This document shows, piece by piece, positions 1-64,000 of a stretch of DNA of 64,000 nucleotides. Origin of the DNA: Chloroflexota bacterium (GTDB lineage: Bacteria; Chloroflexota; Anaerolineae; Anaerolineales; Villigracilaceae); NCBI GenBank assembly GCA_016213105.1, contig JACRBN010000002.1, positions 62,001 to 126,000 on the forward strand. The letters are read 5' to 3'. The position numbers and the translations under genes were made by a program. The notes below the pieces were generated by a model that saw only the letters and a program-made list of their open reading frames with translations, had not been told where the DNA came from and did not search any database. How positions within the stretch are numbered: position 1 is the first letter of the stretch; each line of letters begins with the position of its first letter.

Positions 1-1
1 T

Positions 2-91
2 TCGTCCCTGTCGGGTGTCTTGCAGGGTATGCTGGTGCTGTTCGTCCTCATGGTCGAGGGTGTGCGCCAGCGCCTGATGCGTCGTTCGTGA
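2..91 (+). CDS. BmpA-type ABC transporter permease, C-terminal fragment (partial at window edge)
   Basis: Only the last 29 codons are in the window; they end at TGA 89-91. The hydrophobic tail (LQGMLVLFVLMVEG then a basic RQRLMRR end) resembles the C-terminus of NupP-like permeases, such as the complete paralogue starting at 2072. The next permease gene starts 7 bases after this stop, the usual P-Q permease pairing. It is therefore probably the first membrane subunit of a nucleoside/purine-type importer whose other genes lie upstream of the window. The family call rests on context more than on the fragment. Confidence 0.6.
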   Translation, partial: SSLSGVLQGMLVLFVLMVEGVRQRLMRRS

Positions 92-98
92 GGTGAGC

Positions 99-1097
99 AT
101 GGATACCAACACTATCATCATCGGTTTGGCGGGTGTCCTGGTCGCTGCGGCGCCGCTGCTGTTCGCTGTCATCGGCGAGACCATCTCCGAGCGCGCGGGT
201 GTGACCAACCTGTCCATGAACGGCACCATCCTGCTTTCGGCCATGGGCGGTTTCGCCGTGGCGGTCACAACCGACAGCATCCTGCTCGGCTTTTTGGCGG
301 GGGCAGGCATCGGAGCGGCGGTGGCGCTGATCGTGGCGTTCTCGTCCATCACATTGAAGCAATCCCAGGTGGCGGTCGGTTTCGTGCTGGCGCTGGTCAC
401 GCGCGACCTGTCCTACTTCCTGGGCAATCCCTTCATGGGCCTCGAAGGTCCGCGCCTGCCCGCCTGGGATATTCCCCTGCTGGCGGACATCCCCATCATC
501 GGGCCGCTCTTCTTCCAGCACGACCTGATGACCTACCTGAGCTACGTGCTCATCCTCCTGGCCTGGCTGTGGATCTTCCGCACCCGCCCGGGCCTGATGC
601 TGCAAGGCATCGGCGAGCGCCCGGCGGCGGCCTTCGTGCGCGGCGCGAACGTAAACCTGCTGCGCTATTTCTATACGGTGTTGGGCGGCGCGCTGGTCGG
701 CCTGGCGGGTCCGCTGTATTCGCTCTCGGTCAAGGCGGGCTGGAAGGGCACCATCTCGGGCCTGGACGGCATCGGCTGGATCGCGCTTTCGATCACCATC
801 TTCGGCGGCTGGAATCCCGCGCGGGCTGCGTTTGGCGCGTATCTCTTTGCCCTGTTGCAGTGGCTGGGACTGGTGCTCCAACCGAGCATGCCGGGCGTCC
901 CCTCGCAGGTGCTGCAGGTGGCCCCGTTCCCGCTCATGATCCTGACCCTGCTGCTGGTCAACATCGGCGACGCGGAATGGGTGGGCCGCACCCTGGCGGC
1001 CATGCCCGAAGGCGCGCGCCGCTTTTTCACCAAACTCCTGCGCGCCATGCGGGCCTCCCCGCCTGCCGCGCTGGGTGTGCCCTTCGAATCAGATTAG
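99..1097 (+). CDS. ABC transporter permease, NupQ-like (nucleoside/purine importer)
   Basis: A 332-residue polytopic membrane protein of the BmpA-associated permease family. The N-terminus (PLLFAVIGETISERAGVTNL) is the family signature region. I chose ATG 99 because GAGG at 90-93 sits 5 bases upstream; GTG 93 is the alternative. In the paralogue at 3208 the signature reads NLGVEG, but here it is NLSMNG, so the conserved acidic residue of the motif is lost. It follows a partner permease and ends in a strong terminator. It belongs to a different transporter copy from the one at 2072-6955. The substrate is inferred from family and neighbourhood (purine/nucleoside), not proven. Confidence 0.85.
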   Translation: MDTNTIIIGLAGVLVAAAPLLFAVIGETISERAGVTNLSMNGTILLSAMGGFAVAVTTDSILLGFLAGAGIGAAVALIVAFSSITLKQSQVAVGFVLALVTRDLSYFLGNPFMGLEGPRLPAWDIPLLADIPIIGPLFFQHDLMTYLSYVLILLAWLWIFRTRPGLMLQGIGERPAAAFVRGANVNLLRYFYTVLGGALVGLAGPLYSLSVKAGWKGTISGLDGIGWIALSITIFGGWNPARAAFGAYLFALLQWLGLVLQPSMPGVPSQVLQVAPFPLMILTLLLVNIGDAEWVGRTLAAMPEGARRFFTKLLRAMRASPPAALGVPFESD

Positions 1098-1107
1098 CCT
1101 CTCGACG

Positions 1108-1140
1108 AGTCCCGCCATCCAAAGCGGGACTTGTTTTTTT
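1108..1140 (+). terminator. Rho-independent terminator after the first permease pair
   Basis: Eight-base stem AGTCCCGC (1108-1115) with GCGGGACT (1124-1131), an 8-base loop, then TGTTTTTTT. It lies 11 bases past the permease stop, so it separates this transporter from the GntR gene. Confidence 0.9.
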
Positions 1141-1278
1141 GGTGGAATGCAGCCTGCGTGGGGCGTTTCTCCCAATTTTGTCAGTATAAAAATATGTACT
1201 TTGTCACTAGCTTCCAGATCGTGAACTATTGTACAAAGAAAAGGTCAGACGACTATCCTCCAACCAATCACCCTTTCC

Positions 1279-2010
1279 ATGTCCATTATCCAGTCGAAAA
1301 CGGTTGCCCATCAAGTAGATGAGATCCTCCTGGAAAGAATTCGGGACGGCTCGTATGCTGCCGGCAGCCGTATGCCATCGGAGAGTGAATTGTCCGAGGA
1401 ATTGGGGGTCAGCCGCGCCACCGTGCGGACGGCGCTTGCGAAACTGGCAGCCACGGGTCTTATCATTCGCAAACAAGGGGATGGAACCTACGTGAACGCG
1501 CATGTGCGGGAAGCCAGCGTGCATACTGGGAATTTGTGGGACCTGGTGCAATTGATCGAGGGTAACGGGTACAACTCCTCCATCCGCTCATTGTCCATCG
1601 AGCGGCGCGTGGCAACGGAGCGGGAGGCCCTGGCGCTGGCCCTGGAACCCGGCGATGAATTACTTTCCATGCACCGCCTGTTCCTGGCGGATGGACAGCC
1701 GGTGATCCTGGCGAATAACGTCATTCCATTCAACCTGCTGCGCACCCCGATGGAAAGCATCGACGGCGAACTGCACATCCGCGAAATTTTCCACAGGTAC
1801 TGCCATCAGAAAATCACATTTGCCATCACCGACATCCGCTCCACGGTGATGGATGAGCAGGCGAAGGAATTTTTGGGAGGGGCGGCCGGGCGGGCCATTC
1901 TTCAATTGCAGGTCTCGTTCTATGGCAAGAACAACCTGCCCCTGGCCCTGGGCATGAATTTTTTCGATGATTCGATCTTGCGGTTGAGTTTGGTACAGGC
2001 GTGGAATTAA
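1279..2010 (+). CDS. GntR-family (HutC/UTRA) transcriptional regulator
   Basis: 243 residues. The N-terminal winged helix (about 8-75) has the GntR pattern GSRMPSESELSEELGVSRATVRTAL. The C-terminal half (about 95-240) matches the UTRA effector domain of the HutC subfamily, which binds small metabolites. It lies alone between a terminator and the second permease operon in the same direction, with 61 bases to the next start. It probably controls the adjacent transporter and hydroxylase genes in response to a nucleobase or related ligand (inference). The upstream region contains AGGTCAGACGACT (about 1243-1255), a possible GT-N-AC type half-palindrome, but I could not confirm an operator. The start lacks a strong ribosome binding site. 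Confidence 0.85.
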   Translation: MSIIQSKTVAHQVDEILLERIRDGSYAAGSRMPSESELSEELGVSRATVRTALAKLAATGLIIRKQGDGTYVNAHVREASVHTGNLWDLVQLIEGNGYNSSIRSLSIERRVATEREALALALEPGDELLSMHRLFLADGQPVILANNVIPFNLLRTPMESIDGELHIREIFHRYCHQKITFAITDIRSTVMDEQAKEFLGGAAGRAILQLQVSFYGKNNLPLALGMNFFDDSILRLSLVQAWN

Positions 2011-2071
2011 CCCACCTGTTTTTTATTATCTTCGGAATCCATGATTTGGCGCGGAGGAGGATGAAGTCTCG

Positions 2072-3211
2072 ATGCGATCACGACTGAGCACCCTGTTCGA
2101 CGCTTTACTGCCGGTCATTGCCACGCTGGCCGCTCTCGCTGTGGGGGCGGTGATGCTCCTGTTCCTGGGTATCAATCCCATCCAGGCGTATGGGTCCCTC
2201 TGGCAGGGCGCCTTTGGGAGCAGCAACGCGTTTGCGGAAACCCTGGTGAAGGCCACACCCCTGCTTCTGGTTGCGCTGGGCATCTGCATCTCCTTCCGCG
2301 GCGATGTGATCAACATCGGCGGTGAGGGACAGATGGTCATCGGCGCCATCCTGGCCACCTGGGTCGGCCTGACCTTCACGGATTGGCCGGGCTGGCTGGT
2401 TATTACCCTGTCCATGCTGGCCGGGTTCGTGGGCGGAGCGGTGTGGGGCGGCATTCCCGGCGTGTTGAAGGCCTATTTCAACGTCAACGAAATCCTGAGC
2501 ACGGTCATGATGAACGCCATCGCGGTGCAGTTGATGAACTTCCTGCTGCGCGGACCGATGATCGATCCCTCGCAGGCCCAACTGGCTTCGAAGATCCCGC
2601 AGACCGCGCGTCTGCTGGATGCCTTCCACCTGGCGAGGTTGGTTCCCACCCGCCTGCACATGGGCGCCTTGCTTGCGGTGATCCTCGCCTTCGTGGTCTA
2701 TATCCTGTTGTGGCGCACCACGCTTGGCTATCGCATCCGTGCGGTGGGACAGAATCCCCATGCCTCGCGCTATGCGGGCATCCAGGTTCCGCGTTACATC
2801 GTTCTGGCCCTGCTGCTGAGCGGAGCTTTCGCGGGGCTGGCGGGTGCCGTCCAGGTGTTCGGCGTTAACTATCGCATGATCACCGACGGGTCCGCCTCGG
2901 GCTTTACGGGCAGCGCCGGTTTCAATGGGATCGTGGCGGCCCTGTTCGGGCAGCTGCACCCGCTTTTGTCCATCCCCGCCTCGATCCTCTTCGGCGCGCT
3001 GCTGGTGGGCGCCAACAGCATGCAGCGGGCGATGCAGGTTCCCTCCGCGCTCATCACCGCCCTGAACGGACTGGTGGTGGTCTTCGTCGTCAGCAGTGAG
3101 ATTTGGCGGCACAAAAGGCAAAGGAAGCGCATGGCTGTCGCGGCCCGCGAGGAACCGCCACCCCCATCGGCTGAATCCAAAAAACCAAACCAGGCGGAGG
3201 CAGGCGCATGA
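2072..3211 (+). CDS. ABC transporter permease, NupP-like
   Basis: 379 residues, about ten membrane segments, with the permease signature GDVINIGGEGQMVIGAILAT (residues about 76-95) characteristic of BmpA/Nup permeases. The C-terminus ends in a cytoplasmic basic and proline-rich tail (KRQRKR followed by PPPPSAE). A GGAGGAGG sequence lies somewhat far (about 12 bases) from the ATG. The stop overlaps the start of the next permease by four bases (ATGA), indicating translational coupling. It is the first membrane subunit of the complete importer 2072-6955. Confidence 0.9.
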   Translation: MRSRLSTLFDALLPVIATLAALAVGAVMLLFLGINPIQAYGSLWQGAFGSSNAFAETLVKATPLLLVALGICISFRGDVINIGGEGQMVIGAILATWVGLTFTDWPGWLVITLSMLAGFVGGAVWGGIPGVLKAYFNVNEILSTVMMNAIAVQLMNFLLRGPMIDPSQAQLASKIPQTARLLDAFHLARLVPTRLHMGALLAVILAFVVYILLWRTTLGYRIRAVGQNPHASRYAGIQVPRYIVLALLLSGAFAGLAGAVQVFGVNYRMITDGSASGFTGSAGFNGIVAALFGQLHPLLSIPASILFGALLVGANSMQRAMQVPSALITALNGLVVVFVVSSEIWRHKRQRKRMAVAAREEPPPPSAESKKPNQAEAGA

Positions 3212-4140
3212 TTTCGGAGCTTTTCTCTGTCACTGTTTTGATCGGCATCCTCGCCTCGGGCATTCGCCTGGCGACCCCTTACCTGTATGCCGCCATCGGC
3301 GAGACCTTCGGCCAGAAAAGCGGCGTGTTGAACCTGGGCGTAGAAGGCCAGATGCTGCTGGGATCCTTTGTGGCCTTCTACGTGGCCCTGACGACCGGCA
3401 ACCTGTGGCTGGGCCTGCTGGCGGCCATGCTGGTCGGGGCGATCATGGGGCTGGCCATGGCCTACGTGACCGTCAACCTGCATGCCCAGCAGGGCATCAG
3501 CGGCATCGGCTTCTACCTGTTCGGCCTGGGCATGAGCGAATTGCTCTTCCAGCGCTTCATGGGTACGGTCGAGACCGTCAAGGGCTTTCCCAAGCTCTAC
3601 TTCCCCGGCTTGAGCGACATCCCCGGGATCGGTGAGATTTTCTTCAACCAAAATATCCTGGTGTACGGCGCGTACTTGCTGGTGCCGCTGGCCTGGTTCG
3701 TGTTGAACAAAACCACCCTCGGCTTGAAGATCCGCGCGGTGGGGGAAAATCCAGACGCGGCGGATTCGCTCGGCGTGAGCGTGGCGCGCATCCGTTACTT
3801 TACGATCATTCTGGGCGGGACGCTTTCCGGCATCGCCGGCGCCTCCCTCTCCATCGCCCTGTTGAACGTTTTCCAGCAGGGCATGACCAGCGGCCTGGGC
3901 TTCATCGCCGTGGCGCTGGTGTACTTCGGCGCGTGGCGTCCGGTGGGAGTGCTGGGCGGGGCGCTGTTATTCAGCCTGGTTAACTCGCTGCAATTGTGGA
4001 TACAGGTGTTGGGTATCCCGATCCCCTCCGATATTGCGGTGATGATGCCCTACGTCCTGACCATCCTGGTCCTGGTTGCAACCGTCTCGCGGGTTCGGGC
4101 GCCTTCGGCGCTGACGAAGCCGTTCGAGCGTGGAGACTGA
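3208..4140 (+). CDS. ABC transporter permease, NupQ-like
   Basis: 310-residue membrane protein. It carries the canonical family stretch QKSGVLNLGVEGQMLLGSF near residues 40-58, unlike its divergent paralogue at 99-1097. Start ATG 3208 overlaps the TGA of the upstream permease. It pairs with the 2072 permease to form the transmembrane channel. The solute-binding lipoprotein follows after about 100 bases. Confidence 0.9.
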   Translation: MISELFSVTVLIGILASGIRLATPYLYAAIGETFGQKSGVLNLGVEGQMLLGSFVAFYVALTTGNLWLGLLAAMLVGAIMGLAMAYVTVNLHAQQGISGIGFYLFGLGMSELLFQRFMGTVETVKGFPKLYFPGLSDIPGIGEIFFNQNILVYGAYLLVPLAWFVLNKTTLGLKIRAVGENPDAADSLGVSVARIRYFTIILGGTLSGIAGASLSIALLNVFQQGMTSGLGFIAVALVYFGAWRPVGVLGGALLFSLVNSLQLWIQVLGIPIPSDIAVMMPYVLTILVLVATVSRVRAPSALTKPFERGD

Positions 4141-4240
4141 AAAAGGTTATACAAGGAGGTTTCCCGCAAGGATAAATTCCATGTTCCACTCACGTCCGCA
4201 GTTTTTTGTCGAAACATCTGTGTCAAAGTATAAGGAGAAG

Positions 4241-5239
4241 ATGATGAAGAAGATCGTATGGCTCGTCAGCCTGATTATGGTTCTTTCGATGATCCTGAGC
4301 GCCTGCGGCACCGCTGCCACCCAGGCCCCCGCGGAAAAATTCCGCGTGGCGGTCGTCATGCCCAGCGCCATCAATGACCTGGCCTTCAGCCAGAGCATGT
4401 ACGACGCGCTTGTCCGCATCCAGACTGAGATGGGCGGCCCCGACAAGTTCGAGATCGTCTATTCCGAGAATATGTTCGTGGTGGATGACGCCGCCGCGGC
4501 CATCCGCGACTACGCCACCCAGGGTTTCAACCTGGTGATCGCCCACGGTTCGCAGTACGGTTCGTCCCTGCAGGAAATCGCCCCCGACTTCCCCAAGACC
4601 AGCTTCGCCTGGGGCACCACCGCCGAGACCTTCGGCCAGCCCAACATCTTCGCCTATGAAGCGGCCTCCCAGGAAGGCGGCTACGTCAATGGCGTGATGG
4701 CTGCCACCCTGTCCTCCAGCGCGGTCATCGGCGTGGTCGGCCCGATCGAGACCGGCGATGCCAAGCTGTACGTCGACGGGTTCAAGGCCGGCGTCATGGC
4801 CACCAACCCCGATGCCACGGTCAACGTGAACTACATCGGCTCCTTCTCGGACGTGGCGCTCGCCTCCGAAGCGGCAACCACCCACATCGCCGCCGGCGCG
4901 GACGTTCTGACCGGCACGGCCCAGATGGTGGTCGGCGCAATCGGCAAGGCCGAGGAAGCCAATGCCCTGTGGTTCGGCACCCAGTCCAATCAGTCCTCCC
5001 TGGCCCCCAAGATCGTGGTCGCCAGCCAGGTCTATCACTGGGAAGTTGCCCTGCGCGAGATGATCAGCCTCATCAATGCCGGCACCCTGGGCGGCAAGAC
5101 CTTCACCGCCAACCTGTCCAACGGCGGCGAGGTGATCGAGTTCAACCCCGATTACGCGCTCTCTGCGGATGCCAAGGCTGCGGCTGAAGCCGCCATCAGC
5201 GGCATCAAAGACGGCTCTGTCAAGATCAGCCTGCCGTAG
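4241..5239 (+). CDS. BmpA-family substrate-binding lipoprotein
   Basis: 332 residues. Start ATG 4241 is chosen because AAGGAG (4232-4237) precedes it and a clear lipoprotein signal follows: two lysines, a hydrophobic core and the lipobox LSAC with the acylated Cys at residue 22. The reading frame is open upstream to 4130, but that part has no signal features. The mature part (FRVAVVMPSAINDLAFSQSM, then VIAHGSQYG and the ASQEGGYVNGVMA segment) is typical of BmpA/PnrA solute-binding proteins, which bind purine nucleosides in characterised members. It supplies substrate to the 2072/3208 permeases and the 5387 ATPase. Confidence 0.9.
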   Translation: MMKKIVWLVSLIMVLSMILSACGTAATQAPAEKFRVAVVMPSAINDLAFSQSMYDALVRIQTEMGGPDKFEIVYSENMFVVDDAAAAIRDYATQGFNLVIAHGSQYGSSLQEIAPDFPKTSFAWGTTAETFGQPNIFAYEAASQEGGYVNGVMAATLSSSAVIGVVGPIETGDAKLYVDGFKAGVMATNPDATVNVNYIGSFSDVALASEAATTHIAAGADVLTGTAQMVVGAIGKAEEANALWFGTQSNQSSLAPKIVVASQVYHWEVALREMISLINAGTLGGKTFTANLSNGGEVIEFNPDYALSADAKAAAEAAISGIKDGSVKISLP

Positions 5240-5339
5240 TCACTCCCTTACGCGCATCGCCGCGCGGGACCGTGAAATGCGCACCCGCCTTCTGCTCCAA
5301 CGGACGATGCGACCTGTCAGCAAGTAACTTGATTCTATG

Positions 5340-5372
5340 GGCCGTGGGAGTTCCACGGGGATTCCCACGGCC
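5340..5372 (+). promoter_or_regulatory. Hairpin between lipoprotein and ATPase genes
   Basis: GGCCGTGGGA (5340-5349) pairs with TCCCACGGCC (5363-5372) around a 13-base loop. There is no T-run, and the ATPase ribosome site (TTGAGG) follows directly. Such hairpins downstream of solute-binding protein genes often stabilise the upstream message so the binding protein is made in excess. That role is an inference here. Confidence 0.5.
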
Positions 5373-5386
5373 TTGAGGATGGCACC

Positions 5387-6955
5387 ATGACTGAAGCGAA
5401 TACACTTCCCTCCGGACGAACGCGGATCGACAGCCTCGAAATGCGCGGCATCACCAAACGGTTCCCCGGCGTGCTGGCCAGCGACCACGTGGATTTCGAT
5501 GTGCAGTCCGGCGAAGTCCATGCCCTGCTGGGTGAAAACGGCGCGGGCAAGAGCACGTTGATGAAGATCCTGTATGGGATGTATCGCCCCGATGAGGGCC
5601 AGGTCCTGTTGAACGGACAGCCCGTCACCATCGCTTCGCCCAATGATTCGATCAACCTGGGCATCGGCATGATCCACCAGCATTTTATGCTGGTGCCGAC
5701 CCTGACCGTGGCGGAAAACGTCGCGCTCGGACTGCCATCCTCCCGCGGCCTGCTCACCGACCTCGACCGCGTCTCGAAGCGCATCCTCGAACTGGCCGCC
5801 ATCTACGGCCTGAAGATCGACCCCGACGCCTACGTCTGGCAGCTTTCGGTCGGCCAGCAGCAGCGTGTTGAAATCATCAAGGCCCTTTATCGCGGCGCCG
5901 CCCTCCTGATCCTCGATGAACCGACGGCTGTCCTCACCCCGCAGGAAGTGGATGAGCTGTTCGTTATCATGCATCAGATGGTCAAGGATGGGCACAGCCT
6001 CATTTTCATTTCCCATAAATTGCACGAAGTGGTCGAGATCAGCAACCGCGTCACCGTGCTGCGCGACGGGCGCAAGATCGGAACCCGCCCCACCTCCGAG
6101 ATCACCAAACAGGATCTGGCCAACTGGATGGTTGGGCGCGAGGTCTCCTTCGCCCCGGACCGCGGCAATGTCGAGTGCGGCGGGCCGCGCCTCCAACTCA
6201 AGAACGTCTCCTGCGGCAGCGACCGCGGCACGCCCGGCCTGCGCGGCGTCAGCCTGGATGTTTGCTCGGGTGAGATCCTGGGCATTGCGGGCGTTTCGGG
6301 CAACGGTCAGCGCGAACTGGCCGAGGTCATCAGCGGCCTGCGCAAGAGCACGGACGGGCAGGTCATCCTGGAGGGGCAGGAGATCACGGGGTTGTCCCCG
6401 GCTGAAATCACCGACCGCATGTTGTCCTACATCCCCGAGGAACGCATGCGCGACGGCATGATCAAGGATTTCTCCATCGCCGAGAACATGATCCTGCGCG
6501 AACATGAGAAGAAGCCCTATTCGCGCTCGGGATTCCTCAACCTGGGCGAAATCTCCCGCCATGCCGATGAGTTGATCGCCCAGTTCCACGTCAAGACGCC
6601 TTCGCGTGATACCATGGCCAAGAACCTCTCAGGCGGGAACATCCAGAAGGTTGTCCTGGCGCGGGAGATATTCCGCACCCCGCGCGCCATCATTGCGGCA
6701 CAGCCCACGCGCGGCCTGGACATTGGCGCGACCGAATATGTCCGCGACCAGTTGCTCGAACAACGCCGCAAAGGTGTGGCGGTCATGCTCATCTCGGAGG
6801 ATCTCGATGAGATCCTGGCCCTCTCGGACCGCATTGCGGTGCTGTATGAAGGCCGGGTCATGGATATCGTTCCGCGTGACGAGGCCACACCCGCACGCTT
6901 GGGTTTGCTCATGGCAGGCGTCCACCCCGAAGAGGGCGCGCCTGTTGTAAAATAA
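5387..6955 (+). CDS. ABC transporter ATPase with two nucleotide-binding domains, NupO-like
   Basis: 522 residues with two fused ABC domains, as in NupO/MglA-type sugar and nucleoside importers. The first domain has Walker A GENGAGKST (49-57), signature LSVGQQQR (about 153) and Walker B LILDEPT (about 175). The second domain has a degenerate Walker A (GVSGNGQRE, about 300) and signature LSGGNIQK (about 414). The degenerate second P-loop is normal for this family. It completes the importer with the permeases at 2072 and 3208 and the lipoprotein at 4241. The xanthine-dehydrogenase-type genes follow after about 100 bases, suggesting purine uptake feeding oxidation. Confidence 0.93.
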   Translation: MTEANTLPSGRTRIDSLEMRGITKRFPGVLASDHVDFDVQSGEVHALLGENGAGKSTLMKILYGMYRPDEGQVLLNGQPVTIASPNDSINLGIGMIHQHFMLVPTLTVAENVALGLPSSRGLLTDLDRVSKRILELAAIYGLKIDPDAYVWQLSVGQQQRVEIIKALYRGAALLILDEPTAVLTPQEVDELFVIMHQMVKDGHSLIFISHKLHEVVEISNRVTVLRDGRKIGTRPTSEITKQDLANWMVGREVSFAPDRGNVECGGPRLQLKNVSCGSDRGTPGLRGVSLDVCSGEILGIAGVSGNGQRELAEVISGLRKSTDGQVILEGQEITGLSPAEITDRMLSYIPEERMRDGMIKDFSIAENMILREHEKKPYSRSGFLNLGEISRHADELIAQFHVKTPSRDTMAKNLSGGNIQKVVLAREIFRTPRAIIAAQPTRGLDIGATEYVRDQLLEQRRKGVAVMLISEDLDEILALSDRIAVLYEGRVMDIVPRDEATPARLGLLMAGVHPEEGAPVVK

Positions 6956-7056
6956 ACCACCAATCCATCGGTTCGGTGGTCGCTGAGTGAATCCAGCGGC
7001 GTTGGGCAACCACCCATCGAAAAGTGCCGCCGTCCAGCAGAAAGAGGACACCACCT

Positions 7057-7950
7057 ATGAACCTTTGGCAGGAATACAAACGCCCTGTCTCCGTCACGGA
7101 GGCCGTACAGGCTCTCGCGTCTGCGCCCGGCCCCGCTCTGCCCATCGCGGGCGGAACGGACCTGATGCTCGACCTGCGGCAGGGTAATCATCCCCCCATC
7201 CATACCCTCATCGATCTGACCTTCGTCCCCGAGATGTCCGCGCTCGAACTGCGCGGGGATGAACTCTACGTGGGCGCCGCTGTTTCGGTCAACCGCGTGG
7301 CGCTCGACCCGTTGGCGGCGGCCCACGCCCAGGCCCTGGTCGAAGCCTGCAACCTGATCGCGGGTCCGCAGGTGCGCAACACCGCCACCCTGGGCGGCAA
7401 CGTGGCCCACGCCCTGCCCGCCGCGGATGGGACGATCGCCCTGACCGCCCTGGATGCACAGGCCGAAGTGGCAGGCATTGCGGGAACCCGCTGCATGCCC
7501 TTCACTTCGCTCTTCCTCGGTCCGGGCAAATCGGCCATCGACAAGACCAAAGAGATCATCGTCGGTTTTTATATTCCAATTGCAAAGACCCTAAAGGTTT
7601 CGCAAACCTTTAGGGTCTCCTCGTGCTTCAAGCGCATCATGCGCCCGCAGGGAGTGGCGTTGCCGATCCTGAACTGCGCGGTCTGGCTCGAACGCGAAGG
7701 CGACTTGTTCAAGGATATCCGCATCGCCATCGGCCCGGGCGGCCCGACTCCCTTCCGCGCCACCGAAGCGGAAGCCTTCCTGCGCGGCCAATCCCTCAGC
7801 GACGAGACCTTCGCCCGCGCGCTCGACCTTCTGCTGGAGCAGGCCAAATTCCGCACCAGCGCCCGCCGCGCCAGCGCCGATTATCGCAGGCACATCGTCG
7901 GCGGCCTGCTGAAGGATGTGCTGGACACGGCTTGGTCGAGAGCCATCTAA
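7057..7950 (+). CDS. Molybdenum hydroxylase FAD-binding subunit (CoxM/XdhB type)
   Basis: 297 residues. Start ATG 7057 (MNLWQEYKRP) is preceded by AGAGGA; an in-frame ATG at 7024 has no such support. The FAD-binding motif PIAGGTDLMLDLRQG (about 29-43) and the second motif NTATLGGNVAHALPAADG (about 108-125) are those of the medium subunit of the CO dehydrogenase/xanthine dehydrogenase family. It passes electrons from the 2Fe-2S clusters of the next gene product to its acceptor via FAD. Residues about 177-187 (KTLKVSQTFRV) are encoded by a perfect 15-base inverted repeat at 7586-7618 that looks like an inserted palindromic element. The frame stays open through it. It forms a two-gene unit with the 8119 gene. 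Confidence 0.9.
   Translation: MNLWQEYKRPVSVTEAVQALASAPGPALPIAGGTDLMLDLRQGNHPPIHTLIDLTFVPEMSALELRGDELYVGAAVSVNRVALDPLAAAHAQALVEACNLIAGPQVRNTATLGGNVAHALPAADGTIALTALDAQAEVAGIAGTRCMPFTSLFLGPGKSAIDKTKEIIVGFYIPIAKTLKVSQTFRVSSCFKRIMRPQGVALPILNCAVWLEREGDLFKDIRIAIGPGGPTPFRATEAEAFLRGQSLSDETFARALDLLLEQAKFRTSARRASADYRRHIVGGLLKDVLDTAWSRAI
7586..7618 (+). repeat. Perfect 15-base inverted repeat inside the FAD-subunit gene
   Basis: AGACCCTAAAGGTTT (7586-7600), a 3-base spacer CGC, and AAACCTTTAGGGTCT (7604-7618). The total is 33 bases, a multiple of three, so it keeps the reading frame. Its AT-rich composition contrasts with the GC-rich gene around it. It has the same design (long perfect arms, 3-base loop, no T-run) as the intergenic palindrome at 21430-21460. 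Confidence 0.9.
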
Positions 7951-7968
7951 CATTCCCTGGAAACTTCG

Positions 7969-8097
7969 CTGGTTGAGTAGGCGGTGTTTGTCCGCCGTAT
8001 CGAAACCAGCCATCAAAAGCAAATTTCAAATCAGATGGATGTTTGAAACTGGTGGTCTCGATACGCTCCTCACTTTGTTCGGAGCTACTCGACCACC
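7969..8097. repeat. Double-hairpin intergenic repeat, family 1, copy 1
   Basis: The first half (7969-8009) runs from CTGGTTGAGTAG to TATCGAAACCAG and folds back on itself. The second half (8051-8097) runs from GGTGGTCTCGATACGC to GCTACTCGACCACC. The two halves are inverted versions of the same GGTGGTCGAGTAG/GTATCGAGACCACC unit. Copies 2 and 3 are at 17911-18055 and 19321-19442. It fills most of the gap between the two hydroxylase genes. Confidence 0.85.
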
Positions 8098-8118
8098 GAG
8101 AATTGTAGGAAACATAAC

Positions 8119-10914
8119 ATGAACAATCAAATCACTTTTACAGTTAACGGGTTACAGCACTCCCTCGATCCCATCCCGGGCGAGACCTTATCCACCCTGC
8201 TGCGCGAACGCCTGCGCCTGACGGGGACCAAGATCGGCTGCGAGGAGGCCGAGTGCGGCGCGTGTACCGTCCTGGTCGACGGCCAGCCGATGATGTCCTG
8301 CGTGTATCCCGCCGAGCGCGCGCACGGCAAGACCATCGTCACCATCGAGGGCCTGGCCCAGCGCGTCCACGAAGAGATGAAACTGCATCCGCTGCAGGAG
8401 GCCTTCGTGGAGCATGGCGCCGTCCAGTGCGGATTCTGCATCCCCGGCCAGATCATGACCGCGTATGCCCTGCTCAAGCGCAACCCGAACCCGACGCAGG
8501 AGGACATTCGTTTTGCGTTGAAGGATACGCTCTGCCGCTGTGCGGGTTATCCCTCCATCGAGAATGCCATCCTGGCCGCGGCGCAGGCCTTGCGCACCGG
8601 CGAACCCGTCCAGAAGCCGACGCACATCCCCGATTCGATCCACGAACACAAGACGGTCGGACATTCGCACCTGCGGCCCGAAGCGGTCGAGAAGGTCACA
8701 GGCGAGGCCATCTACACCGATGACCTGAAGTTCGACGGCATGTTGTATGCCAAGGCCAAACGGGCCATGATCCCGCACGGCTTCCTGACCAGGCTCGACA
8801 TCTCGAAGGCCAGGGAATTGCCCGGTGTAGTGGCGGTTCTCACCGCCGACGATGTCCCCGCCGAAAAGAATCATGGACTGGTCATCTTCGACTGGCCTGT
8901 GATGGTCGGCATCGGCGAACGCGTGCGCTACGTGGGCGATGCGCTGGCCATCGTCGCGGCGGAGACCCAGGACATCGCCGAGCAGGCCATCGCCCTGATC
9001 GAAGCGGAGTTCGACCTCCAGCCCGTCATCACCAATCCCGTCCAGGCGCGGCAGGAGGGTGTCCCGCAAATCCACGCGAAGGGAAATTTATTGAAGCACA
9101 TCAAGGTACGCAAGGGTGACATGGACGCGGGCTTTGCCGCCGCGGATGTGATCCTCGAACACACCTTCCACACCCCGACGACCGACCATGCCTTCATGGA
9201 GCCCGAGTGCAGCATCGGTGTGCCCCTGCCCGATGGCCGCATGGAAATCTACGTCGGCTCGCAGATCCCCTCTCAGGACCGCACCCAGGTGGCGCGCGTG
9301 ATGGGCTGGCCCGAGGAGCGCGTGCGCGTGGTGGGGCAGTTGATGGGCGGCGGCTTCGGCGGCAAGGAGGACGTGATGGGACAGATCCACGTTGCCATGC
9401 TGGCGAACGTGACCCAGCGTCCGGTCAAGCTGCTCTTCGACCGCCGCGAAAGCCTGCTCGTACACCCCAAGCGCCACGCCACGCAGATTCGCGTCAAGGT
9501 TGGCGCGAAGCAGGATGGCCGCATCATCGCGATGGAAACCGAACTGTACGGCGACACGGGCGCGTACGCCTCGCTGGGCGAGAAGGTCATGACCCGCGCG
9601 ACCACGCACTCGGCCGGGCCGTACGTCGTGCCCAACGTCAAAGCCGACTGCTACGCCATGTACACCAACCACCCGCCATCGGGCGCGTTCCGCGGCTTCG
9701 GCGTGTTGCAATCGGCCTTTGCGGTCGAGAGCGCCATGGACATGCTGGCCGAAACGCTGGGCATGGACCGCATCGAATTGCGCCGCATGAACGCCCTGCA
9801 CGTGGGCAGCGTCACCAACACGGGACAGGTACTGCGCGACTCGGTCGGCCTGACGGAATGTATCGACAAGGTGGAGGCGGAGATGCTCAAGCTGGAGCCG
9901 CATCCCTTCGCCCCGCGCGTGGATTCGGCCAACCCGAACCTGGTGCGCGCCTGGGGCTTTGCCTCGGCCTACAAGAACACCGGTCTGGGCGGCGGCGCGC
10001 CCGACATCTCCGGCGCGGACGTGGAACTCTACGCGGACGGCAGTTTCCAGGTGCGCAGTTCCGCCGCGGAACTCGGCCAGGGACTGGTTACCGTCATGCG
10101 CCTGACCGTGGCCGAAGAGATGGCCGTCGCGCCCGAGAAAGTCAGCGTGCTGGTCATGGATACCGACCTGACTCCCAACGGCGGGCCGACCACCGCCTCG
10201 CGCCAGACCTACGTCACGGGCAATGCCTCGCGCTACGCCGCCCGAACCCTGCGCGACCAGATCACCGCCACGATGGCCGAGAAATACGACGTGCGCCCCG
10301 AGCAGATCCGCTACGAGAACGGCATCGTCCACGTCAACGGGCATTCGATGTCGTATGCCGAAATCTACAAGGAAATGACCGCCCTCGGCCAGCAGCCGAA
10401 GGTGCGCTACGAGTACGAAGCGCCCAAGACCATGCCGCTGGGTGAAGGCGGCGACATGCACTTCGCCTTCTCCTTCGGCGTGCAAGCCGCCGAGGTGGAA
10501 GTCAACAAGTTGACCGGCGAGGTGCGCGTGCTCAAGGTCATCTCTGCCAACGACGTGGGCATGGCCGTCAATCCGCTCGGCCTGCAGGGACAGGTCGAGG
10601 GCGGCGTGATGATGGGTCTGGGCAACTGCCTGACCGAGGAATTCATCGTCGAGAACGGCCAGGTGGTCACCGACCATCTCGCCCGCTACCGCGTGCCTGG
10701 CATCATGCTGACGCCCGAGATCACCTCGATCATCGTCGAGCATCCCACCGCCGAAGGCCCCTACGGGGCGAAGGGTGTGGGCGAAATCTCCAGCATCCCG
10801 ACCACACCCGCTATCACCAATGCCATCTACAACGCCGTCGGCGTGCGGATTTACAAGACGCCGGTCGACCAGGAGATGATCGCCAGAGAGTTGTGGGAGC
10901 GGGAGGGGAAGTAG
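8119..10914 (+). CDS. Fused 2Fe-2S and molybdopterin-binding subunit of a xanthine dehydrogenase/aldehyde oxidoreductase family enzyme
   Basis: 931 residues. The N-terminal ferredoxin-like cluster ligands are C41, C46, C49 and C61; the second cluster uses C104, C107, C139 and C141 (QCGFC and LCRC). The molybdopterin domain starts near residue 185. It contains GGGFGGKED (about 410), GAFRGFG (about 530) and the C-terminal GAKGVGE, where Glu889 matches the catalytic base of the family. The fused small plus large subunit order resembles Mop-type aldehyde oxidoreductases, but a separate FAD subunit (7057) is present as in xanthine dehydrogenases. Given the purine-type importer upstream, xanthine/hypoxanthine or another N-heterocycle is the likely substrate (inference). 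Maturation genes such as an XdhC chaperone are not in the window. Confidence 0.92.
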   Translation: MNNQITFTVNGLQHSLDPIPGETLSTLLRERLRLTGTKIGCEEAECGACTVLVDGQPMMSCVYPAERAHGKTIVTIEGLAQRVHEEMKLHPLQEAFVEHGAVQCGFCIPGQIMTAYALLKRNPNPTQEDIRFALKDTLCRCAGYPSIENAILAAAQALRTGEPVQKPTHIPDSIHEHKTVGHSHLRPEAVEKVTGEAIYTDDLKFDGMLYAKAKRAMIPHGFLTRLDISKARELPGVVAVLTADDVPAEKNHGLVIFDWPVMVGIGERVRYVGDALAIVAAETQDIAEQAIALIEAEFDLQPVITNPVQARQEGVPQIHAKGNLLKHIKVRKGDMDAGFAAADVILEHTFHTPTTDHAFMEPECSIGVPLPDGRMEIYVGSQIPSQDRTQVARVMGWPEERVRVVGQLMGGGFGGKEDVMGQIHVAMLANVTQRPVKLLFDRRESLLVHPKRHATQIRVKVGAKQDGRIIAMETELYGDTGAYASLGEKVMTRATTHSAGPYVVPNVKADCYAMYTNHPPSGAFRGFGVLQSAFAVESAMDMLAETLGMDRIELRRMNALHVGSVTNTGQVLRDSVGLTECIDKVEAEMLKLEPHPFAPRVDSANPNLVRAWGFASAYKNTGLGGGAPDISGADVELYADGSFQVRSSAAELGQGLVTVMRLTVAEEMAVAPEKVSVLVMDTDLTPNGGPTTASRQTYVTGNASRYAARTLRDQITATMAEKYDVRPEQIRYENGIVHVNGHSMSYAEIYKEMTALGQQPKVRYEYEAPKTMPLGEGGDMHFAFSFGVQAAEVEVNKLTGEVRVLKVISANDVGMAVNPLGLQGQVEGGVMMGLGNCLTEEFIVENGQVVTDHLARYRVPGIMLTPEITSIIVEHPTAEGPYGAKGVGEISSIPTTPAITNAIYNAVGVRIYKTPVDQEMIARELWEREGK

Positions 10915-10944
10915 AAAGTGATTGGTAATCGGTAAGTGGTGATG

Positions 10945-10983
10945 AAAAGGACTCTCAAGGCTTTGAGCACGAGAGTCCTTTTT
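10945..10983 (+). terminator. Rho-independent terminator after the hydroxylase operon
   Basis: AAAAGGACTCTC (10945-10956) pairs with GAGAGTCCTTTT (10971-10982) around a 14-base loop, with a T-run on the 3' side. It lies 30 bases past the stop of the molybdopterin subunit gene. Confidence 0.85.
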
Positions 10984-11054
10984 GATTAAGTTCGGATAAC
11001 TTGGATTCTTATATCGGGTAAAATCCAACAATCTTTGCTCTCTTGAAAAACCTG

Positions 11055-11915
11055 AGAGACTGTATGAAAAGTGGTCGAGTAAGATAGGGGAATGACCAAA
11101 TTCACCCAAACTTACCCGACCGACTTGAAGTATACCGAATGGCAAGAGATTATGGAATTCTTTCCTGTGTACCAAATGGGACGCCCACGCACATGGGAAT
11201 ATTGGCAAATCATCAATGCGATCCTGTACGTGAACCGAACAGGATGCCAATGGCGAATGTTGCCGAAAGACCTTCCGCCGTGGGGAACGGTGTACAGTTA
11301 CTACTGGCACTGGTCTCATAGTGGGTTGTGGGAACGGATCAATGGTGCGCTGGTGAGGAAAGTACGTCAAGCGGAAGGGCGTGATCCGCAACCGAGTGCG
11401 GCGGTGATCGACAGTCAAAGTGTCAAGACCTCGGAAGGTGGTGAAGAACGTGGAATTGATGTCCATAAGCAAACACCAGGGCGAAAACGACACATTGTCG
11501 TGGATGTTTTGGGACTTTTGCTCGTCGTTGTTGTGCATAGTGCGAGCATTCAGGATGGAACCGGTGGCTTGCAGACATTACAAGCCTTGTTTGAGCGTAT
11601 CAAACGGAACCTGCATAATCGTTGGTGCCGTTTGAAATTGGTTTGGGCCGATGGTGCTTATGCTCAGATTGTCGAGAAAGTCCGCACACAATTTGGTTGG
11701 CAACTTGAAATTGTTCGCCGACCAGAAGATGCCAAAGGATTTCAGGTCTTGCCCAGACGGTGGGTCGTGGAACGCACCTTTGGTTGGTTGGGTCGCTATC
11801 GCCGATTGGCTCGCGATTATGAACATACAACCTTATCCAGTGAAACCATGACCTATATTGCCAGCGTTCGCCGTATGCTCAAGCTGGTGGCTACCTGACT
11901 TTTCATACACTCTCT
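11055..11915 (+). mobile_element. IS5-family insertion sequence
   Basis: Terminal inverted repeats flank the transposase: AGAGACTGTATGAAAAGT at 11055-11072 on the left, and on the right 11898-11915, whose complement reads AGAGAGTGTATGAAAAGT (one mismatch in 18). The element is about 860 bases, the usual size for this group. I could not identify a target-site duplication with confidence. Its lower GC content differs from the flanking genes, which suggests recent arrival. Confidence 0.85.
11092..11898 (+). CDS. IS5-family DDE transposase
   Basis: 268 residues and intact. The N-terminal DUF4096-like region (RPRTWEYWQIINAILYVNRT, WRMLPKDLPPWGTVYSYYW) is the usual IS5-group insertion-sequence domain. 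The catalytic triad can be read as D107 (AVIDSQS), D187 (VWADGAY) and E227 (VVERTFGWLGRYRRLARDYE). The stop codon touches the right terminal repeat. It catalyses cut-and-paste movement of the 11055-11915 element and appears functional. It does not interrupt a recognisable gene. Confidence 0.95.
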   Translation: MTKFTQTYPTDLKYTEWQEIMEFFPVYQMGRPRTWEYWQIINAILYVNRTGCQWRMLPKDLPPWGTVYSYYWHWSHSGLWERINGALVRKVRQAEGRDPQPSAAVIDSQSVKTSEGGEERGIDVHKQTPGRKRHIVVDVLGLLLVVVVHSASIQDGTGGLQTLQALFERIKRNLHNRWCRLKLVWADGAYAQIVEKVRTQFGWQLEIVRRPEDAKGFQVLPRRWVVERTFGWLGRYRRLARDYEHTTLSSETMTYIASVRRMLKLVAT

Positions 11916-11921
11916 GAAAGG

Positions 11922-12020
11922 GCGACGAAGCAATCTCCTCATTAATTGAGAGTATCCATAAAACATGAGATTGCTTCGTCGGGTTTCGATGCTTCGCATC
12001 TCAACCGTCCTCGCAATGAC
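11922..12020. repeat. Intergenic repeat, family 2 (GCAATCTC/GCAATGAC type), copy 1
   Basis: CGACGAAGCAATCTCCTCAT (from 11923) and the inverted ATGAGATTGCTTCGTCG (about 11964-11980), then CCTCGCAATGAC ending at 12020. The same words recur at 51880-51915 and about 60470-60555. It fills the interval between the IS element and the aromatic operon promoter. Confidence 0.75.
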
Positions 12021-12035
12021 GTGGAATTTTGCTGC

Positions 12036-12064
12036 TTGACACATTTCCCTTCGGTGCGTAGAAT
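12036..12064 (+). promoter_or_regulatory. Sigma-70-type promoter of the aromatic amino acid operon
   Basis: TTGACA (12036-12041), a 17-base spacer, and TAGAAT (12059-12064). This is the best promoter match in the window. Transcription would start near 12070-12072, only a few bases before the leader peptide ATG at 12075, so the leader message would be nearly leaderless. Confidence 0.85.
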
Positions 12065-12074
12065 AGCGCCCAAC

Positions 12075-12152
12075 ATGAAACTGTCCAACCGCTTTTATTT
12101 TGCGTACTACTTTTACGGCCTCCATAACCCGGTTGCCGTTGGTGGCGCTTAA
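12075..12152 (+). CDS. Phe/Tyr-rich leader peptide of the aromatic operon attenuator
   Basis: A 25-residue ORF starting MKLSNR. It has a run of seven aromatic codons in eight at residues 7-14 (FYFAYYFY), then GLHNPVAVGGA and TAA. It sits between a consensus promoter (12036-12064) and a perfect terminator hairpin (12184-12215), upstream of nine aromatic biosynthesis genes. This is the layout of Phe/Tyr leader peptides that sense charged tRNA by ribosome stalling, as known for pheL and pheM of enterobacteria. There is no Shine-Dalgarno; translation may be leaderless. TGCGTA (12101-12106), inside the aromatic codon run, can pair with TACGCA (12166-12171). GGCGCTT (12144-12150) can pair imperfectly with the 5' arm of the terminator and is a candidate antiterminator. 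Both pairings are by eye. Confidence 0.85.
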   Translation: MKLSNRFYFAYYFYGLHNPVAVGGA

Positions 12153-12183
12153 GCGGTAGGCAGAATACGCATACCCAGGAAAC

Positions 12184-12215
12184 AAGAGCGAGCCAATCGG
12201 CTCGCTCTTTTATTT
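12184..12215 (+). terminator. Attenuator terminator of the aromatic operon
   Basis: A perfect 11-base stem: AAGAGCGAGCC (12184-12194) with GGCTCGCTCTT (12199-12209), a 4-base loop AATC, followed by TTATTTT. It lies 31 bases after the leader peptide stop and 60 bases before aroH in the direction of transcription. A terminator here makes sense only if it is conditional. Confidence 0.9.
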
Positions 12216-12226
12216 TCCCCCATCCA

Positions 12227-12258
12227 CCCATTTTGAACGGCTCTTCGTTCCAAATGGG
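12227..12258 (+). promoter_or_regulatory. Second leader hairpin just before aroH
   Basis: CCCATTTTGAAC (12227-12238) pairs with GTTCCAAATGGG (12247-12258) with one mismatch and an 8-base loop. There is no T-run. The aroH ribosome site AGGAGG begins about 8 bases later. It could protect the message or affect aroH translation. Its loop GGCTCTTC could also pair with the terminator 5' arm, so it may take part in alternative folding (inference). Confidence 0.55.
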
Positions 12259-12275
12259 GGGCCACAGGAGGCACC

Positions 12276-12647
12276 ATGACCACTCGCGGCATCCGCGGCG
12301 CGACCACCGTCAGCGCAGACGAAAGAGAATCAATCCTCTCGGCCACCCGGGAGTTGCTGACCTCCATTCTGGAGGCCAATCCCGATTTGCGGACGGAGGA
12401 CATCGCCTCGGCGGTCTTCACCGTCACCGAGGACATCGCCTCGGCCTACCCTGCGCTGGCCGCCCGTCAAATCGGCTGGGACCTCGTCCCGATGATGTGC
12501 GCCCGCGAGATCCCCGTGCCTGACAGTTTGCCGCTGTGCATCCGTGCCCTGATCCACTGGAACACGGAGCTGCCGCAGGCGGACATTCATCACGTCTATC
12601 TGCGCGACGCCGTCAAATTGCGGCCCGACCTGGCCGCCCGCGCATAA
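12276..12647 (+). CDS. aroH: Chorismate mutase, AroH class
   Basis: 123 residues, the normal length for monofunctional AroH trimeric mutases. It starts [12 protein letters not shown], with the family Arg in RGIRGATT. Further conserved parts are [17 protein letters not shown] and the C-terminal [15 protein letters not shown], which contain the active-site Arg and Tyr of the Bacillus-type enzyme. It converts chorismate to prephenate for Phe and Tyr synthesis. It is the first structural gene after the attenuator, with a strong AGGAGG site. Confidence 0.93.
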
Positions 12648-12672
12648 CAATCGCACCACAGGAGAAATCACC

Positions 12673-13725
12673 ATGATGATCATTATGAAGGCCAGCTCGA
12701 CCCCGCAGGAAGTCGAGCGCGTGGTCGACAAGATCAAGTCGCTGGGACTGGCCGTCCATCTCTCGCAGGGCGTCGAAGCCACCATCATCGGCGCCATCGG
12801 CGAGACCCACAGCATTCCCACCGATCAGTTCGAGGTCATGGACGGGGTCGAGGTTGTCCAGCGCATCACGCAGCCGTACAAGCTGGCCTCCCGTCAATTT
12901 CATCCCGAGAACTCGATCTTTTCCATAGACGGATTCACCGTCGGTGGGGACGAGATCGCCGTCATCGCGGGGCCGTGCTCGGTCGAGAGTCGCTCGCAGA
13001 TCCTCGAGACGGCGCACGCGGTCAAGGAAGCGGGAGCCAGTGCGTTGCGCGGCGGCGTCTTCAAGCCGCGCACCTCGCCGTATGCCTTCCAGGGCTTGGG
13101 CGAAGAGGGACTGGAATTGCTGGCCGAAGCGCGTGAAGCCACGGGGCTGCCCATCGTGGTCGAGATCATGTCGCAGGTGCAGTTGGACTTGATGGTCAAG
13201 TACGTGGACGTGTTACAGGTCGGCGCGCGCAACATGCAGAACTTCAACCTGCTGCGCGCCGTCGGCGAGACGCGCACGCCCGTCCTGCTCAAACGCGGAC
13301 TGTCCGCCACCATCGAAGAATTGCTCATGTCTGCCGAATATGTTCTGGCGGGGGGAAACAAACAGGTCGTGCTGTGCGAGCGCGGCATCCGCACCTTCGA
13401 GACCGCCACCCGCAACACCACCGACATCAACGCCATCCCCGTCCTCAAGGGACTCACCCATCTGCCCGTCATCCTCGATCCCAGCCACTCGACGGGACAT
13501 TATGACTACGTGGCCGCCGTGGCCCGCGCCGCAGTCGCTGCGGGAGCGGATGGCATCATCGTGGAAGTCCACCCCGACCCCGCGCACGCCGTCTCCGATG
13601 GACGCCAGTCGCTCAAGCCCGAGAAGTTCGCGGCGATGGTCAAACAGATCGGTCAGATCGCCCAGATCATGGATCGCAGGCTGGCTTCGGCGCACGGGTC
13701 ATACTCACCGCAGGGTTGGGCGTAA
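12673..13725 (+). CDS. aroF: 3-deoxy-7-phosphoheptulonate synthase, type I-beta (copy 1)
   Basis: 350 residues. The N-terminal ferredoxin-like regulatory domain (1-about 70, [20 protein letters not shown]) is joined to the TIM-barrel synthase with AGPCSVES (about 98-105), [13 protein letters not shown], and [11 protein letters not shown]. It condenses phosphoenolpyruvate and erythrose 4-phosphate, the first shikimate step. ACT/ferredoxin-like N-termini in this class commonly mediate feedback control. A close tandem copy follows at 13888, and the gene lies 25 bases after aroH with its own AGGAG site. Confidence 0.93.
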
Positions 13726-13732
13726 TAACTCC

Positions 13733-13846
13733 GTCCTGAGCGGAGCGAGCCGACAGGCGAGCGCAGTCGAAGGACGAGATTACCAAGACACCTACGCTTC
13801 GACTGCGTTCGGGCGAAGGGCGCGCCCTCACTCCGCTCAGCGCGGA
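13733..13846. repeat. Intergenic repeat, family 3 (CTGAGCGGAG/GCAGTCGAAG type)
   Basis: CTGAGCGGAG (13736-13745) and GCAGTCGAAG (13763-13772) are mirrored by CTTCGACTGC (13797-13806) and CTCCGCTCAG (13831-13840), giving a large imperfect palindrome. It fills the gap between the two DAHP synthase genes. Confidence 0.8.
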
Positions 13847-13887
13847 CCATTTGTTCAGCACGAAAAATAGAAAAGGACTCTTTCACC

Positions 13888-14928
13888 ATGATGATCATCA
13901 TGCACCCAGGCGCGACGAAGGGACAGGTCGCACACGTCATTACCCACATCGAGGCCAATCACCTCTCGGCGCACGTCATCGAAGGCGCCGAGCAGACCGT
14001 CATCGGCGCGGTGGGCGAAAGCCACAGCATCCCCACCAGCGCCTTCGAGACTCTGCCAGGCGTGATGCTCGTGCAGCGCATCTCACAGCCATACAAACTG
14101 GCCTCGCGTCAGTTCCACCCCGAGGACTCGGTCTTCCCGATTGACGGGTTCAGCGTCGGGGGCGAGGAGATCGCCGTCATCGCGGGACCATGCTCGGTCG
14201 AGGGCCGCTCGCAGCTGCTCGAAATCGCGCAGGCGGTCAAGGAGGCGGGCGCGAACGCTCTGCGCGGCGGAGCCTTCAAGCCGCGCTCGTCGCCGTACGC
14301 CTTCCAGGGTTTGGGCGAAGAAGGCCTCGAATATCTGGCCGAGGCGCGCGAGCGGACAGGCCTGCCCGTGGTGGCCGAGATCATGGCCATCTCACAGATC
14401 GAGGTCATGACCCAGTACGTGGACGTGATGCAGGTCGGCGCGCGCAACATGCAGAACTTCAACCTGCTGCGCGCCATCGGCGAGACGCGCACGCCCGTGT
14501 TGCTCAAGCGCGGCCTCTCGGCCACCATCGAGGAACTGCTCATGGCGGCGGAATACATCCTCTCGGGCGGCAACAAAAAGGTCATGTTGTGCGAGCGCGG
14601 CATCCGCACCTTCGAAACCGCCACGCGCAATACCACCGACATCAACGCCATCCCTGCGCTCAAGTCGTTGACGCACCTGCCCGTCATCCTCGACCCCAGT
14701 CACTCGACGGGCCACGCCGCCTTCGTCTCGTCTGTTGCCAAAGGAGCCATCGCCGCGGGCGCGGACGGCCTGATCATCGAGGTACACCAGGATCCCGCGC
14801 ACGCTCTCTCGGACGGCAAGCAATCGCTCACGCCTGAGACCTTCGCCAAACTGGTCAGACAGGTCAAGGCCGTGGCCGAGGCGGTCGACCGTCGTCTGGC
14901 GGTCGCGTCGCCGCGCGAGGCGGCATGA
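13888..14928 (+). CDS. aroF: 3-deoxy-7-phosphoheptulonate synthase, type I-beta (copy 2)
   Basis: 346 residues, colinear with and very similar to the product of 12673-13725. It has the same MMIIM start, [25 protein letters not shown] and DPSHSTGH. Differences cluster in the N-terminal regulatory part and in surface helices. It catalyses the same condensation reaction; the two copies may differ in feedback specificity (Phe versus Tyr), which is inference. Its stop overlaps the start of tyrA (ATGA). A repeat separates it from copy 1. Confidence 0.93.
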
Positions 14929-15779
14929 GCGAGGATGGCTTTACCCTCAAGGATGCGAAGGTCGCCATCCTGGGATTGGGCCTGATGGGCGGCTCGCTGG
15001 CCCTTGCGTTGAAAGGACAGTGCGCCGCGCTGTTGGGAATCGACCCCGACCCCGCCGCCCTGTCGCTGGCCCTCCGCCAAAACATCGTCGACCAGGCGGA
15101 GAGCGACCCCGCCAAACTGCTCCCGCAGGCTGACCTCGTGATCCTGGCCGCGCCCGTGCCCATCATCCTCACGCTGCTGCGGAAGCTGCCCGAATACACG
15201 TCCAAGCCCTGCATCGTGCTCGACCTCGGCTCGACCAAGCGTGTCATCGTTGAGCAAATGGACAGTCTGCCCGAGCGCTTCGACCCGCTGGGTGGGCATC
15301 CCATCTGCGGCAAGGAAAAGCTGACCCTGGCCAACGCCGAGCGTACGCTCTACTACGGCGCGCCCTTCATCCTCACGCCGCTGACGCGCACCACGCCGCG
15401 CGCGCTGAGCGCCGTGCAGCAGGTCATCGCCACGATTGGCGCGAAGGCCATCACCCTCGACGCCGCCGAGCATGACCGCATCCTGGCCGCCACCAGTCAC
15501 CTGCCGTTCCTGCTCTCATCCGCGCTGGCGCTGGCCACCCCCGAAGAATGTGCGCCGCTGGTCGGCCCAGGCTTCCGCTCGGCCAGCCGACTGGCGGGCA
15601 CGCCGTCGAGTATGATGATGGGTGTCCTACAAACCAACCGCGAGAACATCCTGACCGCCATCCATCGTTTGCAGGCGCAACTCGACACGCTCGAAATGCA
15701 ACTCGCCGCAAGTGACTTTGCCAGTCTCGAAGCCACGTTGAACCAGGCACAAAACCAGCATTGCCGCTTCACACCCTGA
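14925..15779 (+). CDS. tyrA: Prephenate dehydrogenase
   Basis: 284 residues. The Rossmann motif is [18 protein letters not shown] (about 14-31). The later motifs [16 protein letters not shown] and [13 protein letters not shown] are those of TyrA dehydrogenases, where the His residues act in catalysis and substrate binding. It uses NAD(P) to convert prephenate (or arogenate) to the Tyr precursor. It is coupled to the second DAHP synthase by a four-base overlap. The usual C-terminal ACT domain is absent. Confidence 0.9.
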
Positions 15780-15780
15780 C

Positions 15781-15801
15781 AATTACCATTTACCAATTAC
15801 C
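15781..15801. repeat. AATTACC direct repeat between tyrA and aroA
   Basis: AATTACC, ATTTACC, AATTACC in tandem over 21 bases. It occupies the place where an aroA ribosome site would be expected. The same motif occurs in-frame in aroE (17594-17615) and in complement in the MalT-like gene (about 52170-52190). Confidence 0.7.
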
Positions 15802-15805
15802 GATC

Positions 15806-17083
15806 ATGCGCATCCATCCCATCTCCCACCCTTTGAATGCCACCGTCTACGTGCCTGGCTCCAAGTCGCTGACCAATCGTGCCTTGCTCATCGCCGCCCT
15901 GGCGAACGGTACCACGCGCCTGACGAACGCGCTCTTCAGCGACGACTCGCGCTACTTTGCGAAGGCCCTGCAAACCCTGGGCTTTGACGTGACCCTCGAT
16001 GAATCGAATCATGAGATGACGGTCACTGGTCTAGGCGGCAAAATCCCCACGCAGAAAGCGGAACTGTTCATCGGCAACGCAGGCACGGCAGCACGCTTTC
16101 TCTCCGCCTTCCTGACGCTGGGCGACGGCGAATACATCCTCGACGGCGATGCCCGCATGAGAGAACGCCCCATCGGTGATCTCGTCCAATCGCTGACCCA
16201 ACTCGGTGCAACCGTCCACGGTCAGCCGTCCACCGTCCCGCTAAAAATTATTGCGCATGGCCTGCCAGGCGGGAAGACTCAAATTGCAGGCAATATCTCC
16301 TCGCAATTTTTATCTGCCTTATTAATGGTCGCGCCGTACGCGCAAGCACCTATCGAGATCGAACTCAGCACCGACCTCAACTCCAAGCCCTACGTCGACA
16401 TGACCCAGTCCATCATGTCCGACTTCGGCGTGCAGATCGAACGCCACGATTATTCCCGCTTTATCATCCACCCCACTTTCTACTCGCCACTTTCCACCTA
16501 CCCCATCGAATCCGACGCCTCGGCCGCCTCGTACTTCTTCGCCGCGCCCGCCATCTTGGGCGGGACAGTCCGCGTGGAAAACATCTCGCGCCGCTCGAAG
16601 CAGGGCGACATCGCCTTCCTGGATGTGCTGCAACAAATGGGCTGCACCATCGAAGAAACTGATCACTGTGTACTGGTCACTGGTCACTCTCCTCTCGTCG
16701 GCCTCGACGTAGACATGCGCGACATCCCCGACACGGCCCAGACATTGGCGGCGATTGCGCCCTTCGCGTCCACGCCCACGCGCATCCGTGGCATCGCCTC
16801 GGCGCGCGTCAAGGAGACCGACCGCGTGGCCGCCGTCTGCACCGAACTGACGTGTCTCGGCGTGCAAGTCGAGGAACACGACGACGGCATGACCATCCAA
16901 CCGACCTTCGACCTTCAACCTTCGACCTTTACACCTGCCACCATTCACACCTACAACGACCACCGCATGGCCATGTCCTTCGCTCTGATCGGCCTGCGCA
17001 TGGACGGCGTCACCATTGAAAACCCTGGCTGCGTCTCCAAGACCTTCCCAAACTATTTCGATGTGCTGGAGTCCTTGCGATGA
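15806..17083 (+). CDS. aroA: 3-phosphoshikimate 1-carboxyvinyltransferase (EPSP synthase)
   Basis: 425 residues from ATG 15806 (MRIHPISHPLNATVYVPGSK). The frame is open upstream to 15761, inside tyrA, but the family starts near here. Motifs: PGSKSLTNRALLIAAL (shikimate 3-phosphate binding), GNAGTAARFL (about 90), SSQFLSALLM, and the C-terminal YNDHRMAMSFAL. It makes EPSP from phosphoenolpyruvate. Three low-complexity stretches in the coding region (16471-16504, 16658-16689, 16901-16932) resemble intergenic tandem repeats and encode surface-loop-like residues. The start has no obvious Shine-Dalgarno. The stop overlaps the aroE start. Confidence 0.93.
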   Translation: MRIHPISHPLNATVYVPGSKSLTNRALLIAALANGTTRLTNALFSDDSRYFAKALQTLGFDVTLDESNHEMTVTGLGGKIPTQKAELFIGNAGTAARFLSAFLTLGDGEYILDGDARMRERPIGDLVQSLTQLGATVHGQPSTVPLKIIAHGLPGGKTQIAGNISSQFLSALLMVAPYAQAPIEIELSTDLNSKPYVDMTQSIMSDFGVQIERHDYSRFIIHPTFYSPLSTYPIESDASAASYFFAAPAILGGTVRVENISRRSKQGDIAFLDVLQQMGCTIEETDHCVLVTGHSPLVGLDVDMRDIPDTAQTLAAIAPFASTPTRIRGIASARVKETDRVAAVCTELTCLGVQVEEHDDGMTIQPTFDLQPSTFTPATIHTYNDHRMAMSFALIGLRMDGVTIENPGCVSKTFPNYFDVLESLR

Positions 17084-17919
17084 TCCATCTCGGCCTGATC
17101 GGTTATCCACTGGGACACAGCCTCTCGCCAAAAATCCACACCGCCGCGCTGGCAGCCTGCGGCCTGCAAGGCGAGTACTCACTCTTCCCCATCGCGCCCG
17201 ACGACATGCACGGACTGAAAGATCTACTTGCCCGCGTGCGCAACGGCGAGATCCGCGGCCTGAACGTGACCATCCCGCACAAGCAAAACGTCATCGCGCT
17301 GCTGGATGAGCTGACGCCCACCGCGCAAGCCATCGGCGCGGTCAACACGATCTCGATGCGCGAAGGCAAACTCACAGGTGACAATACCGATGCGCCTGGC
17401 TTTCTGGCGGACTTGAAGAACTTTCTAACCACGGAGACACGGCCCCCTTCGGGAATGATAAGGCACAGAGGAAAGAAGACCCTTGTGTTAGGTGCTGGCG
17501 GTTCCGCGCGCGCGGTGGTCTACGCCCTCGTCCACGATGGCTGGGACGTAACCCTCTCCGCCCGCCGCCCTGAACAAGCGCAAGTCCTCGCATCCAATTA
17601 CCATTTACCAATTACAAACCTCACTGACCTTAGACTTGCGACCTTTGACCTTCTGGTAAACTCCACCCCCCTCGGCATGTTCCCCAACGTCGACGCCTCA
17701 CCCTGGCCTGAGCATTTGGCCTTCCCCAAGGATGGCGCCGTGTATGATCTGGTCTACAATCCAAGGAAAACGAAACTCGTCCGCAATGCACGCGCGGCTG
17801 GATTGCCTGCCACCACAGGTCTCGGCATGCTCATCGAGCAGGCCGCGCTGGCCTTTGAGATATGGACAGGGCAGAAGCCGCCGAGAGAAATTTTGTTTGA
17901 GGCAGTAAACGGTGGTTGA
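17080..17919 (+). CDS. aroE: Shikimate dehydrogenase
   Basis: 279 residues. Substrate domain: LIGYPLGHSLSPKIH (3-17), then NVTIPHKQNV with the catalytic Lys. The NADP domain motif is LVLGAGGSARAV, and NSTPLGMFP follows. It reduces 3-dehydroshikimate. Just before the NADP motif there are about ten extra residues (TTETRPPSGMIRHRG, 17427-17471) encoded by a CACGGAGACACGG-type repeat. Residues around SNYHLPITN (17594-17615) are encoded by the AATTACC repeat. The last codons and stop are supplied by the family 1 repeat starting at 17911. Start ATGA overlap with aroA. Confidence 0.92.
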   Translation: MIHLGLIGYPLGHSLSPKIHTAALAACGLQGEYSLFPIAPDDMHGLKDLLARVRNGEIRGLNVTIPHKQNVIALLDELTPTAQAIGAVNTISMREGKLTGDNTDAPGFLADLKNFLTTETRPPSGMIRHRGKKTLVLGAGGSARAVVYALVHDGWDVTLSARRPEQAQVLASNYHLPITNLTDLRLATFDLLVNSTPLGMFPNVDASPWPEHLAFPKDGAVYDLVYNPRKTKLVRNARAAGLPATTGLGMLIEQAALAFEIWTGQKPPREILFEAVNGG

Positions 17920-18055
17920 GTAGCCGCGAGCGCCAGCGAGCAGCGTACACTTGCACCAGCACGCAAGTGCAGGTATCGAAACCACCAGGAATGAAAAATA
18001 CTTTTGTAAACTGGTGGTTTCGATACGGCGGACGAACGCCGCCTACTCAACCACC
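17911..18055. repeat. Double-hairpin intergenic repeat, family 1, copy 2
   Basis: It begins GGTGGTTGAGTAG and ends CCTACTCAACCACC, with an internal inverted pair GGTATCGAAACCACC / GGTGGTTTCGATACGG. An extra short palindrome CACTTGCACCAGCACGCAAGTG lies in its first half. It overlaps the last three codons of aroE and separates aroE from aroC. Confidence 0.85.
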
Positions 18056-18080
18056 GAGTTTATATGAATACGGAGTCTTT

Positions 18081-19277
18081 ATGCTACGTTTCCTCACTGC
18101 TGGAGAATCCCACGGCCCCGCGCTGACCGCCATTCTGGACGGCATCCCCGCGGGTCTGCCGCTCGACGCATCCATCATCGACCTCGAACTGGCGCGCCGT
18201 CAGAAGGGCTACGGCTCGGGCGGACGCATGAAGATCGAGAAGGACACCGTTCAGATTTTGAGCGGCGTGATGGCAGGTGAGACGACAGGCGCGCCTATCG
18301 CGTTGCTGGTCGTCAACGATGACCACGTCAAGTGGAAGGGCAAGGCCATCGAGCCGCTGACGACGCCGCGCCCAGGCCACGCCGACCTGACGGGCGCGGT
18401 CAAGTACGGCTATCGCGATCTGCGTCCCACGCTGGAGCGTTCGTCCGCGCGCGAGACGACCATGCGCGTGGCGGCGGGCGCGGTCTGCAAGCAGCTGCTG
18501 GCGCAGTTCGGCATCCGCGTGGGCGGGTATGTCAAAGCCATCGGCGAGGTCGAAGCCGATTTTGACGGGACCAGCTACGAGGTCCGCTTTGAGGTGGCCG
18601 AGGCCAGCGATGTGCGCTGTCCCGATCCCGTCGCCGCGGGGAAGATGCGCGCCCGCATCGAAGAGATCATCCACAGCAAGGATACGCTGGGCGGCATCCT
18701 CGAGATCGTCGCGCTGAACCTGCCCGTTGGCCTTGGCTCGTATGCCCAATGGGATCGCCGTCTGGAGGCGCGCCTGGCGCAGGCGGTGCTGTCGGTGCAG
18801 GCCATGAAGGGCGTGGAGATCGGCGACGCTTTTGAAAATGCGCGCCGCCCTGGCACGCAGGCCCACGACGCGATGAGCGTTGAACCCTTCGACCAGGCTC
18901 AGGGCAAACGTTCAACGTTAAACGTTCAACGTTCCTCCAATCGCGCGGGCGGCACCGAGGGTGGCGTGACGAATGGTCAGCCGCTGGTCATTCGCGCCGC
19001 GATGAAGCCCATCGCCACCACGCTCACCCCACAGCGCACGGTCGACCTTGCCACAGGACAGGAAGGCCCCACCACCTACGAGCGCTCCGACTTCTGCCCC
19101 GTGCCGCGCGCCGTGCCGATCCTCGAAGCGATGGTCGCTTTCGTGTTGGCCGACGCCCTGCTCGAAAAGCTCGGCGGCGATTCGCTGGCGGAGATGAAGC
19201 CGCGCTTCGAAACGCTGCGGCGGGCGAACTTGCAAGATTTGCAGATGGATAACACGCCGCATGTTTGGTGGCCGTGA
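18081..19277 (+). CDS. aroC: Chorismate synthase
   Basis: 398 residues from ATG 18081, preceded by CGGAG. The longer open frame back to 17916 is only the repeat. Motifs: FLTAGESHGPALTAILDG, RRQKGYGSGGRMKIE, RPGHADLTGAVKYG and RSSARETTMRVAAGA bind FMN and EPSP; later NRAGGTEGGVTNGQPL and MKPIATT. It makes chorismate. Residues around EPFDQAQGKRSTLNVQRS (18882-18936) are extra relative to the usual loop. They are encoded by a CAGGCTCAGGG sequence and four AACGTT hexamers, i.e. repeat-derived sequence in frame. It is flanked on both sides by family 1 repeats, yet in the same direction as the rest of the operon. Confidence 0.93.
   Translation: MLRFLTAGESHGPALTAILDGIPAGLPLDASIIDLELARRQKGYGSGGRMKIEKDTVQILSGVMAGETTGAPIALLVVNDDHVKWKGKAIEPLTTPRPGHADLTGAVKYGYRDLRPTLERSSARETTMRVAAGAVCKQLLAQFGIRVGGYVKAIGEVEADFDGTSYEVRFEVAEASDVRCPDPVAAGKMRARIEEIIHSKDTLGGILEIVALNLPVGLGSYAQWDRRLEARLAQAVLSVQAMKGVEIGDAFENARRPGTQAHDAMSVEPFDQAQGKRSTLNVQRSSNRAGGTEGGVTNGQPLVIRAAMKPIATTLTPQRTVDLATGQEGPTTYERSDFCPVPRAVPILEAMVAFVLADALLEKLGGDSLAEMKPRFETLRRANLQDLQMDNTPHVWWP
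18907..18933. repeat. AACGTT tandem repeat inside aroC
   Basis: Four AACGTT hexamers spaced by one base (18907-18933, 27 bases, in frame). A shorter copy, GAACGTTCAACGTTTT, lies between the HlyD-like and FtsX-like genes at about 48632-48647. Confidence 0.75.
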
Positions 19278-19320
19278 GATGGTAATTTTGCCATCTGATA
19301 TTTTATTGCAGAGACACAAC

Positions 19321-19442
19321 GGTGGTCGAGTAGGCGGCGTTCGTCCGCCGTATCGAGACCACCAGGAAACAAAATATTCAAAATTCGTGACAAGTGTGGT
19401 CTCGATACGCCCTCCGCTGTCGCGTCGGGCTACTCGACCACC
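19321..19442. repeat. Double-hairpin intergenic repeat, family 1, copy 3
   Basis: First hairpin 19321-19363, GGTGGTCGAGTAG to TATCGAGACCACC, with an inner GGCGG/CCGCC stem. Second hairpin runs from about 19397, TGTGGTCTCGATACG to CTACTCGACCACC. It lies between aroC and aroKB, so the operon is punctuated by two copies of this element. Confidence 0.85.
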
Positions 19443-19463
19443 TTTAGATTCGCAAAGGACTCC

Positions 19464-21005
19464 ATGACTCATATTTTTATGTACGGCCCCTCGGGTTCGG
19501 GCAAAAGCACGGTTGGCAAAATTCTGGCCGCAAGCCTGAACCTGCCCTTTTGGGATTTGGACTCACACATCGAACGCACGGTGGGACAGGATATCCCGTC
19601 GATCATGGCCGAACGCGGCGAGCCGTTCTTTCGAGACCTGGAAGCGGATGCCCTTAAATCGGCTATCTCTGGTCCCGAGGCGATCGTCGCCCTGGGTGGA
19701 GGCGCCTTGCTGCGCGCGGAGAATCGCACGCTGGCCGAAGCGTCGGGACAGGTGATTCGGCTTGCAGCGGATCTGCCCACGCTGACAGCGCGGCTCGCGC
19801 AGGACTCGAATCAACGTCCGCTGCTGGCGGGCGAGCTGGAAAGCAAATTGGCGGCTCTGCTTGAACGCCGCCGCGAACATTATGACTCGTTTGCCCTGCG
19901 CGTGGATGCGGCGTCTGTTGCCGAGCAGGTCGCCTGGGACATTCAGCGCCTGCTGGGACGCTATCACGTGCGCAGCATGGGCGCGGGCTACGATATCCTC
20001 GCGCAGGAAGGCGCATTGCAGCAGATTGGCATGATGCTCAAGTCACGCGAATTGAATGGGCCGACGCTGGTCGTCAGCGACACGAACGTCGCGCCGCTGT
20101 ACGCGGAACAGGTGATGAACTCATTGCGCGTGGCAGGCTATGCCACCAGTTCCATCGTCATTTCCGCAGGCGAGGCGTTCAAGAATCTCGAAACCGTTGC
20201 CTTACTCTGGCGCGGATTCCTCGAAGCGGGACTGGATCGCAAGAGCACGGTCATCGCGCTGGGCGGTGGCGTGGTCGGTGACATGGCGGGCTTCGCGGCG
20301 GCCACGTTCATGCGCGGTTGCAATTGGGTGGCCGTGCCCACCACCCTGCTGGCCATGGTGGATGCGTCGATGGGCGGCAAGACGGGCTTTGACCTGCCCG
20401 AAGGCAAGAACCTGGTCGGCGCGTTCCACTCGCCGCGGCTGGTGTTGGCCGACCCGCAAGTCCTCGCCACGCTGCCCGAGCGCGAACTGCGCGCAGGGCT
20501 GGCGGAGGTGGTCAAGCACGGCATCATCGCGGACCCTGGGTTGTTCGAGCTGTGCGCTCAGGGCTGGGACGTTGTCCATGCGCGGCTGGCCGAGGTGGTG
20601 CGGCGCGCGATGGCGGTCAAGGTGCGGGTTATCGAGGAAGACCCGTACGAGCAGGGCATCCGCGCGACGTTGAACCTGGGTCATACCATCGGGCACGCGG
20701 TGGAGCTGGTCAGCGGATTCCGCTTGCTGCACGGCGAGGCCGTGGCCATCGGCACGGTGGCTGAGGCGCGGCTGGCGGAACGTTTAACGGTGGCAGGCAC
20801 GGGCGTAGTCGAGCGGATCACGGAGACGCTGTCCGCGTTGGGGCTGCCGGTCGAGATTCCCACAGAAATGGATCGCGCCGACCTCATCCGCGCCATGCGC
20901 GTGGACAAGAAGAAGTCGGCGGGCGTCGTGCGTTTTGCGCTGGCCGTCAAGATCGGCGAAGTGAAGGTTGGCGTGGAAGTGAAGGATTTGGAGGAGGTGT
21001 TATGA
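19464..21005 (+). CDS. aroKB: Shikimate kinase / 3-dehydroquinate synthase fusion
   Basis: 513 residues. Residues 1-about 165 are a shikimate kinase with P-loop GPSGSGKST (8-16), DLDSHIE and the lid-like [10 protein letters not shown]. Residues about 170-513 are 3-dehydroquinate synthase with [57 protein letters not shown] and the metal-ligand region AEVVKHG and [12 protein letters not shown]. It catalyses steps five and two of the shikimate pathway in one polypeptide. The frame is intact through the junction. AAAGGA precedes the ATG. Its stop overlaps the aroQ start. Confidence 0.93.
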
Positions 21006-21427
21006 AAATTCTGGTATTGCATGGCCCGAACCTGAACCTGTTGGGCACGCGTGAGCCTGGCGTGTACGGCAGCCTGACGATGGAAGACATCGACGCAAAG
21101 CTGGTCGAGCTGGGCAGGATGCTGGGCGCGGAGGTGATCTGCCGCCAGTCGAACCACGAGGGCGTGCTGATCGATGCCCTGCATGATGCGCGAACCTGGG
21201 CCGACGGCGTGGTCTTCAACCCAGGCGCGTACACGCACACTTCGGTGGCGCTGCGCGACGCGGTGGCCGCGATTGGCATCCCCGTGGTGGAGGTGCATCT
21301 CTCGAACGTCTACGCGCGCGAGGAGTTCCGCCACAAGTCGCTGCTCTCGGCGGTCTGTAAGGGTAAGATCAGCGGCTTTGGCTGGCAATCCTACGCGCTG
21401 GGGCTGCGGGCGCTGGTGGAAGGTTAA
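21002..21427 (+). CDS. aroQ: 3-dehydroquinate dehydratase, type II
   Basis: 141 residues, standard for the dodecameric type II enzyme. Motifs: [19 protein letters not shown] with the catalytic Tyr, [22 protein letters not shown] and [15 protein letters not shown]. It forms 3-dehydroshikimate. As the last gene of the aromatic cluster it completes the set of all seven shikimate steps. It overlaps aroKB by four bases and is followed by a palindrome. Confidence 0.95.
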
Positions 21428-21429
21428 AG

Positions 21430-21460
21430 ACGTAGCGCAAGATGCCATCTTGCGCTACGT
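21430..21460. repeat. Perfect 14-base inverted repeat after aroQ
   Basis: ACGTAGCGCAAGAT (21430-21443), loop GCC, ATCTTGCGCTACGT (21447-21460). It starts 3 bases after the aroQ stop. There is no T-run, so it is a REP-like 3' end stabiliser or mobile palindrome rather than a classical terminator. Confidence 0.85.
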
Positions 21461-21490
21461 GGGGTGATATACTTCGTCGGGTTTTGCCCA

Positions 21491-22699
21491 ATGAAGTCAT
21501 TTACCATTCAAAATAAAAACCTGTTCTTTGCGCGTCTGTATTATTTCGCATTCATGGGTGGATGGGGGTTCATCCTCCCGTTCATGAACCTCTTTTACGT
21601 GAGCCTCGGATTTAGCGGAAAACAGATCGGCGTCATCTCATCCACCAGCGCCATTGTGGGGATGATCGCTTCGCCCATCTGGGTCAGCACGGTCAAGCGG
21701 CATCCGCTCGCGCAGAGGATTCTGCAAGCAGCCATCCTGTTCGGGGCGATTGGCTATTATCTCATCGGCCGCCAGACGGATTATCTCGCCATTATCTTCA
21801 TCGTCTTTCTGCACTCGCTGGCCTCCTCGGGTGTGATGCCGCTCTCGGACTCGATGGCGGTTACCGTTTCGAAGGAGTCAGGCAAGGGTTACGGCAGCGT
21901 GCGCGCCTGGGCCTCGCTCGGGTGGATCATCTGCCTGCTGTCCTCGGGCCAGTTGGTGGGACGTTTCGGCTACATCGCGGGCTTCATCGGCGTGACCGTC
22001 ATGTGGCTGGTCGCGGCGGCGATGGTTTTCCTGATCCAGCCGCATCACTTCACTCACCAGGTCGCATCCGACCAGCCCAGGCCGAATCTGCGCCTGGCGG
22101 TGCAGCGGGTCTTTCAGGATCGAACCCTGATCGGCTTTGCCGTGGCGCTGGTCTTCATTGGCTTCCTCAACAACGGCGTGCTGCAATTCGAAAATGTCTT
22201 TCTGGCCGAACTGGGCGCGTCGAAGCAATTGATCTCGGTGGCAGGTATCCTCAGCGCGCTGGTGGAACTGCCGTTCATGGTCTACGCCGACCGCATCGTT
22301 CATCGCGTCGGCGCGCATCGTCTGTTGATGATCGCCCTGTTGATGACGTTGTTGCAGCGCGTGGCGGTCTTTCTATTGCCCTTCATTCCCACCATCATGA
22401 TCGTGCGTTTCATCGGCGGGGTGGCGTTCAGTTTCTACACCGTTTCCTTTATTGGGCTGATCAGCAGGCATACCCAGCCCTCGGAAACGGGTACCGTGCT
22501 GGCGCTGTACACGGTCACGATTGCGGGCATGGTCAACATCGTGGCCGCGCCCGTGGGCGGCGCCCTCTTTGACGCAATCGACATGCGCTGGCTGTATCCG
22601 ATCTCGGCGGCGGGCTATCTCATTGGAATCGGCAGTCTGTGGCTGACGCGGCCAGGCATCCAGGCGCAGGTCAACCTGGAGTCCCGCCCGCAAGAATAG
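21491..22699 (+). CDS. MFS transporter
   Basis: 402 residues from ATG 21491 (MKSFTIQNKN); an in-frame GTG at 21464 lies directly against the palindrome and is less likely. About twelve hydrophobic segments. It has the loop GFSGKQIGVISSTSAIVGM typical of the MFS_1-like nucleoside-H+ symporter/LacY-like subgroup, and KESGKGYGSVRAWASLGW, which matches the conserved RxWGSxG motif of that subgroup. The substrate cannot be stated. It probably belongs to its own unit; no strong ribosome site is seen. Confidence 0.8.
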   Translation: MKSFTIQNKNLFFARLYYFAFMGGWGFILPFMNLFYVSLGFSGKQIGVISSTSAIVGMIASPIWVSTVKRHPLAQRILQAAILFGAIGYYLIGRQTDYLAIIFIVFLHSLASSGVMPLSDSMAVTVSKESGKGYGSVRAWASLGWIICLLSSGQLVGRFGYIAGFIGVTVMWLVAAAMVFLIQPHHFTHQVASDQPRPNLRLAVQRVFQDRTLIGFAVALVFIGFLNNGVLQFENVFLAELGASKQLISVAGILSALVELPFMVYADRIVHRVGAHRLLMIALLMTLLQRVAVFLLPFIPTIMIVRFIGGVAFSFYTVSFIGLISRHTQPSETGTVLALYTVTIAGMVNIVAAPVGGALFDAIDMRWLYPISAAGYLIGIGSLWLTRPGIQAQVNLESRPQE

Positions 22700-22792
22700 G
22701 TGAATCTCGGCAGAATGGAAAAGGCTCACGTGACAGCGCGTGGATGGGGTAAAATCCGCCTGTCACTCCATCCCTTGTAAGGAAAGCGTGCC

Positions 22793-23422
22793 ATGTCCCA
22801 ATTGAATTTTTCCAGCCCGGGGGCAAATCAATACTCATCGCTCGATGAACTCTTCGGCGTGATGAGGCGCATGACCAACGATCCGCTGGCCAAGGCGGGC
22901 ACCAATATCGTCATCAGCCGCGGCAACCCGAACGCAAAATTATTGATCGTCGGCGAGGCGCCCGGGCCCGAGGAAAACATCCAGGGCAGGCCGTTCGTGG
23001 GGCGGGCGGGGCAGATGCTGGACAAGATCCTCCAGGCGGCGAACTTCGACCCCGAGAAGGATGTCTACATCACCAACTCGGTCTTCCGCCTGCCGCCCGG
23101 CGAGGACGGCAAATCCTTCCGCAAGCCGACCGACGCCGAGACGGACTTTTATCGCCCCTACGTGCTGGAGATCATCCGCCTGATTGACCCGAAGATCATG
23201 TTGTTGACCGGCAACGTGGCCAGCTACTCCATCCTGCGCAAGACGGGCATCACCAGCCTGCGCGGCAAATGGACTGAGTCCCAGGGTCGCTGGATCATGC
23301 CGATCTTTCATCCGTCGTACCTGCTGCGGAATCCTTCCAAGGAGCCTGGCTCGCCCAAGGCCCAGATGTGGGACGACATCCGCGAAGTGCGCAGGAAGTA
23401 CGATGAATTGATGGCAGGCTAA
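22793..23422 (+). CDS. Family 4-like uracil-DNA glycosylase lacking iron-sulfur cysteines
   Basis: 209 residues. Motifs of family 4/5-type UDGs are clear: LLIVGEAPGPEEN (about 51-63), GRPFVGRAGQMLDKIL and the C-terminal HPSYLLR. Normal family 4 enzymes carry four Cys ligands for a 4Fe-4S cluster, including KCRPP. Here the equivalent reads SVFRLPPG, and the whole protein contains no cysteine. It would remove uracil from deaminated DNA if active. The start follows AAGGAAA. It ends in a strong terminator. Confidence 0.85.
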   Translation: MSQLNFSSPGANQYSSLDELFGVMRRMTNDPLAKAGTNIVISRGNPNAKLLIVGEAPGPEENIQGRPFVGRAGQMLDKILQAANFDPEKDVYITNSVFRLPPGEDGKSFRKPTDAETDFYRPYVLEIIRLIDPKIMLLTGNVASYSILRKTGITSLRGKWTESQGRWIMPIFHPSYLLRNPSKEPGSPKAQMWDDIREVRRKYDELMAG

Positions 23423-23430
23423 AAAAACAA

Positions 23431-23460
23431 ACCGCCCGGATGACCGGGCGGTTTTTATTT
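23431..23460 (+). terminator. Rho-independent terminator after the UDG gene
   Basis: ACCGCCCGG (23431-23439), loop ATGA, CCGGGCGGT (23444-23452), then TTTTATTT. It lies between convergent genes. Upstream A-runs (23421-23427) may let it work for the minus-strand receiver gene as well. Confidence 0.92.
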
Positions 23461-23481
23461 CGACGGAGGGCTTGGGGCGTG

Positions 23482-23835
23482 CTACTTCAGGCGTTCAGCC
23501 AGGTCGCGTAATTGCGCAGGGCTGACCGGCTTGAGCAGAACAATGTCGGCCTTGTCCTGAAGTTCGGCCGCATGTCGGGCATTTGCCGTGGCGAGGATCA
23601 CACGGGTCGCGGCGTGGCGCGGGTCGGCGCGCACTGCGTGCAGGATTTGCGCCCCCGACGCGCCGGGCAGGTTGAGGTCCAGAATAATGAGTTGGGGGAC
23701 GATCTCGGCGAGACGCGCCAGGGCTTGGGCGCCGTCGGTGATGGCTTCCACCTCAAATAATTCGCTCAAGGTGATCGTGAATATGCGGCTGAGTTGCGGA
23801 TCGTCTTCGACAATCAGGGCGAGCGGTTTGTTCAT
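23482..23835 (-). CDS. Single-domain response regulator (receiver 2)
   Basis: 117 residues; receiver domain only. Acidic pair near the start (IVEDDPQ), phosphoacceptor Asp in LIILDLNLPGASG (about residue 53), Thr/Ser switch in ILATAN and Lys in LLKPVSP. There is no output domain, so it must signal by protein interaction, as CheY or Spo0F do. It is the last gene of a three-gene unit with the kinase at 24198 and the receiver at 23842, 6 bases apart. Confidence 0.92.
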   Translation of the reverse strand: MNKPLALIVEDDPQLSRIFTITLSELFEVEAITDGAQALARLAEIVPQLIILDLNLPGASGAQILHAVRADPRHAATRVILATANARHAAELQDKADIVLLKPVSPAQLRDLAERLK

Positions 23836-23841
23836 GGCGCT

Positions 23842-24195
23842 TCAGCCCTTTACCGACTCGGCCAGCCTTAACAAACTGGCAACGCTGACCGGCTTGATCA
23901 GGATGTGGTCCGCCTTTGCGGTAAGTTCCTTGGCCTTGATGAAATCAGCGGTGACGACGGCCACCACCGTATCCGGGTATTTGGCGCGGATGTCGTTCAG
24001 GATGTCGCTGCCAAACTTGAAGGGCAGGTGCAGATCGAGGATGACGAGGTCGGGCCGACGCGCATCCAAAAACGCCTGGTAGCGGTTCCCATTTGCGTCG
24101 AGGTCGGTTTCATAGCCCGCCTGCTGCAAGGTGGTTTGATAGATCACTCCCAATTTGGGATCGTCCTCGACGACAAGGGCATACAATGATGTCAT
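23842..24195 (-). CDS. Single-domain response regulator (receiver 1)
   Basis: 117 residues; receiver only, with VVEDDPKLG, the phosphoacceptor in LVILDLHLPFKFGSD, VVTADF, and ILIKPVSVASLLRL. It starts 2 bases after the stop of the 1422-residue kinase and is therefore its likely partner. It is about 40 percent similar by eye to the next receiver, so it probably arose by duplication. Confidence 0.92.
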   Translation of the reverse strand: MTSLYALVVEDDPKLGVIYQTTLQQAGYETDLDANGNRYQAFLDARRPDLVILDLHLPFKFGSDILNDIRAKYPDTVVAVVTADFIKAKELTAKADHILIKPVSVASLLRLAESVKG

Positions 24196-24197
24196 GG

Positions 24198-27100
24198 CTA
24201 TTCTCCGGGAGCGTTTGTGATGGGCAGGGTGACGGTGAACAGGCTTCCCTGGCCGGGCCTGCTTTCGAGCTTGATCTGTCCGCCCATGAGTTCGACAAGT
24301 TGTTTGGTGATGGCAAGGCCCAACCCTGAACCGCGGTTTTCACGGGTGATCGAGTTGCTGACCTGGCGGAACGGTTCGAATATGTTCTGCTGTTCATTTG
24401 CGGGAATGCCCACGCCGGTATCGCGCACTTCGATGGCCCATTGCGCAGGCACGGGCCGCCTTATGCTGACACTGACTTCACCGTTTTCTGTAAATTTGAT
24501 GGCGTTCCCTGTCAGGTTGATGATGACCTGCTGCAGGCGGCTGACGTCGCCGTATAGTTCACCGGGCAGATCGGGCGAAATCTCGAAGCTGTACCCAATT
24601 CCTTTTTTGGCTGCCAGCACGGCCATGGATGTCCTGATCTTTTCGAGCAGGTCGGCGGGATTGAAGTATTCGTTGTTCAGGCTGAGGGACTTGGATTCGA
24701 TTTGCGCTTCATCCAGCAGGTCGTTGACGAGGCCGGTCAGATAGTTGGTGCTTTCGATGATGTTCTTGACGGCGTCGAGTTGCTTTTCGGTGAGCGAACC
24801 GAACGCCTGGTATTCGAGCAGTTCGGCGTACCCCAAAATTCCGCCCAGGGGGGTGCGGAGTTCGTGGCTGACCCTGGAGAGCAATTGACTCTTGAAGCGG
24901 CTGGCGTCCAGGGCCTGGTCGCGCGAGATGGACAGGGCTTCCTGCGCCTGTTTGAGTTGGGTGATGTTGCGGGCCACCGCCTGGAAACCAACGATTTGGT
25001 CGTCTTCCATGATGAGCTGCACGTTTTGTCCGACCCACACGATCTCTCCCTGCATGGTTACGGCGGGGAATTCGAAATAGGTGTTTTTTGTCTTGCTGAT
25101 GTATTGATGATCGTAGACACGCTTTAATTTCTGGCGGAATTCGGGTATGGTCAGTTCGAGGAAATGCTTGCCCAGCACCTCTTCCTCCCTGGCGAAGCCC
25201 ATCAATCTCAAAGCGGACGGATTGGCGTAGGTGAAATTTCCACCCGCGTCGGCGCGGTAGATGATGTCGCTGGCGTTTTCCACGATCTGGCGGAAACGAA
25301 TTTCACTCTCCAGCAGGAGGATCTCGGTGCGTTTACGCTCGCTGATCTCCTTCATGGCCGAGTCGAACAGGCTGGCATTGTCCAACACCAGCGCGACGAG
25401 ACGGGCGAACAGGATGCCCGTTTCGATCTGCTCGGGGGTGAACGTGTAATCGGGCATGGAGCGCCCCAGGGCGAGAATGCCCAGGCAGCGATCCCCCGCC
25501 ATGACGGGGAAGTCGGCGACAGCGTGCAAGGCTGTTGGGTCATACACGTTACGCCTGTGTTCCCAGGTCGAATAATCGTCGAGAACGACAGGCTGGTGGG
25601 TGTCGAATGCCTGCCAGGAAAGTCTGGCCTCGGCGCGTGTGACGCGGTCACCCTTCAGGTTGGGCTGGTTGGCTGTAAAGGCTTCCACGATCAGATTCCC
25701 GTCCCGTTCGAGCATCAACTCGCTGAAAGGCGCATCCAGCAGAATCGCGGAGCGGTCCACGATGACCTGCAGCAGGTCGTTGAGTTCACGGCGGTTGAGC
25801 AGGTCGAGTGTGATCTGATGCAAAATGGAAAGGTAGTCGTTCTGTTTTTGGAGCTGGTCCTGCAGGATCTTTTGCTCGGTAATATCCTGCTTGATCTCCA
25901 CGAAGTTGATCACTTCGCCGTCGGGATTGATCACCGGGGCGATGGTGGCCGATTCCCAGAACAGGGAGCCGTCCTTGCGGTGATTTTGGAATTCGCCATG
26001 CCAGATCCGGCTTGCATTGACGGTCAGCCACCATTCATCCTGTCTGAAATCGGGTGTGGTGCCGAATCCGTTCATCAGGGCAATCGGGGATTTGCCGATG
26101 GCTTCTTCGGGGGAATAGCCAGTCACCTGGCTAAATTTCGGGTTGACGTATTCGATCAGGCCGTTCCTGTCCATCACGATGACGGTATTGCCGCTCTGCT
26201 CCACCGCCCGCGAAAGCTTGCGCAGTTGCTCGTCGGCCAGACGGCGCGCAGTAATGTCCTCCTTGATGGCGACGTAATTGGTGATGACTCCATCCTGATC
26301 CTGGACGGGCGCAATGGTGGCGGATTCCCAATACAGGGAGCCATCCTTGCGTTTGTTGAGGAACTCGCCCGTCCAGATGTTTCCATTGCCAATGGTCTTC
26401 CATAAGATTTCATAATATTCGCGGGATTGCCTGCCCGATTTCAGCATGCGCTGGTTGTTCCCGAGGGCCTCGGCAATGGAATATCCCGTGGACTGTTCGA
26501 ACCTGGGATTGACATATTCGATGGTGCCTTGCGTGTCCGTGATGACGATCGTGTTGCCGCTTTGTTCGATGGCGCGATAGTACTTGCGCATTTGCCGGCT
26601 GATGGTGACGGCCTGATCGCGCGCCTCGGCCAGATCGTGGGTGCGTTCCTCCACGCGCTGTTCGAGCAGGTCGCGTTCCTGTTGCAGCAGGTTATGCGCC
26701 TGGGTTTCCTTCTGCCAGGCATTGTTCAAGTTTTCCAGCAGAATGACCACCGAGGCCAGCACTGCCGAGGCGCAGGCGGTAAACACCAGCAGGCTGCTTA
26801 ACCCGGCCAGCAGGGTGGCAGGCGAGGAAATTCCATTTTCCATCGCGCTTACGAAGGGGACGAAATATTTCGAGCCGATCAGCACGGCAAATGTGCCCAG
26901 TGTGGCAACGCCCAGCACCAGGGCGTGGAGCGCGCCGCGCCGCGCCGTCAGGACTGCCGAGACGACGGCAAATGTCATAAAGAAGGTGAAGCTCTCCACC
27001 GAAAAGCCGAAGTTCAGCAGTTCCACAACCGCAAGACAATAGACCAGGGAAAGGAAAGCCCCAACACGTGATTCGTATTTGACTCTGCGCGCCAGCCCCA

Positions 27101-28466
27101 GGGCCCAGAGCAGGGCAAGGATCCCCAGGAACAGGAGGAAGGGCGTGACGGCATGGGTCAGCATGTTCACACCGGTGAGTAACAACCCAAAGATGCCCAC
27201 TGTGGCCGCAAGTCTTAGGATGACCGTGAAGAGGCGCTCGCGCGTCTGATACCAGTAGGGGTTGATGTTGTCGGGAATGTCCAGGTCTGTTTTGAGGGGC
27301 ACGTTGTAGTAATCGAACACTACATCGCGGAACGATCTGTGTTTTGTGGTTTCCCTGTCGGGTGGAAGGTTCTCCCCGGGGGGCAGCGCCCGGGCGGCAT
27401 CGGAGGACGGCGCAAAGCGCGGCTGGGGCAGTCCTTCATCATTTATTGCGCGCAGCAGGATGACCCGTCCGACCAATTGGCCCTGTTGATCCTGCAAGGG
27501 GGACAGGCGCACTTCATAGTGCCGTTGCGCCGCGCCCTCCCCGATGGCGATTTCATCCTTGGCGTCGACCACGTTGCGGAAGCGTTCCACCAGATGCGGC
27601 CAGGGCTGGAAGATATCCGCCGCAGGTTTGCCGATGGCGTCCGCCGCCAGGACGCCGATCATGCGCGCGGCGGCGCTGTTGATGTCGACGATGTTCGCGC
27701 GGACGTCGAGCACGATCATGCCCTCGCGCATCGAATCGATCACGCTGTCGCGCGCCAGGGGCGTGATGTCCACCAGGCGAAAGCCGAAGACCGCCCAGGC
27801 CACCGCAGCCACGGAAACGGTGAATGCAAACGGGGTCAAATCCAGATATGGAATGGGACTGTTCCCGGTAAGAAAGAGCACATTTCCGACCCACGGGGCA
27901 AGGACCGCGATCAGCATGGCGGCGATCTGTCCACGGTACATTCCCTTGCGAAGAAAAAGAACGCGGATAAGAAAGAACGCGCCGACCAGGAGGCTGATAT
28001 AGGAATAAGCCAGATGCACAGTAAACCAGGGCCCATGCGATATAACCTCAAGCGCAGAAAAATCACCCTGGCTGGCAATGCGATATTCACTCCAGACCAG
28101 ACCATGCCAGCGGGTGGTCCATGCAAGCAGAACTGTAATGGATGGGATCAGCGCGGTCAGAGCCAGAAAACGGCGCGAAATGACCTGTTCCTGCCCACTA
28201 TATACGATTGAAAATATCAACCAACTGTACGGCACAAAGGCAATGCCGATATATTCCAGCACCCCGAAAAAATATTTTGTCTCAAGGCCTATCCCCATAA
28301 CCTCCAATAAATAACTGACGATCCATTCGAAAACAAAGACCGCCAGCACAAACAACGCCAGCGCGCCATTCGCAGAACGGCGCATCCAGGTGTAGACGGC
28401 TACAACAGCTGAGACGATTGCGACGGCAATGAGGGGTAAAACGTATGAGGAATAGGCAAAACTCAT
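24198..28466 (-). CDS. Multi-sensor histidine kinase (7TM, PAS, second membrane domain, PAS-PAS-GAF-PAS, HisKA, HATPase)
   Basis: 1422 residues. Order: N-terminal 7TM sensor region (1-about 235), a PAS domain (about 240-350), a linker rich in Pro and charged residues, a second block of about six membrane segments (about 410-580), a coiled coil (about 590-630), two similar PAS domains with NKRKDGSLYWESATIAPV and NHRKDGSLFWESATIAPV, a GAF domain (about 910-1060), another PAS, then HisKA with SHELRTPLGGILGYAELLE and HATPase with N box NLTGNAIKF, DTGVGIP and GSGLGLAI. It autophosphorylates on the His of SHELRTP and should feed the two receivers that follow. Two separate membrane sensor modules in one kinase is unusual. 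The minus-strand region before the ATG contains TATAAT. Confidence 0.9.
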   Translation of the reverse strand: MSFAYSSYVLPLIAVAIVSAVVAVYTWMRRSANGALALFVLAVFVFEWIVSYLLEVMGIGLETKYFFGVLEYIGIAFVPYSWLIFSIVYSGQEQVISRRFLALTALIPSITVLLAWTTRWHGLVWSEYRIASQGDFSALEVISHGPWFTVHLAYSYISLLVGAFFLIRVLFLRKGMYRGQIAAMLIAVLAPWVGNVLFLTGNSPIPYLDLTPFAFTVSVAAVAWAVFGFRLVDITPLARDSVIDSMREGMIVLDVRANIVDINSAAARMIGVLAADAIGKPAADIFQPWPHLVERFRNVVDAKDEIAIGEGAAQRHYEVRLSPLQDQQGQLVGRVILLRAINDEGLPQPRFAPSSDAARALPPGENLPPDRETTKHRSFRDVVFDYYNVPLKTDLDIPDNINPYWYQTRERLFTVILRLAATVGIFGLLLTGVNMLTHAVTPFLLFLGILALLWALGLARRVKYESRVGAFLSLVYCLAVVELLNFGFSVESFTFFMTFAVVSAVLTARRGALHALVLGVATLGTFAVLIGSKYFVPFVSAMENGISSPATLLAGLSSLLVFTACASAVLASVVILLENLNNAWQKETQAHNLLQQERDLLEQRVEERTHDLAEARDQAVTISRQMRKYYRAIEQSGNTIVITDTQGTIEYVNPRFEQSTGYSIAEALGNNQRMLKSGRQSREYYEILWKTIGNGNIWTGEFLNKRKDGSLYWESATIAPVQDQDGVITNYVAIKEDITARRLADEQLRKLSRAVEQSGNTVIVMDRNGLIEYVNPKFSQVTGYSPEEAIGKSPIALMNGFGTTPDFRQDEWWLTVNASRIWHGEFQNHRKDGSLFWESATIAPVINPDGEVINFVEIKQDITEQKILQDQLQKQNDYLSILHQITLDLLNRRELNDLLQVIVDRSAILLDAPFSELMLERDGNLIVEAFTANQPNLKGDRVTRAEARLSWQAFDTHQPVVLDDYSTWEHRRNVYDPTALHAVADFPVMAGDRCLGILALGRSMPDYTFTPEQIETGILFARLVALVLDNASLFDSAMKEISERKRTEILLLESEIRFRQIVENASDIIYRADAGGNFTYANPSALRLMGFAREEEVLGKHFLELTIPEFRQKLKRVYDHQYISKTKNTYFEFPAVTMQGEIVWVGQNVQLIMEDDQIVGFQAVARNITQLKQAQEALSISRDQALDASRFKSQLLSRVSHELRTPLGGILGYAELLEYQAFGSLTEKQLDAVKNIIESTNYLTGLVNDLLDEAQIESKSLSLNNEYFNPADLLEKIRTSMAVLAAKKGIGYSFEISPDLPGELYGDVSRLQQVIINLTGNAIKFTENGEVSVSIRRPVPAQWAIEVRDTGVGIPANEQQNIFEPFRQVSNSITRENRGSGLGLAITKQLVELMGGQIKLESRPGQGSLFTVTLPITNAPGE

Positions 28467-28494
28467 CGGCGGGTCCTTGAGATCGGGTGGGCAA

Positions 28495-28500
28495 ATTATA
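28495..28500 (-). promoter_or_regulatory. Possible -10 element of the multi-sensor kinase operon
   Basis: TATAAT on the minus strand, 29 bases before the kinase ATG (28466). No good -35 hexamer is found at 16-18 bases; TTGCAA lies 22 bases upstream. Confidence 0.35.
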
Positions 28501-28540
28501 TAGCAAACTGCTGATTCTATCGTTGCAAAGCTATAACCCC

Positions 28541-28574
28541 AAAAAACAAAAAGCCTCTTCCACGGGAGAGGCTT
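28541..28574 (-). terminator. Rho-independent terminator after the NarL-type regulator
   Basis: Read on the minus strand: AAGCCTCT (28574-28567), loop CCCGTGGA, AGAGGCTT (28558-28551), then TTTGTTTTTT. It lies 18 bases past the stop of the 28592-29221 gene. Confidence 0.88.
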
Positions 28575-28591
28575 GAAGTGTCGGGCGCGTT

Positions 28592-29221
28592 CTAAACCAG
28601 TTTTTTCTGCAAAGCCATCGTCACCGCGGCCACGCGGTTGTCCACGCCCAGTTTCATCAGGATGTTGCTGATGTGATACTTGACCGTCGAGAGGCTGACC
28701 ACCAGTCGTTCGGCGATCTCGGCGTTGTTCAGGCCGTCGACCATCAGCTTGAGTACATCGCGTTCGCGCTCGGTCAGGACTTCGGTCTCCTGGGCCTGCT
28801 GGCTGGCGCGGACGAGGGCCTGGGCCGCCTCGGGCGAGAGCGTCATCCTCCCGTCCCTGGCCGATTTGATGGCCGCCGCCAGTTCGCGCGCGGTGACGTT
28901 CTTCATCAGGTAGCCGACCGCCCCCGCCTTGAGCGCGCTCTGCACCAGTTCATCCTCCTGGAAGCTGGTCAGGGCGATGATCTGGATGCCGGGATTTTGT
29001 TTCTTGATCGCCATTGTGGCGGCCACGCCGTCCATGACGGGCATCATCAAGTCCATCAGGATCACGTCTGGCTTGAGGGCGTTGGCGCGGACGATGGCCT
29101 GCTCGCCGTTCTCGGCCTCGCCGACCAGCTCCAGGTCGGGGTTGACGCTCAGGAAGGCGCTCAATCCCGAGCGTACCACGGCGTGATCGTCCACGAGCAT
29201 GATGCGGATTTTGTTGTCCAT
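28592..29221 (-). CDS. NarL/FixJ-type response regulator
   Basis: 209 residues. Receiver domain with MLVDDHAVVRSGL and phosphoacceptor in VILMDLMMPVMDG (about residue 56), LTSFQED, and MKNVTAREL. C-terminal LuxR-type HTH (about 145-205) with LTERERDVLKLMVDGLNNAEIAERL and STVKYHISNILMKLGVDNR. It starts 34 bases after the stop of the beta-propeller kinase gene, with AGGAG before the ATG, and is its cognate regulator. It binds DNA as a phosphorylation-dependent dimer. Targets are unknown. Confidence 0.95.
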   Translation of the reverse strand: MDNKIRIMLVDDHAVVRSGLSAFLSVNPDLELVGEAENGEQAIVRANALKPDVILMDLMMPVMDGVAATMAIKKQNPGIQIIALTSFQEDELVQSALKAGAVGYLMKNVTARELAAAIKSARDGRMTLSPEAAQALVRASQQAQETEVLTERERDVLKLMVDGLNNAEIAERLVVSLSTVKYHISNILMKLGVDNRVAAVTMALQKKLV

Positions 29222-29255
29222 GAAATTCTCCTGTAGGGCGGGATATTATCCCGTC

Positions 29256-32200
29256 TTACGACCAAACGACTGATATCTGCGTGCCCTCGCCAGGTTCGCT
29301 GTAGATGCTGAATTTTGCGCCGATGGCTTCGGCGCGCTCGCGCATGATCTTGACGCCCAGGTGGTCGGCCGTCACCGTGGACGGGTCGAAGCCCGAGCCG
29401 TCGTCTGCCACGGTCAGGCGCACGGTTTCGCCCAACCGCAGGGTGACCACGGCCTGGCTGGCTTTGGCGTGCTTGAACACGTTGTTCAGGGCCTCCTGCG
29501 CGATGCGATACAACCCGACCTGCACGTCGGCGGGCAGCTTGCGCTCGCCTTCCGCGCTGAGTTGGATGTGGATGCGGGCGCGGCCTGCCAGCGCTTCGGT
29601 CAATTGACGCAGCAGGGTCGGCAGCGGCACCTCGACCAGCGCGTTGGGACGCAGTTCCACCAGCAGGGTGCGCATCTCGGCCAGCGCGCCGCGCGTGAGC
29701 TGGCGCACTTCCTCCAGACGGCGGAGCCCCTCGTCGGGGTTCATCGCCCACAGGTCGGGCAGCACGTCCGCGATCAGGGTGGTGGAGAAGAGCGTCTGCG
29801 TCACGGCATCGTGCAGGTCGCGCGCCAGGCGGGTGCGCTCGGCGGTCACGGCGTCCTGGGCGGCCTTTTCGCGCAGGCGTTCGTTGGCCAGGTTCAATTC
29901 CTCGGTGCGTTCGGTGATGCGCTGTTCGAGCAGGCGGCGGTGTTCGGCCTCCTGGGCGGCCAGCCGTTCGGCGGCGCGCTTTTCCTCGCTGATGTCTTCG
30001 ATCATGCCGATGATGTAGAGCGGCCTGCCATCCGCGCCGCGCACGGCCGAGAAGTTGACGCGGCCCCAGAAGACGCTTCCATCCTTGCGGATGTAGCGCT
30101 TCTCGACCGTGTACTGGTCGCGCTGGCCTTCGACGAGTTCGGCAAACAATTCCCGGTCGATGAAGCGGTCTTCCTCGACGGCCAGCAGGGATGGATTAAG
30201 CGTGGACATCTCCTCGGAGGAATAGCCGGTCAGGCGCGCGGCCGTCTGGTTGATCTGCGTGATGCGCCGGTCGAGCGTCATCACGGCCACGCCGACGGCG
30301 GCGTTGTCGAACATCGAGCGGAAACGCGCCTCGGACTCGCGCAGTTCCTCGGATTTGCGTTTCTGCCCGTCGATATCCTCGGTCATGGTCAGCACGTATT
30401 TGGGCTTTCCGTCCGCCTCGCGCACGACCGATGTGGTGATGCGCACCCAGAAGATGTGACCATCCTTGTGGACGTAACGCTTTTCGATCTGGTACACGTC
30501 CAGTTTGTTTTCGATGACTGCCAGGCGTTCCTTTTCGCCGATGCTTGCGTCGGGCGGATAGGTCAGATCGGCGCCGCTCATGTGGGCCGATTCTTCGCGG
30601 CTGTAGCCGGTCATCTTGATGAAGGCGTCGTTGATGGCGATGGGGCGGCGGTCGAGCCCGATCAGGGCGATGCCCATGGCGGCGTGCTCGAACATGGCCT
30701 TGAAGCGCGCCTCTGATTCGCGCAGTTCGGCCTCGACGCGTTTCTGGTCATCCACCATTTGCTGGAGGCGGGCGTTCTGCTCACGCACCGCGCGGAAGCG
30801 CCATTGCGATCCCGCCACGACGAGCAGGATCAGCCCCAGAACCGAACTGATCTGGAACGGACGCGTCTGCCAGAAGGGCGGGATGACCGTCAACTTGAGG
30901 GATGCGCCTGCTTCGTTCCAGACCCCGTCGCTGTTGGCGGCCCGCACGTGGAAAGCGTACTCGCCGCCCGGCAGGTTGGTGTAGCTGGCGTAGTTGCGTA
31001 TGCCCGCCTGAACCCAGTCCTTGTCGAAGCCTTCGAGTTTGTAGGCATATTGATTTTTGCCTGGGGCCTGGAAGTCGAGCGCGGCGAACTCGAACGAGAT
31101 GAAGTTCTGATCGTAGCTCAGGCGGATGGGAGTCTCGCCATCAGGATCGAATTCATGCGGCGTGTTGAACACGGAGAAATCGGTGATGACGATGTTGGGG
31201 GCGGGGGCATTGTCGCGCAGGGTCAGCGGGTCGAAGACGCTGAATCCGCTCACGCCGCCGACATACAGCTCGCCCGTGCTGGGGCTGGCGAACCAGGCGT
31301 TCGAGTTGAACTCGTTGCCCTGCAGGCCGTCGCTTTTGTCGTAAATGCGGAAGGTTTCCGTGCGCGGGTCGAGTTTGGCCAGGCCGTTATTGGTGGTCAG
31401 CCACAGGTAGCCGTCCGCGTCTTCGAGGATGCCCAGGATGGTGGCATTGCGCAGTCCGTCCTTCTCGGTGTAGGCCTTGAACCTGCCCGTCTGTGGATCG
31501 TAACGGTTGAGTCCGCCCTGGGTGCCGAACCACATCAGCCCGTCGGCAGTTTGGTGGATGGCCCAGACGCTGTTCTCGCTCAGCGAGTTGGCATCCGCGG
31601 GATCATTCGTCAGCGTGGAGAAAGCCGCTTTGGCGGGATCCAGGCTGGCGGCGTCGGACAGGTCGAGGCGCGAGACGCCGCCGCCCCAGGTGCCGATCCA
31701 CAAGGCCTGATCCTGAACGAGGATGTACACCGCGGGGGCGCTCATCGGGTAGTTGACGAATTCGGACGTGCGCGAGTCGAGCCGCGACAGCCCCGACATG
31801 CTGGCGGCCCACAGCCGTCCCTCGGCGTCGCGGGTGATGCTCGTGACCTGGTCATCGAGCAGGCTGTTGGGGCGCGCGGGATCGTGGCGGTAGCGGGTGA
31901 AGGTGTCGGTGTATGGGTCGAAATGATTCAGGCCGCCGCCGAGGGTGCCGATCCACAACATGCCATTGGCATCGCCGTACAGCGACATGACCAGGTCGCT
32001 GGAGAGACTGTTCTCGTCCCGGCCATCGTTGTGGTAATGGCGGAAACTGCCGCTGGCGGGGTTGAAGCGCGCCAGGCCGCTTTCCCAGGTGCCGACCCAC
32101 AGGGCGCCGTCGCTGGTCTCGGCAAATGCGCCGACGTGATTGCTTTGCAGGCTGTTCGGGCGGGATGGGTCAACCTGGTAGGTGCGGAATTGCAGGGTGT

Positions 32201-33290
32201 CGAGGTTGAATTTGTTAATGCCCGTGTTGAGGGTGCCGATCCAGACCACGCCCGCGCGGTCCTGCAAAATGCTGAAGGTATTGTCGTTCGAGAGGCTCCC
32301 GACATTGGCGGGGTCGTGGCGGATGCCGTCGAAGCGGCCAGGCCGGCTTGCATCCATGCGCCAGACGCCGCTCGACCAGGAGGTGGCCCACAGCGCGCCA
32401 TCGCGGTCGAGCAGCAGGTCAGTGAAGTTGTTGTCGGTGATCTGGTTGTTGAAGGTGAGGCCGCTTTCGTAATGACTGCACGCGCCCGTCGCGGGATCGT
32501 AATTGTCGATGCCGCCGCCCGGGATGGCGTATCCGCCAAAGGCGATCCACAGCCGGCCCTGCGGGGTGGGGAGGATGTCGGAGATGTTGGGGGAACGCAG
32601 GCATTGGCCCGTGGTTTGGAGGTGTTCGGCCTTCCCTGTGCGCGGGTCGAAGCGGTTCAGCCCGTTCCCTTCCGTGCCATACGCGCCCGTGCCGATCCAC
32701 AGTGTGCCATCCTCAGTGGGCAGGATGACCGAGATGGCGTCGCTGCCCAGGGTGGATGCATCGGCGGGGTCGTGGCGGAAGTGGGTGAACTCGCCCGTCT
32801 GTGGGTCGAAGTGGGTCAAGCCGCCGAGGGTGCCGACCCATAATCCGCCTTCGGCGTCGGGCGCGATGGCCGTCACTGTCGCCGAGGCTGGCTCGTCATC
32901 GGGCAGGTAGTGGCTGAATTTGCCCGTGCGCGGATCATAGCGATCCAGCCCGCCGCCCCAGGTGCCGATCCACAGGATGCCGTCGGCGTCCTCGTAGAGT
33001 TCGATGACCCCGTTGAAGCCAAGCGTATCGGGATTTTCGGGGTCGTGCTTGAACTGGGTGATGCGATAGCCGTCGTAACGATTCAACCCATCCTGTGTGC
33101 CGATCCACAGGTAGCCCTGGCGGTCTTGCAACAGCGCCAGGCCTGCATTTTGCGAGAGACCATCGTCCACGGTGAGATGCTCGAAGCGCAGGCTGGTGCC
33201 TGGATAAAACGCTGCGCCCGCTTCCTTTGCGGCCGCGGGTTGGACGAGGAGCAGCGGGATCAATAGCAGAATGAAAAGGACACGACGCAT
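29256..33290 (-). CDS. Beta-propeller sensor histidine kinase (Reg_prop, Y_Y_Y, PAS-PAS, HisKA_3)
   Basis: 1344 residues. Signal peptide (MRRVLFILLLIPLLLVQPAA), then about fourteen propeller repeats of the type LWIGTWGGGLDRYDPRTGKF with PxSL linkers (about 35-700). A Y_Y_Y domain follows (about 735-830, YKLEGFDKDWVQAG and GGEYAFHVRAAN), then one membrane helix (about 840-858), coiled coil, two PAS domains with PAC motifs, HisKA_3 with ERTRLARDLHDAVTQTLFS (phospho-His in LHD) and a HATPase ending GEGTQISVV. The large periplasmic or extracytoplasmic propeller resembles sensors that respond to polysaccharides in Bacteroidota hybrid systems. Here the output is a separate NarL-type regulator (28592). 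Confidence 0.93.
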   Translation of the reverse strand: MRRVLFILLLIPLLLVQPAAAKEAGAAFYPGTSLRFEHLTVDDGLSQNAGLALLQDRQGYLWIGTQDGLNRYDGYRITQFKHDPENPDTLGFNGVIELYEDADGILWIGTWGGGLDRYDPRTGKFSHYLPDDEPASATVTAIAPDAEGGLWVGTLGGLTHFDPQTGEFTHFRHDPADASTLGSDAISVILPTEDGTLWIGTGAYGTEGNGLNRFDPRTGKAEHLQTTGQCLRSPNISDILPTPQGRLWIAFGGYAIPGGGIDNYDPATGACSHYESGLTFNNQITDNNFTDLLLDRDGALWATSWSSGVWRMDASRPGRFDGIRHDPANVGSLSNDNTFSILQDRAGVVWIGTLNTGINKFNLDTLQFRTYQVDPSRPNSLQSNHVGAFAETSDGALWVGTWESGLARFNPASGSFRHYHNDGRDENSLSSDLVMSLYGDANGMLWIGTLGGGLNHFDPYTDTFTRYRHDPARPNSLLDDQVTSITRDAEGRLWAASMSGLSRLDSRTSEFVNYPMSAPAVYILVQDQALWIGTWGGGVSRLDLSDAASLDPAKAAFSTLTNDPADANSLSENSVWAIHQTADGLMWFGTQGGLNRYDPQTGRFKAYTEKDGLRNATILGILEDADGYLWLTTNNGLAKLDPRTETFRIYDKSDGLQGNEFNSNAWFASPSTGELYVGGVSGFSVFDPLTLRDNAPAPNIVITDFSVFNTPHEFDPDGETPIRLSYDQNFISFEFAALDFQAPGKNQYAYKLEGFDKDWVQAGIRNYASYTNLPGGEYAFHVRAANSDGVWNEAGASLKLTVIPPFWQTRPFQISSVLGLILLVVAGSQWRFRAVREQNARLQQMVDDQKRVEAELRESEARFKAMFEHAAMGIALIGLDRRPIAINDAFIKMTGYSREESAHMSGADLTYPPDASIGEKERLAVIENKLDVYQIEKRYVHKDGHIFWVRITTSVVREADGKPKYVLTMTEDIDGQKRKSEELRESEARFRSMFDNAAVGVAVMTLDRRITQINQTAARLTGYSSEEMSTLNPSLLAVEEDRFIDRELFAELVEGQRDQYTVEKRYIRKDGSVFWGRVNFSAVRGADGRPLYIIGMIEDISEEKRAAERLAAQEAEHRRLLEQRITERTEELNLANERLREKAAQDAVTAERTRLARDLHDAVTQTLFSTTLIADVLPDLWAMNPDEGLRRLEEVRQLTRGALAEMRTLLVELRPNALVEVPLPTLLRQLTEALAGRARIHIQLSAEGERKLPADVQVGLYRIAQEALNNVFKHAKASQAVVTLRLGETVRLTVADDGSGFDPSTVTADHLGVKIMRERAEAIGAKFSIYSEPGEGTQISVVWS

Positions 33291-33318
33291 AAAGTTCCTA
33301 GGGATTCATTTTAATTTC

Positions 33319-33383
33319 ATCACGGAGATCACGGAGGTTTGTAAAAGTTTTTCTCTGTGACCTCCGTGTGCTTTGTGGTGATT
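33319..33383. repeat. CACGGAG palindromic intergenic repeat
   Basis: ATCACGGAGATCACGGAGGT on one side and ACCTCCGTGTGCTTTGTGGTGAT on the other, around a T-rich centre. Related words (CCACGGAGACACGG and GCACAGAGG) occur in-frame in aroE at 17427-17471. It lies upstream of the beta-propeller kinase gene. Confidence 0.7.
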
Positions 33384-33433
33384 TTTTAATCAGCAGTTCC
33401 AGGAGGGAAGTCGAAGGCAGGCAAACTCATCCT

Positions 33434-33958
33434 CTACCTGCCCGGGTTTTCCATGGCGTACTGATAATAGGAGTTTCCGTAGCGTTCGATCGTGGCTGCA
33501 TTGTGCATGCCGACCCGTTCGGCCACACGCTGAGAGGCGGCATTCCCCACGCGGATCAGGCTGACCAGCGCAGGCAGGCCCAGTTCGCGGAAGGCGTACT
33601 CGCGCACGGCGCAGGCGGCTTCGGTGGCGTAGCCCTGGTGCCAGGCGTCGCTGCGGAAATCATAACCCAGTTCGGCGATGTGCCTGTCGTCCAGTTCCAT
33701 TTCTTCCAGGCCGCAGTCGCCGATTAATTTTCCGTCGGCTTTGCGGATGACGGAGAAGAGACCGTAGCCAAATTCTTCCTGATGGTTCAGGTTGCGTTGC
33801 AGCCAGCCCTGCATCTGGTCGGGCGTGAAAGGTCCGATGCCGAAGCAAGCCATCACCTTCGGGTCGGTGAAAATTTCGAACAGCGCGGAAAAGTCATCGG
33901 CCTGCATGGGGCGCAGAATCAGGCGTTGGGTTTCGAGAATGGTGGGGGCGGTTGGCAT
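33434..33958 (-). CDS. GNAT N-acetyltransferase (RimJ/RimL type)
   Basis: 174 residues from ATG 33958 (MPTAPTILET). An upstream in-frame ATG at 33994 would overlap the preceding gene. Motifs: ETQRLILRPMQADDF at the N-terminus, DCGLEEMELDDRHIAELGY, and the acetyl-CoA loop HQGYATEAACAVREYAF, then NAASQRVAERVGM. This is the Acetyltransf_3 group that acetylates ribosomal proteins, amines or drugs; the substrate is unknown. It is the last gene of a minus-strand run of five, 10 bases after the previous stop. Confidence 0.88.
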   Translation of the reverse strand: MPTAPTILETQRLILRPMQADDFSALFEIFTDPKVMACFGIGPFTPDQMQGWLQRNLNHQEEFGYGLFSVIRKADGKLIGDCGLEEMELDDRHIAELGYDFRSDAWHQGYATEAACAVREYAFRELGLPALVSLIRVGNAASQRVAERVGMHNAATIERYGNSYYQYAMENPGR

Positions 33959-33968
33959 GTTCACTACT

Positions 33969-34895
33969 TTACCACTCTTTGACCCACGGTTCATTCAAAT
34001 CGTACTCGGTAAATCCCATCGAGGCGTACAACGCGCCCGCGCCTTCCGAGTACGAACTGACCGCGCACAGCGTTGCGCCCAGGTCGCGCACGCGGCGCAG
34101 GCCTTCGGCCATGAGGGCCTTGCCCAGTCCCTTGCGCTGATGGTCGGGATTTGTCCCGACAGGCTCGAAGGCGGCAGTGCGGGTGACGTCATCGAACCAG
34201 AGCGTGCAGAAGGCGGCGAACTCGCCGTTGGAAGCCACGGCCACCAGGTCGAGGTCGCGGCGGTAGAGCGTGGCGCGCTGAACGTTGCGGTACCAGGCCC
34301 AGCCTTCGTATTTGTCGTCGGGTTCATCGGGATGAAAGGCCCGCCACGAGACCCAACTGCGGGCGGGGAGCTCGCTCTCGTCGCCCAGCGCGCGGAGGGT
34401 GTAGCCCTCGGGAATGTTCATTTCGGGGATGGGCAGGCGCATATCCCGTCGGCGCTGATATTCGGGATGTTTTCCCTTCGTGTAACCGCGACGAGTGAGC
34501 AGGTCCTGCCGCAAGGGATCGGCGGCGTGCGCCCAGAGGTGGAGCCGCTGCCGCCCCTCGGGCTGGGTGGTGGCGATTTGCGTCTCCGCCACCGACATCA
34601 TTTCCACTTCGAGTTCGGGCGTGCGGAAGTTGGGGTGCACCTGTAAAAAGGTCTCGCCTGGCCCGTCGGGATGCAGCGCCGCCACGAGTTTGCCGTCCGC
34701 TGTTTCCCACAGGAAGACAGCGGCCTCCAGGTTGAACTTGAAGATATTCTCGTTGACGTGCCAGCGCCAGTAGTCCCAGCGATACAGCGGCCACGAAAAT
34801 TCATGCCGGTCGTTCAGGAGAAATACTTCACGCAGGAATTGGCGCATCTTCCAGTGGTCGTCGTCGCGTTGGTATTTTCGCATGGTCAGTTTCAT
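33969..34895 (-). CDS. GNAT N-acetyltransferase
   Basis: 308 residues from ATG 34895 (MKLTMRKYQR), chosen because CAGGAG lies just upstream on the minus strand; an in-frame ATG at 34913 is possible. The C-terminal GNAT core has AAFEPVGTNPDHQRKGLGKA (acetyl-CoA binding, QRKGLG) and GATLCAVSSYSEGAGALYASMGF. The N-terminal half has a degenerate acetyltransferase fold. The substrate is unknown. A conserved bipartite element and possible promoter (34936-34979 region) lie upstream. Confidence 0.85.
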   Translation of the reverse strand: MKLTMRKYQRDDDHWKMRQFLREVFLLNDRHEFSWPLYRWDYWRWHVNENIFKFNLEAAVFLWETADGKLVAALHPDGPGETFLQVHPNFRTPELEVEMMSVAETQIATTQPEGRQRLHLWAHAADPLRQDLLTRRGYTKGKHPEYQRRRDMRLPIPEMNIPEGYTLRALGDESELPARSWVSWRAFHPDEPDDKYEGWAWYRNVQRATLYRRDLDLVAVASNGEFAAFCTLWFDDVTRTAAFEPVGTNPDHQRKGLGKALMAEGLRRVRDLGATLCAVSSYSEGAGALYASMGFTEYDLNEPWVKEW

Positions 34896-34935
34896 GGTTG
34901 GCTCCTGGTCCAAGGATAGTCCCGCTTAAAGGAAA

Positions 34936-34979
34936 ACTCCCCCGCCTCGGGGGGAGTTTGGCACTGGTCAAGTGGACAG
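34936..34979 (-). promoter_or_regulatory. Shared upstream element, copy A (before GNAT 34895)
   Basis: Read on the minus strand: CTGTCCACTTGACCAGT, then a palindrome AACTCCCCC-CGAGG-CGGGGGAGTT followed by TTCC. About 21 bases after GAG of the right arm comes TATCCT. The start codon of the GNAT gene is about 40 bases from the palindrome. The preceding gene (35555-34986) ends just before it, so here it could also act as a terminator. Confidence 0.6.
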
Positions 34980-34985
34980 GTGCTG

Positions 34986-35555
34986 TCAAGCCATCCCCAG
35001 CGGCATCACGCGCTGGACGATGAAGGAACTGATGGTGATGGGCCGGTCCGCATAGTAGAACAAGGCCAGGTGTGTTGCGCGGAAGGAGAGTTTCAGGCTT
35101 TTGTCAGCCAGGCTATCGAAGTAGGCCTTGTACGGGTTGAACGCGCCGACCTTGCCCAACTCCACGGTCAGGTGGAAGCGATACTCGTCGCCATCGTGCG
35201 GCGCGGATGGATCTTTCACGATCTCGCGCAATTCGTGGTTGATCTGGCTGTGCAGGGCGCGCAGTGTCGGCGTCTCGATCACGTTGAATCCGAGGATACT
35301 GTACTCGTCCCAGGCCGAGTAATAGACTGAGTCCAGCGCCACGTCGAGCGGGGCTGTCCGCCCGGCAATGGAGTCGAACCAGGCTTCAAGGCGATCCAGA
35401 TCTTCGAAAGTGAAGGGCTGCTTCAGGCTGACGTGCAAGGGCAGCAGGGAACCGAGGAATTCCATGTCGGCTTGCCGCTGGCTCATCTCGAAGACCATGC
35501 GCCTGGCGAGGTTTTGTGTCGGGTAATCGGCGAGCAATGCGATTGCAGCTTTCAT
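34986..35555 (-). CDS. 2H phosphoesterase, 2'-5' RNA ligase (LigT/YjcG) family
   Basis: 189 residues from ATG 35555 (MKAAIALLADYP). The longer open frame overlaps the methyltransferase gene in another frame. Two HxS/T motifs characteristic of 2H phosphoesterases are visible: LHVSLKQPF (about 38-46) and FHLTVELG (about 125-132). Such enzymes hydrolyse cyclic phosphodiesters or 2'-5' linkages in RNA or nucleotides. The physiological substrate is not predictable. It follows the methyltransferase by 13 bases. Confidence 0.85.
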   Translation of the reverse strand: MKAAIALLADYPTQNLARRMVFEMSQRQADMEFLGSLLPLHVSLKQPFTFEDLDRLEAWFDSIAGRTAPLDVALDSVYYSAWDEYSILGFNVIETPTLRALHSQINHELREIVKDPSAPHDGDEYRFHLTVELGKVGAFNPYKAYFDSLADKSLKLSFRATHLALFYYADRPITISSFIVQRVMPLGMA

Positions 35556-35568
35556 GTTGCCTGCCTGT

Positions 35569-36420
35569 TTATGACCCAACTTTTGCCGAGGCGATGGCAT
35601 ACCCGTAGGCCACCGTGCGGCTGGAGTTGGTTCCGTGGAAGTAGGTATCGTGCAGGAATTTGCAGTCGGCATCCTGGATATCAGTGAAGCCGCGTTGTTC
35701 CAGGAACCCGGTCATTGTGCCTTCCGGGATGCCAAACACGAGCGACTCCCCGCTGGCCCAGCGCCTTGACCGCATATTCGATACTTCCCCGCGCTTGATG
35801 GTGCCGTCCAGCAAGGTTGGATACATGTAATCGAATATGACCGAACTGCCAGCAGGGGAGTGATCGGCTATAAAGGCCAGGGTCGAATCCACGGCTTCAG
35901 GAGTCAGATATTGCGTCACACCCTGCCAGATGAACAGGGTTTTGCGCGACTCGTCATATCCGCTTTCGAGCAGGCGCTGCTCCAGGGTCTGGGTGTTGAA
36001 ATCCACTGCGACGTAGGTCACGTGCGCGGGGAATTGTCCCAGCACCTTTCTGACCTTTTCGATCTTGCTGTGCTGGGAAGCGGGATGATCCACTTCGAAA
36101 ACGCGCAACTGCTTGAGCTCATCGAAGCGATAGGCGCGCGCATCCAACCCCGCGCCGAGGATGACCACCTGTTCCACACCGGTTTGAATCTGCGCCTTGA
36201 GGAACTCGTCGATGTGACGCTCACGCACAGTCAGGAAACCCATCACGCCCGGGCCTTTCCGTTCGCTGAAGCCCAGGTCGTTGAAAAAACTCACCAGGCC
36301 GTAGAGAAATCTGCTGACGAACTGGCGCGCATACGGGTCGTAGCAGATACGCTCGTTCTCAGACTTTTCCGATTCAATTCCGCGCACAATGGCGGTCATA
36401 CTGGTTTGATTTTTTCTCAT
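35569..36420 (-). CDS. SAM-dependent methyltransferase, LCMT/TIGR00027-like
   Basis: 283 residues. N-terminal YDPYARQFVSRFL, SAM-binding VVILGAGLDARAYRF (about 87-101), VFEVDHPASQHSKIEKV with the acidic ribose-binding residue, VAVDFNTQTL, and FIWQGVTQYLTPEAVDSTL are diagnostic for the leucine carboxyl methyltransferase-related family, often found near polyketide or unknown secondary-metabolite genes. The substrate is unknown. It starts 3 bases after the stop of the SRPBCC gene, with AAGGAAA as ribosome site. Confidence 0.9.
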   Translation of the reverse strand: MRKNQTSMTAIVRGIESEKSENERICYDPYARQFVSRFLYGLVSFFNDLGFSERKGPGVMGFLTVRERHIDEFLKAQIQTGVEQVVILGAGLDARAYRFDELKQLRVFEVDHPASQHSKIEKVRKVLGQFPAHVTYVAVDFNTQTLEQRLLESGYDESRKTLFIWQGVTQYLTPEAVDSTLAFIADHSPAGSSVIFDYMYPTLLDGTIKRGEVSNMRSRRWASGESLVFGIPEGTMTGFLEQRGFTDIQDADCKFLHDTYFHGTNSSRTVAYGYAIASAKVGS

Positions 36421-36423
36421 CGT

Positions 36424-37050
36424 TCATTTTCCTTGTGTCATGCTCTCTGCGCGTGCCTTCACACCAAGCAGCAGGCCGCGTTCCATCACAAAGACACCGG
36501 GGTGAATCATATCCCAAAATCCGCCGACCATCATGGTGCGCGTGCGCAGGATCAGGCGCGTGGAGCCGTCTGCCTGCGGGATGAGGACAAACTGCCACAG
36601 GTCGACCCATTCGCCGTTTTCCTGGTGTCCCATCACGATGGCCTGGTTGGGAACGATCTGCGCGACAACATACGCGGGCGGGACGCCGTTGGGACACATC
36701 TCGACCTTGTCGCCAACTTTCAGTTCCTGCCATTCATCGTGGATGCGGTCGGCGTTGACCAGCGGGCAGCCGATCAGCGTTTCGAAGGCGGTGTAGCTGT
36801 ACAATCCGCCCTTGCCCGCGCCCAATTGCACCAGCCAGGGATAGATCTGTTCGGGGCTGGCCTGGATGGTCACGGCGCGGTTGACGAAGCTGGCAGGCGC
36901 GGGCACGAGTTCATCGCCCGGGTAGGCCGCCTTGATCTCTGCGTCGTTCGCGCCCCAGCGGTCCATCCACGGGGTGAGCAGGATGACAGCAATGACGGCC
37001 AGCACGGCCAGGGCGATCAGGATCCCGAGGAATTTCAGGAATTTTTTCAT
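36424..37050 (-). CDS. Membrane-anchored SRPBCC-like protein
   Basis: 208 residues. One N-terminal membrane helix (KFLGILIALAVLAVIAVILL), then a START/SRPBCC-like fold: RAVTIQASPEQIYPWLVQLGAGKGGLYSYTAFE (about 59-91), VPNQAIVMGHQENG and the beta strand STRLILRTR. Such domains bind hydrophobic ligands; the family is poorly characterised. It heads the run SRPBCC-methyltransferase-2H phosphoesterase-GNAT-GNAT. AGAAGGAAA precedes the ATG. Confidence 0.8.
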   Translation of the reverse strand: MKKFLKFLGILIALAVLAVIAVILLTPWMDRWGANDAEIKAAYPGDELVPAPASFVNRAVTIQASPEQIYPWLVQLGAGKGGLYSYTAFETLIGCPLVNADRIHDEWQELKVGDKVEMCPNGVPPAYVVAQIVPNQAIVMGHQENGEWVDLWQFVLIPQADGSTRLILRTRTMMVGGFWDMIHPGVFVMERGLLLGVKARAESMTQGK

Positions 37051-37103
37051 GGTTGTTTCCTTCTGAATTTTTATGAAGTCATTGTATGGCCCTCAAAACA
37101 AAA

Positions 37104-37153
37104 ACTCCCCCGCCAAGGGGGGAGTTGGAGAACTGGTCAAGTGGATAGGCTGG
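37104..37153 (-). promoter_or_regulatory. Shared upstream element, copy B (before SRPBCC 37050)
   Basis: Read on the minus strand: CTATCCACTTGACCAGT, TCTCC, then AACTCCCCC-CTTGG-CGGGGGAGTT followed by TTTGTTTTG. TACAAT lies 21 bases after GAG of the right arm. The T-rich tail makes this copy terminator-like for the CPBP gene that ends at 37233. Confidence 0.6.
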
Positions 37154-37232
37154 GCATTGTCGGGTCAGTGGTGTCCTGTGTGTTGAAAACCGTGGAAGCG
37201 GGAGTGCATCCAGTTTGGAGCCAGGGGAGAAT

Positions 37233-38345
37233 CTACTCCGTTGCTTTCCAGATCGGGTCGCGCAGGATCAACACGACCACCAGTGCTGCCAGCAGCAGGC
37301 CCGGCAGCCCCATCCCAAAGGAGTACAACCTGTTGATGGGCGTAACCGCTGCCATGAGAAAGAAACTGAGCGCCTGATTGTTGAGCGCGTGCAGATAAGC
37401 CGCCGTCCAGACGCCCTTGGATTTGAAGACGGCGTAGGCCAGGAAGTACGCCAGGACGATGCAGTATGCCACCATCATCAGAGAGCCGAGCACCGGCTGG
37501 CCCGGGTAGTTGTAGCCCATCCAAATCATGGGCCAGTGCCAGATACCCCAGATCACGCCCAGCAGGAAGACGCCGCGCACACGCCCAAGCTTGATCAATT
37601 CGCTTTGCAGGAATCCGCGCCAGCCGTATTCCTCACCGAAGGTGATGATCAACCCAAGGAAGGGACCGATCACCACGGTGTTGAGCGCCATGGTCAGGTA
37701 GAGCGCAAAGGTGGGCATATTGGCGGCGGCCAATTGCGGGTAAGTCGCTTTCAGGTCAACGAGTGTGCCCAGCTTGAAAACATAGTTGAGCCAGCTTTGG
37801 AGCGCGAAGAAAGCCACCAAGCCCAGACCGTATCCAAACCAGATGCGCGCCCTGCCTCCAGCCATGCCCGCATCCACGAAGGCATTCCTGCCGCCTTTCA
37901 CGCGCAGGACGATCAGCAGGATCAGTCCCAGAAGGTTGGGGATGAGCAAAACGGCGGCAAGCGTGGTGGTCAGGTCGGGCTGGACCAGACTGACGATGGC
38001 GCCTGCCACATACAGTCCCGTCAGCAGGAGATAGAAGTAAACGAACCAGCGCGAGACGCCGCGATTGGTGCGGTAAAAGATCGGGCTGTCTTGGAAGAAA
38101 AATGCGCCTAACAGCATGGCCGAAAAGGCGGGCAGGAGCATTTGGAGTTGCAGCAGCAGCGCGGCGCTGGGGGAGGTCAGTCCGCCAGCCAGGTAGAGTC
38201 CCAGGTCCAGCAGCCACGTCAACCCGAATGCCAGGCCGAGGAACCAGGCAACCCGCAACCCATTGAAGGGCTGCGCGGTGATGCGGGTTTCGGAAGGCGT
38301 TTTCGGCATTTCCTGTTCAGGATTGAAGGAAGTTTGTGTGTTCAT
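37233..38345 (-). CDS. CPBP-family intramembrane metalloprotease (Abi-like)
   Basis: 370 residues from ATG 38345 (MNTQTSFNPEQEM); the upstream part of the frame looks non-coding. About eight membrane segments. The CPBP motifs are visible: TFGEEYGWRGFLQSEL (EExxxR, about 237-246), FLLGVIWGIWHWPMIW (the FxxxH motif in WGIWHWP) and a late N/H-containing AYLHALNNQAL. Family members are Rce1-like endopeptidases that process prenylated or bacteriocin-related peptides. The target here is unknown. Confidence 0.88.
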   Translation of the reverse strand: MNTQTSFNPEQEMPKTPSETRITAQPFNGLRVAWFLGLAFGLTWLLDLGLYLAGGLTSPSAALLLQLQMLLPAFSAMLLGAFFFQDSPIFYRTNRGVSRWFVYFYLLLTGLYVAGAIVSLVQPDLTTTLAAVLLIPNLLGLILLIVLRVKGGRNAFVDAGMAGGRARIWFGYGLGLVAFFALQSWLNYVFKLGTLVDLKATYPQLAAANMPTFALYLTMALNTVVIGPFLGLIITFGEEYGWRGFLQSELIKLGRVRGVFLLGVIWGIWHWPMIWMGYNYPGQPVLGSLMMVAYCIVLAYFLAYAVFKSKGVWTAAYLHALNNQALSFFLMAAVTPINRLYSFGMGLPGLLLAALVVVLILRDPIWKATE

Positions 38346-38597
38346 TGGATTCTCTTTTCGTTTTATCATCCGTGTTTCAGCCTGCGCCGATGTTGATTGC
38401 ATGATGACAGGCATCCTGCGAAACATGGGCTTTCTCTCGGATGAACTTGGTGTTGTAGAAATTCTCTCGAAGATATGGCGTCACGCTGTGGGCGTGTTTT
38501 TACAGCGGAAGAGTCTCACATTTTGGTGGCAGGGATGTTTCCCTTGGCTCCGCATGACAACTTTGAGGGACTTACAGTATAGCCCAGGAAATATCCA

Positions 38598-38625
38598 GGC
38601 CCCCGCCGCGGGGGAGGCTGAAACG
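38598..38625 (-). promoter_or_regulatory. GC-rich hairpin upstream of the CPBP gene
   Basis: On the minus strand CCCCCGC/GCGGGGG within CCTCCCCCGCGGCGGGGG, preceded by CCTGACCCGTTT. It is a divergent relative of the shared element copies A-D, about 250 bases from the CPBP start, and follows directly after the stop of the 38628-38921 gene. The 250 bases between it and the CPBP start hold another repeat-like stretch (GTCATGCGGAGCCAAGGGAA, about 38537-38556) and nothing coding that I recognise. Confidence 0.4.
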
Positions 38626-38627
38626 GG

Positions 38628-38921
38628 TCAGGCATGGGCGGGACCCAGCAGGCGGGCCAGCCCCTTGAACACGAACCAGGTGCATAGCCCGCCCAGCAGG
38701 CCGATACCCGACAGCAGGATGGCTTCGAAGCTCGTGTCGATCTGCCAGGTGAAGAAGTTGACGGTATACCAGCCGATCATCACGCCCAGAGGGGTGAGGA
38801 GCAGGGTCAGGCTGAACATGACCAGCGCAATGATGATGGCAAGCGCGATCAGGCACAGGAACAATTTGGTCAGGTATAACAGGTTGCCGGGCAGGTTTGT
38901 TTTATTGTGAAGTGTGTCCAT
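38628..38921 (-). CDS. Small membrane protein, unknown function
   Basis: 97 residues with two hydrophobic segments (LFLCLIALAIIIALVMFSLTLLLTPLGVMIGW and LLSGIGLLGGLCTWFVFKGL). I do not recognise a family. It follows the 284-residue membrane protein by 3 bases and likely forms an operon with it. It has no strong ribosome site, so translation may be coupled to the upstream gene. Confidence 0.6.
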   Translation of the reverse strand: MDTLHNKTNLPGNLLYLTKLFLCLIALAIIIALVMFSLTLLLTPLGVMIGWYTVNFFTWQIDTSFEAILLSGIGLLGGLCTWFVFKGLARLLGPAHA

Positions 38922-38924
38922 GGA

Positions 38925-39779
38925 TTATTTCACGTTTCTGAGCATCACCACGGTCAGGACGAGATTCGCACTGGTGATGACGAGGAAGGGGATCATGATG
39001 CCGAGGCTGTCGGGTACGCCGCGCAGGGACATGTTGACGGCCATCGTGCTGACGCCCAGGCCGAGCGTCACGCCCTTGGTGAGCAGGATCGAAGCCAGCA
39101 GGTAGCCCCAGGCGCTGCGGCGCAGGAGCAGGACTCCGCCCAGGATGGCGGCGGGGGCGATCAGGCCCAGGTCCATGAACTGGATGACCAGCGTGGTGGT
39201 GTTTTCGAGGGCGGGATCCACGCCCTGTAGCAGCGGCGTGAGGATGCGTCCCAGCCAGGCCAGCGAGAGGAAGCCCGCCACCACGAACAACAGGGCGGCA
39301 ATCCATCCGCGCGGGAGCTTCTCCGAGAAGCGCGAGGGCAGGCTGGCCAGGTCGAAGGACATCATGCTCAAAATGAAGGCATACAGGCTGAGCGTGAAGA
39401 TGGCGACGTACACCAGGAAGATCGAATTATAGGATGCCAGCGTGGCCATCGACATGTAGGTGTAAAGGAAGAAGCCCAGCGTGCCCGTCAGCAGCAGGCG
39501 CCCGCGCAGGGAACCGCGGAAGGCCAGCCAGGTCGAGACAGCCAGCAGGGGCAGGCCCACGATCAGCGTGATCAGGTCATTGCCCTGCATCTGCGCGGCC
39601 GAGCTGACCGTGTCAAAGTAATACAGTCCCTGTCCGTTGAGGGTCACGGCTTCGCTGCGATGGTTGGTGTAGGCGAAGGGCTGACCGGGCGTCGGGTCGA
39701 AGAGGCCCAGTGCGGCGGCGAAAAGGGCGAGGATGCCGATAAGGGGGATCATCCATTTCAAGGTGGGTTGATGTTTCAT
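38925..39779 (-). CDS. Polytopic membrane protein, unknown function
   Basis: 284 residues. An N-terminal hydrophobic helix is followed by a short outside region (HRSEAVTLNGQGLYYFDTVS) and about six further helices. No catalytic motif is visible. AGGAG precedes the ATG. It shares an operon with the 97-residue protein and is preceded by copy C of the shared upstream element. Confidence 0.7.
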   Translation of the reverse strand: MKHQPTLKWMIPLIGILALFAAALGLFDPTPGQPFAYTNHRSEAVTLNGQGLYYFDTVSSAAQMQGNDLITLIVGLPLLAVSTWLAFRGSLRGRLLLTGTLGFFLYTYMSMATLASYNSIFLVYVAIFTLSLYAFILSMMSFDLASLPSRFSEKLPRGWIAALLFVVAGFLSLAWLGRILTPLLQGVDPALENTTTLVIQFMDLGLIAPAAILGGVLLLRRSAWGYLLASILLTKGVTLGLGVSTMAVNMSLRGVPDSLGIMIPFLVITSANLVLTVVMLRNVK

Positions 39780-39826
39780 GTGGACTCCTGAACGCCAACA
39801 TCATATCCGCTCGAAATCGAAACTAC

Positions 39827-39869
39827 CCCCGCCGTGGGGGGAGTTCGGCACTGGTCAACTGGACAGGTG
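39827..39869 (-). promoter_or_regulatory. Shared upstream element, copy C (before 39779)
   Basis: Minus strand: CCTGTCCAGTTGACCAGT, GCCG, AACTCCCCC-CACGG-CGGGGGTAGTT, then TATGAT 20 bases after TAG of the right arm. The gene on the other side is divergent, so this copy cannot be the terminator of an upstream co-directional gene. Confidence 0.6.
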
Positions 39870-39936
39870 GAGACCGCCGCCTGTCAACTGTGTGATGTCG
39901 GGCGGTTCGCAGGATGGGATAAATTTTTCATTCGCG

Positions 39937-39942
39937 TATAAT
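39937..39942 (+). promoter_or_regulatory. Probable -10 element of the liv operon
   Basis: A consensus TATAAT 65 bases before the ATG of the binding-protein gene. The -35 position (about 39914-39919, ATGGGA) is poor, so an activator may be needed. Confidence 0.45.
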
Positions 39943-40006
39943 ATAGCCTAAGTTTTTCGCCGTGTCCGAACGTTCATCCCGTTTTCGCCCAAAAGAGGAA
40001 TGCGTC

Positions 40007-41299
40007 ATGAATCGCAAGCTGTCCATCCTGGTTACCTTTTTTGCGCTCGCCAGCCTGGTGCTGGCTGCCTGCGCCCCCGGTTCTGTCGAGGCACCGCCCG
40101 TCGCGGATGGGTCCGATACGGAAAAGACCGTGGTGATTGGTTTTACCTCCTCCCTGACCGGGGCGCAGGAGGTGTCCTCGAAGCGCCAGGTGAACGGCCT
40201 GACCCTGTGGATGAACCAGGTCAACGCGGCTGGCGGCATCCATTTGAGCGATGGCACGGTGGTCAAATTCACCGCCCAGACCTACGATGACGAGTCCAAC
40301 AAGGAGCGCGTCCAGGAACTGTATACCCGCCTGATCACGGAGGACAACGCCGATTTCCTGATCAGCCCCTACTCCTCCGGCTTGACCGCGGCTGCGTCCA
40401 TCATCGCCGAACAGAACGGAAAGATCATGATCACGGCCGGGGCCGCTGAGGACGACGCCTACAAGACCGGCAACACCAGCCTGTTCCAACTTTACACGCC
40501 CGGCAGCCAGTACCTGCTCAGCACCGTGGACATGCTCAAGACCCTTGATCCCTCGGCCAGGGTCGCCATCGTCCACGAGAATGACAAGTTCTCCACCTCC
40601 GTGGTGGAGGGTCTCAAACCCTACCTGGAGTCGCAAGGCTTCGAGGTCGTCCTGGAGGAAGGCTACGCCTCGGACACCACCGACTTTGGCCCCGTGATCA
40701 ACAAGATTGTTGAATCGGGCGCCACGGTCCTGTTGGGCGGCGGCCATTACCCGGATGGCAGCACCTTTGCCCGCCAGTTGTACGAACGCAAGGCGGGACT
40801 GAAATTCATCTCCCTGCTGGTCGCGCCCGCCGATTCGAAATTCCCCGAGTTGGGCGAGGCGGCGCTGGGTGTGTCCACCTCCAGCCAGTGGGAGTTGAGC
40901 GCCACGCATACCCCCGAGGAAGCCGCCGCGCTTGGCAAGGAATGGTACGGTCCCAGCGGCCAGGAATTCGCCGACGCCTATCTGGCCCTGACCGGCGACA
41001 AGCCCACCTACCACGCCGCCGGCGGCTACCTGACCGGCCTGATCCTGCAAAAGGCCATCGAAGCCGCCGACTCGGTCGACCCCGATAAGGTGCGGGCGGC
41101 GCTGGAAGCCCTGGACATCTTCACCTTCTACGGCGGAATCAAGTTCGACACCCGTGCGGAGGCGCATGGCCTGCAGATCGGCCACGAGATGGTGGTGGCC
41201 CAATGGCAGAGGAACGACGCGGGCGAACTTGTCCGCCAGGTGATCTGGCCAGCCAACGTCGCCACCGCGGCCCCGCTCTATCCCATCCCCATGCCATAA
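40007..41299 (+). CDS. livJ: Branched-chain amino acid ABC transporter substrate-binding lipoprotein
   Basis: 430 residues from ATG 40007 (MNRKLSILVTFF), with AGAGGA upstream. Signal peptide with lipobox LAAC (Cys at about residue 22). The mature part begins VVIGFTSSLTGAQEVSSKRQ and continues GLTLWMNQVNAAGGI, a Leu/Ile/Val-binding type I fold, with SPYSSGLTAAASIIAEQNGK. It likely binds branched-chain amino acids or related amides; members of the family also bind urea or other small molecules. It is first of five co-directional genes. A strong hairpin separates it from the permease. Confidence 0.9.
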   Translation: MNRKLSILVTFFALASLVLAACAPGSVEAPPVADGSDTEKTVVIGFTSSLTGAQEVSSKRQVNGLTLWMNQVNAAGGIHLSDGTVVKFTAQTYDDESNKERVQELYTRLITEDNADFLISPYSSGLTAAASIIAEQNGKIMITAGAAEDDAYKTGNTSLFQLYTPGSQYLLSTVDMLKTLDPSARVAIVHENDKFSTSVVEGLKPYLESQGFEVVLEEGYASDTTDFGPVINKIVESGATVLLGGGHYPDGSTFARQLYERKAGLKFISLLVAPADSKFPELGEAALGVSTSSQWELSATHTPEEAAALGKEWYGPSGQEFADAYLALTGDKPTYHAAGGYLTGLILQKAIEAADSVDPDKVRAALEALDIFTFYGGIKFDTRAEAHGLQIGHEMVVAQWQRNDAGELVRQVIWPANVATAAPLYPIPMP

Positions 41300-41314
41300 T
41301 CATTGCGCAGCCCC

Positions 41315-41343
41315 GTCAGGGACAGGCCCAGCCTGTCCCTGAC
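41315..41343 (+). promoter_or_regulatory. Perfect hairpin between binding-protein and permease genes
   Basis: GTCAGGGACAGGC (41315-41327), loop CCA, GCCTGTCCCTGAC (41331-41343): 13 perfect pairs, no T-run. Probably a 3' stabiliser of the binding-protein message, giving unequal expression within the operon (inference). Confidence 0.65.
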
Positions 41344-41366
41344 ATATTTCTGAGCGAGAGTCGCGT

Positions 41367-42233
41367 ATGCAACAATTCAACCTGCTATTGGCCTCCCTGC
41401 CGGACGGCATCCTGTTGGGGTTCGTCTACGGGCTGGCGGCGATGGGATTAACCCTGATCTGGGGGGTGATGAACGTCATCAACCTGGCGCATGGCCCGAT
41501 CATTGCGCTGGGCATGTTCAGTACTTTTTTCGTCTACTCCAAACTCGGCCTGAATCCCTACCTGGGCGTGGTCCCGATCGCGTTGCTGGGATTGCTGTTT
41601 GGCATCCTGATCTATGCCGTGGCGGTGCATCGCGTGATCAACGCCCCGCACCTTTCGTCTCTGCTGGCGACTTTTTCGGTGAACATGATCATCATCGGTC
41701 TGGGAACCGCCGCCCTGACCACCTCGCCGTACAACGTGGACTTTTTTGCGGGCAGCCTCCAATTGGGATCGACGACCCTGTTGGGCACGCGCCTGATCGC
41801 GGCCTTCGTCACGCTACTGTTCACGGGCGGACTGTACTTCTTCCTGTACCGCACCCGGCCGGGCAAGCACATCCGCGCGGTGGCCAACAACCGCGCGGCG
41901 GCCGAACTGATGGGCATCCCCTCCACGCGCATCCTGGCCTTGAGCTTCGGCCTGGGCACCATGCTGGCGGCCGTCTCCGGGGCCTTGATTGCCACCTTCT
42001 TCCCGTTCAACATCCTTTCGGGCGGCGGATATGAATTGAAGAGTTTCGTCATCGGTGTGTTGGGCGGACTGGGCAACCCGATTGGCGCCCTATTCGGCGG
42101 CCTGATCCTGGGCATGCTGGAGGGCATCATCCCGGCCTTCCTGGAAACCTCCTGGGTGCCGGTGATCGAGTTCGGCCTGTTCGTCGCGATCCTGCTGGTG
42201 CGTCCCAACGGCCTGTTTGGAGCGAAGAAATGA
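41367..42233 (+). CDS. livH: Branched-chain amino acid ABC transporter permease LivH
   Basis: 288 residues, eight or so membrane helices. Signature YGLAAMGLTLIWGVMNVINLAHG near the N-terminus and RAVANNRAAAELMGIPSTRI (EAA-like loop, about 170-190). It forms the channel with LivM, whose start overlaps its stop by four bases. Confidence 0.93.
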   Translation: MQQFNLLLASLPDGILLGFVYGLAAMGLTLIWGVMNVINLAHGPIIALGMFSTFFVYSKLGLNPYLGVVPIALLGLLFGILIYAVAVHRVINAPHLSSLLATFSVNMIIIGLGTAALTTSPYNVDFFAGSLQLGSTTLLGTRLIAAFVTLLFTGGLYFFLYRTRPGKHIRAVANNRAAAELMGIPSTRILALSFGLGTMLAAVSGALIATFFPFNILSGGGYELKSFVIGVLGGLGNPIGALFGGLILGMLEGIIPAFLETSWVPVIEFGLFVAILLVRPNGLFGAKK

Positions 42234-43201
42234 AATTGTGGAATCAATACCGCGGTTTGATCGCACCCGTGCTGGTGGTGGCGCTCCTGGCCGTCTGGCC
42301 CATGCTCACGGGCAAACCCGCCAACCGGGAAAGCGCGTTCACCATCCTGAAGGCCATCGCCCTGGCCTCCAGCCTGAACATCCTGCTGGGCTACACGGGC
42401 TACGTCAGTTTTGGGCACATCGTCTTCTACGGTTTTGGCGGTTATGTGGGCATTTTCCTGTTGAGCGGGATGGGCTGGCCGCTGTGGGCCTCCATCCTGG
42501 CGGGTGGACTGGCCTCGGGCCTCCTGGCCTTCCTGCTGGGGTCGGCCATCCTGCGGCTGCGCGGCGGCTATTTCGCCCTGGCGACCATCGGCGTCAACGA
42601 GGCCATGCGGGCCTTCATCAACAAGTTCGACCTGTTCGGCGGCCCGACCGGCATCACGTTGAATTTCAGCGTGTACAAGGCCTATGGCGGCGCGGCGCAG
42701 GCGCTGCAAACCTCGTTCTACATCGGGGCGGCGCTGGCTCTGCTGGCGCTGGCGATCAGCTATCTCGTGCGCACCTCCAAGTTCGGGCTGGGGCTGCTGG
42801 CCATCCGCGAGAACGAGGACGCCGCGGAGGTGATGGGCATCGCCGCGCCGTGGGCCAAGACCTGGGCCTACGTGCTCTCGGCCATCGTCCCGGGTATGAT
42901 CGGGGTGTTGTTCTTCTTCAAGAACGGGAACGTCGAGCCAGGCGATGCCTTTCCCCTGCATGCTTCCATTGAATTGTTGGTGATGGTCATGCTGGGCGGG
43001 CAGGGCACGGTGCTCGGGCCGATCCTGGGCGCCTTTGCCTACCAGGGCATGCGTGGATACCTGGTGACCAGTCCCGTCTTCAAGGATATTCAACTGTCCG
43101 TCTCCGGTGCGTTGTTGCTGTTGATCGTGCTGTTCATCCCGGCTGGTGCGATCGGCTGGCTGCGGCAGCGCGTCCCGCTGTTGAGGAGGGTGCTCGCATG
43201 A
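42230..43201 (+). CDS. livM: Branched-chain amino acid ABC transporter permease LivM
   Basis: 323 residues. Typical LivM N-terminal region (LASSLNILLGYTGYVSFGHI) and the cytoplasmic loop LLAIRENEDAAEVMGIAAPW that contacts the ATPases. It overlaps livH and livG by four bases at each end, indicating tight translational coupling. Confidence 0.93.
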   Translation: MKLWNQYRGLIAPVLVVALLAVWPMLTGKPANRESAFTILKAIALASSLNILLGYTGYVSFGHIVFYGFGGYVGIFLLSGMGWPLWASILAGGLASGLLAFLLGSAILRLRGGYFALATIGVNEAMRAFINKFDLFGGPTGITLNFSVYKAYGGAAQALQTSFYIGAALALLALAISYLVRTSKFGLGLLAIRENEDAAEVMGIAAPWAKTWAYVLSAIVPGMIGVLFFFKNGNVEPGDAFPLHASIELLVMVMLGGQGTVLGPILGAFAYQGMRGYLVTSPVFKDIQLSVSGALLLLIVLFIPAGAIGWLRQRVPLLRRVLA

Positions 43202-43950
43202 CCAGCCTGCTTTCCCTGCAAGGTGTGTCGAAACGCTTCGGCGGATTGCAAGCCCTGACCAAGGTCAGCTTTGACCTGCCCGAAGGCCAGATCCTTGGCC
43301 TGATCGGCCCGAACGGTGCGGGCAAGACCACGCTCTTCAACGCGATCAACGGCGTGTATCCGCCCGAGGAGGGAAGCATCCTCTTTCGGGGCAGGGATGT
43401 GACGCGCTTCAAACCCTATGAGCATGCCCGCCTGGGAATGGCGCGCACCCATCAGATCGTCCAGCCGTTGAATGAGTTGACGGTGCGCGAGAACGTCATG
43501 GTCGGGGCCTGCTTTGGCCACGAGAACCATTCCCTTGGCCAGGCTGCGCGCATCGCCGACGAGGTGCTGGAATTCGTTGGGCTGGCGGTCCGCTCGGAGC
43601 AACTGGCGGGCAGTCTCAACGTCGCGCAGAAGAAGCGCCTGGAGCTGGCGCGGGCGCTGGCAGCGCGTCCCCACCTGCTGCTGCTCGACGAAGTGCTGGC
43701 GGGACTCAATTCCTCCGAGATCGACGGCATGGTGCAGACCGTGTTGAAGATCCGCGAACAGGGCGTGACCATCCTGATGATCGAACACGTGATGAAGGTG
43801 GTGATGAACGTCTCGGACCGCATCATCGTGCTGGATTACGGCCAGCAGATCGCGGAAGGCAGCCCGCAGGAGATCGCCGCCAACCAGCGCGTGATCGAGG
43901 CCTACCTCGGCGACCCGAAACTGGCCGAGAGCCTGATGGAGGAGGCGTAA
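43198..43950 (+). CDS. livG: Branched-chain amino acid ABC transporter ATPase LivG
   Basis: 250 residues. Walker A GPNGAGKTT (about 39-47), Q-loop region ARTHQIVQPLNELTVREN, Walker B LLLLDEVLAGL and H-loop IEHVMKVVM. The ABC signature, normally LSxGxxxR, is here NVAQKKRLELARAL, so the usual LSGGQ core is missing. The C-terminal AYLGDP motif is typical of LivG. It energises uptake with LivF. Confidence 0.92.
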   Translation: MTSLLSLQGVSKRFGGLQALTKVSFDLPEGQILGLIGPNGAGKTTLFNAINGVYPPEEGSILFRGRDVTRFKPYEHARLGMARTHQIVQPLNELTVRENVMVGACFGHENHSLGQAARIADEVLEFVGLAVRSEQLAGSLNVAQKKRLELARALAARPHLLLLDEVLAGLNSSEIDGMVQTVLKIREQGVTILMIEHVMKVVMNVSDRIIVLDYGQQIAEGSPQEIAANQRVIEAYLGDPKLAESLMEEA

Positions 43951-43951
43951 C

Positions 43952-44662
43952 ATGGCAGTGCTCGAAATTCGCGATCTTGTCTCGGGCTACGGCGAAGTCC
44001 AGATCCTGTGGGGAGTCAGCCTGGCTCTGCAGGAGCAGAAGCTGACCTGCCTGGTGGGCGGCAACGGCGTGGGCAAAACCAGCATGCTGCGCACCGTGAT
44101 GGGACTGGTGCGGCCGTGGAGCGGTTCGGTCTGGTTCGAGGGGAAGGATGTCAGCCGCCTGCCCGCCCATGCCAAGGCCGAGATGGGCCTGACGCTGGTG
44201 CCCGAAGGCCGCCAGTTGTTCACCGATATGTCGGTGGAGGAAAATCTTGAAATGGGCGCCACCAATCGCCGCGCCCGTCCCAAGGCGGGGCGGAACCTGG
44301 AACGGGTCTACGCGATGTTCCCGCGTCTCAAGGAACGCCTCGGACAGAAGGCGGGTACCCTGAGCGGCGGCGAACAGCAGATGCTGGCGGTGGGGCGCGG
44401 CATCATGTCTGACCCGACGGTGCTGATGGTGGATGAGCTTTCCCTGGGCCTGTCCCCCGTGCTGACCCTGCAATTGTTCGAGAGTATGCGGCAGCTGCGC
44501 GACTCGGGCATCACCGTGCTGTTGGTGGAACAGAATGTGCACATGGCGCTGGCCATCAGCGACTATGGTTACGTTCTGTCTGAAGGGAAGGTGGGCCGCG
44601 AGGGCCCCGCCCGCCAGTTGATCAAGGATGAACACATTCGCAGCGCATATCTTGGGTTGTGA
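43952..44662 (+). CDS. livF: Branched-chain amino acid ABC transporter ATPase LivF
   Basis: 236 residues. Walker A GGNGVGKTS (about 35-43), signature LSGGEQQMLAVGRG, Walker B LMVDELSLGLSP and H-loop VEQNVHMAL, ending SAYLGL as LivF proteins do. It starts 1 base after the livG stop. A long hairpin follows at 44690-44729. Confidence 0.93.
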   Translation: MAVLEIRDLVSGYGEVQILWGVSLALQEQKLTCLVGGNGVGKTSMLRTVMGLVRPWSGSVWFEGKDVSRLPAHAKAEMGLTLVPEGRQLFTDMSVEENLEMGATNRRARPKAGRNLERVYAMFPRLKERLGQKAGTLSGGEQQMLAVGRGIMSDPTVLMVDELSLGLSPVLTLQLFESMRQLRDSGITVLLVEQNVHMALAISDYGYVLSEGKVGREGPARQLIKDEHIRSAYLGL

Positions 44663-44689
44663 ACCGTGGGATTGGGTTGGGCCTAAAAT

Positions 44690-44729
44690 ATTGTGGCGGC
44701 AGGCTCCCTTGGGAGATTGCCGCCACAAT
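44690..44729. repeat. Nested palindrome between convergent genes
   Basis: ATTGTGGCGGCA (44690-44701) pairs with TGCCGCCACAAT (44718-44729), with an inner CTCCC/GGGAG stem. There is no T-run on either strand. It is probably a REP-like element or a shared 3' end structure for livF (plus) and the 44756-45046 gene (minus). Confidence 0.75.
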
Positions 44730-44755
44730 GGATTATGGATGGCGGATGGCACGCA

Positions 44756-45046
44756 TCAGGGCGTGAACAGGCGCGCAAAGCCCGGGTAGGCCCCCAACGG
44801 AATTAACTCAAAACGGATGAGGCCCTGCGCGACCAGCGGTAGGCTGTCCAGCGCCTGTTGCGCCGCAGTGACATCTTCACATTCCAGAACCAGGACAGCC
44901 TCGTCTCGGTCGGTGCGGAAATACAGCTCGCGGATGATGCCCTGCTGGTGCAATTCCCAGGCGCGGGCGGCTTCCGCGCGGGCATATTGCTGGAAACCTT
45001 CCGCCGTCGCGCCTGGGAGTTCGTGTTCGAGCGCGATAATCTTCAC
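44756..45046 (-). CDS. Small muconolactone-isomerase-like (dimeric alpha-beta barrel) protein
   Basis: 96 residues from GTG 45046 (VKIIALEHELPGA), which overlaps the TGA of the CPBP gene (GTGA); the longer frame only reads into that gene. The pattern (HELPGATAEGFQQYARAEAARAWELHQQGIIRELYFR, then AVLVLECEDVTAAQQALDSLP) fits ferredoxin-like dimeric barrels of the muconolactone isomerase group. A catabolic role is not implied. It is co-transcribed with the protease. Confidence 0.65.
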   Translation of the reverse strand: MKIIALEHELPGATAEGFQQYARAEAARAWELHQQGIIRELYFRTDRDEAVLVLECEDVTAAQQALDSLPLVAQGLIRFELIPLGAYPGFARLFTP

Positions 45047-45798
45047 GAGAACAGGCCCCAGGCCACGTGCCAGACGATGTCCGTCCAAAAGTGAACGCCT
45101 GCTGCGGCGACCAGGCCGTCCTTCATATATCGTTCACCCGCTACGAGGCCGACGACGCCGTTCAGCAGGAAGACCTCCGCCAGCAGCACGGGATTCAACT
45201 CTGCGGGGGAGGTAGCGCCCGTGAGAACCATGACCGTGCCCAGGTGCCCCGCGCCGAACGCCAGGGCGGCGATAACGTTGGCGATCCACAGGGCGGCGGT
45301 GCGGCCGTTGAAGCGCTTCAATGCCCAGGTCAGGATTAGGCTCCACAGCCCGAAGACCAGGCCGCGGAAGAGGATTTCCTCGCCGATGCCCGCGCTCAGC
45401 GAAGCCAACAGCGAGAGCGGAAAGGCGGGGTGCGGGAAATGCCCCAGGCCGTTGATGGGCGCGAAGAGCAGGTCGCCGAGGATCAGGGCCAGGCCGCACA
45501 CGATCCCCAGTCCCAGCGGGATCAGCCCCCAGCGCCGCCAGTTCCCGTCTTCGCTGTAGACGCCGGGCAACCCGACTTTGCGGGCGAACCAGATTCCCGC
45601 CAGACCGATCAACCCGTAGGCGATGAGCACGATGCCTGCGTTGACCAGTCCGAGCACGTAAGGCGGTATGCCCATGTCGGGCATGGAAACGCCGCTGGCT
45701 TCGGCCATCTGGTCGAGGAGGAATGTGTACGTGGAAAAGACGCAGAAGGCGTATATTGCCAGCAAGGCGAGGAATACGAAAACTTGTTTGCGGTTCAT
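45043..45798 (-). CDS. CPBP-family intramembrane metalloprotease
   Basis: 251 residues, about seven helices. CPBP motifs: SAGIGEEILFRGLVFGLWS (EExxxR, about 140-146), AALAFGAGHLGT (FxxxH) and a late VHFWTDIVWHVAW. It is shorter than the CPBP protein at 37233. Preceded by copy D of the shared upstream element. It likely cleaves a membrane peptide; the substrate is unknown. Confidence 0.87.
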   Translation of the reverse strand: MNRKQVFVFLALLAIYAFCVFSTYTFLLDQMAEASGVSMPDMGIPPYVLGLVNAGIVLIAYGLIGLAGIWFARKVGLPGVYSEDGNWRRWGLIPLGLGIVCGLALILGDLLFAPINGLGHFPHPAFPLSLLASLSAGIGEEILFRGLVFGLWSLILTWALKRFNGRTAALWIANVIAALAFGAGHLGTVMVLTGATSPAELNPVLLAEVFLLNGVVGLVAGERYMKDGLVAAAGVHFWTDIVWHVAWGLFS

Positions 45799-45839
45799 GT
45801 TGAACTCCAGTCTACTTTTCCATCATACTCCCATTGGGT

Positions 45840-45892
45840 GGGAAAGCGCCTCCCCGCAAGGGGAGTGGGGGACTGGCCAAGTGGATAGGATA
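45840..45892 (-). promoter_or_regulatory. Shared upstream element, copy D (before CPBP 45798)
   Basis: Minus strand: CCTATCCACTTGGCCAGT, CCCCC, ACTCCCC-TTGC-GGGGAGG, then TATGAT about 22-25 bases on. The gene on the other side (45950) is divergent. This copy is the most divergent but keeps the 16-base head and palindrome order. Confidence 0.55.
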
Positions 45893-45949
45893 TATCCAGC
45901 GGAAAGGGATAAAATTCAGAGGTAACACGATTTCGAAAGGAGTCAGGCC

Positions 45950-46561
45950 ATGCAATTCAGAGAAGAATTCAAGCAAAAGGATATGCCGCAGGATTTTCAT
46001 TGGTTCAACCCGCCGACGCGTTATCAGTTCGGCAGCGGACTGGAGGTCTACACCGACGAGAAAACCGATTTCTGGCAGGGCACGCATTACGGCTTCCGCA
46101 GGGACGACGGTCACTGCCTGCTGACGACCCTGACGGGTGATTTTTGCATGACGACGCGCGTCGAGTTTCACCCGCGGGAACGGTACGATCAATGCGGACT
46201 GATCGTGCGATTGGACAGCCAAAACTGGATCAAGACCTCCACAGAGTATGAAGATGTGCAACACAGCCGCCTTGGCTCGGTGGTGACGAACCTGGGTTAT
46301 TCCGATTGGGCCACCCAGGATATCCTCTCCACGCAGCGGGCGATGTGGTACCGCATCCATAAACATGGAAGCGACTTCCTCATCGAGACTTCCTTCGACG
46401 GGCGGGACTGGCGTCAGTTGCGGATCACGCATTTGCATAAACCCTTCGAGAGCATCGAAGCGGGCTTGTACACCTGCAGCCCGACCGGCAGGGATTATTG
46501 GTGCAGGTTCGAGTTCCTCGAAATTGCGAAAAACGAGTGGCGCTATCTGGCCGAAGCGTAG
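45950..46561 (+). CDS. DUF1349 domain protein (concanavalin-like fold)
   Basis: 203 residues, cytoplasmic (no signal). FHWFNPPTRYQFGSGLEVYT, TDFWQGTHYGF, MTTRVEFHPRERYDQCGLIVRLDSQNWIKTSTEYED and GLYTCSPTGRDYWCRFEFLEI match the DUF1349/YesU-like jelly-roll family, some members of which act on or bind carbohydrates. Function unknown. AAAGGAG precedes the ATG. Confidence 0.85.
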   Translation: MQFREEFKQKDMPQDFHWFNPPTRYQFGSGLEVYTDEKTDFWQGTHYGFRRDDGHCLLTTLTGDFCMTTRVEFHPRERYDQCGLIVRLDSQNWIKTSTEYEDVQHSRLGSVVTNLGYSDWATQDILSTQRAMWYRIHKHGSDFLIETSFDGRDWRQLRITHLHKPFESIEAGLYTCSPTGRDYWCRFEFLEIAKNEWRYLAEA

Positions 46562-46764
46562 CCCGCTGTACAGGCAGGATTGTGTGAGTATCTCTTTGCG
46601 TGATTCGTTGTTGTATCTTTTAAAGGTTCCTTCGAAACTCAGAAAAATGTCGGCCTGATGTGTGAGGTCAATCAACCTCGGAAGGAGTCGAACAGGCGCC
46701 GATACAAAACCGCTCTGCCCCTGTCCTTCAATTCATTTTGCTTTTTCACACAAGGAGAAAAATC

Positions 46765-47313
46765 ATGTTTGACCGAATTATGGGAATTGTCACACTCAAG
46801 GCGCCGACCTATAAAGAGGTGGCGCATGACGAAAATGCGACCAGGGAAGCCATGATGATCGTCATCGTCGTGTCGTTGATTCAGGGCTTTGTGGTGGGGC
46901 TGATCCAGCCCGGGGGCGGAGTCTCCATCACGGGGGCGTTGGTGCGTTCCATCGTCAACCTCGCCTTTGGTTTGCTGTCCTGGTACGTTGTATCCTGGCT
47001 GCTGGCCGCCATTGCCAAGGCCTTTGGAGGCAAGACCGATACCAATGAAATGCTGCGCGTGACGGGGTACGTTGCCATCTTCAACCTGGCCGTGCTCCTG
47101 AACCTGGCGGGATTGATCGCCACCGCCCTGCTGTGTGTCACCTCGATCATCGGCCTGGTCATCCTGGCCCTGAGCATCGTCGGGTACGTGATCGGCGTGC
47201 GCGAGGCCGCAGAGTTCTCCACCACCAACGCCGTCATCACTGCCGTGCTGGCCGCCGTTGCCAACTTCGTCATCTCGCTGATCGGCGGAGTCATCGCGGG
47301 TCTGTTGTTGTAA
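46765..47313 (+). CDS. YIP1-family membrane protein
   Basis: 182 residues from ATG 46765 (MFDRIMGIVTLKAPTYKEVAHDENATREA), with AAGGAG upstream. Five hydrophobic segments follow (MMIVIVVSLIQGFVVGLI and onward). The N-terminal cytoplasmic part and helix spacing fit the Yip1 domain. Bacterial roles are unknown. The 200 bases before it show no other gene. Confidence 0.8.
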   Translation: MFDRIMGIVTLKAPTYKEVAHDENATREAMMIVIVVSLIQGFVVGLIQPGGGVSITGALVRSIVNLAFGLLSWYVVSWLLAAIAKAFGGKTDTNEMLRVTGYVAIFNLAVLLNLAGLIATALLCVTSIIGLVILALSIVGYVIGVREAAEFSTTNAVITAVLAAVANFVISLIGGVIAGLLL

Positions 47314-47389
47314 TAAGCATAGTGCGGCATCCAGCCGTAACCCAATGCTTCCGCTGGATTTGTAATCCGACGGCCGGCTGAAACATTTA

Positions 47390-47427
47390 AATCAAAGACG
47401 CGGCCTTGCAGGGCCGCGTCTTTGATT
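47390..47427. terminator. Bidirectional terminator between YIP1 and HlyD-like genes
   Basis: A perfect 16-base inverted repeat: AATCAAAGACGCGGCC (47390-47405), loop TTGCAG, GGCCGCGTCTTTGATT (47412-47427). T-rich on each strand past the GC core, so it can end both convergent transcripts. Confidence 0.85.
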
Positions 47428-47449
47428 CTTATCGTCTGCTCCCTCTGCC

Positions 47450-48607
47450 CTACGGAGTCTCGATCGTAACCGTGGCCGTCATGTTCCACAAAAAGCGCGG
47501 ATCGGGTTCATCGAGCGTGACCGTGACCTGGTAGGTCATGTCGCCGAGGTATTCCCTGCCGACGGGATCGATGGCGCTGACCTGGGCGTGGAATTCCTCG
47601 CCGGGGAACGCATCCAGTTTGATGATGACGCTCTGCCCAATGCGCACGCGCGCGATGTCGATCTCAGCCAGGTCTTTGGTCTCGATTGTCCAGCGCGAGA
47701 TGTCGGCGAGGAAGGCGACGGGCAGGCCCGGGCTGGCGGTTTCGCCGACCTTCAGGTCGAGGCGGAGCAGGACTCCACCAAAGGGCGCGCGCAACTCGTA
47801 GAGTTCCAGCGCCGCTTCGGCCGCCTGGACGTGGGCCTGGGCGGCCGTCAGATGGGTCTCCGCCGCGAGGAGCGTTTCCCGGTCGAGACCCTGATCGAGG
47901 CGGTCCACCTGTTGGCGGGCCAGTTCGAGCGCGGCGATGGCTTGCAGCAGATCAATCTGCTTTTCGTCGAGCAGCGCGTCGGAGGTGGGCAATTCCTTCA
48001 GCAGATCGGCATGGACGCCCGCCAGGTTTTCCTTTTCCTTGTCGAAGGTCTCCTGGGCTTTCTGGCGTTTGGAGTCATCCTTGTCCTTGTAGGCGAAGCG
48101 GTCGAGTTCCTCTTTGGCATCGCGGTAATCCTGCTCAGCCTGGACGTAGTCCTCCAGCGCCAGTTCGAGGTCGGTGGCCTTTTCCTTGTCGCCCACGTCC
48201 CAGCGGCCCTCGGCGGTTTCGTAAGCCTTTTGTGCATCGTGCAGGGATTGCTGCGCTTCTGCGTCTGTCAGCAGCGCGTTGCGATGCAGGGCATCCAGCG
48301 ATTGCTGCGCCAGGGTCTGCTCCAATTGCGCGGCGGCCAATTCAGCCTGGACCGATTCGATGCCGACCAGGCGGGCGATGACCTGGCCCGCGGAGACCTT
48401 CTGCCCCGATTGTGCAGATACTTCGGCGATCACGCCGCCCTGGACGAAGCCCAGTTCCACCGACGGGGCGGGCAGCAATGTTCCCTCAGCGGTGATATTG
48501 GAGCTTGATTCCTTCACTGGCTCTGACGTTGGCACGGGGGTGGCCGTCCCATCGCAAGCGGAGAGGAGGAAGGCAAGCAGAACGAGAATGAGGGTAAGTT
48601 TTTTCAT
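47450..48607 (-). CDS. HlyD-family efflux adaptor lipoprotein
   Basis: 385 residues. Lipoprotein signal with lipobox LSAC (Cys about 18). First biotinyl-lipoyl half ELGFVQGGVIAEVSAQSGQKVSAGQVIARL (about 52-81), a long coiled-coil hairpin (about 85-275, rich in Gln, Glu, Ala, Leu), second lipoyl half LYELRAPFGGVLLRLDLKVGE, and a beta-barrel to the end. It bridges an inner-membrane ABC pump to the envelope. Located 36 bases after the FtsX-like gene in an operon with an ATPase: a MacA-MacB-like layout. Confidence 0.9.
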   Translation of the reverse strand: MKKLTLILVLLAFLLSACDGTATPVPTSEPVKESSSNITAEGTLLPAPSVELGFVQGGVIAEVSAQSGQKVSAGQVIARLVGIESVQAELAAAQLEQTLAQQSLDALHRNALLTDAEAQQSLHDAQKAYETAEGRWDVGDKEKATDLELALEDYVQAEQDYRDAKEELDRFAYKDKDDSKRQKAQETFDKEKENLAGVHADLLKELPTSDALLDEKQIDLLQAIAALELARQQVDRLDQGLDRETLLAAETHLTAAQAHVQAAEAALELYELRAPFGGVLLRLDLKVGETASPGLPVAFLADISRWTIETKDLAEIDIARVRIGQSVIIKLDAFPGEEFHAQVSAIDPVGREYLGDMTYQVTVTLDEPDPRFLWNMTATVTIETP

Positions 48608-48643
48608 GGTGAACTCCTTTTGGGTGGTTGAACGTTCAACGTT

Positions 48644-51034
48644 TTACTCGTAGGCCAGCACTTCGGTCACGGTCAGGCGCACCGCGCGCAGGGCGGGGAA
48701 CAAGCTGGCGACGATCGAGATAATGACGACCAGGGCGGCCCAGGCCAGGATCCCGCCCGGGGAATAGCTGGCAGGCATGGGGTAATCCATGAAGGACAGG
48801 CCGATCTCGCGGGCCAGCATCACGCTGAGGGGCAGGGACAGGCCGATGGCCAGGATCCAGCTCATCATCCCGATCAGCAGGCCCTCGAGGATGACGATGC
48901 GGAAAACGGCTGCGCTGGAGGCGCCGAAGGCGCGCATCACGCCGATCTCACGCGTGCGTTCGATGACGTTCAGGCTCATGGTGCCCATCAATCCCAGCCC
49001 GCCGACCGTGGCCAGTACAACGGTCATGACCATCAGCAGTGCCACGATGATGGCGAATGCGGCGTCGATCTCCTCGCGTTCCTCGGTGATGAGGAAGTTG
49101 GAGAGCACTTTGATGTCGGCGCGGTCGTAGCGTTCCTCGACCTGGCTGGCGATGCGGCGCTGTTCATCGATGCCCTCCGTCGTGAGGGTCAGGATGATGG
49201 CATTGGCGCGATTGGGTTCGCGCACGTGGCGCGTGTAGGCCGAGTAGTCCATGATGGTGAAGTAGCCGATGGTGGCATTGCCCATCATGTTCATCACGCC
49301 GACGATGGTGTAGGTCTGTTCGCGGCCCTCGATCTTGACGGACATCGGGCCGCCCAGGCGCAGGGTCGGTTCATTGGCGAGCAGGCCCGGGCTGACCAGG
49401 ATGGCGTCGGTGTCGCCTGGCTTCAGGGAGCGGCCTTCGATGACGGGTGGGTCGAGCAGTTTTGTGCCGGCAGGCGGAGCCATCAGGTACAGGTTGTCGC
49501 TTTCCGAGCCATCGGGGCGGACGTAGCGCCCGACCGTGAAGCCCCAGGCTTCGGCCTGTTCCACGCCTGGGACGGCTTCGGCTTCATCGACCAGCCGCTC
49601 GGCGGGGACGTGACCGTCCACGATCAGCCAGGCGTCGTAGCGCCAGAATTCGAACATCTCATTCAGCGCGCCGTTCAGCGACGATTGCAGGTTGACGATG
49701 GCCATGAAGACCGCGCCTGCAAAGGTCAGCGTGATCAGTGAGAGGATCAACCGTCCGCGTTTGCGGAAGGGATTGCGCAGGGCCAGCAGCAGGTCGCGGG
49801 TGAACTGGGGGAAGCGGCGCAGCAGGCTGTCGAGCAGGCCCGCGCCAGCCCAGACCTGGTTGATGCCGTACTCGCTCAGCACGCGCGCGGGGGAGACCTT
49901 CGTCCCGCCGACAATGGACGGGGAGGCGGCGATTAGCGGAACCAGCAGCCCGACCCCGAATTGGAGCAACAAAGTCTGGAGCGTGAACTCCACTCGCGGC
50001 GGGTCGAAGTTGATCAGTTCGGCTACGAAGGACGCCAGCGCACCCGCGCCCAAAACGCTGAACGGGATGGCGACCAGGCAGGCGGCCAGCCCAAGGACCA
50101 GCACCATCCCGAAGTACAGGCCGATGATCTGCCAGGAGCGCGCCCCGATGGCCTTCATGATGCCGATCTGCCGCTCCTGCTGGGCGATCAGCGCCGAGAT
50201 GACGTTGACCACCAGCAGTCCGCTCAGGAACATGGATAGCACCGCCAGCAGGCCGAGCAGTACCAGCACGGTGGTGATGATGAAGTTGAGCGGATGTTCG
50301 CCCTGCTTTGGCAGGGTCGTGCGATAGACGGGCAGTCCCTCACCCTCGATACGGTTGGCGACCTTGTCGCTGACCGCGCGGATCTCGGCGGCATCCCTGC
50401 CGCTGACCTTCACATACAGTTCGTTGCAGCCTTCGGCCTCGCCCATCCAGCGGATAGTGTCCATGCTGACGTAGCCATAGATCCAGCCTTCGATCACAGG
50501 TGGGACGCGATACAGGTCGTGGGCGCGGCCCGTGACCGTCAGGTGGAACTGACGCCCGTCGGGGGTCTTGACGAGAATCTGGTCGCCAGGCTCCGCGCCG
50601 ATGTAGGTCATCGAGGCGCGTTCCATCAAAACCTGGCCTTTTTCGGGCGGCCAAATTCCATCCTGCGGGCGGACGAGGAACAGGCGCTGGTCGTTGTAAT
50701 CGTTCATGGCGTACAACGTCAGGTCGCGCCAGGTTTCGCCCTTGCCATCCAGCGAGATGCGCAGGAGCAGGGAGCGGCGGCCCTCGGCCTCCTCCACGCC
50801 GCGCATGTGACGGATGCCAGACACGAAATCCTCGTCGAGCATCGGCTCGGTCTGGAGGATGGCATCGGCGGGGCGCATGTCCGCGTATTGGGTGTTGAGT
50901 GATTCGGTCAGCGCCTGCTGGGTGGCGGCGATCATGCCGATTGCGAATACGCCGACCGCAATCGATAGAATCACCAGCACGGTGCGCGAACGGTTATTCC
51001 ACAGGTCGCGATAAACTTTTGTCCAACGGGTCAT
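48644..51034 (-). CDS. FtsX/MacB-type ABC transporter permease
   Basis: 796 residues. One N-terminal membrane helix, a large extracytoplasmic MacB_PCD-like domain (about 40-245), three helices (about 255-380), a further helix and second periplasmic domain (about 420-660), then three final helices with the FtsX core [25 protein letters not shown]. Such proteins are mechanotransmission-type exporters of lipoproteins, peptides or drugs. The start overlaps the ATPase stop (ATGA). Confidence 0.9.
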
Positions 51035-51735
51035 AAGGTTGTCTTTCCGTTTACATCGTTCACGATGGCGCCGTCTGCAATGTGGAGCTGCCTTCCCGCG
51101 CGGCGGGCCAGATCGGGGTCATGTGTGACCATCAGAATGGTCTTGCCAAGACTGGTGAGCCGCTCGAACAGGGCGAAGACGGCGGCGGCGGTCTTCGAGT
51201 CCAGGTTGCCGGTTGGCTCATCGGCGGCCAGGATGGGCGGGTCGGTGGCCAGGGCGCGGGCGATGGCCACACGCTGCTGTTGTCCGCCCGAGAGTTTGGC
51301 GGGCAGTTTGTGGGCGTGCGCGTCGATCTCCATCAGCGCCAGCAATTCCTGCGCGCGCGCGCGGCGTTCGTTGAAAGGAGGCGTCGCGCAAAAATCCATC
51401 GGCAGCATCACGTTCTCAAGCGCGGTCAATGTGGGCAGGAGTTGGAAGAACTGGAAGACCACGCCGATGGAGCGCCCGCGCCAGACGGCAAGCTGGTTCT
51501 CGCTGAGCTTCTCCACCGCTGTCCCGCCGACAAGGATTCCGCCGCTGGTGGGACGGTCGAGGCCGGTGATCATGTTGATCAGCGTGGTTTTGCCGCTGCC
51601 CGATTTGCCGACGATGGCGACGAATTCACCCGCCTCGACGTGCAGGTCGACGCCTTTGAGCGCCATGAACAGGCCTGCATCGGTCTGGTAGGCTTTGGTG
51701 ACGGTGTTGAGGTCGATCAGGGGAATGGCAGTCAT
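51031..51735 (-). CDS. ABC transporter ATPase, LolD/MacB type
   Basis: 234 residues. Walker [10 protein letters not shown] (about 43-51), Q-loop [20 protein letters not shown], signature [15 protein letters not shown], Walker [14 protein letters not shown] and H-loop VTHDPDLA. The GNLDSKT motif is typical of LolD/MacB ATPases. It drives the 48644 permease. AAAAGGAG lies before the ATG. A long hairpin precedes the gene. Confidence 0.93.
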
Positions 51736-51780
51736 GCGGCTCCTTTTGGGAGCAAGCCTTCCAACGGTCAGGAAAGCAAA

Positions 51781-51831
51781 CTCCCCGTGAATATCTTTTC
51801 TTCAAAGATACTCCGCGGGGAGGGAGTTGTC
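51781..51831 (-). promoter_or_regulatory. Long hairpin in the leader of the ABC efflux operon
   Basis: Minus strand: AACTCCC (51831-51825) and CTCCCCG with GTATCTTT on one side, AAAGATAT and CGGGGAGTT on the other, around a GAAG turn. The outer ACTCCC/GGGAGT arms resemble the shared elements A-D, but the loop is much longer. It is about 45 bases upstream of the ATPase start. Confidence 0.5.
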
Positions 51832-51879
51832 GGCGCTCGAAAGGAGTAGAAAAGAGGTATTTTTATTTATCGCGCCATA

Positions 51880-51915
51880 GTCATTGCGGGGAGATTGCTT
51901 CGTCGTCGCAATGAC
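51880..51915. repeat. Intergenic repeat, family 2, copy 2 (minimal form)
   Basis: GTCATTGCGGGGAGATTGCT followed by TCGTCGTCGCAATGAC; the ends GTCATTGCG/CGCAATGAC are inverted. It abuts the 3' end of the MalT-like gene. Confidence 0.8.
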
Positions 51916-51918
51916 ATA

Positions 51919-54621
51919 CTATTCCATCCAGCCCATCTTCCTCGCCTGCATCACCGCCTGGGTGCGGTTGGCGACTCCCATTTTGGAGAGGATGTTCGCC
52001 ACGTGTTTCTTGACCGTGTTCAGGGTCAGCACACGCTCGGCGGCGATCTCCTGGTTGCTCCTGCCCGCGGCCAGCAATTGCAGGATGTCCAGCTCGCGGC
52101 GGGTTAATGGCATCAGGGCTTGGGGTTGGTGCGCTTGATGGGTAACACCTGCACTTGCGTGCGGCGCAAGTGTTGGTAATTGGTTATTGGTGGTTTCCTT
52201 GTGGAGGAGGTTGGAGATTTCTTCCACATATGTGCGCGGGGCATGGATTTTGGAAATGTACTGGTTCAGCACGTGCAACAGATGTTTGCCTTCATCGGCG
52301 AAGATGCGCACGTAGCCGCCCTGCGCTCCCAGGGCCAGGGCATGTGAAAGGCTTTCGGCGGCCTCGGCATGCCGTCCAATGGCGTGCAGGGCATAGACGC
52401 TCAGAATCTGCGCCTCGATGACGGGCGTGACCCGTTCGCGGCGTTCGGCTTCCGCTGTCAGCCTGGACAGGCTCTCGATCAACGCTTCGGCTGGCGCAAG
52501 GTCGGAGGCAAGCCCCACAACTTTGGCGCGCAGGAGTACGAGCCGGGTCATTTCCCGCAAATGGTAATAAGCGGCCTCATTGTCTTGATCCAGGTCATAG
52601 GCCTGGATGATCTGCGCCGCGCGGGCCGTGTCGCCGCGCAGGAGGAACAGCCGCGCCAGTTGGCTGGCGACGAAGGTGTCGTCCAGCACCGAGACGCTAT
52701 GTTCGGCGACCTGCATGGCGATCTCCAGCCGGCCAATGGCAGCGTCCCAATCGCCCCTGGCAGCCAGCAGGCGGGCCAGCGCGATCTGACCGTCCATGCT
52801 GGCCACGGGCTGCCAAACCTGACAGTAGGCGATGCCTTGTTCGGCGTACTGAACGGCCTCGTCAAAGCGGTTTTGTTCGCGCAGCAGTTCGGCATAGCTG
52901 ACGTAGGGCATCCCAAGCAGGAAGGTATGCTCACCCAGGGTTTCCTTTGTGTATCGAATGACCTGCTGGAAGGTACGCTCGGCCAATCCCAGCGCGCCGC
53001 GCATCTGGCGCACTTCGCCCATCTGCACCTGGGCAAAGATGGACACCAAGGGAGTGTTCAGCGCGGCAGTCAGGCGCACGGTCTCGCTGAAGGCCTCCAC
53101 GGCCTGCGCGGTCTCCCCCTGCAAGGCGTGACCCAGTCCCAGGTTGAAGTGCAGCAGGCTGTGTAGGAAATCATCCTGTTCGGCCAGCAAGATGAAAGCG
53201 GATGAGATCTCATCTGTGGCGGCCATCTCTCCTGCGAAGATCCCGCTCAGGATGCGCAGGGACTTGGCCTCGCCCCTCAGCCTGTTCCCCGTTTCATCGG
53301 CGGGGATGAGCGCCTCGGCCCGGGTGATACACTCCGTCGCCCGCGCCGAATCCAGTCCGATGATGCTGGCCCAGCCCCTGGCCAGCCACAGACGCGGATG
53401 TTGTTCCAGCAGTTCGGGCGGCATGGCCTCGATCCACTCGGATAGGGCGGCCTGTTCGCCGCGCTGGAGCATGTCGATGTAGTGGCTTTCGAGCAGGCGG
53501 GCAGCGCGCTCATAGTCGGCGGCGTGGGTGGCGTAGTGGATGGCGTCATCCAGCAGGCTGTTTTGTTCGAACCAGTCGCTGGCGGCGCGATAGAGTTCGG
53601 CGGCCCGCCCGGGTGGAACCTGTCGGCGCAGGAAGTCGGTGAACAGCGCATGATAACGGAACCAGGTGCCCGCCGCGTCGAGCGGGACAAGGAAGAGATT
53701 GGCGCGCTCGATGTGAGCGATAAGCCCCTCCCTGCCTCCTCCGTCATCCGAAGAACTGAAAACGGGAGAGGGGAGGATGAATTCACACAACGACGCGCAG
53801 AAGCGGTCGAAGAGAGCGGAAATCTTGAGAAACTCCTGCACCTCGGGCGATTCACGGCGCAGGACTTCCTCGGCCAGGTAGTCGAAGATGTGCTCCCGCC
53901 CGGCCAGAGCCTGCCAGTTCTCGGGCTGACGGGCCAGGGCCAGCGCAGCCAGTTGCAGTCCCACCGCCCAGCCTTCAGTGGATTGATTGAGGCTGGCCAG
54001 GGCCTCGGCGGGCAGGCGCAAATCCATGCTGGTTTCGAGAAAGGCACGGACTTCTGTCTCGGTGAAGCGCAGGTCGGCGGCGCCGATCTCGGTCACCTGA
54101 TCGAGGGCGCGCAGGCGGGCCAGGTTGAGGGATGGCGACACGCGCGAGGTAATGACCAGGTGGAAGGTCGCGGGGCGGTGTTCGAGCAGAAAGCCCAGTA
54201 ATTCGCAGGTCTCGGCTGTGTCGGCGCTGTGGAAATCGTCGAGGACGAGAGCGAAGTCACCGTCCATTTCGGCCAGGTCGTTGACCAGCGCGAAAAGCGC
54301 CCCATCGGGCGAGCCGCCCTGCATCAGCGCCAGGGTGGTTTGCCCCAGGTGGTGCGAGATGTTTTGCAGGGCCTGGACGAGGTAGGCCAAAAATCTCTCG
54401 CGCGGACGGTCGGCCGGCTGGAGCGAGAGCCAGGCAATCGGCATCGGATGTGCCTGCGCCCAGGCGGCAGCCAGGGTCGTCTTGCCGAAGCCCGCCGGGG
54501 CCACGATCAGGGTCAGGGCGCGCTGGGTTCCCTCCGCCATGCGCTTGAGCAGACGTGGACGTTCCACCTGCCGGGGGCGGGTGGGCGGGATGCTGGTCTT
54601 CGTCCGCAAGAGAGGGAGCAT
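51919..54621 (-). CDS. MalT-like ATP-dependent LuxR-type regulator
   Basis: 900 residues from ATG 54621 ([16 protein letters not shown]); a 5-residue longer start is possible. The STAND NTPase part has Walker [20 protein letters not shown] (about 40-58) and Walker [15 protein letters not shown] long TPR-like region spans about 400-770. C-terminal Lux[30 protein letters not shown] with [15 protein letters not shown]. The linker before the HTH (about 815-840, [17 protein letters not shown]) is encoded by AATTACC-type and CACTTGCGTGCGGCGCAAGTG repeat sequence (about 52149-52190). It may control the efflux operon that follows on the same strand (inference). Confidence 0.92.
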
Positions 54622-54688
54622 GATGAAATTATACAACCACGCCGGTTGATGCGCCTGCCTGGAATGGGGAAACCCTACTGAAGGGTGG

Positions 54689-54716
54689 TGTCAAAACGCC
54701 AGTGTTTCGCTACACT
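54689..54716 (+). promoter_or_regulatory. Possible promoter of the 54796 gene
   Basis: TGTCAA (54689-54694), 16-base spacer, TACACT (54711-54716), about 75 bases before the TTG start. Moderate match only. Confidence 0.35.
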
Positions 54717-54795
54717 GGGAGTGTTGCCGTCCATCCCACCGTATCCCGAGGTTGATTCGAGCGGCTCGATGGCGGGTATCCAGAGAGGAGGCGCT

Positions 54796-55344
54796 TTGAA
54801 ACAAGAATCATCCGCCAGTGTTCGTTCCATATTGCAAAAATTCCAGGACGGTTATACCGCCCGTGACGTTGCCCGCCTGGACGAGTTCATGCAGCTCTTC
54901 GCCCGGGATGAGGGCATCGAGATGATCGGTGTGGGCGCTTCGAAGCGCGCGGCCAACGAGTGGTTCGAGGGGTTGGCGCGCATCCGCGAGATCGTCGAAG
55001 GCGACTGGGAGTATTGGGGTGACGTCCAAATCGATGTTGCAGGCGCGAAGATCAGCGTGCAGGGAGATGTGGCCTGGCTGTCCACCACGGGCACGGTCAC
55101 CCAGACCCGGGCTTTCGACACCGCCATCGAATTCCATCTCAACGATATGAAGGCCATTTTTGACCGCGAGGGACTGTCCGCCGACCAGAAATTGATGGAG
55201 GCTACACATTACGGCATGCGACGGTTGTACGAACGTTCCAAAGGGTTGGGCCATGCCTGGCCGTTCACCTTCACGGCAGTCCTGACCCGCTTGGGTGGTG
55301 AATGGCGCTTCCATACCATCCACTGGTCGATGCCGGTGGATTGA
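54796..55344 (+). CDS. SnoaL/NTF2-like protein
   Basis: 182 residues from TTG 54796 (LKQESSASVRSILQKF), supported by GAGAGGAGG at 54782-54790, 5 bases upstream. The open frame to 54685 lacks such a site. NTF2-like fold: helix with ILQKFQDGYTARDVARLDEFMQLFARDEG, GVGASKRAANEWFEGLARIREIV, WLSTTGTVTQT and the terminal WRFHTIHWSMP. Such domains are ketosteroid-isomerase-like; activity cannot be assigned. It leads a five-gene plus-strand unit. Confidence 0.75.
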   Translation: MKQESSASVRSILQKFQDGYTARDVARLDEFMQLFARDEGIEMIGVGASKRAANEWFEGLARIREIVEGDWEYWGDVQIDVAGAKISVQGDVAWLSTTGTVTQTRAFDTAIEFHLNDMKAIFDREGLSADQKLMEATHYGMRRLYERSKGLGHAWPFTFTAVLTRLGGEWRFHTIHWSMPVD

Positions 55345-55371
55345 CCATATAAATGATTTAAGGAAAGGTTT

Positions 55372-56568
55372 ATGTCAACATCGAATTTGCGCATGCTCAG
55401 TCCTGCTCCTGACGAACACCTTCTGCCCATGGCCCAATTGGCTGCAGATGCCTTCACCGAGGGAAAATATGTCGACCAGTTTTGCGACACCTACATGGGC
55501 AACAGCCATTACGACTGGAACGTCTCGCGCGTGACGCTGGACGGCGATACCATGATCCATCACTGGGGCGTGTGGGGCTACCTCATGCGGCTCGAGTCGG
55601 TTCAGCTCAAGGTGGCGGGCATCGGCGCGGTGGTCACGCATCCCGACTACCGCAAGCAGGGCGTCATGCACGAGGCGGCGAACGCCTCCTTGGAAGCCAT
55701 GCTGTCGGAGGGGTATGATCTGAGCATTCTGCGCGGACGGCACTACGTCAAGATGGGCTATGCGCGCGCCTGGAATTACGTCACCTATCGCGTCAAACTG
55801 GATGAACTTTCCACGCTCGAATTGCGCTGTCCCTATCGACTGCTGGATGTGGAGCAGGTCGGCGAAATGGACGCTTTCTACAACCAGACGCACGCCGATT
55901 TCACGGGCACCGCCGTCCGCCCGACCTACCGCAAACGCACCCCCGAGGATCTCGGAGTGTATGCCTGGTTCGACGCGGACGGAAAACTGGCAGGTTACGT
56001 GCGCGCCTTCCCCGCCGAGGACAACCCGAAGATCCTGCAATGCCTGGAGGCCGCAGGCGATCCGCAGCAGGGACTGGCCGTGCTGGCCGACCTGCTCAAA
56101 AGCGGCGGATACGAAAGCCTGGCTTGCTTCACCCTGCCGCATCAGCATCCGCTGCTGCAAACCTTGCGCAAGGGTGCCTGCATCGTGGAAGACCGTTATT
56201 TCGATGTCTCGGGCTGGCGCGTGCGCCTGGTGGATCTGCGCAGCACCCTGCACAAGTTGATTCCGCTTTTCGAGAAGCGCCTGGCGCAATCCCGTTTTGC
56301 GGTCTGGGAAGGCAGCCTGCTCCTGGATACGGGTGGACAGAAGTCCGTTCTGCAAATCGCCAAGGGTGGGGTCGCCCTCAGCGATGCGGCGGCGTCTCCC
56401 AACGTTCTGCGCGGCGGCGCGGACATTGCCCGCCTGCTGATCGGCTCGGATGAACCCGACGAGATCATGCGCCAGGCGGGGATGACCTGTACAGGCCTGG
56501 CCAGTCCGCTGGCGGAGGTGTTGTTCCCCAACCTGCACCCGATGATGAGCCATTGGGATGAGTATTAG
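55372..56568 (+). CDS. Eis-like GNAT acetyltransferase
   Basis: 398 residues. N-terminal GNAT with VAGIGAVVTHPDYRKQGVMHEAA (acetyl-CoA loop YRKQGV), a second degenerate GNAT region, and a C-terminal sterol-carrier-like part (SVLQIAKGGVALSDAAASP). This three-part layout is that of the Eis family, some of which acetylate aminoglycosides at several amines. A role in drug resistance is possible, given the APH-like neighbour, but not shown. Confidence 0.82.
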   Translation: MSTSNLRMLSPAPDEHLLPMAQLAADAFTEGKYVDQFCDTYMGNSHYDWNVSRVTLDGDTMIHHWGVWGYLMRLESVQLKVAGIGAVVTHPDYRKQGVMHEAANASLEAMLSEGYDLSILRGRHYVKMGYARAWNYVTYRVKLDELSTLELRCPYRLLDVEQVGEMDAFYNQTHADFTGTAVRPTYRKRTPEDLGVYAWFDADGKLAGYVRAFPAEDNPKILQCLEAAGDPQQGLAVLADLLKSGGYESLACFTLPHQHPLLQTLRKGACIVEDRYFDVSGWRVRLVDLRSTLHKLIPLFEKRLAQSRFAVWEGSLLLDTGGQKSVLQIAKGGVALSDAAASPNVLRGGADIARLLIGSDEPDEIMRQAGMTCTGLASPLAEVLFPNLHPMMSHWDEY

Positions 56569-56597
56569 TTCTGACCGTACAAAGGAGCCTCGTCAGC

Positions 56598-57650
56598 ATG
56601 ACACGCGACGAAATCATTCAAATCTGTGAACAGCAGGTGCTGGCCTCTGCCGCTGCTTTGTTCGGAACCGCCTCAGGTCAACTGGGCAGGTTTGATGGTT
56701 ACGAGGGCTGCGCCAACCTGGTCTATCAGTTCGAGCGCGAGGGCCAGCCGCGGGTGCTGCGCATCTCCCATCGCGCGGATCGCCCCGTCGAGCAGATTCA
56801 GGCGGAACTGCATTTTGTCAACTACCTGGCGGAACACGGCCTGCGCGTCTCGACGCCGATCCCCTCCCAAAACGGGAACCTGGCCGAGGTCATCCCCGCG
56901 CAGGGGATCAACTTCATCGCGGCCTCCTTCGTCAAGGGCCGCGGGATGCGCGTGCCCGACAACGGCTACCGTTATCGCGAGGGGGTGCCCATCGACGAGT
57001 ATTTCCAGAATTGGGGCCGGGTGCTGGGACAGATGCACCGCCTGACGAAGAGTTATCAGCCGCTGAGTCAGATCATCCGCCGCCCCGAATGGCACACCTG
57101 GGAATGTTACAACGGATTCCCCTACAGGGAGCGGCTGCCCATCATCGGGCAGAAATATGACCGCCTCATCGCCGAACTGCACGCGCTCCCCAAAGATGCG
57201 GACTGCTATGGCCTGATCCACAACGACTTCAACGACGGCAACTTCACCGTCGATTACGACAACGGCGACATCACGGTCTTCGACTTCGATGACTCCTGCT
57301 ACTTCTGGTTCGTGTACGACCTGGCCTGCGCCTGGGAGGGCGGGATCGGGCGCGCCATGTTCCTCCCCTTGGAGGAACGCAGGAGTTTCATGGAACGCTA
57401 CATGGAACAGATCATGCAGGGCTACACCCGCGAAAACCAGCTCAGCGGGGAATGGCTAGCGCGTCTGCCGCTCTTCCTGCGCCTGGTGCAGATGCAGGAG
57501 TTGATGCACTACGCCCAATATCTGGATGAGCCCGACGAGGAATTGCAGGCCGGGCTGCGTTACAAGATTCGCTGCATTGAGCAGGATATTCCCTACCTGG
57601 GTTTCTTCGACAACATCTTCGACCCCGAAAACCCCTTCCTGCTGGACTGA
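56598..57650 (+). CDS. Aminoglycoside phosphotransferase (APH)-family kinase
   Basis: 350 residues. Nucleotide-binding N-lobe (NLVYQFEREGQPRVLRISHR with the ATP-binding Lys replaced by Arg in LRIS), C-lobe with GLIHNDFNDGNFTVDY (Brenner motif HxDxxxxN) and VFDFDDSCYFWFVYDLA (metal-binding DFDD). The fold covers kinases for aminoglycosides, choline, homoserine and others, so the substrate is open. AAGGAG lies 10 bases before the ATG. Confidence 0.85.
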   Translation: MTRDEIIQICEQQVLASAAALFGTASGQLGRFDGYEGCANLVYQFEREGQPRVLRISHRADRPVEQIQAELHFVNYLAEHGLRVSTPIPSQNGNLAEVIPAQGINFIAASFVKGRGMRVPDNGYRYREGVPIDEYFQNWGRVLGQMHRLTKSYQPLSQIIRRPEWHTWECYNGFPYRERLPIIGQKYDRLIAELHALPKDADCYGLIHNDFNDGNFTVDYDNGDITVFDFDDSCYFWFVYDLACAWEGGIGRAMFLPLEERRSFMERYMEQIMQGYTRENQLSGEWLARLPLFLRLVQMQELMHYAQYLDEPDEELQAGLRYKIRCIEQDIPYLGFFDNIFDPENPFLLD

Positions 57651-57679
57651 TCATCCACCCTGCTCGAGGAGAAGACGAT

Positions 57680-58096
57680 ATGCCAACTGAAGCTGACAGA
57701 CTTGCAGCCGAAGCGGTCATTCGCGACAGTATTGGGTGGGCCTTGACCAAGGACATCGAGCGCCTGTTTTCCATTGTGGCGCAGGATGATGACTTCTTCA
57801 TCTTCCACCCCGATTCGAAGTCCACCATCGTTGGCTTCGAGGCGTTCAAGCAATTGGGCGCGCGCGCGTGGATGAGGGATGAATTCAAAGCCACCGATTT
57901 TTCCATCAGGGATTTGCGCGTGAATTTCGCCGAGTTGGGCAATGTGGCCTGGTATTCCTGCTGCCTGGATGATCACGCCGAATGGAACGGACAGCCCATC
58001 GGCTGGGACAATGCCCGCTGGACCGGGACGCTGGAAAAACGCAGCGGTCAATGGCGGGTGGTGCAGATGCACTTTTCCTTTGCCAAAGACGATTGA
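57680..58096 (+). CDS. SnoaL-like (nuclear transport factor 2 fold) protein
   Basis: 138 residues. RDSIGWALTKDIERLFSIVAQDDDFFIFHPDS at the N-terminus, GFEAFKQLGARAWM, VAWYSCCLDDHAEWNG and the C-terminal WRVVQMHFSFAKDD match the SnoaL_3/DUF4440-like group. No known activity. GAGGAG precedes the ATG. It is 29 bases downstream of the kinase gene. Confidence 0.82.
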   Translation: MPTEADRLAAEAVIRDSIGWALTKDIERLFSIVAQDDDFFIFHPDSKSTIVGFEAFKQLGARAWMRDEFKATDFSIRDLRVNFAELGNVAWYSCCLDDHAEWNGQPIGWDNARWTGTLEKRSGQWRVVQMHFSFAKDD

Positions 58097-58110
58097 GGCA
58101 TCGAGGGGTT

Positions 58111-58482
58111 ATGAAAAAAAGATGGATCGTGACTGCAATTGCCCTGGGCGTCAGCGGGCTGCATTTTGTCACGGGCGAAAACTATCAGGGACCGCTGCCC
58201 GTCTTCGTGAACGGGTATTTGATCGATCTGTTCCTGCCGATGGCGCTGGTGCTGTTGATGGGCTTGTTCCAGAATAAAATCCTGCGCTCCGCGGTTTTTC
58301 GCGCCGTTGCAATCTTCGGCTTTGGCTGCCTGGTGGAAATCTCACAGTATCTTGGATATCCGCTCTTCGGCAGTACCTTCGATCCGCTCGACATTTTGGC
58401 CTATGCGGGCGGAGTTGCGTTGGGTCTGACCCTCGACCTGACCCTGTTCCCGCACCTGGTCCCGGGCTGGGATGGGGGCTAG
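58111..58482 (+). CDS. Small membrane protein (VanZ/DUF2809-like)
   Basis: 123 residues from ATG 58111 (MKKRWIVTAIALGVSG), with GAGGGG upstream. Four hydrophobic segments. ISQYLGYPLFGSTFDPLDILAYAGGVALG is the E/S-Q...D...G pattern seen in VanZ-like and DUF2809 proteins. Function unknown. It ends the accessory unit that starts at 54796. Confidence 0.7.
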   Translation: MKKRWIVTAIALGVSGLHFVTGENYQGPLPVFVNGYLIDLFLPMALVLLMGLFQNKILRSAVFRAVAIFGFGCLVEISQYLGYPLFGSTFDPLDILAYAGGVALGLTLDLTLFPHLVPGWDGG

Positions 58483-58510
58483 TACACTTGGGCGCAAATC
58501 AGGCCTGTTC

Positions 58511-58557
58511 GTAGGAGCGACTTTCCTGACCCAGACCGTCAGGATTGGGCAGTCGCC
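58511..58557. repeat. Palindromic intergenic repeat (GTAGGAGCGACT type)
   Basis: GTAGGAGCGACTTTCCTGAC on one side and GTCAGG...AGTCGCCTAC on the other, a nested imperfect palindrome between convergent genes. I see nothing coding between 58483 and 58626. Confidence 0.65.
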
Positions 58558-58626
58558 TACCCAGCCTAAAAACGACTGACGCGAAGCAGTTACTACGAAA
58601 TCAAGACAAATTTATGCCCGCCTGTA

Positions 58627-60447
58627 CTAGGGTCGGGGCGGACGCCCGCCCATGCCGCCGCCCGAGGTGACCATGCCAGAGGTGGTGAAGCTGGTCATCT
58701 AGGTACCGGGCGTGTAGATGCCGCCTGAGTACAGTCCGTCCACGTTTGCGCCGCTGGAAGAGCCGCCGCTGTACACCACGTAGGTCATTCCGTTTGCCAG
58801 TTGCGGCGATGAAAGCACCACGGACTGATAGGCCTTGGCCGGCGCAAAGGTCAGGATCTCCTCGCCGCTTTGGGTTTGGATGTGGATCAACGTGCCAGCC
58901 GCCTGCGCCGCGTCGAAGTTATACAGGATCGAATATTGGCTGGACGAATTGCTGGGGGCCTGGGCCATGCCCGAACTGCCCACCGCCAGCAGGAATCCGC
59001 CCGAGATGTTGAACGTGCCGTTGTAATCCAGGGGGCCGTTGCCGTTGTTGGTCGGGCCGTTGACAATTACCGTGCCGCCCGTCATCTCGAAGGAGCCGTT
59101 CGAGTCGAGGCCGTCGCCGCCCGCGTCCACGTAGAGATAGCCGCCGTTGATATAAACGTAGTAGCTGCCTGCCGCAAATTCGTTCTGACCGGGCCGCCCG
59201 TTGACCGAGGAACCGTCGGCGCCGCCGCCCGCGTTGATGCCGTCGTCGCTGGCGACCACATGGATCGTCCCGCCGTTGATCGTGATGAGCGCGCTCTCGA
59301 TGGCCTCGTAGGACTGCGTTAGATCGATCTCGCCGCCGTTGATGGTCAGGGATGCGTTGGCGTGCAAGCCATCGTCGCCCGAGGCCACCTGGAAGCCTCC
59401 GCCGTCGATGGTGAGCGTGGCGTTGCTGTGCAGCGAGTCGTCCGCCGAGTTGATGGTGAACGCGCCCGCGGTGATGAGCAGATCCGTGCCCGCCTTCAAG
59501 CCCTTGGCGCTCTCGCTGGTCTGGCTGGTGTCCCCCCACATGCCGCCGCCCGAACTGCTGTTATTGACGGCTCCGCCGCCCGACGTGATGGCAAACGTGC
59601 CGCCGTCGATTTGCAGGCGGGTCGCGGCCTGGATGCCATCCAGCGCCGACGTGATGTTCAGGCTTCCGCCCTCGATCAGGATGTAGCCCTTTTCGGCCTC
59701 ATCCACGTTCGTGGATTGGATGCCGTCCGCGCCAGAGTTGATCGTGATCACGCCATCCTTGATCGAGACCGAATCCTTGCCCTTGAGGCCGTCGTTCACG
59801 GCATTGATCGTAAGGATGCCGCCGACAATCTTCAGATCATCCTTGCTGGCGATGCCGTTGTTGTAATTGGCGGTGACGGTCAGCGCGCCGCCCCCGTTGA
59901 TGGTCAGGTCGTCGTGACTGAAGATGGCTGCATTGGGTTCGCCGCTTTCATCGAGCGCCGCATAGGTTGTGCCATCCGTCACCGTATTCTGCGTGCCGTC
60001 AGCCAGCGTGAGCACCACCTTTTCGGCATTGGCGATGTAGAGCGGCGCGCCCGTCGAGTAGGTGATGTCCGCGCCGTTCAAGAGGAGCGTGACCGTTTCG
60101 GCGTCCTGCGTGTCGACGACGATCTGCCCGTCGTTCAGCACGCCCTGGATGGAGTAAACCCCCGCCGCGCCGACGGTGGCCACCGTCCCGTCCACATTGA
60201 CCCCGCTCCCCGTCACCGAGATCGACCCGCCCTCCAGGCGGATGACCGTTGCGGTGGCCGAGTCCACGTTGACGGCCAGGTCGTCGGAGGCGTAGTCGGC
60301 GCTGATCGGGGTGGAGGAGGCGGCCAGGGGTACGGCGGCAGGCGCGGTCAAGTCGCTCGTATTCGCCACCTGGGATGTGGATGCGGAGCAGGCGGTCAGA
60401 GTCACGATCAGGATGATCGATAAGAGGAAGGTCAGTAACTTTTTCAT
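58627..60447 (-). CDS. Carbohydrate-binding beta-helix lipoprotein (DUF4353, Cthe_2159-like), with in-frame amber codon
   Basis: 582 residues to TAG 58699-58701, or 606 codons including the amber if read to the next in-frame TAG at 58627. Lipobox LTAC (Cys about 20). An N-terminal beta domain (SITVTGSGVNVDGTVATV, YSIQGVLNDGQIVV, VTLLLNGADI) precedes a right-handed parallel beta-helix of repeated turns such as GGALTVTANYNNGIASKDDLKIVGG and NDGLKGKDSV. This is the pattern of the Cthe_2159 polysaccharide-binding family. After the amber the frame continues MTSFTTSGMVTSGGGMGGRP, a Gly-rich tail typical of this family's C-termini. The TAG is therefore likely a recent nonsense change (or a sequencing error). 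Last gene of the VTC-DUF4956 cluster. Confidence 0.88.
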
Positions 60448-60469
60448 TTGGTCTCCGTTATGGTTTTGT

Positions 60470-60555
60470 CATTGTGAGTTGTGAAATAGCAATGAGGAGA
60501 TTGCTTACCACTTCATGGCACATGTTGTCGCCCTATTGGGCTCCTCGCAATGACA
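60470..60555. repeat. Intergenic repeat, family 2, copy 3
   Basis: GTCATTGTGAG near the left end and CTCGCAATGAC near the right end are inverted, with GCAATGAGGAGATTGCTTA inside. It lies between the beta-helix gene and the 36-residue ORF. Confidence 0.75.
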
Positions 60556-60561
60556 GAAGGG

Positions 60562-60672
60562 TCAGAGGGTATAGGCAATGATGGGATAGTTGCCGATGGC
60601 AAAGCTCAGAATGGACAGGATGCCGACCAGCAAGAGCATCAGGGGCAGGCTGCGTTTGAATTTGAGGGACAT
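60562..60672 (-). CDS. 36-residue single-helix membrane peptide
   Basis: The ORF starts MSLKFKRSLPLMLLLVGI, continues with a hydrophobic run (LSILSFAIGNYPIIAYTL) and ends TGA. AAGGAG lies 6 bases before the ATG, a good ribosome site. The basic start followed by about 22 hydrophobic residues predicts one membrane helix. It sits between the DUF4956 and beta-helix genes on the same strand, so it is likely co-transcribed and may be a small subunit of that envelope system. I do not recognise a family. Confidence 0.65.
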   Translation of the reverse strand: MSLKFKRSLPLMLLLVGILSILSFAIGNYPIIAYTL

Positions 60673-60725
60673 GGTTTCTCCTTGCTCCCCTCTCCCAAAG
60701 GGAGAGGGGCTGGGGGTGAGGATGG

Positions 60726-61406
60726 TTATAGATCTGTTCCGTTGTAGCCCGCGATGAGCGTGACCTTGTTGTCGCCGTTCAACTTCCTGATCTCGGCGAG
60801 GAAGTCCTGCATTTGCGCGGATTTCTTCAGGCCGACGCTGTAGATCAGTTCGGTCATTGTGCCGCTCTGAATCGAGTCAACGCTGATAAGTTCGGAGGCG
60901 TGGGTGTATTTGACGAAGACGCGGTCGAAGAGTGAGTCGAACGGCGCGCCGTTGGGGATGTGTACGCGCAGGATCTGGGTGGCCGATTCGCGCGCGAACC
61001 AGTTGAGGCGGGTCATCAAGACGACGACCAGGCTGATGACCACCGCCGCGATGGTGCCCAGCAGGTAGAAGCGCGTGCCGATGGCCATGCCAATCGCCAT
61101 GCTGAAGAAAATGAAGCCCACGTCGCGCGTCTCCTTGACGGCGTTGCGGAAGCGGATGATGGACAACGCGCCGACCAGCGAGAAGGCGCGGGCCACGTTC
61201 GAGCCGACGATGAGCATGACCAGCGCCACGATCATGCCGTTCATCACCAGCGTGAAGACGAAACTTTGGGTGTAGGACGTGCCGCGGTGGGTGATCTGGT
61301 ATATCCAGCCGATGAAGGCGCTGAGCGCGAAGCTGAGCGTCAACACCAGCACGACATCCATGACAGTGAATTCGGTGGTCAGGTCTTGCAGATTAAAAAT
61401 GTCCAT
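60726..61406 (-). CDS. DUF4956 membrane protein
   Basis: 226 residues from ATG 61406 (MDIFNLQDLTTEFTVMDVVL); the longer frame overlaps the VTC gene. Four membrane helices, then a cytoplasmic domain. The conserved RAFSLVGALSIIRFRNAVKETRDVGFIFFSMAIGMAIG segment (about 70-110) is the DUF4956 core. These proteins are regularly encoded beside VTC-domain polyphosphate polymerases and surface proteins such as CotH. The function is unproven. It follows the VTC gene by about 65 bases. Confidence 0.9.
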   Translation of the reverse strand: MDIFNLQDLTTEFTVMDVVLVLTLSFALSAFIGWIYQITHRGTSYTQSFVFTLVMNGMIVALVMLIVGSNVARAFSLVGALSIIRFRNAVKETRDVGFIFFSMAIGMAIGTRFYLLGTIAAVVISLVVVLMTRLNWFARESATQILRVHIPNGAPFDSLFDRVFVKYTHASELISVDSIQSGTMTELIYSVGLKKSAQMQDFLAEIRKLNGDNKVTLIAGYNGTDL

Positions 61407-61471
61407 GAGAGGGGTCTCCGTGAATATGTTCTTGTTGCAGGTTGCTTGTGGAACAAGGCAATAGACTTGTT

Positions 61472-62311
61472 CTACCTGCCGATGCCCAGCTTCTGCTCCA
61501 GCCTGTTGAACACAGACAGACTGGATGCCAGCATCTCTTCCGAACTTTCGGCGGGCAGGCTGTTCCAGCGCAGGGCGGGCATGTTCTGCGCCGCTTCGAT
61601 GCTGCGGCAATATTTGCTGACGCGCACCATTTTCAGGTTTTGATCCGCGATCAATTCCGTCAACCAGAGGGGCATGTGCTCGTTGATCTTGATCTCCATC
61701 ACCACCTGGTGGGCGGGCAGCATCGGCAGGGCGGATGGTTCTTCATGCAGGGAAAGGCGCTGCATTTGGAAGGAAAGCGCGCTGTCGAAGGTGACGCGCA
61801 GGCCGATGTCGTAGTCCGAGCCGGTGAAGGCCTGGCGGTCATAGCGCACGATGCTCATCGGGCGCAGGTTGTACTGCCAGAGGAAGGCGTAGATCTCTTC
61901 GACCACGGGGCGCTCTTCGGGCGCGCAGTCGGGCAGGTGACGGTCGAGGCACAGCCGCAGGGCGTCGCCATAGGGCAGCACGGCGCGGCGCTTTTGGGTG
62001 ACACGGTCCACGCGCTGCTTGATCTCGACGAAAACAGGCGTGGCCTCGGTGAGCGGCTCGCCCGTTTCGTAGCGGCGGATGCGCAGTTTGCGTCGGAAGC
62101 GCAGGCCGTATTCCTTCTCCCAGTAACAGCGCAGGTCGGGTGAGTCGAAGTACAGGCTGGTCAGGGCGTAGCGCCCGTCGTTGTGGCCGTGCTGGTCGGG
62201 GGTCATGTAGGTGCGCAGGGCGGACTTGAATTGCTCGGCCTGGCGCAGCGTGAGCAGGTACTTAAGCTCGAAGCGATTGAACTTGCGGATGGTGTGATTG
62301 GCGGTAGACAT
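61472..62311 (-). CDS. VTC-domain polyphosphate polymerase family protein
   Basis: 279 residues from ATG 62311 (MSTANHTIRKFNRFELKYLL), with GAAGG upstream. CYTH-like triphosphate tunnel motifs: RFELKYLLT (ExK type), RFRRKLRIRRYE, PVFVEIKQRVDR, RYDRQAFTG and VVMEIKINE. The yeast Vtc4 catalytic domain with the same fold makes polyphosphate from ATP. Bacterial members occur with DUF4956, but their product is untested. It is the first gene of the minus-strand cluster, with a likely promoter at 62358-62385. Confidence 0.9.
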   Translation of the reverse strand: MSTANHTIRKFNRFELKYLLTLRQAEQFKSALRTYMTPDQHGHNDGRYALTSLYFDSPDLRCYWEKEYGLRFRRKLRIRRYETGEPLTEATPVFVEIKQRVDRVTQKRRAVLPYGDALRLCLDRHLPDCAPEERPVVEEIYAFLWQYNLRPMSIVRYDRQAFTGSDYDIGLRVTFDSALSFQMQRLSLHEEPSALPMLPAHQVVMEIKINEHMPLWLTELIADQNLKMVRVSKYCRSIEAAQNMPALRWNSLPAESSEEMLASSLSVFNRLEQKLGIGR

Positions 62312-62357
62312 GGAAACCTTCAACAGGAAACAGCGTTTTTGGGCTGGCGATGTTGAA

Positions 62358-62385
62358 AGTATAGCGATAACAAGTTATTAACAAT
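62358..62385 (-). promoter_or_regulatory. Probable promoter of the VTC cluster
   Basis: Minus strand ATTGTT (62385-62380), 16-base spacer, TATACT (62363-62358), about 47 bases before the ATG. The surrounding 62324-62560 interval is AT-rich and holds no recognisable gene. Confidence 0.45.
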
Positions 62386-62560
62386 TGGGCTTTCCGTGGA
62401 GAAATTGTGTGTTTTTTGCGCGTCCCCCACTGGCTGCCTTGAAAGGTTGTTCCCATATAAAGCAGGGCGGAGTTCAACAACGGGAGGCATTGGACTCGAA
62501 ATCATGCTTCTTGATATGAAATGGCACGGCAAATGACGTTTTTGCCTTCGTCAATGGCAG

Positions 62561-62566
62561 TATAAT
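62561..62566 (+). promoter_or_regulatory. Probable -10 of the AAA ATPase gene
   Basis: Consensus TATAAT 52 bases before the ATG. A T-rich hexamer (TTTTTG, 62539-62544) at a 16-base distance could serve as a weak -35. Confidence 0.45.
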
Positions 62567-62617
62567 CAGGCTTGCTTTCCATTATTATTTCATTATCCCT
62601 CAAAGGACGAAGGCACA

Positions 62618-63946
62618 ATGACCAACCCGCTTGGCGCAACCTCAAGTAATTCTTCCGGCTTTGTCCCCCCGCAACTTAACAACCTCGAAGACACAGGCCT
62701 CTCGCCGCTCTGGCTGCAGGACCTGACGCTTAAGCTCATGTATTTTCGAGGATATTTAACCGGCTTCAAGATCGCCGAGGAACTCTGCCTGCCCTTTGCC
62801 GGTGTGGTGGATCAGATCCTCCTGCCGCTCAAACAGGATAAGTTGATCGAGATCAAGTCCTCGCAGGGCGGCCTGGGCGAGGGCGCCTACACCTATGGCA
62901 TCACGGGCGCGGGCGTCATGCGCGCGCGCGAGGCGCTGGAGCGCAGTCAGTACGCCGGTCCCGCTCCCGTGCCGTTCGACGTGTATAACGATTCCATCCG
63001 CCGACAGAAGAGCGGACGCCTGACCGTCACTTCGCGCACCATGCGCCAGATCCTTTCGCAGTTGGTGATCTCCGAGACCACCTTCCAGCGCCTGGGACCC
63101 GCCCTCAACTCGGGCACATCCATCTTCATGTACGGGCCGCCCGGGAACGGCAAGACCAGCATCGCGCGCGCCTTCGGCAACCTGGTGCTCAGCCAGACCA
63201 TGTACATTCCCCTGGCCCTGTATCTCGACGGGCAGGTCATCAAGTTGTACGATGCGGTCAGCCACAAACTGGCGCCTGAATCGAGCGGCGAACCAGGCAA
63301 CACGACCGGGACCTTACGCACCAGTATCCGCCGCGACCCGCGCTGGGTGAAGATCCGCAGGCCGTTCATCGTGGTGGGCGGCGAGTTGACCCTCGAAGGT
63401 CTGGACCTGGTCTACGACGAGACGCACCGCTTCTACGAGGCTCCCTTCCAGGTCAAGGCCAACGGCGGCATCCTGCTGATCGATGACTTTGGCCGCCAGC
63501 AGGTGCGCCCGCGCGACCTGCTCAACCGCTGGATCGTTCCGCTCGAAAACCGCGTGGACTTTCTCAAACTGGCCAACGGCCGCAAGATCGAAGTGCCGTT
63601 CGATGTGTTGATCGTGTTCTCTACCAACCTGCCGCCGAAGGACCTGGTGGATGAGGCCTTCCTGCGCCGCCTGCGCCACAAGATCGAGATCGGCGATCCC
63701 TCCTACGAGGAGTACCGCGAGATCTTCAAACGCGTGGCCAACGACAAGCGCGTGGAATACAGCGACCAGGGCCTGGCCTACCTGTTGCAGGAGTGGTACA
63801 TCAAGCGCAATCGCAAACTGCGCGCCTCGCATCCCCGCGACCTGTGCGACCAGATCCTCGATATTGCCTCGTATCTCTCGGTCAAGCCACAGATGACGCG
63901 CGAGATGATTGACCGCGCCTCCCAGGCGTATTTCGTGGAACTCTAA
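62618..63946 (+). CDS. AAA+ family ATPase with N-terminal winged-helix-like region
   Basis: 442 residues. The N-terminal 30-130 region (LKLMYFRGYLTGFKIAEELCLPFAGVVDQILLPLKQDKLIEI) looks like a winged-helix module. The ATPase core has Walker A MYGPPGNGKTSIARAFG (about 170-186), Walker B GILLIDDFGRQQVRPRDLLNRWI, sensor LIVFSTNLPPKDLVDEAFLRRLRHKIE (arginine-finger-like) and a C-terminal lid (ASHPRDLCDQILDIASYL). In related genomes such ATPases sit near pilus (Tad/Flp-type) genes, but those are not in this window, so the role is open. AAAGGACGAAGG precedes the ATG. Confidence 0.85.
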   Translation: MTNPLGATSSNSSGFVPPQLNNLEDTGLSPLWLQDLTLKLMYFRGYLTGFKIAEELCLPFAGVVDQILLPLKQDKLIEIKSSQGGLGEGAYTYGITGAGVMRAREALERSQYAGPAPVPFDVYNDSIRRQKSGRLTVTSRTMRQILSQLVISETTFQRLGPALNSGTSIFMYGPPGNGKTSIARAFGNLVLSQTMYIPLALYLDGQVIKLYDAVSHKLAPESSGEPGNTTGTLRTSIRRDPRWVKIRRPFIVVGGELTLEGLDLVYDETHRFYEAPFQVKANGGILLIDDFGRQQVRPRDLLNRWIVPLENRVDFLKLANGRKIEVPFDVLIVFSTNLPPKDLVDEAFLRRLRHKIEIGDPSYEEYREIFKRVANDKRVEYSDQGLAYLLQEWYIKRNRKLRASHPRDLCDQILDIASYLSVKPQMTREMIDRASQAYFVEL

Positions 63947-64000
63947 CCCCTCACCTGGACCCCTGGTTTGTCACCGATGTTTGAGAATTTTCCCAACCCC

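Follow-up and report, generated by a model that had tools for sequence, protein, structure and literature searches.

A predicted ribosome-mediated attenuator with an aromatic leader peptide before the shikimate/tyrosine genes of a Chloroflexota bacterium

Attenuation in E. coli trpL follows the logic of protector, antiterminator and terminator, with the antiterminator arm located after the leader. In the enterobacterial pheL-pheA and pheST systems (Rfam RF01859, Phe_leader), a translated Phe leader with a terminator controls pheA or pheST. The nearest precedent that we found for the locus studied here is aroR-aroF of Corynebacterium glutamicum. The passages on aroR in PMC11802643 and PMC4046766 describe a Phe-Tyr-Phe leader before the DAHP-synthase gene aroF, and the account of Neshat et al. 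(2014) given in the former states that stalling under Phe limitation raises transcription, with no response to Tyr. For the ilvBNC leader of Corynebacterium, the title of Morbach et al. (2000), cited in PMC4046766, states that it is formed without a ribosome binding site, and the relevant passage of PMC11857589 presents a three-hairpin model of terminator, antiterminator and anti-antiterminator. The consulted part of a 2005 survey of Actinobacteria (PMC1262725) did not detect conserved RNA elements upstream of the operons for phenylalanine and tyrosine. In the parts of the literature covered by our search, no leader-peptide attenuator is described for Chloroflexi, and PMC4833913 and PMC9413887 mention the phylum there without such an attenuator; this agrees with the first-pass annotation, which knew of no described case in Chloroflexota, and an earlier prediction is possible (2010 survey of Lopatovskaya et al.).

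Here, we have analysed a window of 64,000 nucleotides from a Chloroflexota bacterium (Anaerolineae, Villigracilaceae; contig JACRBN010000002.1), in which an aromatic leader peptide and a terminator precede a set of shikimate genes. Like aroR-aroF, the locus has a leader peptide with Phe and Tyr codons upstream of a DAHP synthase operon; unlike the FYF of that actinobacterial leader, to which it is likened by description only, the window leader has seven aromatic residues in eight. Like the enterobacterial systems, it would have a translated Phe leader followed by a terminator, but it precedes shikimate pathway genes rather than pheA or pheST, and Tyr is nearly as frequent as Phe. These enterobacterial leaders had been named as the precedent at first; they are of the same kind, and the best match of RF01859, at 12079-12214, scores 23.2 bits where the gathering cut-off is 55, but aroR of C. 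glutamicum is nearer. As in ilvBNC, again compared by description, no Shine-Dalgarno-like sequence precedes the leader and alternative hairpins are predicted, whereas ilvBNC serves branched-chain amino acids in another phylum. Compared with the layout of E. coli trpL, the predicted 5' arm of the antiterminator in the window falls within the last leader codons, its final base being the first of the stop codon.

The leader, the genes behind it and their conservation

All features described here are on the forward strand. A promoter (12036-12064) with TTGACA at 12036-12041, a 17-nt spacer and TAGAAT at 12059-12064 is followed by a leader ORF of 25 codons, MKLSNRFYFAYYFYGLHNPVAVGGA, which runs from the ATG at 12075 to the TAA at 12150-12152. 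Its control codons 7-14 (12093-12116) read FYFAYYFY, so that seven of eight residues are F or Y. The intrinsic terminator (12184-12216) consists of a perfect 11-bp stem with a 4-nt loop, AAGAGCGAGCC-AATC-GGCTCGCTCTT at 12184-12209, and the T-rich tail TTATTTT. Promoter, ORF and terminator are all where the first-pass annotation had placed them. Beyond the terminator, AGGAGG at 12266-12271 is the putative ribosome binding site of aroH. An imperfect inverted repeat, CCCATTTTGAAC...GTTCCAAATGGGG (12231-12261), is located between the terminator and this site, and a counterpart is visible by eye in the relatives L002 and L005.

The set begins with aroH, a type I chorismate mutase (12276-12647, PF07736), followed by two genes of DAHP synthase (12673-13725 and 13888-14928, both PF00793 and PF18152), tyrA for prephenate dehydrogenase (14925-15779, PF02153), aroA for EPSP synthase (15806-17083, PF00275, with the start picked by eye) and aroE for shikimate dehydrogenase (17080-17919, PF08501). 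Then come aroC for chorismate synthase (18081-19277, PF01264; start by eye at MLRFLTAGES, Pfam search on 18000-19277), an aroKB fusion of shikimate kinase and 3-dehydroquinate synthase (19464-21005, PF01202 and PF01761) and aroQ, a type II 3-dehydroquinase (21002-21427, PF01220). Pfam confirmed all nine genes of the shikimate set that had been claimed. Gene order and spacing suggest that the nine aro/tyr genes form one operon. That one leader controls all of them is only suggested by this arrangement, since three gaps, of 162 nt between the DAHP synthase genes and of 161 and 186 nt on the 5' and 3' sides of aroC, could hold internal promoters. The two adjoining DAHP synthase genes (12673-14928) have an identical domain make-up and apparently arose by tandem duplication. 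An MFS-type transporter gene (21464-22699, PF12832 and PF07690) starts 36 nt past aroQ and may be a member of the operon.

Promoter-like matches numbered 4 per 2.5 kb against 1.4 ± 1.1 in shuffles, and terminator-like matches 2 against 2.7 ± 1.7. As such matches in one sequence are not significant, we examined relatives for conservation, and it is the conservation that goes beyond chance, not the promoter-like or terminator-like matches, which by themselves are weak evidence. A search for AroH in 150 genomes of the family found it in 118, of which 116 were examined (110 loci and six later ones; G141 and G146 were left out as partial hits). An aromatic-rich leader is present in all 112 aroH loci with enough upstream sequence, which answers the question whether the ORF with its aromatic codons persists in relatives. 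Our script found an ATG ORF with at least four aromatic residues in eight in 106 of the 110 loci; the leader of L184 was added by hand, and the ORF of L182 was reassigned by hand, with the aromatic scores of both entered manually. The contigs of L025, L125 and L156 end 170, 106 and 154 nt upstream, respectively, too short for a leader. Five of the six later loci have one, and the sixth, L357, has 2 nt of upstream sequence. This conservation of leader and aromatic codons led us to reject a chance ORF.

Among the first 107 leaders, the best eight residues contain at least six aromatic ones in 103, five in three and four in one (L009). Two finders together called a terminator in 104 of the 107 (92/106 and 96/107 singly), and in the three missed by both (L122, L181 and L182) the hairpin is visible by eye. 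In the 96 leaders measured, the terminator starts 18-38 nt past the leader stop. In L182 (G082:C29:900-2400), the leader frame overruns the usual stop into the terminator, with TGTTGCTTAAG out of frame; this is either a sequencing error or a decaying leader.

The order of residues in the aromatic run varies (FYFAYYFY, WFAFYFYY, WFAYFYFY, YFFSYYFF, FFFSTYYY). That the residue class is kept and the order is not is as expected for tRNA sensing. In total, 106 leaders contain 399 F, 339 Y and 64 W. The description of a Phe/Tyr leader for this lineage holds insofar as F and Y are present in all 107 leaders, and has to be widened in two respects: W is present in 65 of the 107, and similar leaders are found outside the family and the class. 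The tail after the run looks like a peptide motif, GFRxxVAVGGA. In some leaders this RNA stretch lies in a different frame and reads RLPLVALK, and the survival of the tail despite the frame shift indicates that the RNA rather than the peptide is conserved.

The start of the leader is also conserved. In the window, the ATG lies 10 nt past the -10 hexamer and no Shine-Dalgarno-like sequence stands in between. Promoter hexamers were matched in 104 of the 107 family leaders, with a 17-nt spacer in 100 of the 104, and the distance from the -10 hexamer to the ATG is 10 nt in 87 and 8-11 nt in 97 of them. A Shine-Dalgarno-like motif is found in none of the 104 between the -10 hexamer and the leader ATG, and in 107 of 107 before aroH. 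The relevant section of PMC3160421 recognises leaderless genes by a -10-like signal about 10 bp 5' of the start codon and reports them in 4 of the 12 Chloroflexi genomes, at a mean of 4.7% of genes. Going by this spacing, the leader peptide in the family is probably made from a leaderless or nearly leaderless transcript.

Predicted folds and the position of the ribosome

The untranslated RNA of the window folds with a z-score of -5.2, and three structures form in it. One is a protector (12081-12163), in which GGUGGCGC (12141-12148) pairs with GCG (12102-12104) and CUACU (12107-12111), and ACCGCUU (12088-12094) pairs with AAGCGGU (12151-12157). The others are P1, a hairpin within the leader ORF (12115-12139; ACGGC at 12115-12119 with GCCGU at 12135-12139), and the terminator. 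The predicted antiterminator pairs a 5' arm, GUUGGU-GG-CGCUU (12138-12150), whose last base is the first of the stop codon, with a 3' arm, GAGCG-A-GCCAAU (12186-12197), which overlaps the terminator 5' arm and loop.

We modelled a stalled ribosome by masking 13 nt from the start of the A-site in an RNA made as far as the terminator loop. With the ribosome at codon 11, 14 or 16, 12138-12143 pairs with 12192-12197 and 12146-12150 with 12186-12190; at codon 7, P1 forms too and the first part of the antiterminator shrinks to 12140-12143. At the stop codon, the terminator alone remains. A fold able to disrupt the stem at 12184-12209 had been asked for, and the pairing of 12138-12150 with 12186-12197 when the control codons are covered provides one in computation.

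The same calculation was made for 96 family leaders; eleven without a terminator call, eight of them positive by the other finder, were left out. The expected number of antiterminator pairs had a median of 0.64 in the ribosome-free RNA and of 9.36 for the best stall at an aromatic codon. With the ribosome at the stop codon it was 0, a value that follows from the masking itself and hence is not independent evidence. At least five pairs were obtained at the best aromatic codon in all 96. With the A-site anywhere from 22 to 8 codons ahead of the stop, the mean exceeded 7.6; once it was 5 codons away or closer, the mean was about 1 or less. In 18% of the 96 sequences, at least five antiterminator pairs are already present in the untranslated RNA, and the mean reaches 4.4 with the ribosome no farther than codon 3, so that the protector is loose in some species. 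Stalling at codons 12-14 of L024 yields just 0.1-4.1 pairs.

Pairing of the arm with the terminator has a mean energy of -12.4 kcal/mol in the 96 sequences, against -8.0 ± 0.25 kcal/mol for shuffled arms. The leader window that pairs best is at the arm, defined as beginning 24 to 14 nt ahead of the stop codon's last base, in 68 of the 96, and elsewhere in the leader in 28. In every second leader of the set (48), the switch with at least five pairs is found in 81% of native sequences versus 15% of 192 synonymously recoded ones with shuffled spacers. The computed folds together predict an antiterminator that excludes the terminator and is set by the position of the ribosome. In the full transcript with the ribosome at codon 14, the terminator is computed at -33.2 and the antiterminator at -15.5 kcal/mol. 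Since the completed terminator is the more stable, antitermination would have to be kinetic, as is generally held for ribosome-mediated attenuators.

A subset (A1) comprises 52 of the 96 leaders, selected at less than 90% identity. In the covariation analysis of the terminator and P1, 98.1% of cells are paired, and 51 cells show double changes versus 10.9 in shuffles. The covarying stems looked for in relatives are borne out in part: changes on both sides occur in seven of ten terminator pairs and in one of six P1 pairs, a slight signal for P1, and in the strict alignment columns the core of the antiterminator helix gives none (94.6% paired, equal to shuffles, with 0 double changes). The arm is nearly invariant. 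If the partner is slid along, at most 79.5% of cells pair. In L183, L189 and L184, CGUUU/AAACG stands where CGCUU/GAGCG is usual, a compensating change of C-G to U-A in a shifted register; L183 and L189 pair weakly with their own terminators (-8.7 and -8.5 kcal/mol), more weakly than some swapped pairs do. When arms and terminators were swapped among 19 hand-chosen sequences (L016 in place of L014), own pairs averaged -13.3 and swapped pairs -12.2 kcal/mol, a modest advantage, with 164 of 20000 permutations equal or better. Position, energy and recoding give the predicted antiterminator good support, and covariation gives it weak support.

A model of attenuation and its rivals

We consider it very probable that this locus is a ribosome-mediated transcription attenuator of the shikimate/tyrosine operon. 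A short leader ORF strings together codons for the amino acids that the operon makes, and an intrinsic terminator lies between the leader ORF and the first gene; the attenuator reading of the first-pass annotation gains support from conservation in the family and from the mutually exclusive computed folds. Leader translation, stalling, termination in vivo and the amino acids sensed are what we infer from these features, and one leader may respond to both Phe and Tyr, the C. glutamicum leader being reported to respond to the former and not to the latter.

We propose that transcription could start a few bases 5' of the leader ATG, so that the leader would be read from a nearly leaderless RNA. 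When charged tRNA-Phe and tRNA-Tyr are ample, the ribosome would reach the stop codon and cover 12138-12150; with the arm covered, the terminator at 12184-12209 would form and transcription would stop before aroH. A shortage of Phe- or Tyr-tRNA would stall the ribosome on codons 7-14, where it would remove the protector and free the arm; the arm could then pair with 12186-12197 as that segment emerges, block the terminator and let RNA polymerase enter the aro genes. If there is no translation, the protector would keep hold of the arm and termination would be the default.

On this model the locus would combine features that are uncommon, namely a near-leaderless start, an antiterminator arm that reaches the stop codon, the pooling of two to three aromatic amino acids and a whole pathway behind one leader. 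If the model is right, it would give Chloroflexota a conserved regulatory RNA for the whole pathway that no Rfam family covers at cut-off, and extend ribosome-mediated attenuation to another phylum. Attenuation would be coupled to an apparently leaderless initiation, in which ribosome loading and RNA polymerase would have to be timed without a Shine-Dalgarno site, and the leader would be a clean case of an RNA segment that codes for a peptide tail and is constrained by the RNA fold.

Could the peptide itself be what matters? The leader is short and aromatic, and its length is similar in many relatives, as might be expected of an arrest peptide whose nascent chain stalls the ribosome through exit-tunnel contacts, possibly together with a free aromatic ligand, and whose output is the terminator. 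The aromatic run conserves the class of its residues only, not their order, the tail survives frame shifts as RNA, and stall sites across the whole run work in the fold computation; these points make an arrest peptide very unlikely. The strong conservation at the RNA level around the stop codon would fit an RNA that senses a ligand or binds tRNA directly, such as an aptamer or a T-box, in place of a translated leader. We regard this as extremely improbable, because the aromatic codon run is conserved, no Rfam family, T-box included, reaches its gathering score in the window or in six relatives, and the best sub-threshold match, Phe_leader, is itself a translated attenuator; a T-box is also absent among the four Rfam hits up to an E-value of 10 at 12020-12290.

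Terminators before operons can be unregulated, and the role in regulation is argued here from sequence and folds. Both points would suit a constitutive partial terminator that merely accompanies a small functional protein or an sRNA. The mutually exclusive antiterminator is lost on synonymous recoding, however, and the amino acids of the leader match the pathway, so that we give this explanation very little credence. Translational control through a hidden ribosome binding site of aroH was rejected for the window, where 56 nt separate the terminator from AGGAGG; in 92 relatives, the distance from the terminator to the aroH start is 14-135 nt, and such control is less clearly excluded for the shortest.

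Other lineages, other operons and the genomic setting

Searched with a covariance model of the leader, the window's own genome yields one real site, a second match there being that site's terminator read on the opposite strand. In the class, the model matches 35 of 346 genomes, 18 of which belong to the family. Outside the family, 15 of 17 model matches have an aromatic leader and a terminator before chorismate mutase. At L218 the enzyme gene is there but the script found no leader, and L220 has no chorismate mutase match; the same is true of L322, a second model match in a family genome. Among 64 chorismate mutase loci outside the family, 19 have at least five aromatic residues in eight together with a terminator, 13 have an aromatic ORF without a terminator call and 32 have neither. 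These counts are no sample of prevalence, as 34 of the 64 loci were hand-picked, 28 of them after leaders had appeared in the family f71 and 13 of those from f71. The 19 positives belong to the families f23, f36 and f38 within the class and f71, f81 and f107 outside it.

The leaders outside the family are similar to that of the family. An example from the f71/f81 groups, outside the class, is MVGSRFYTYFFYFTSRKPDWSLRISWR, in which the tail segment around GGUCGCUUCGC pairs with the terminator arm. In 18 hand-chosen leaders from outside the family, this partner lies 3-25 nt before the leader end in 12, runs past the stop in two and is farther upstream in four. A ribosome at the stop cuts the computed pairing to at most five in 15 of the 18. 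The untranslated RNA has at least five antiterminator pairs in 17 of the 18, so that no protector is evident outside the family. In f71, the ATG is farther from the apparent -10 hexamer by eye, which suggests that the leaderless start is a feature of the window's family and not of the whole set.

It is conceivable, though we hold it with more doubt than confidence, that the attenuator predates the split between Anaerolineae and Chloroflexia. It might combine the charging levels of tRNA-Phe, tRNA-Tyr and often also tRNA-Trp in a single signal that governs the whole common aromatic pathway, and so take the place of a repressor as its main control. In the window's family, the leader peptide would then be leaderless, and its final codons together with the stop codon would make up the arm of the switch.

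Other operons were surveyed in 20 relatives and the window's own genome. Before trpE, 12 loci gave two W-containing ORFs (L252 and L257), neither with a terminator; before pheS, the 17 loci examined out of 22 showed no comparable leader; and before leuA, the 15 loci examined out of 25 gave one LLL-containing ORF in all. The TrpE N-terminal family PF04715 has no match in the window's own genome (G000) and one in the sister genome, which may reflect loss or incompleteness. An aromatic-rich ORF with a terminator was found in none of the 33 loci, out of 80, that are not labelled as Chloroflexi, Chloroflexota, Anaerolineae or a member of these; L102 has just 38 nt upstream.

In 15 of the 110 family loci, pheA (prephenate dehydratase) is directly upstream on the same strand, the match ending 41-224 nt before the leader, and Pfam confirmed prephenate dehydratase upstream in the sister genome L002. 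At the place of this pheA, the window has an IS5-type transposase gene (DUF4096 and DDE, 11092-11898), and the difference suggests a rearrangement that left promoter and leader intact. The prephenate dehydratase of the window's genome is found on another contig, near the contig end and behind an ORF that resembles an aminotransferase by eye; no clustered aromatic leader was found in the 259 nt upstream of that ORF. Between the insertion sequence and the promoter, a segment GAGATTGCTTCGTCG...CCTCGCAATGAC (11952-12020), present in an altered form in L002, resembles a dispersed intergenic repeat and has a single copy in the window at up to three mismatches. Farther downstream, an apparent inverted intergenic repeat flanks aroC at 17916-18080 and about 19280-19460 on opposite strands, and the two segments are similar in translation (WWFRYGGRTPPTQPP and WWSRYGGRTPPTRPP).
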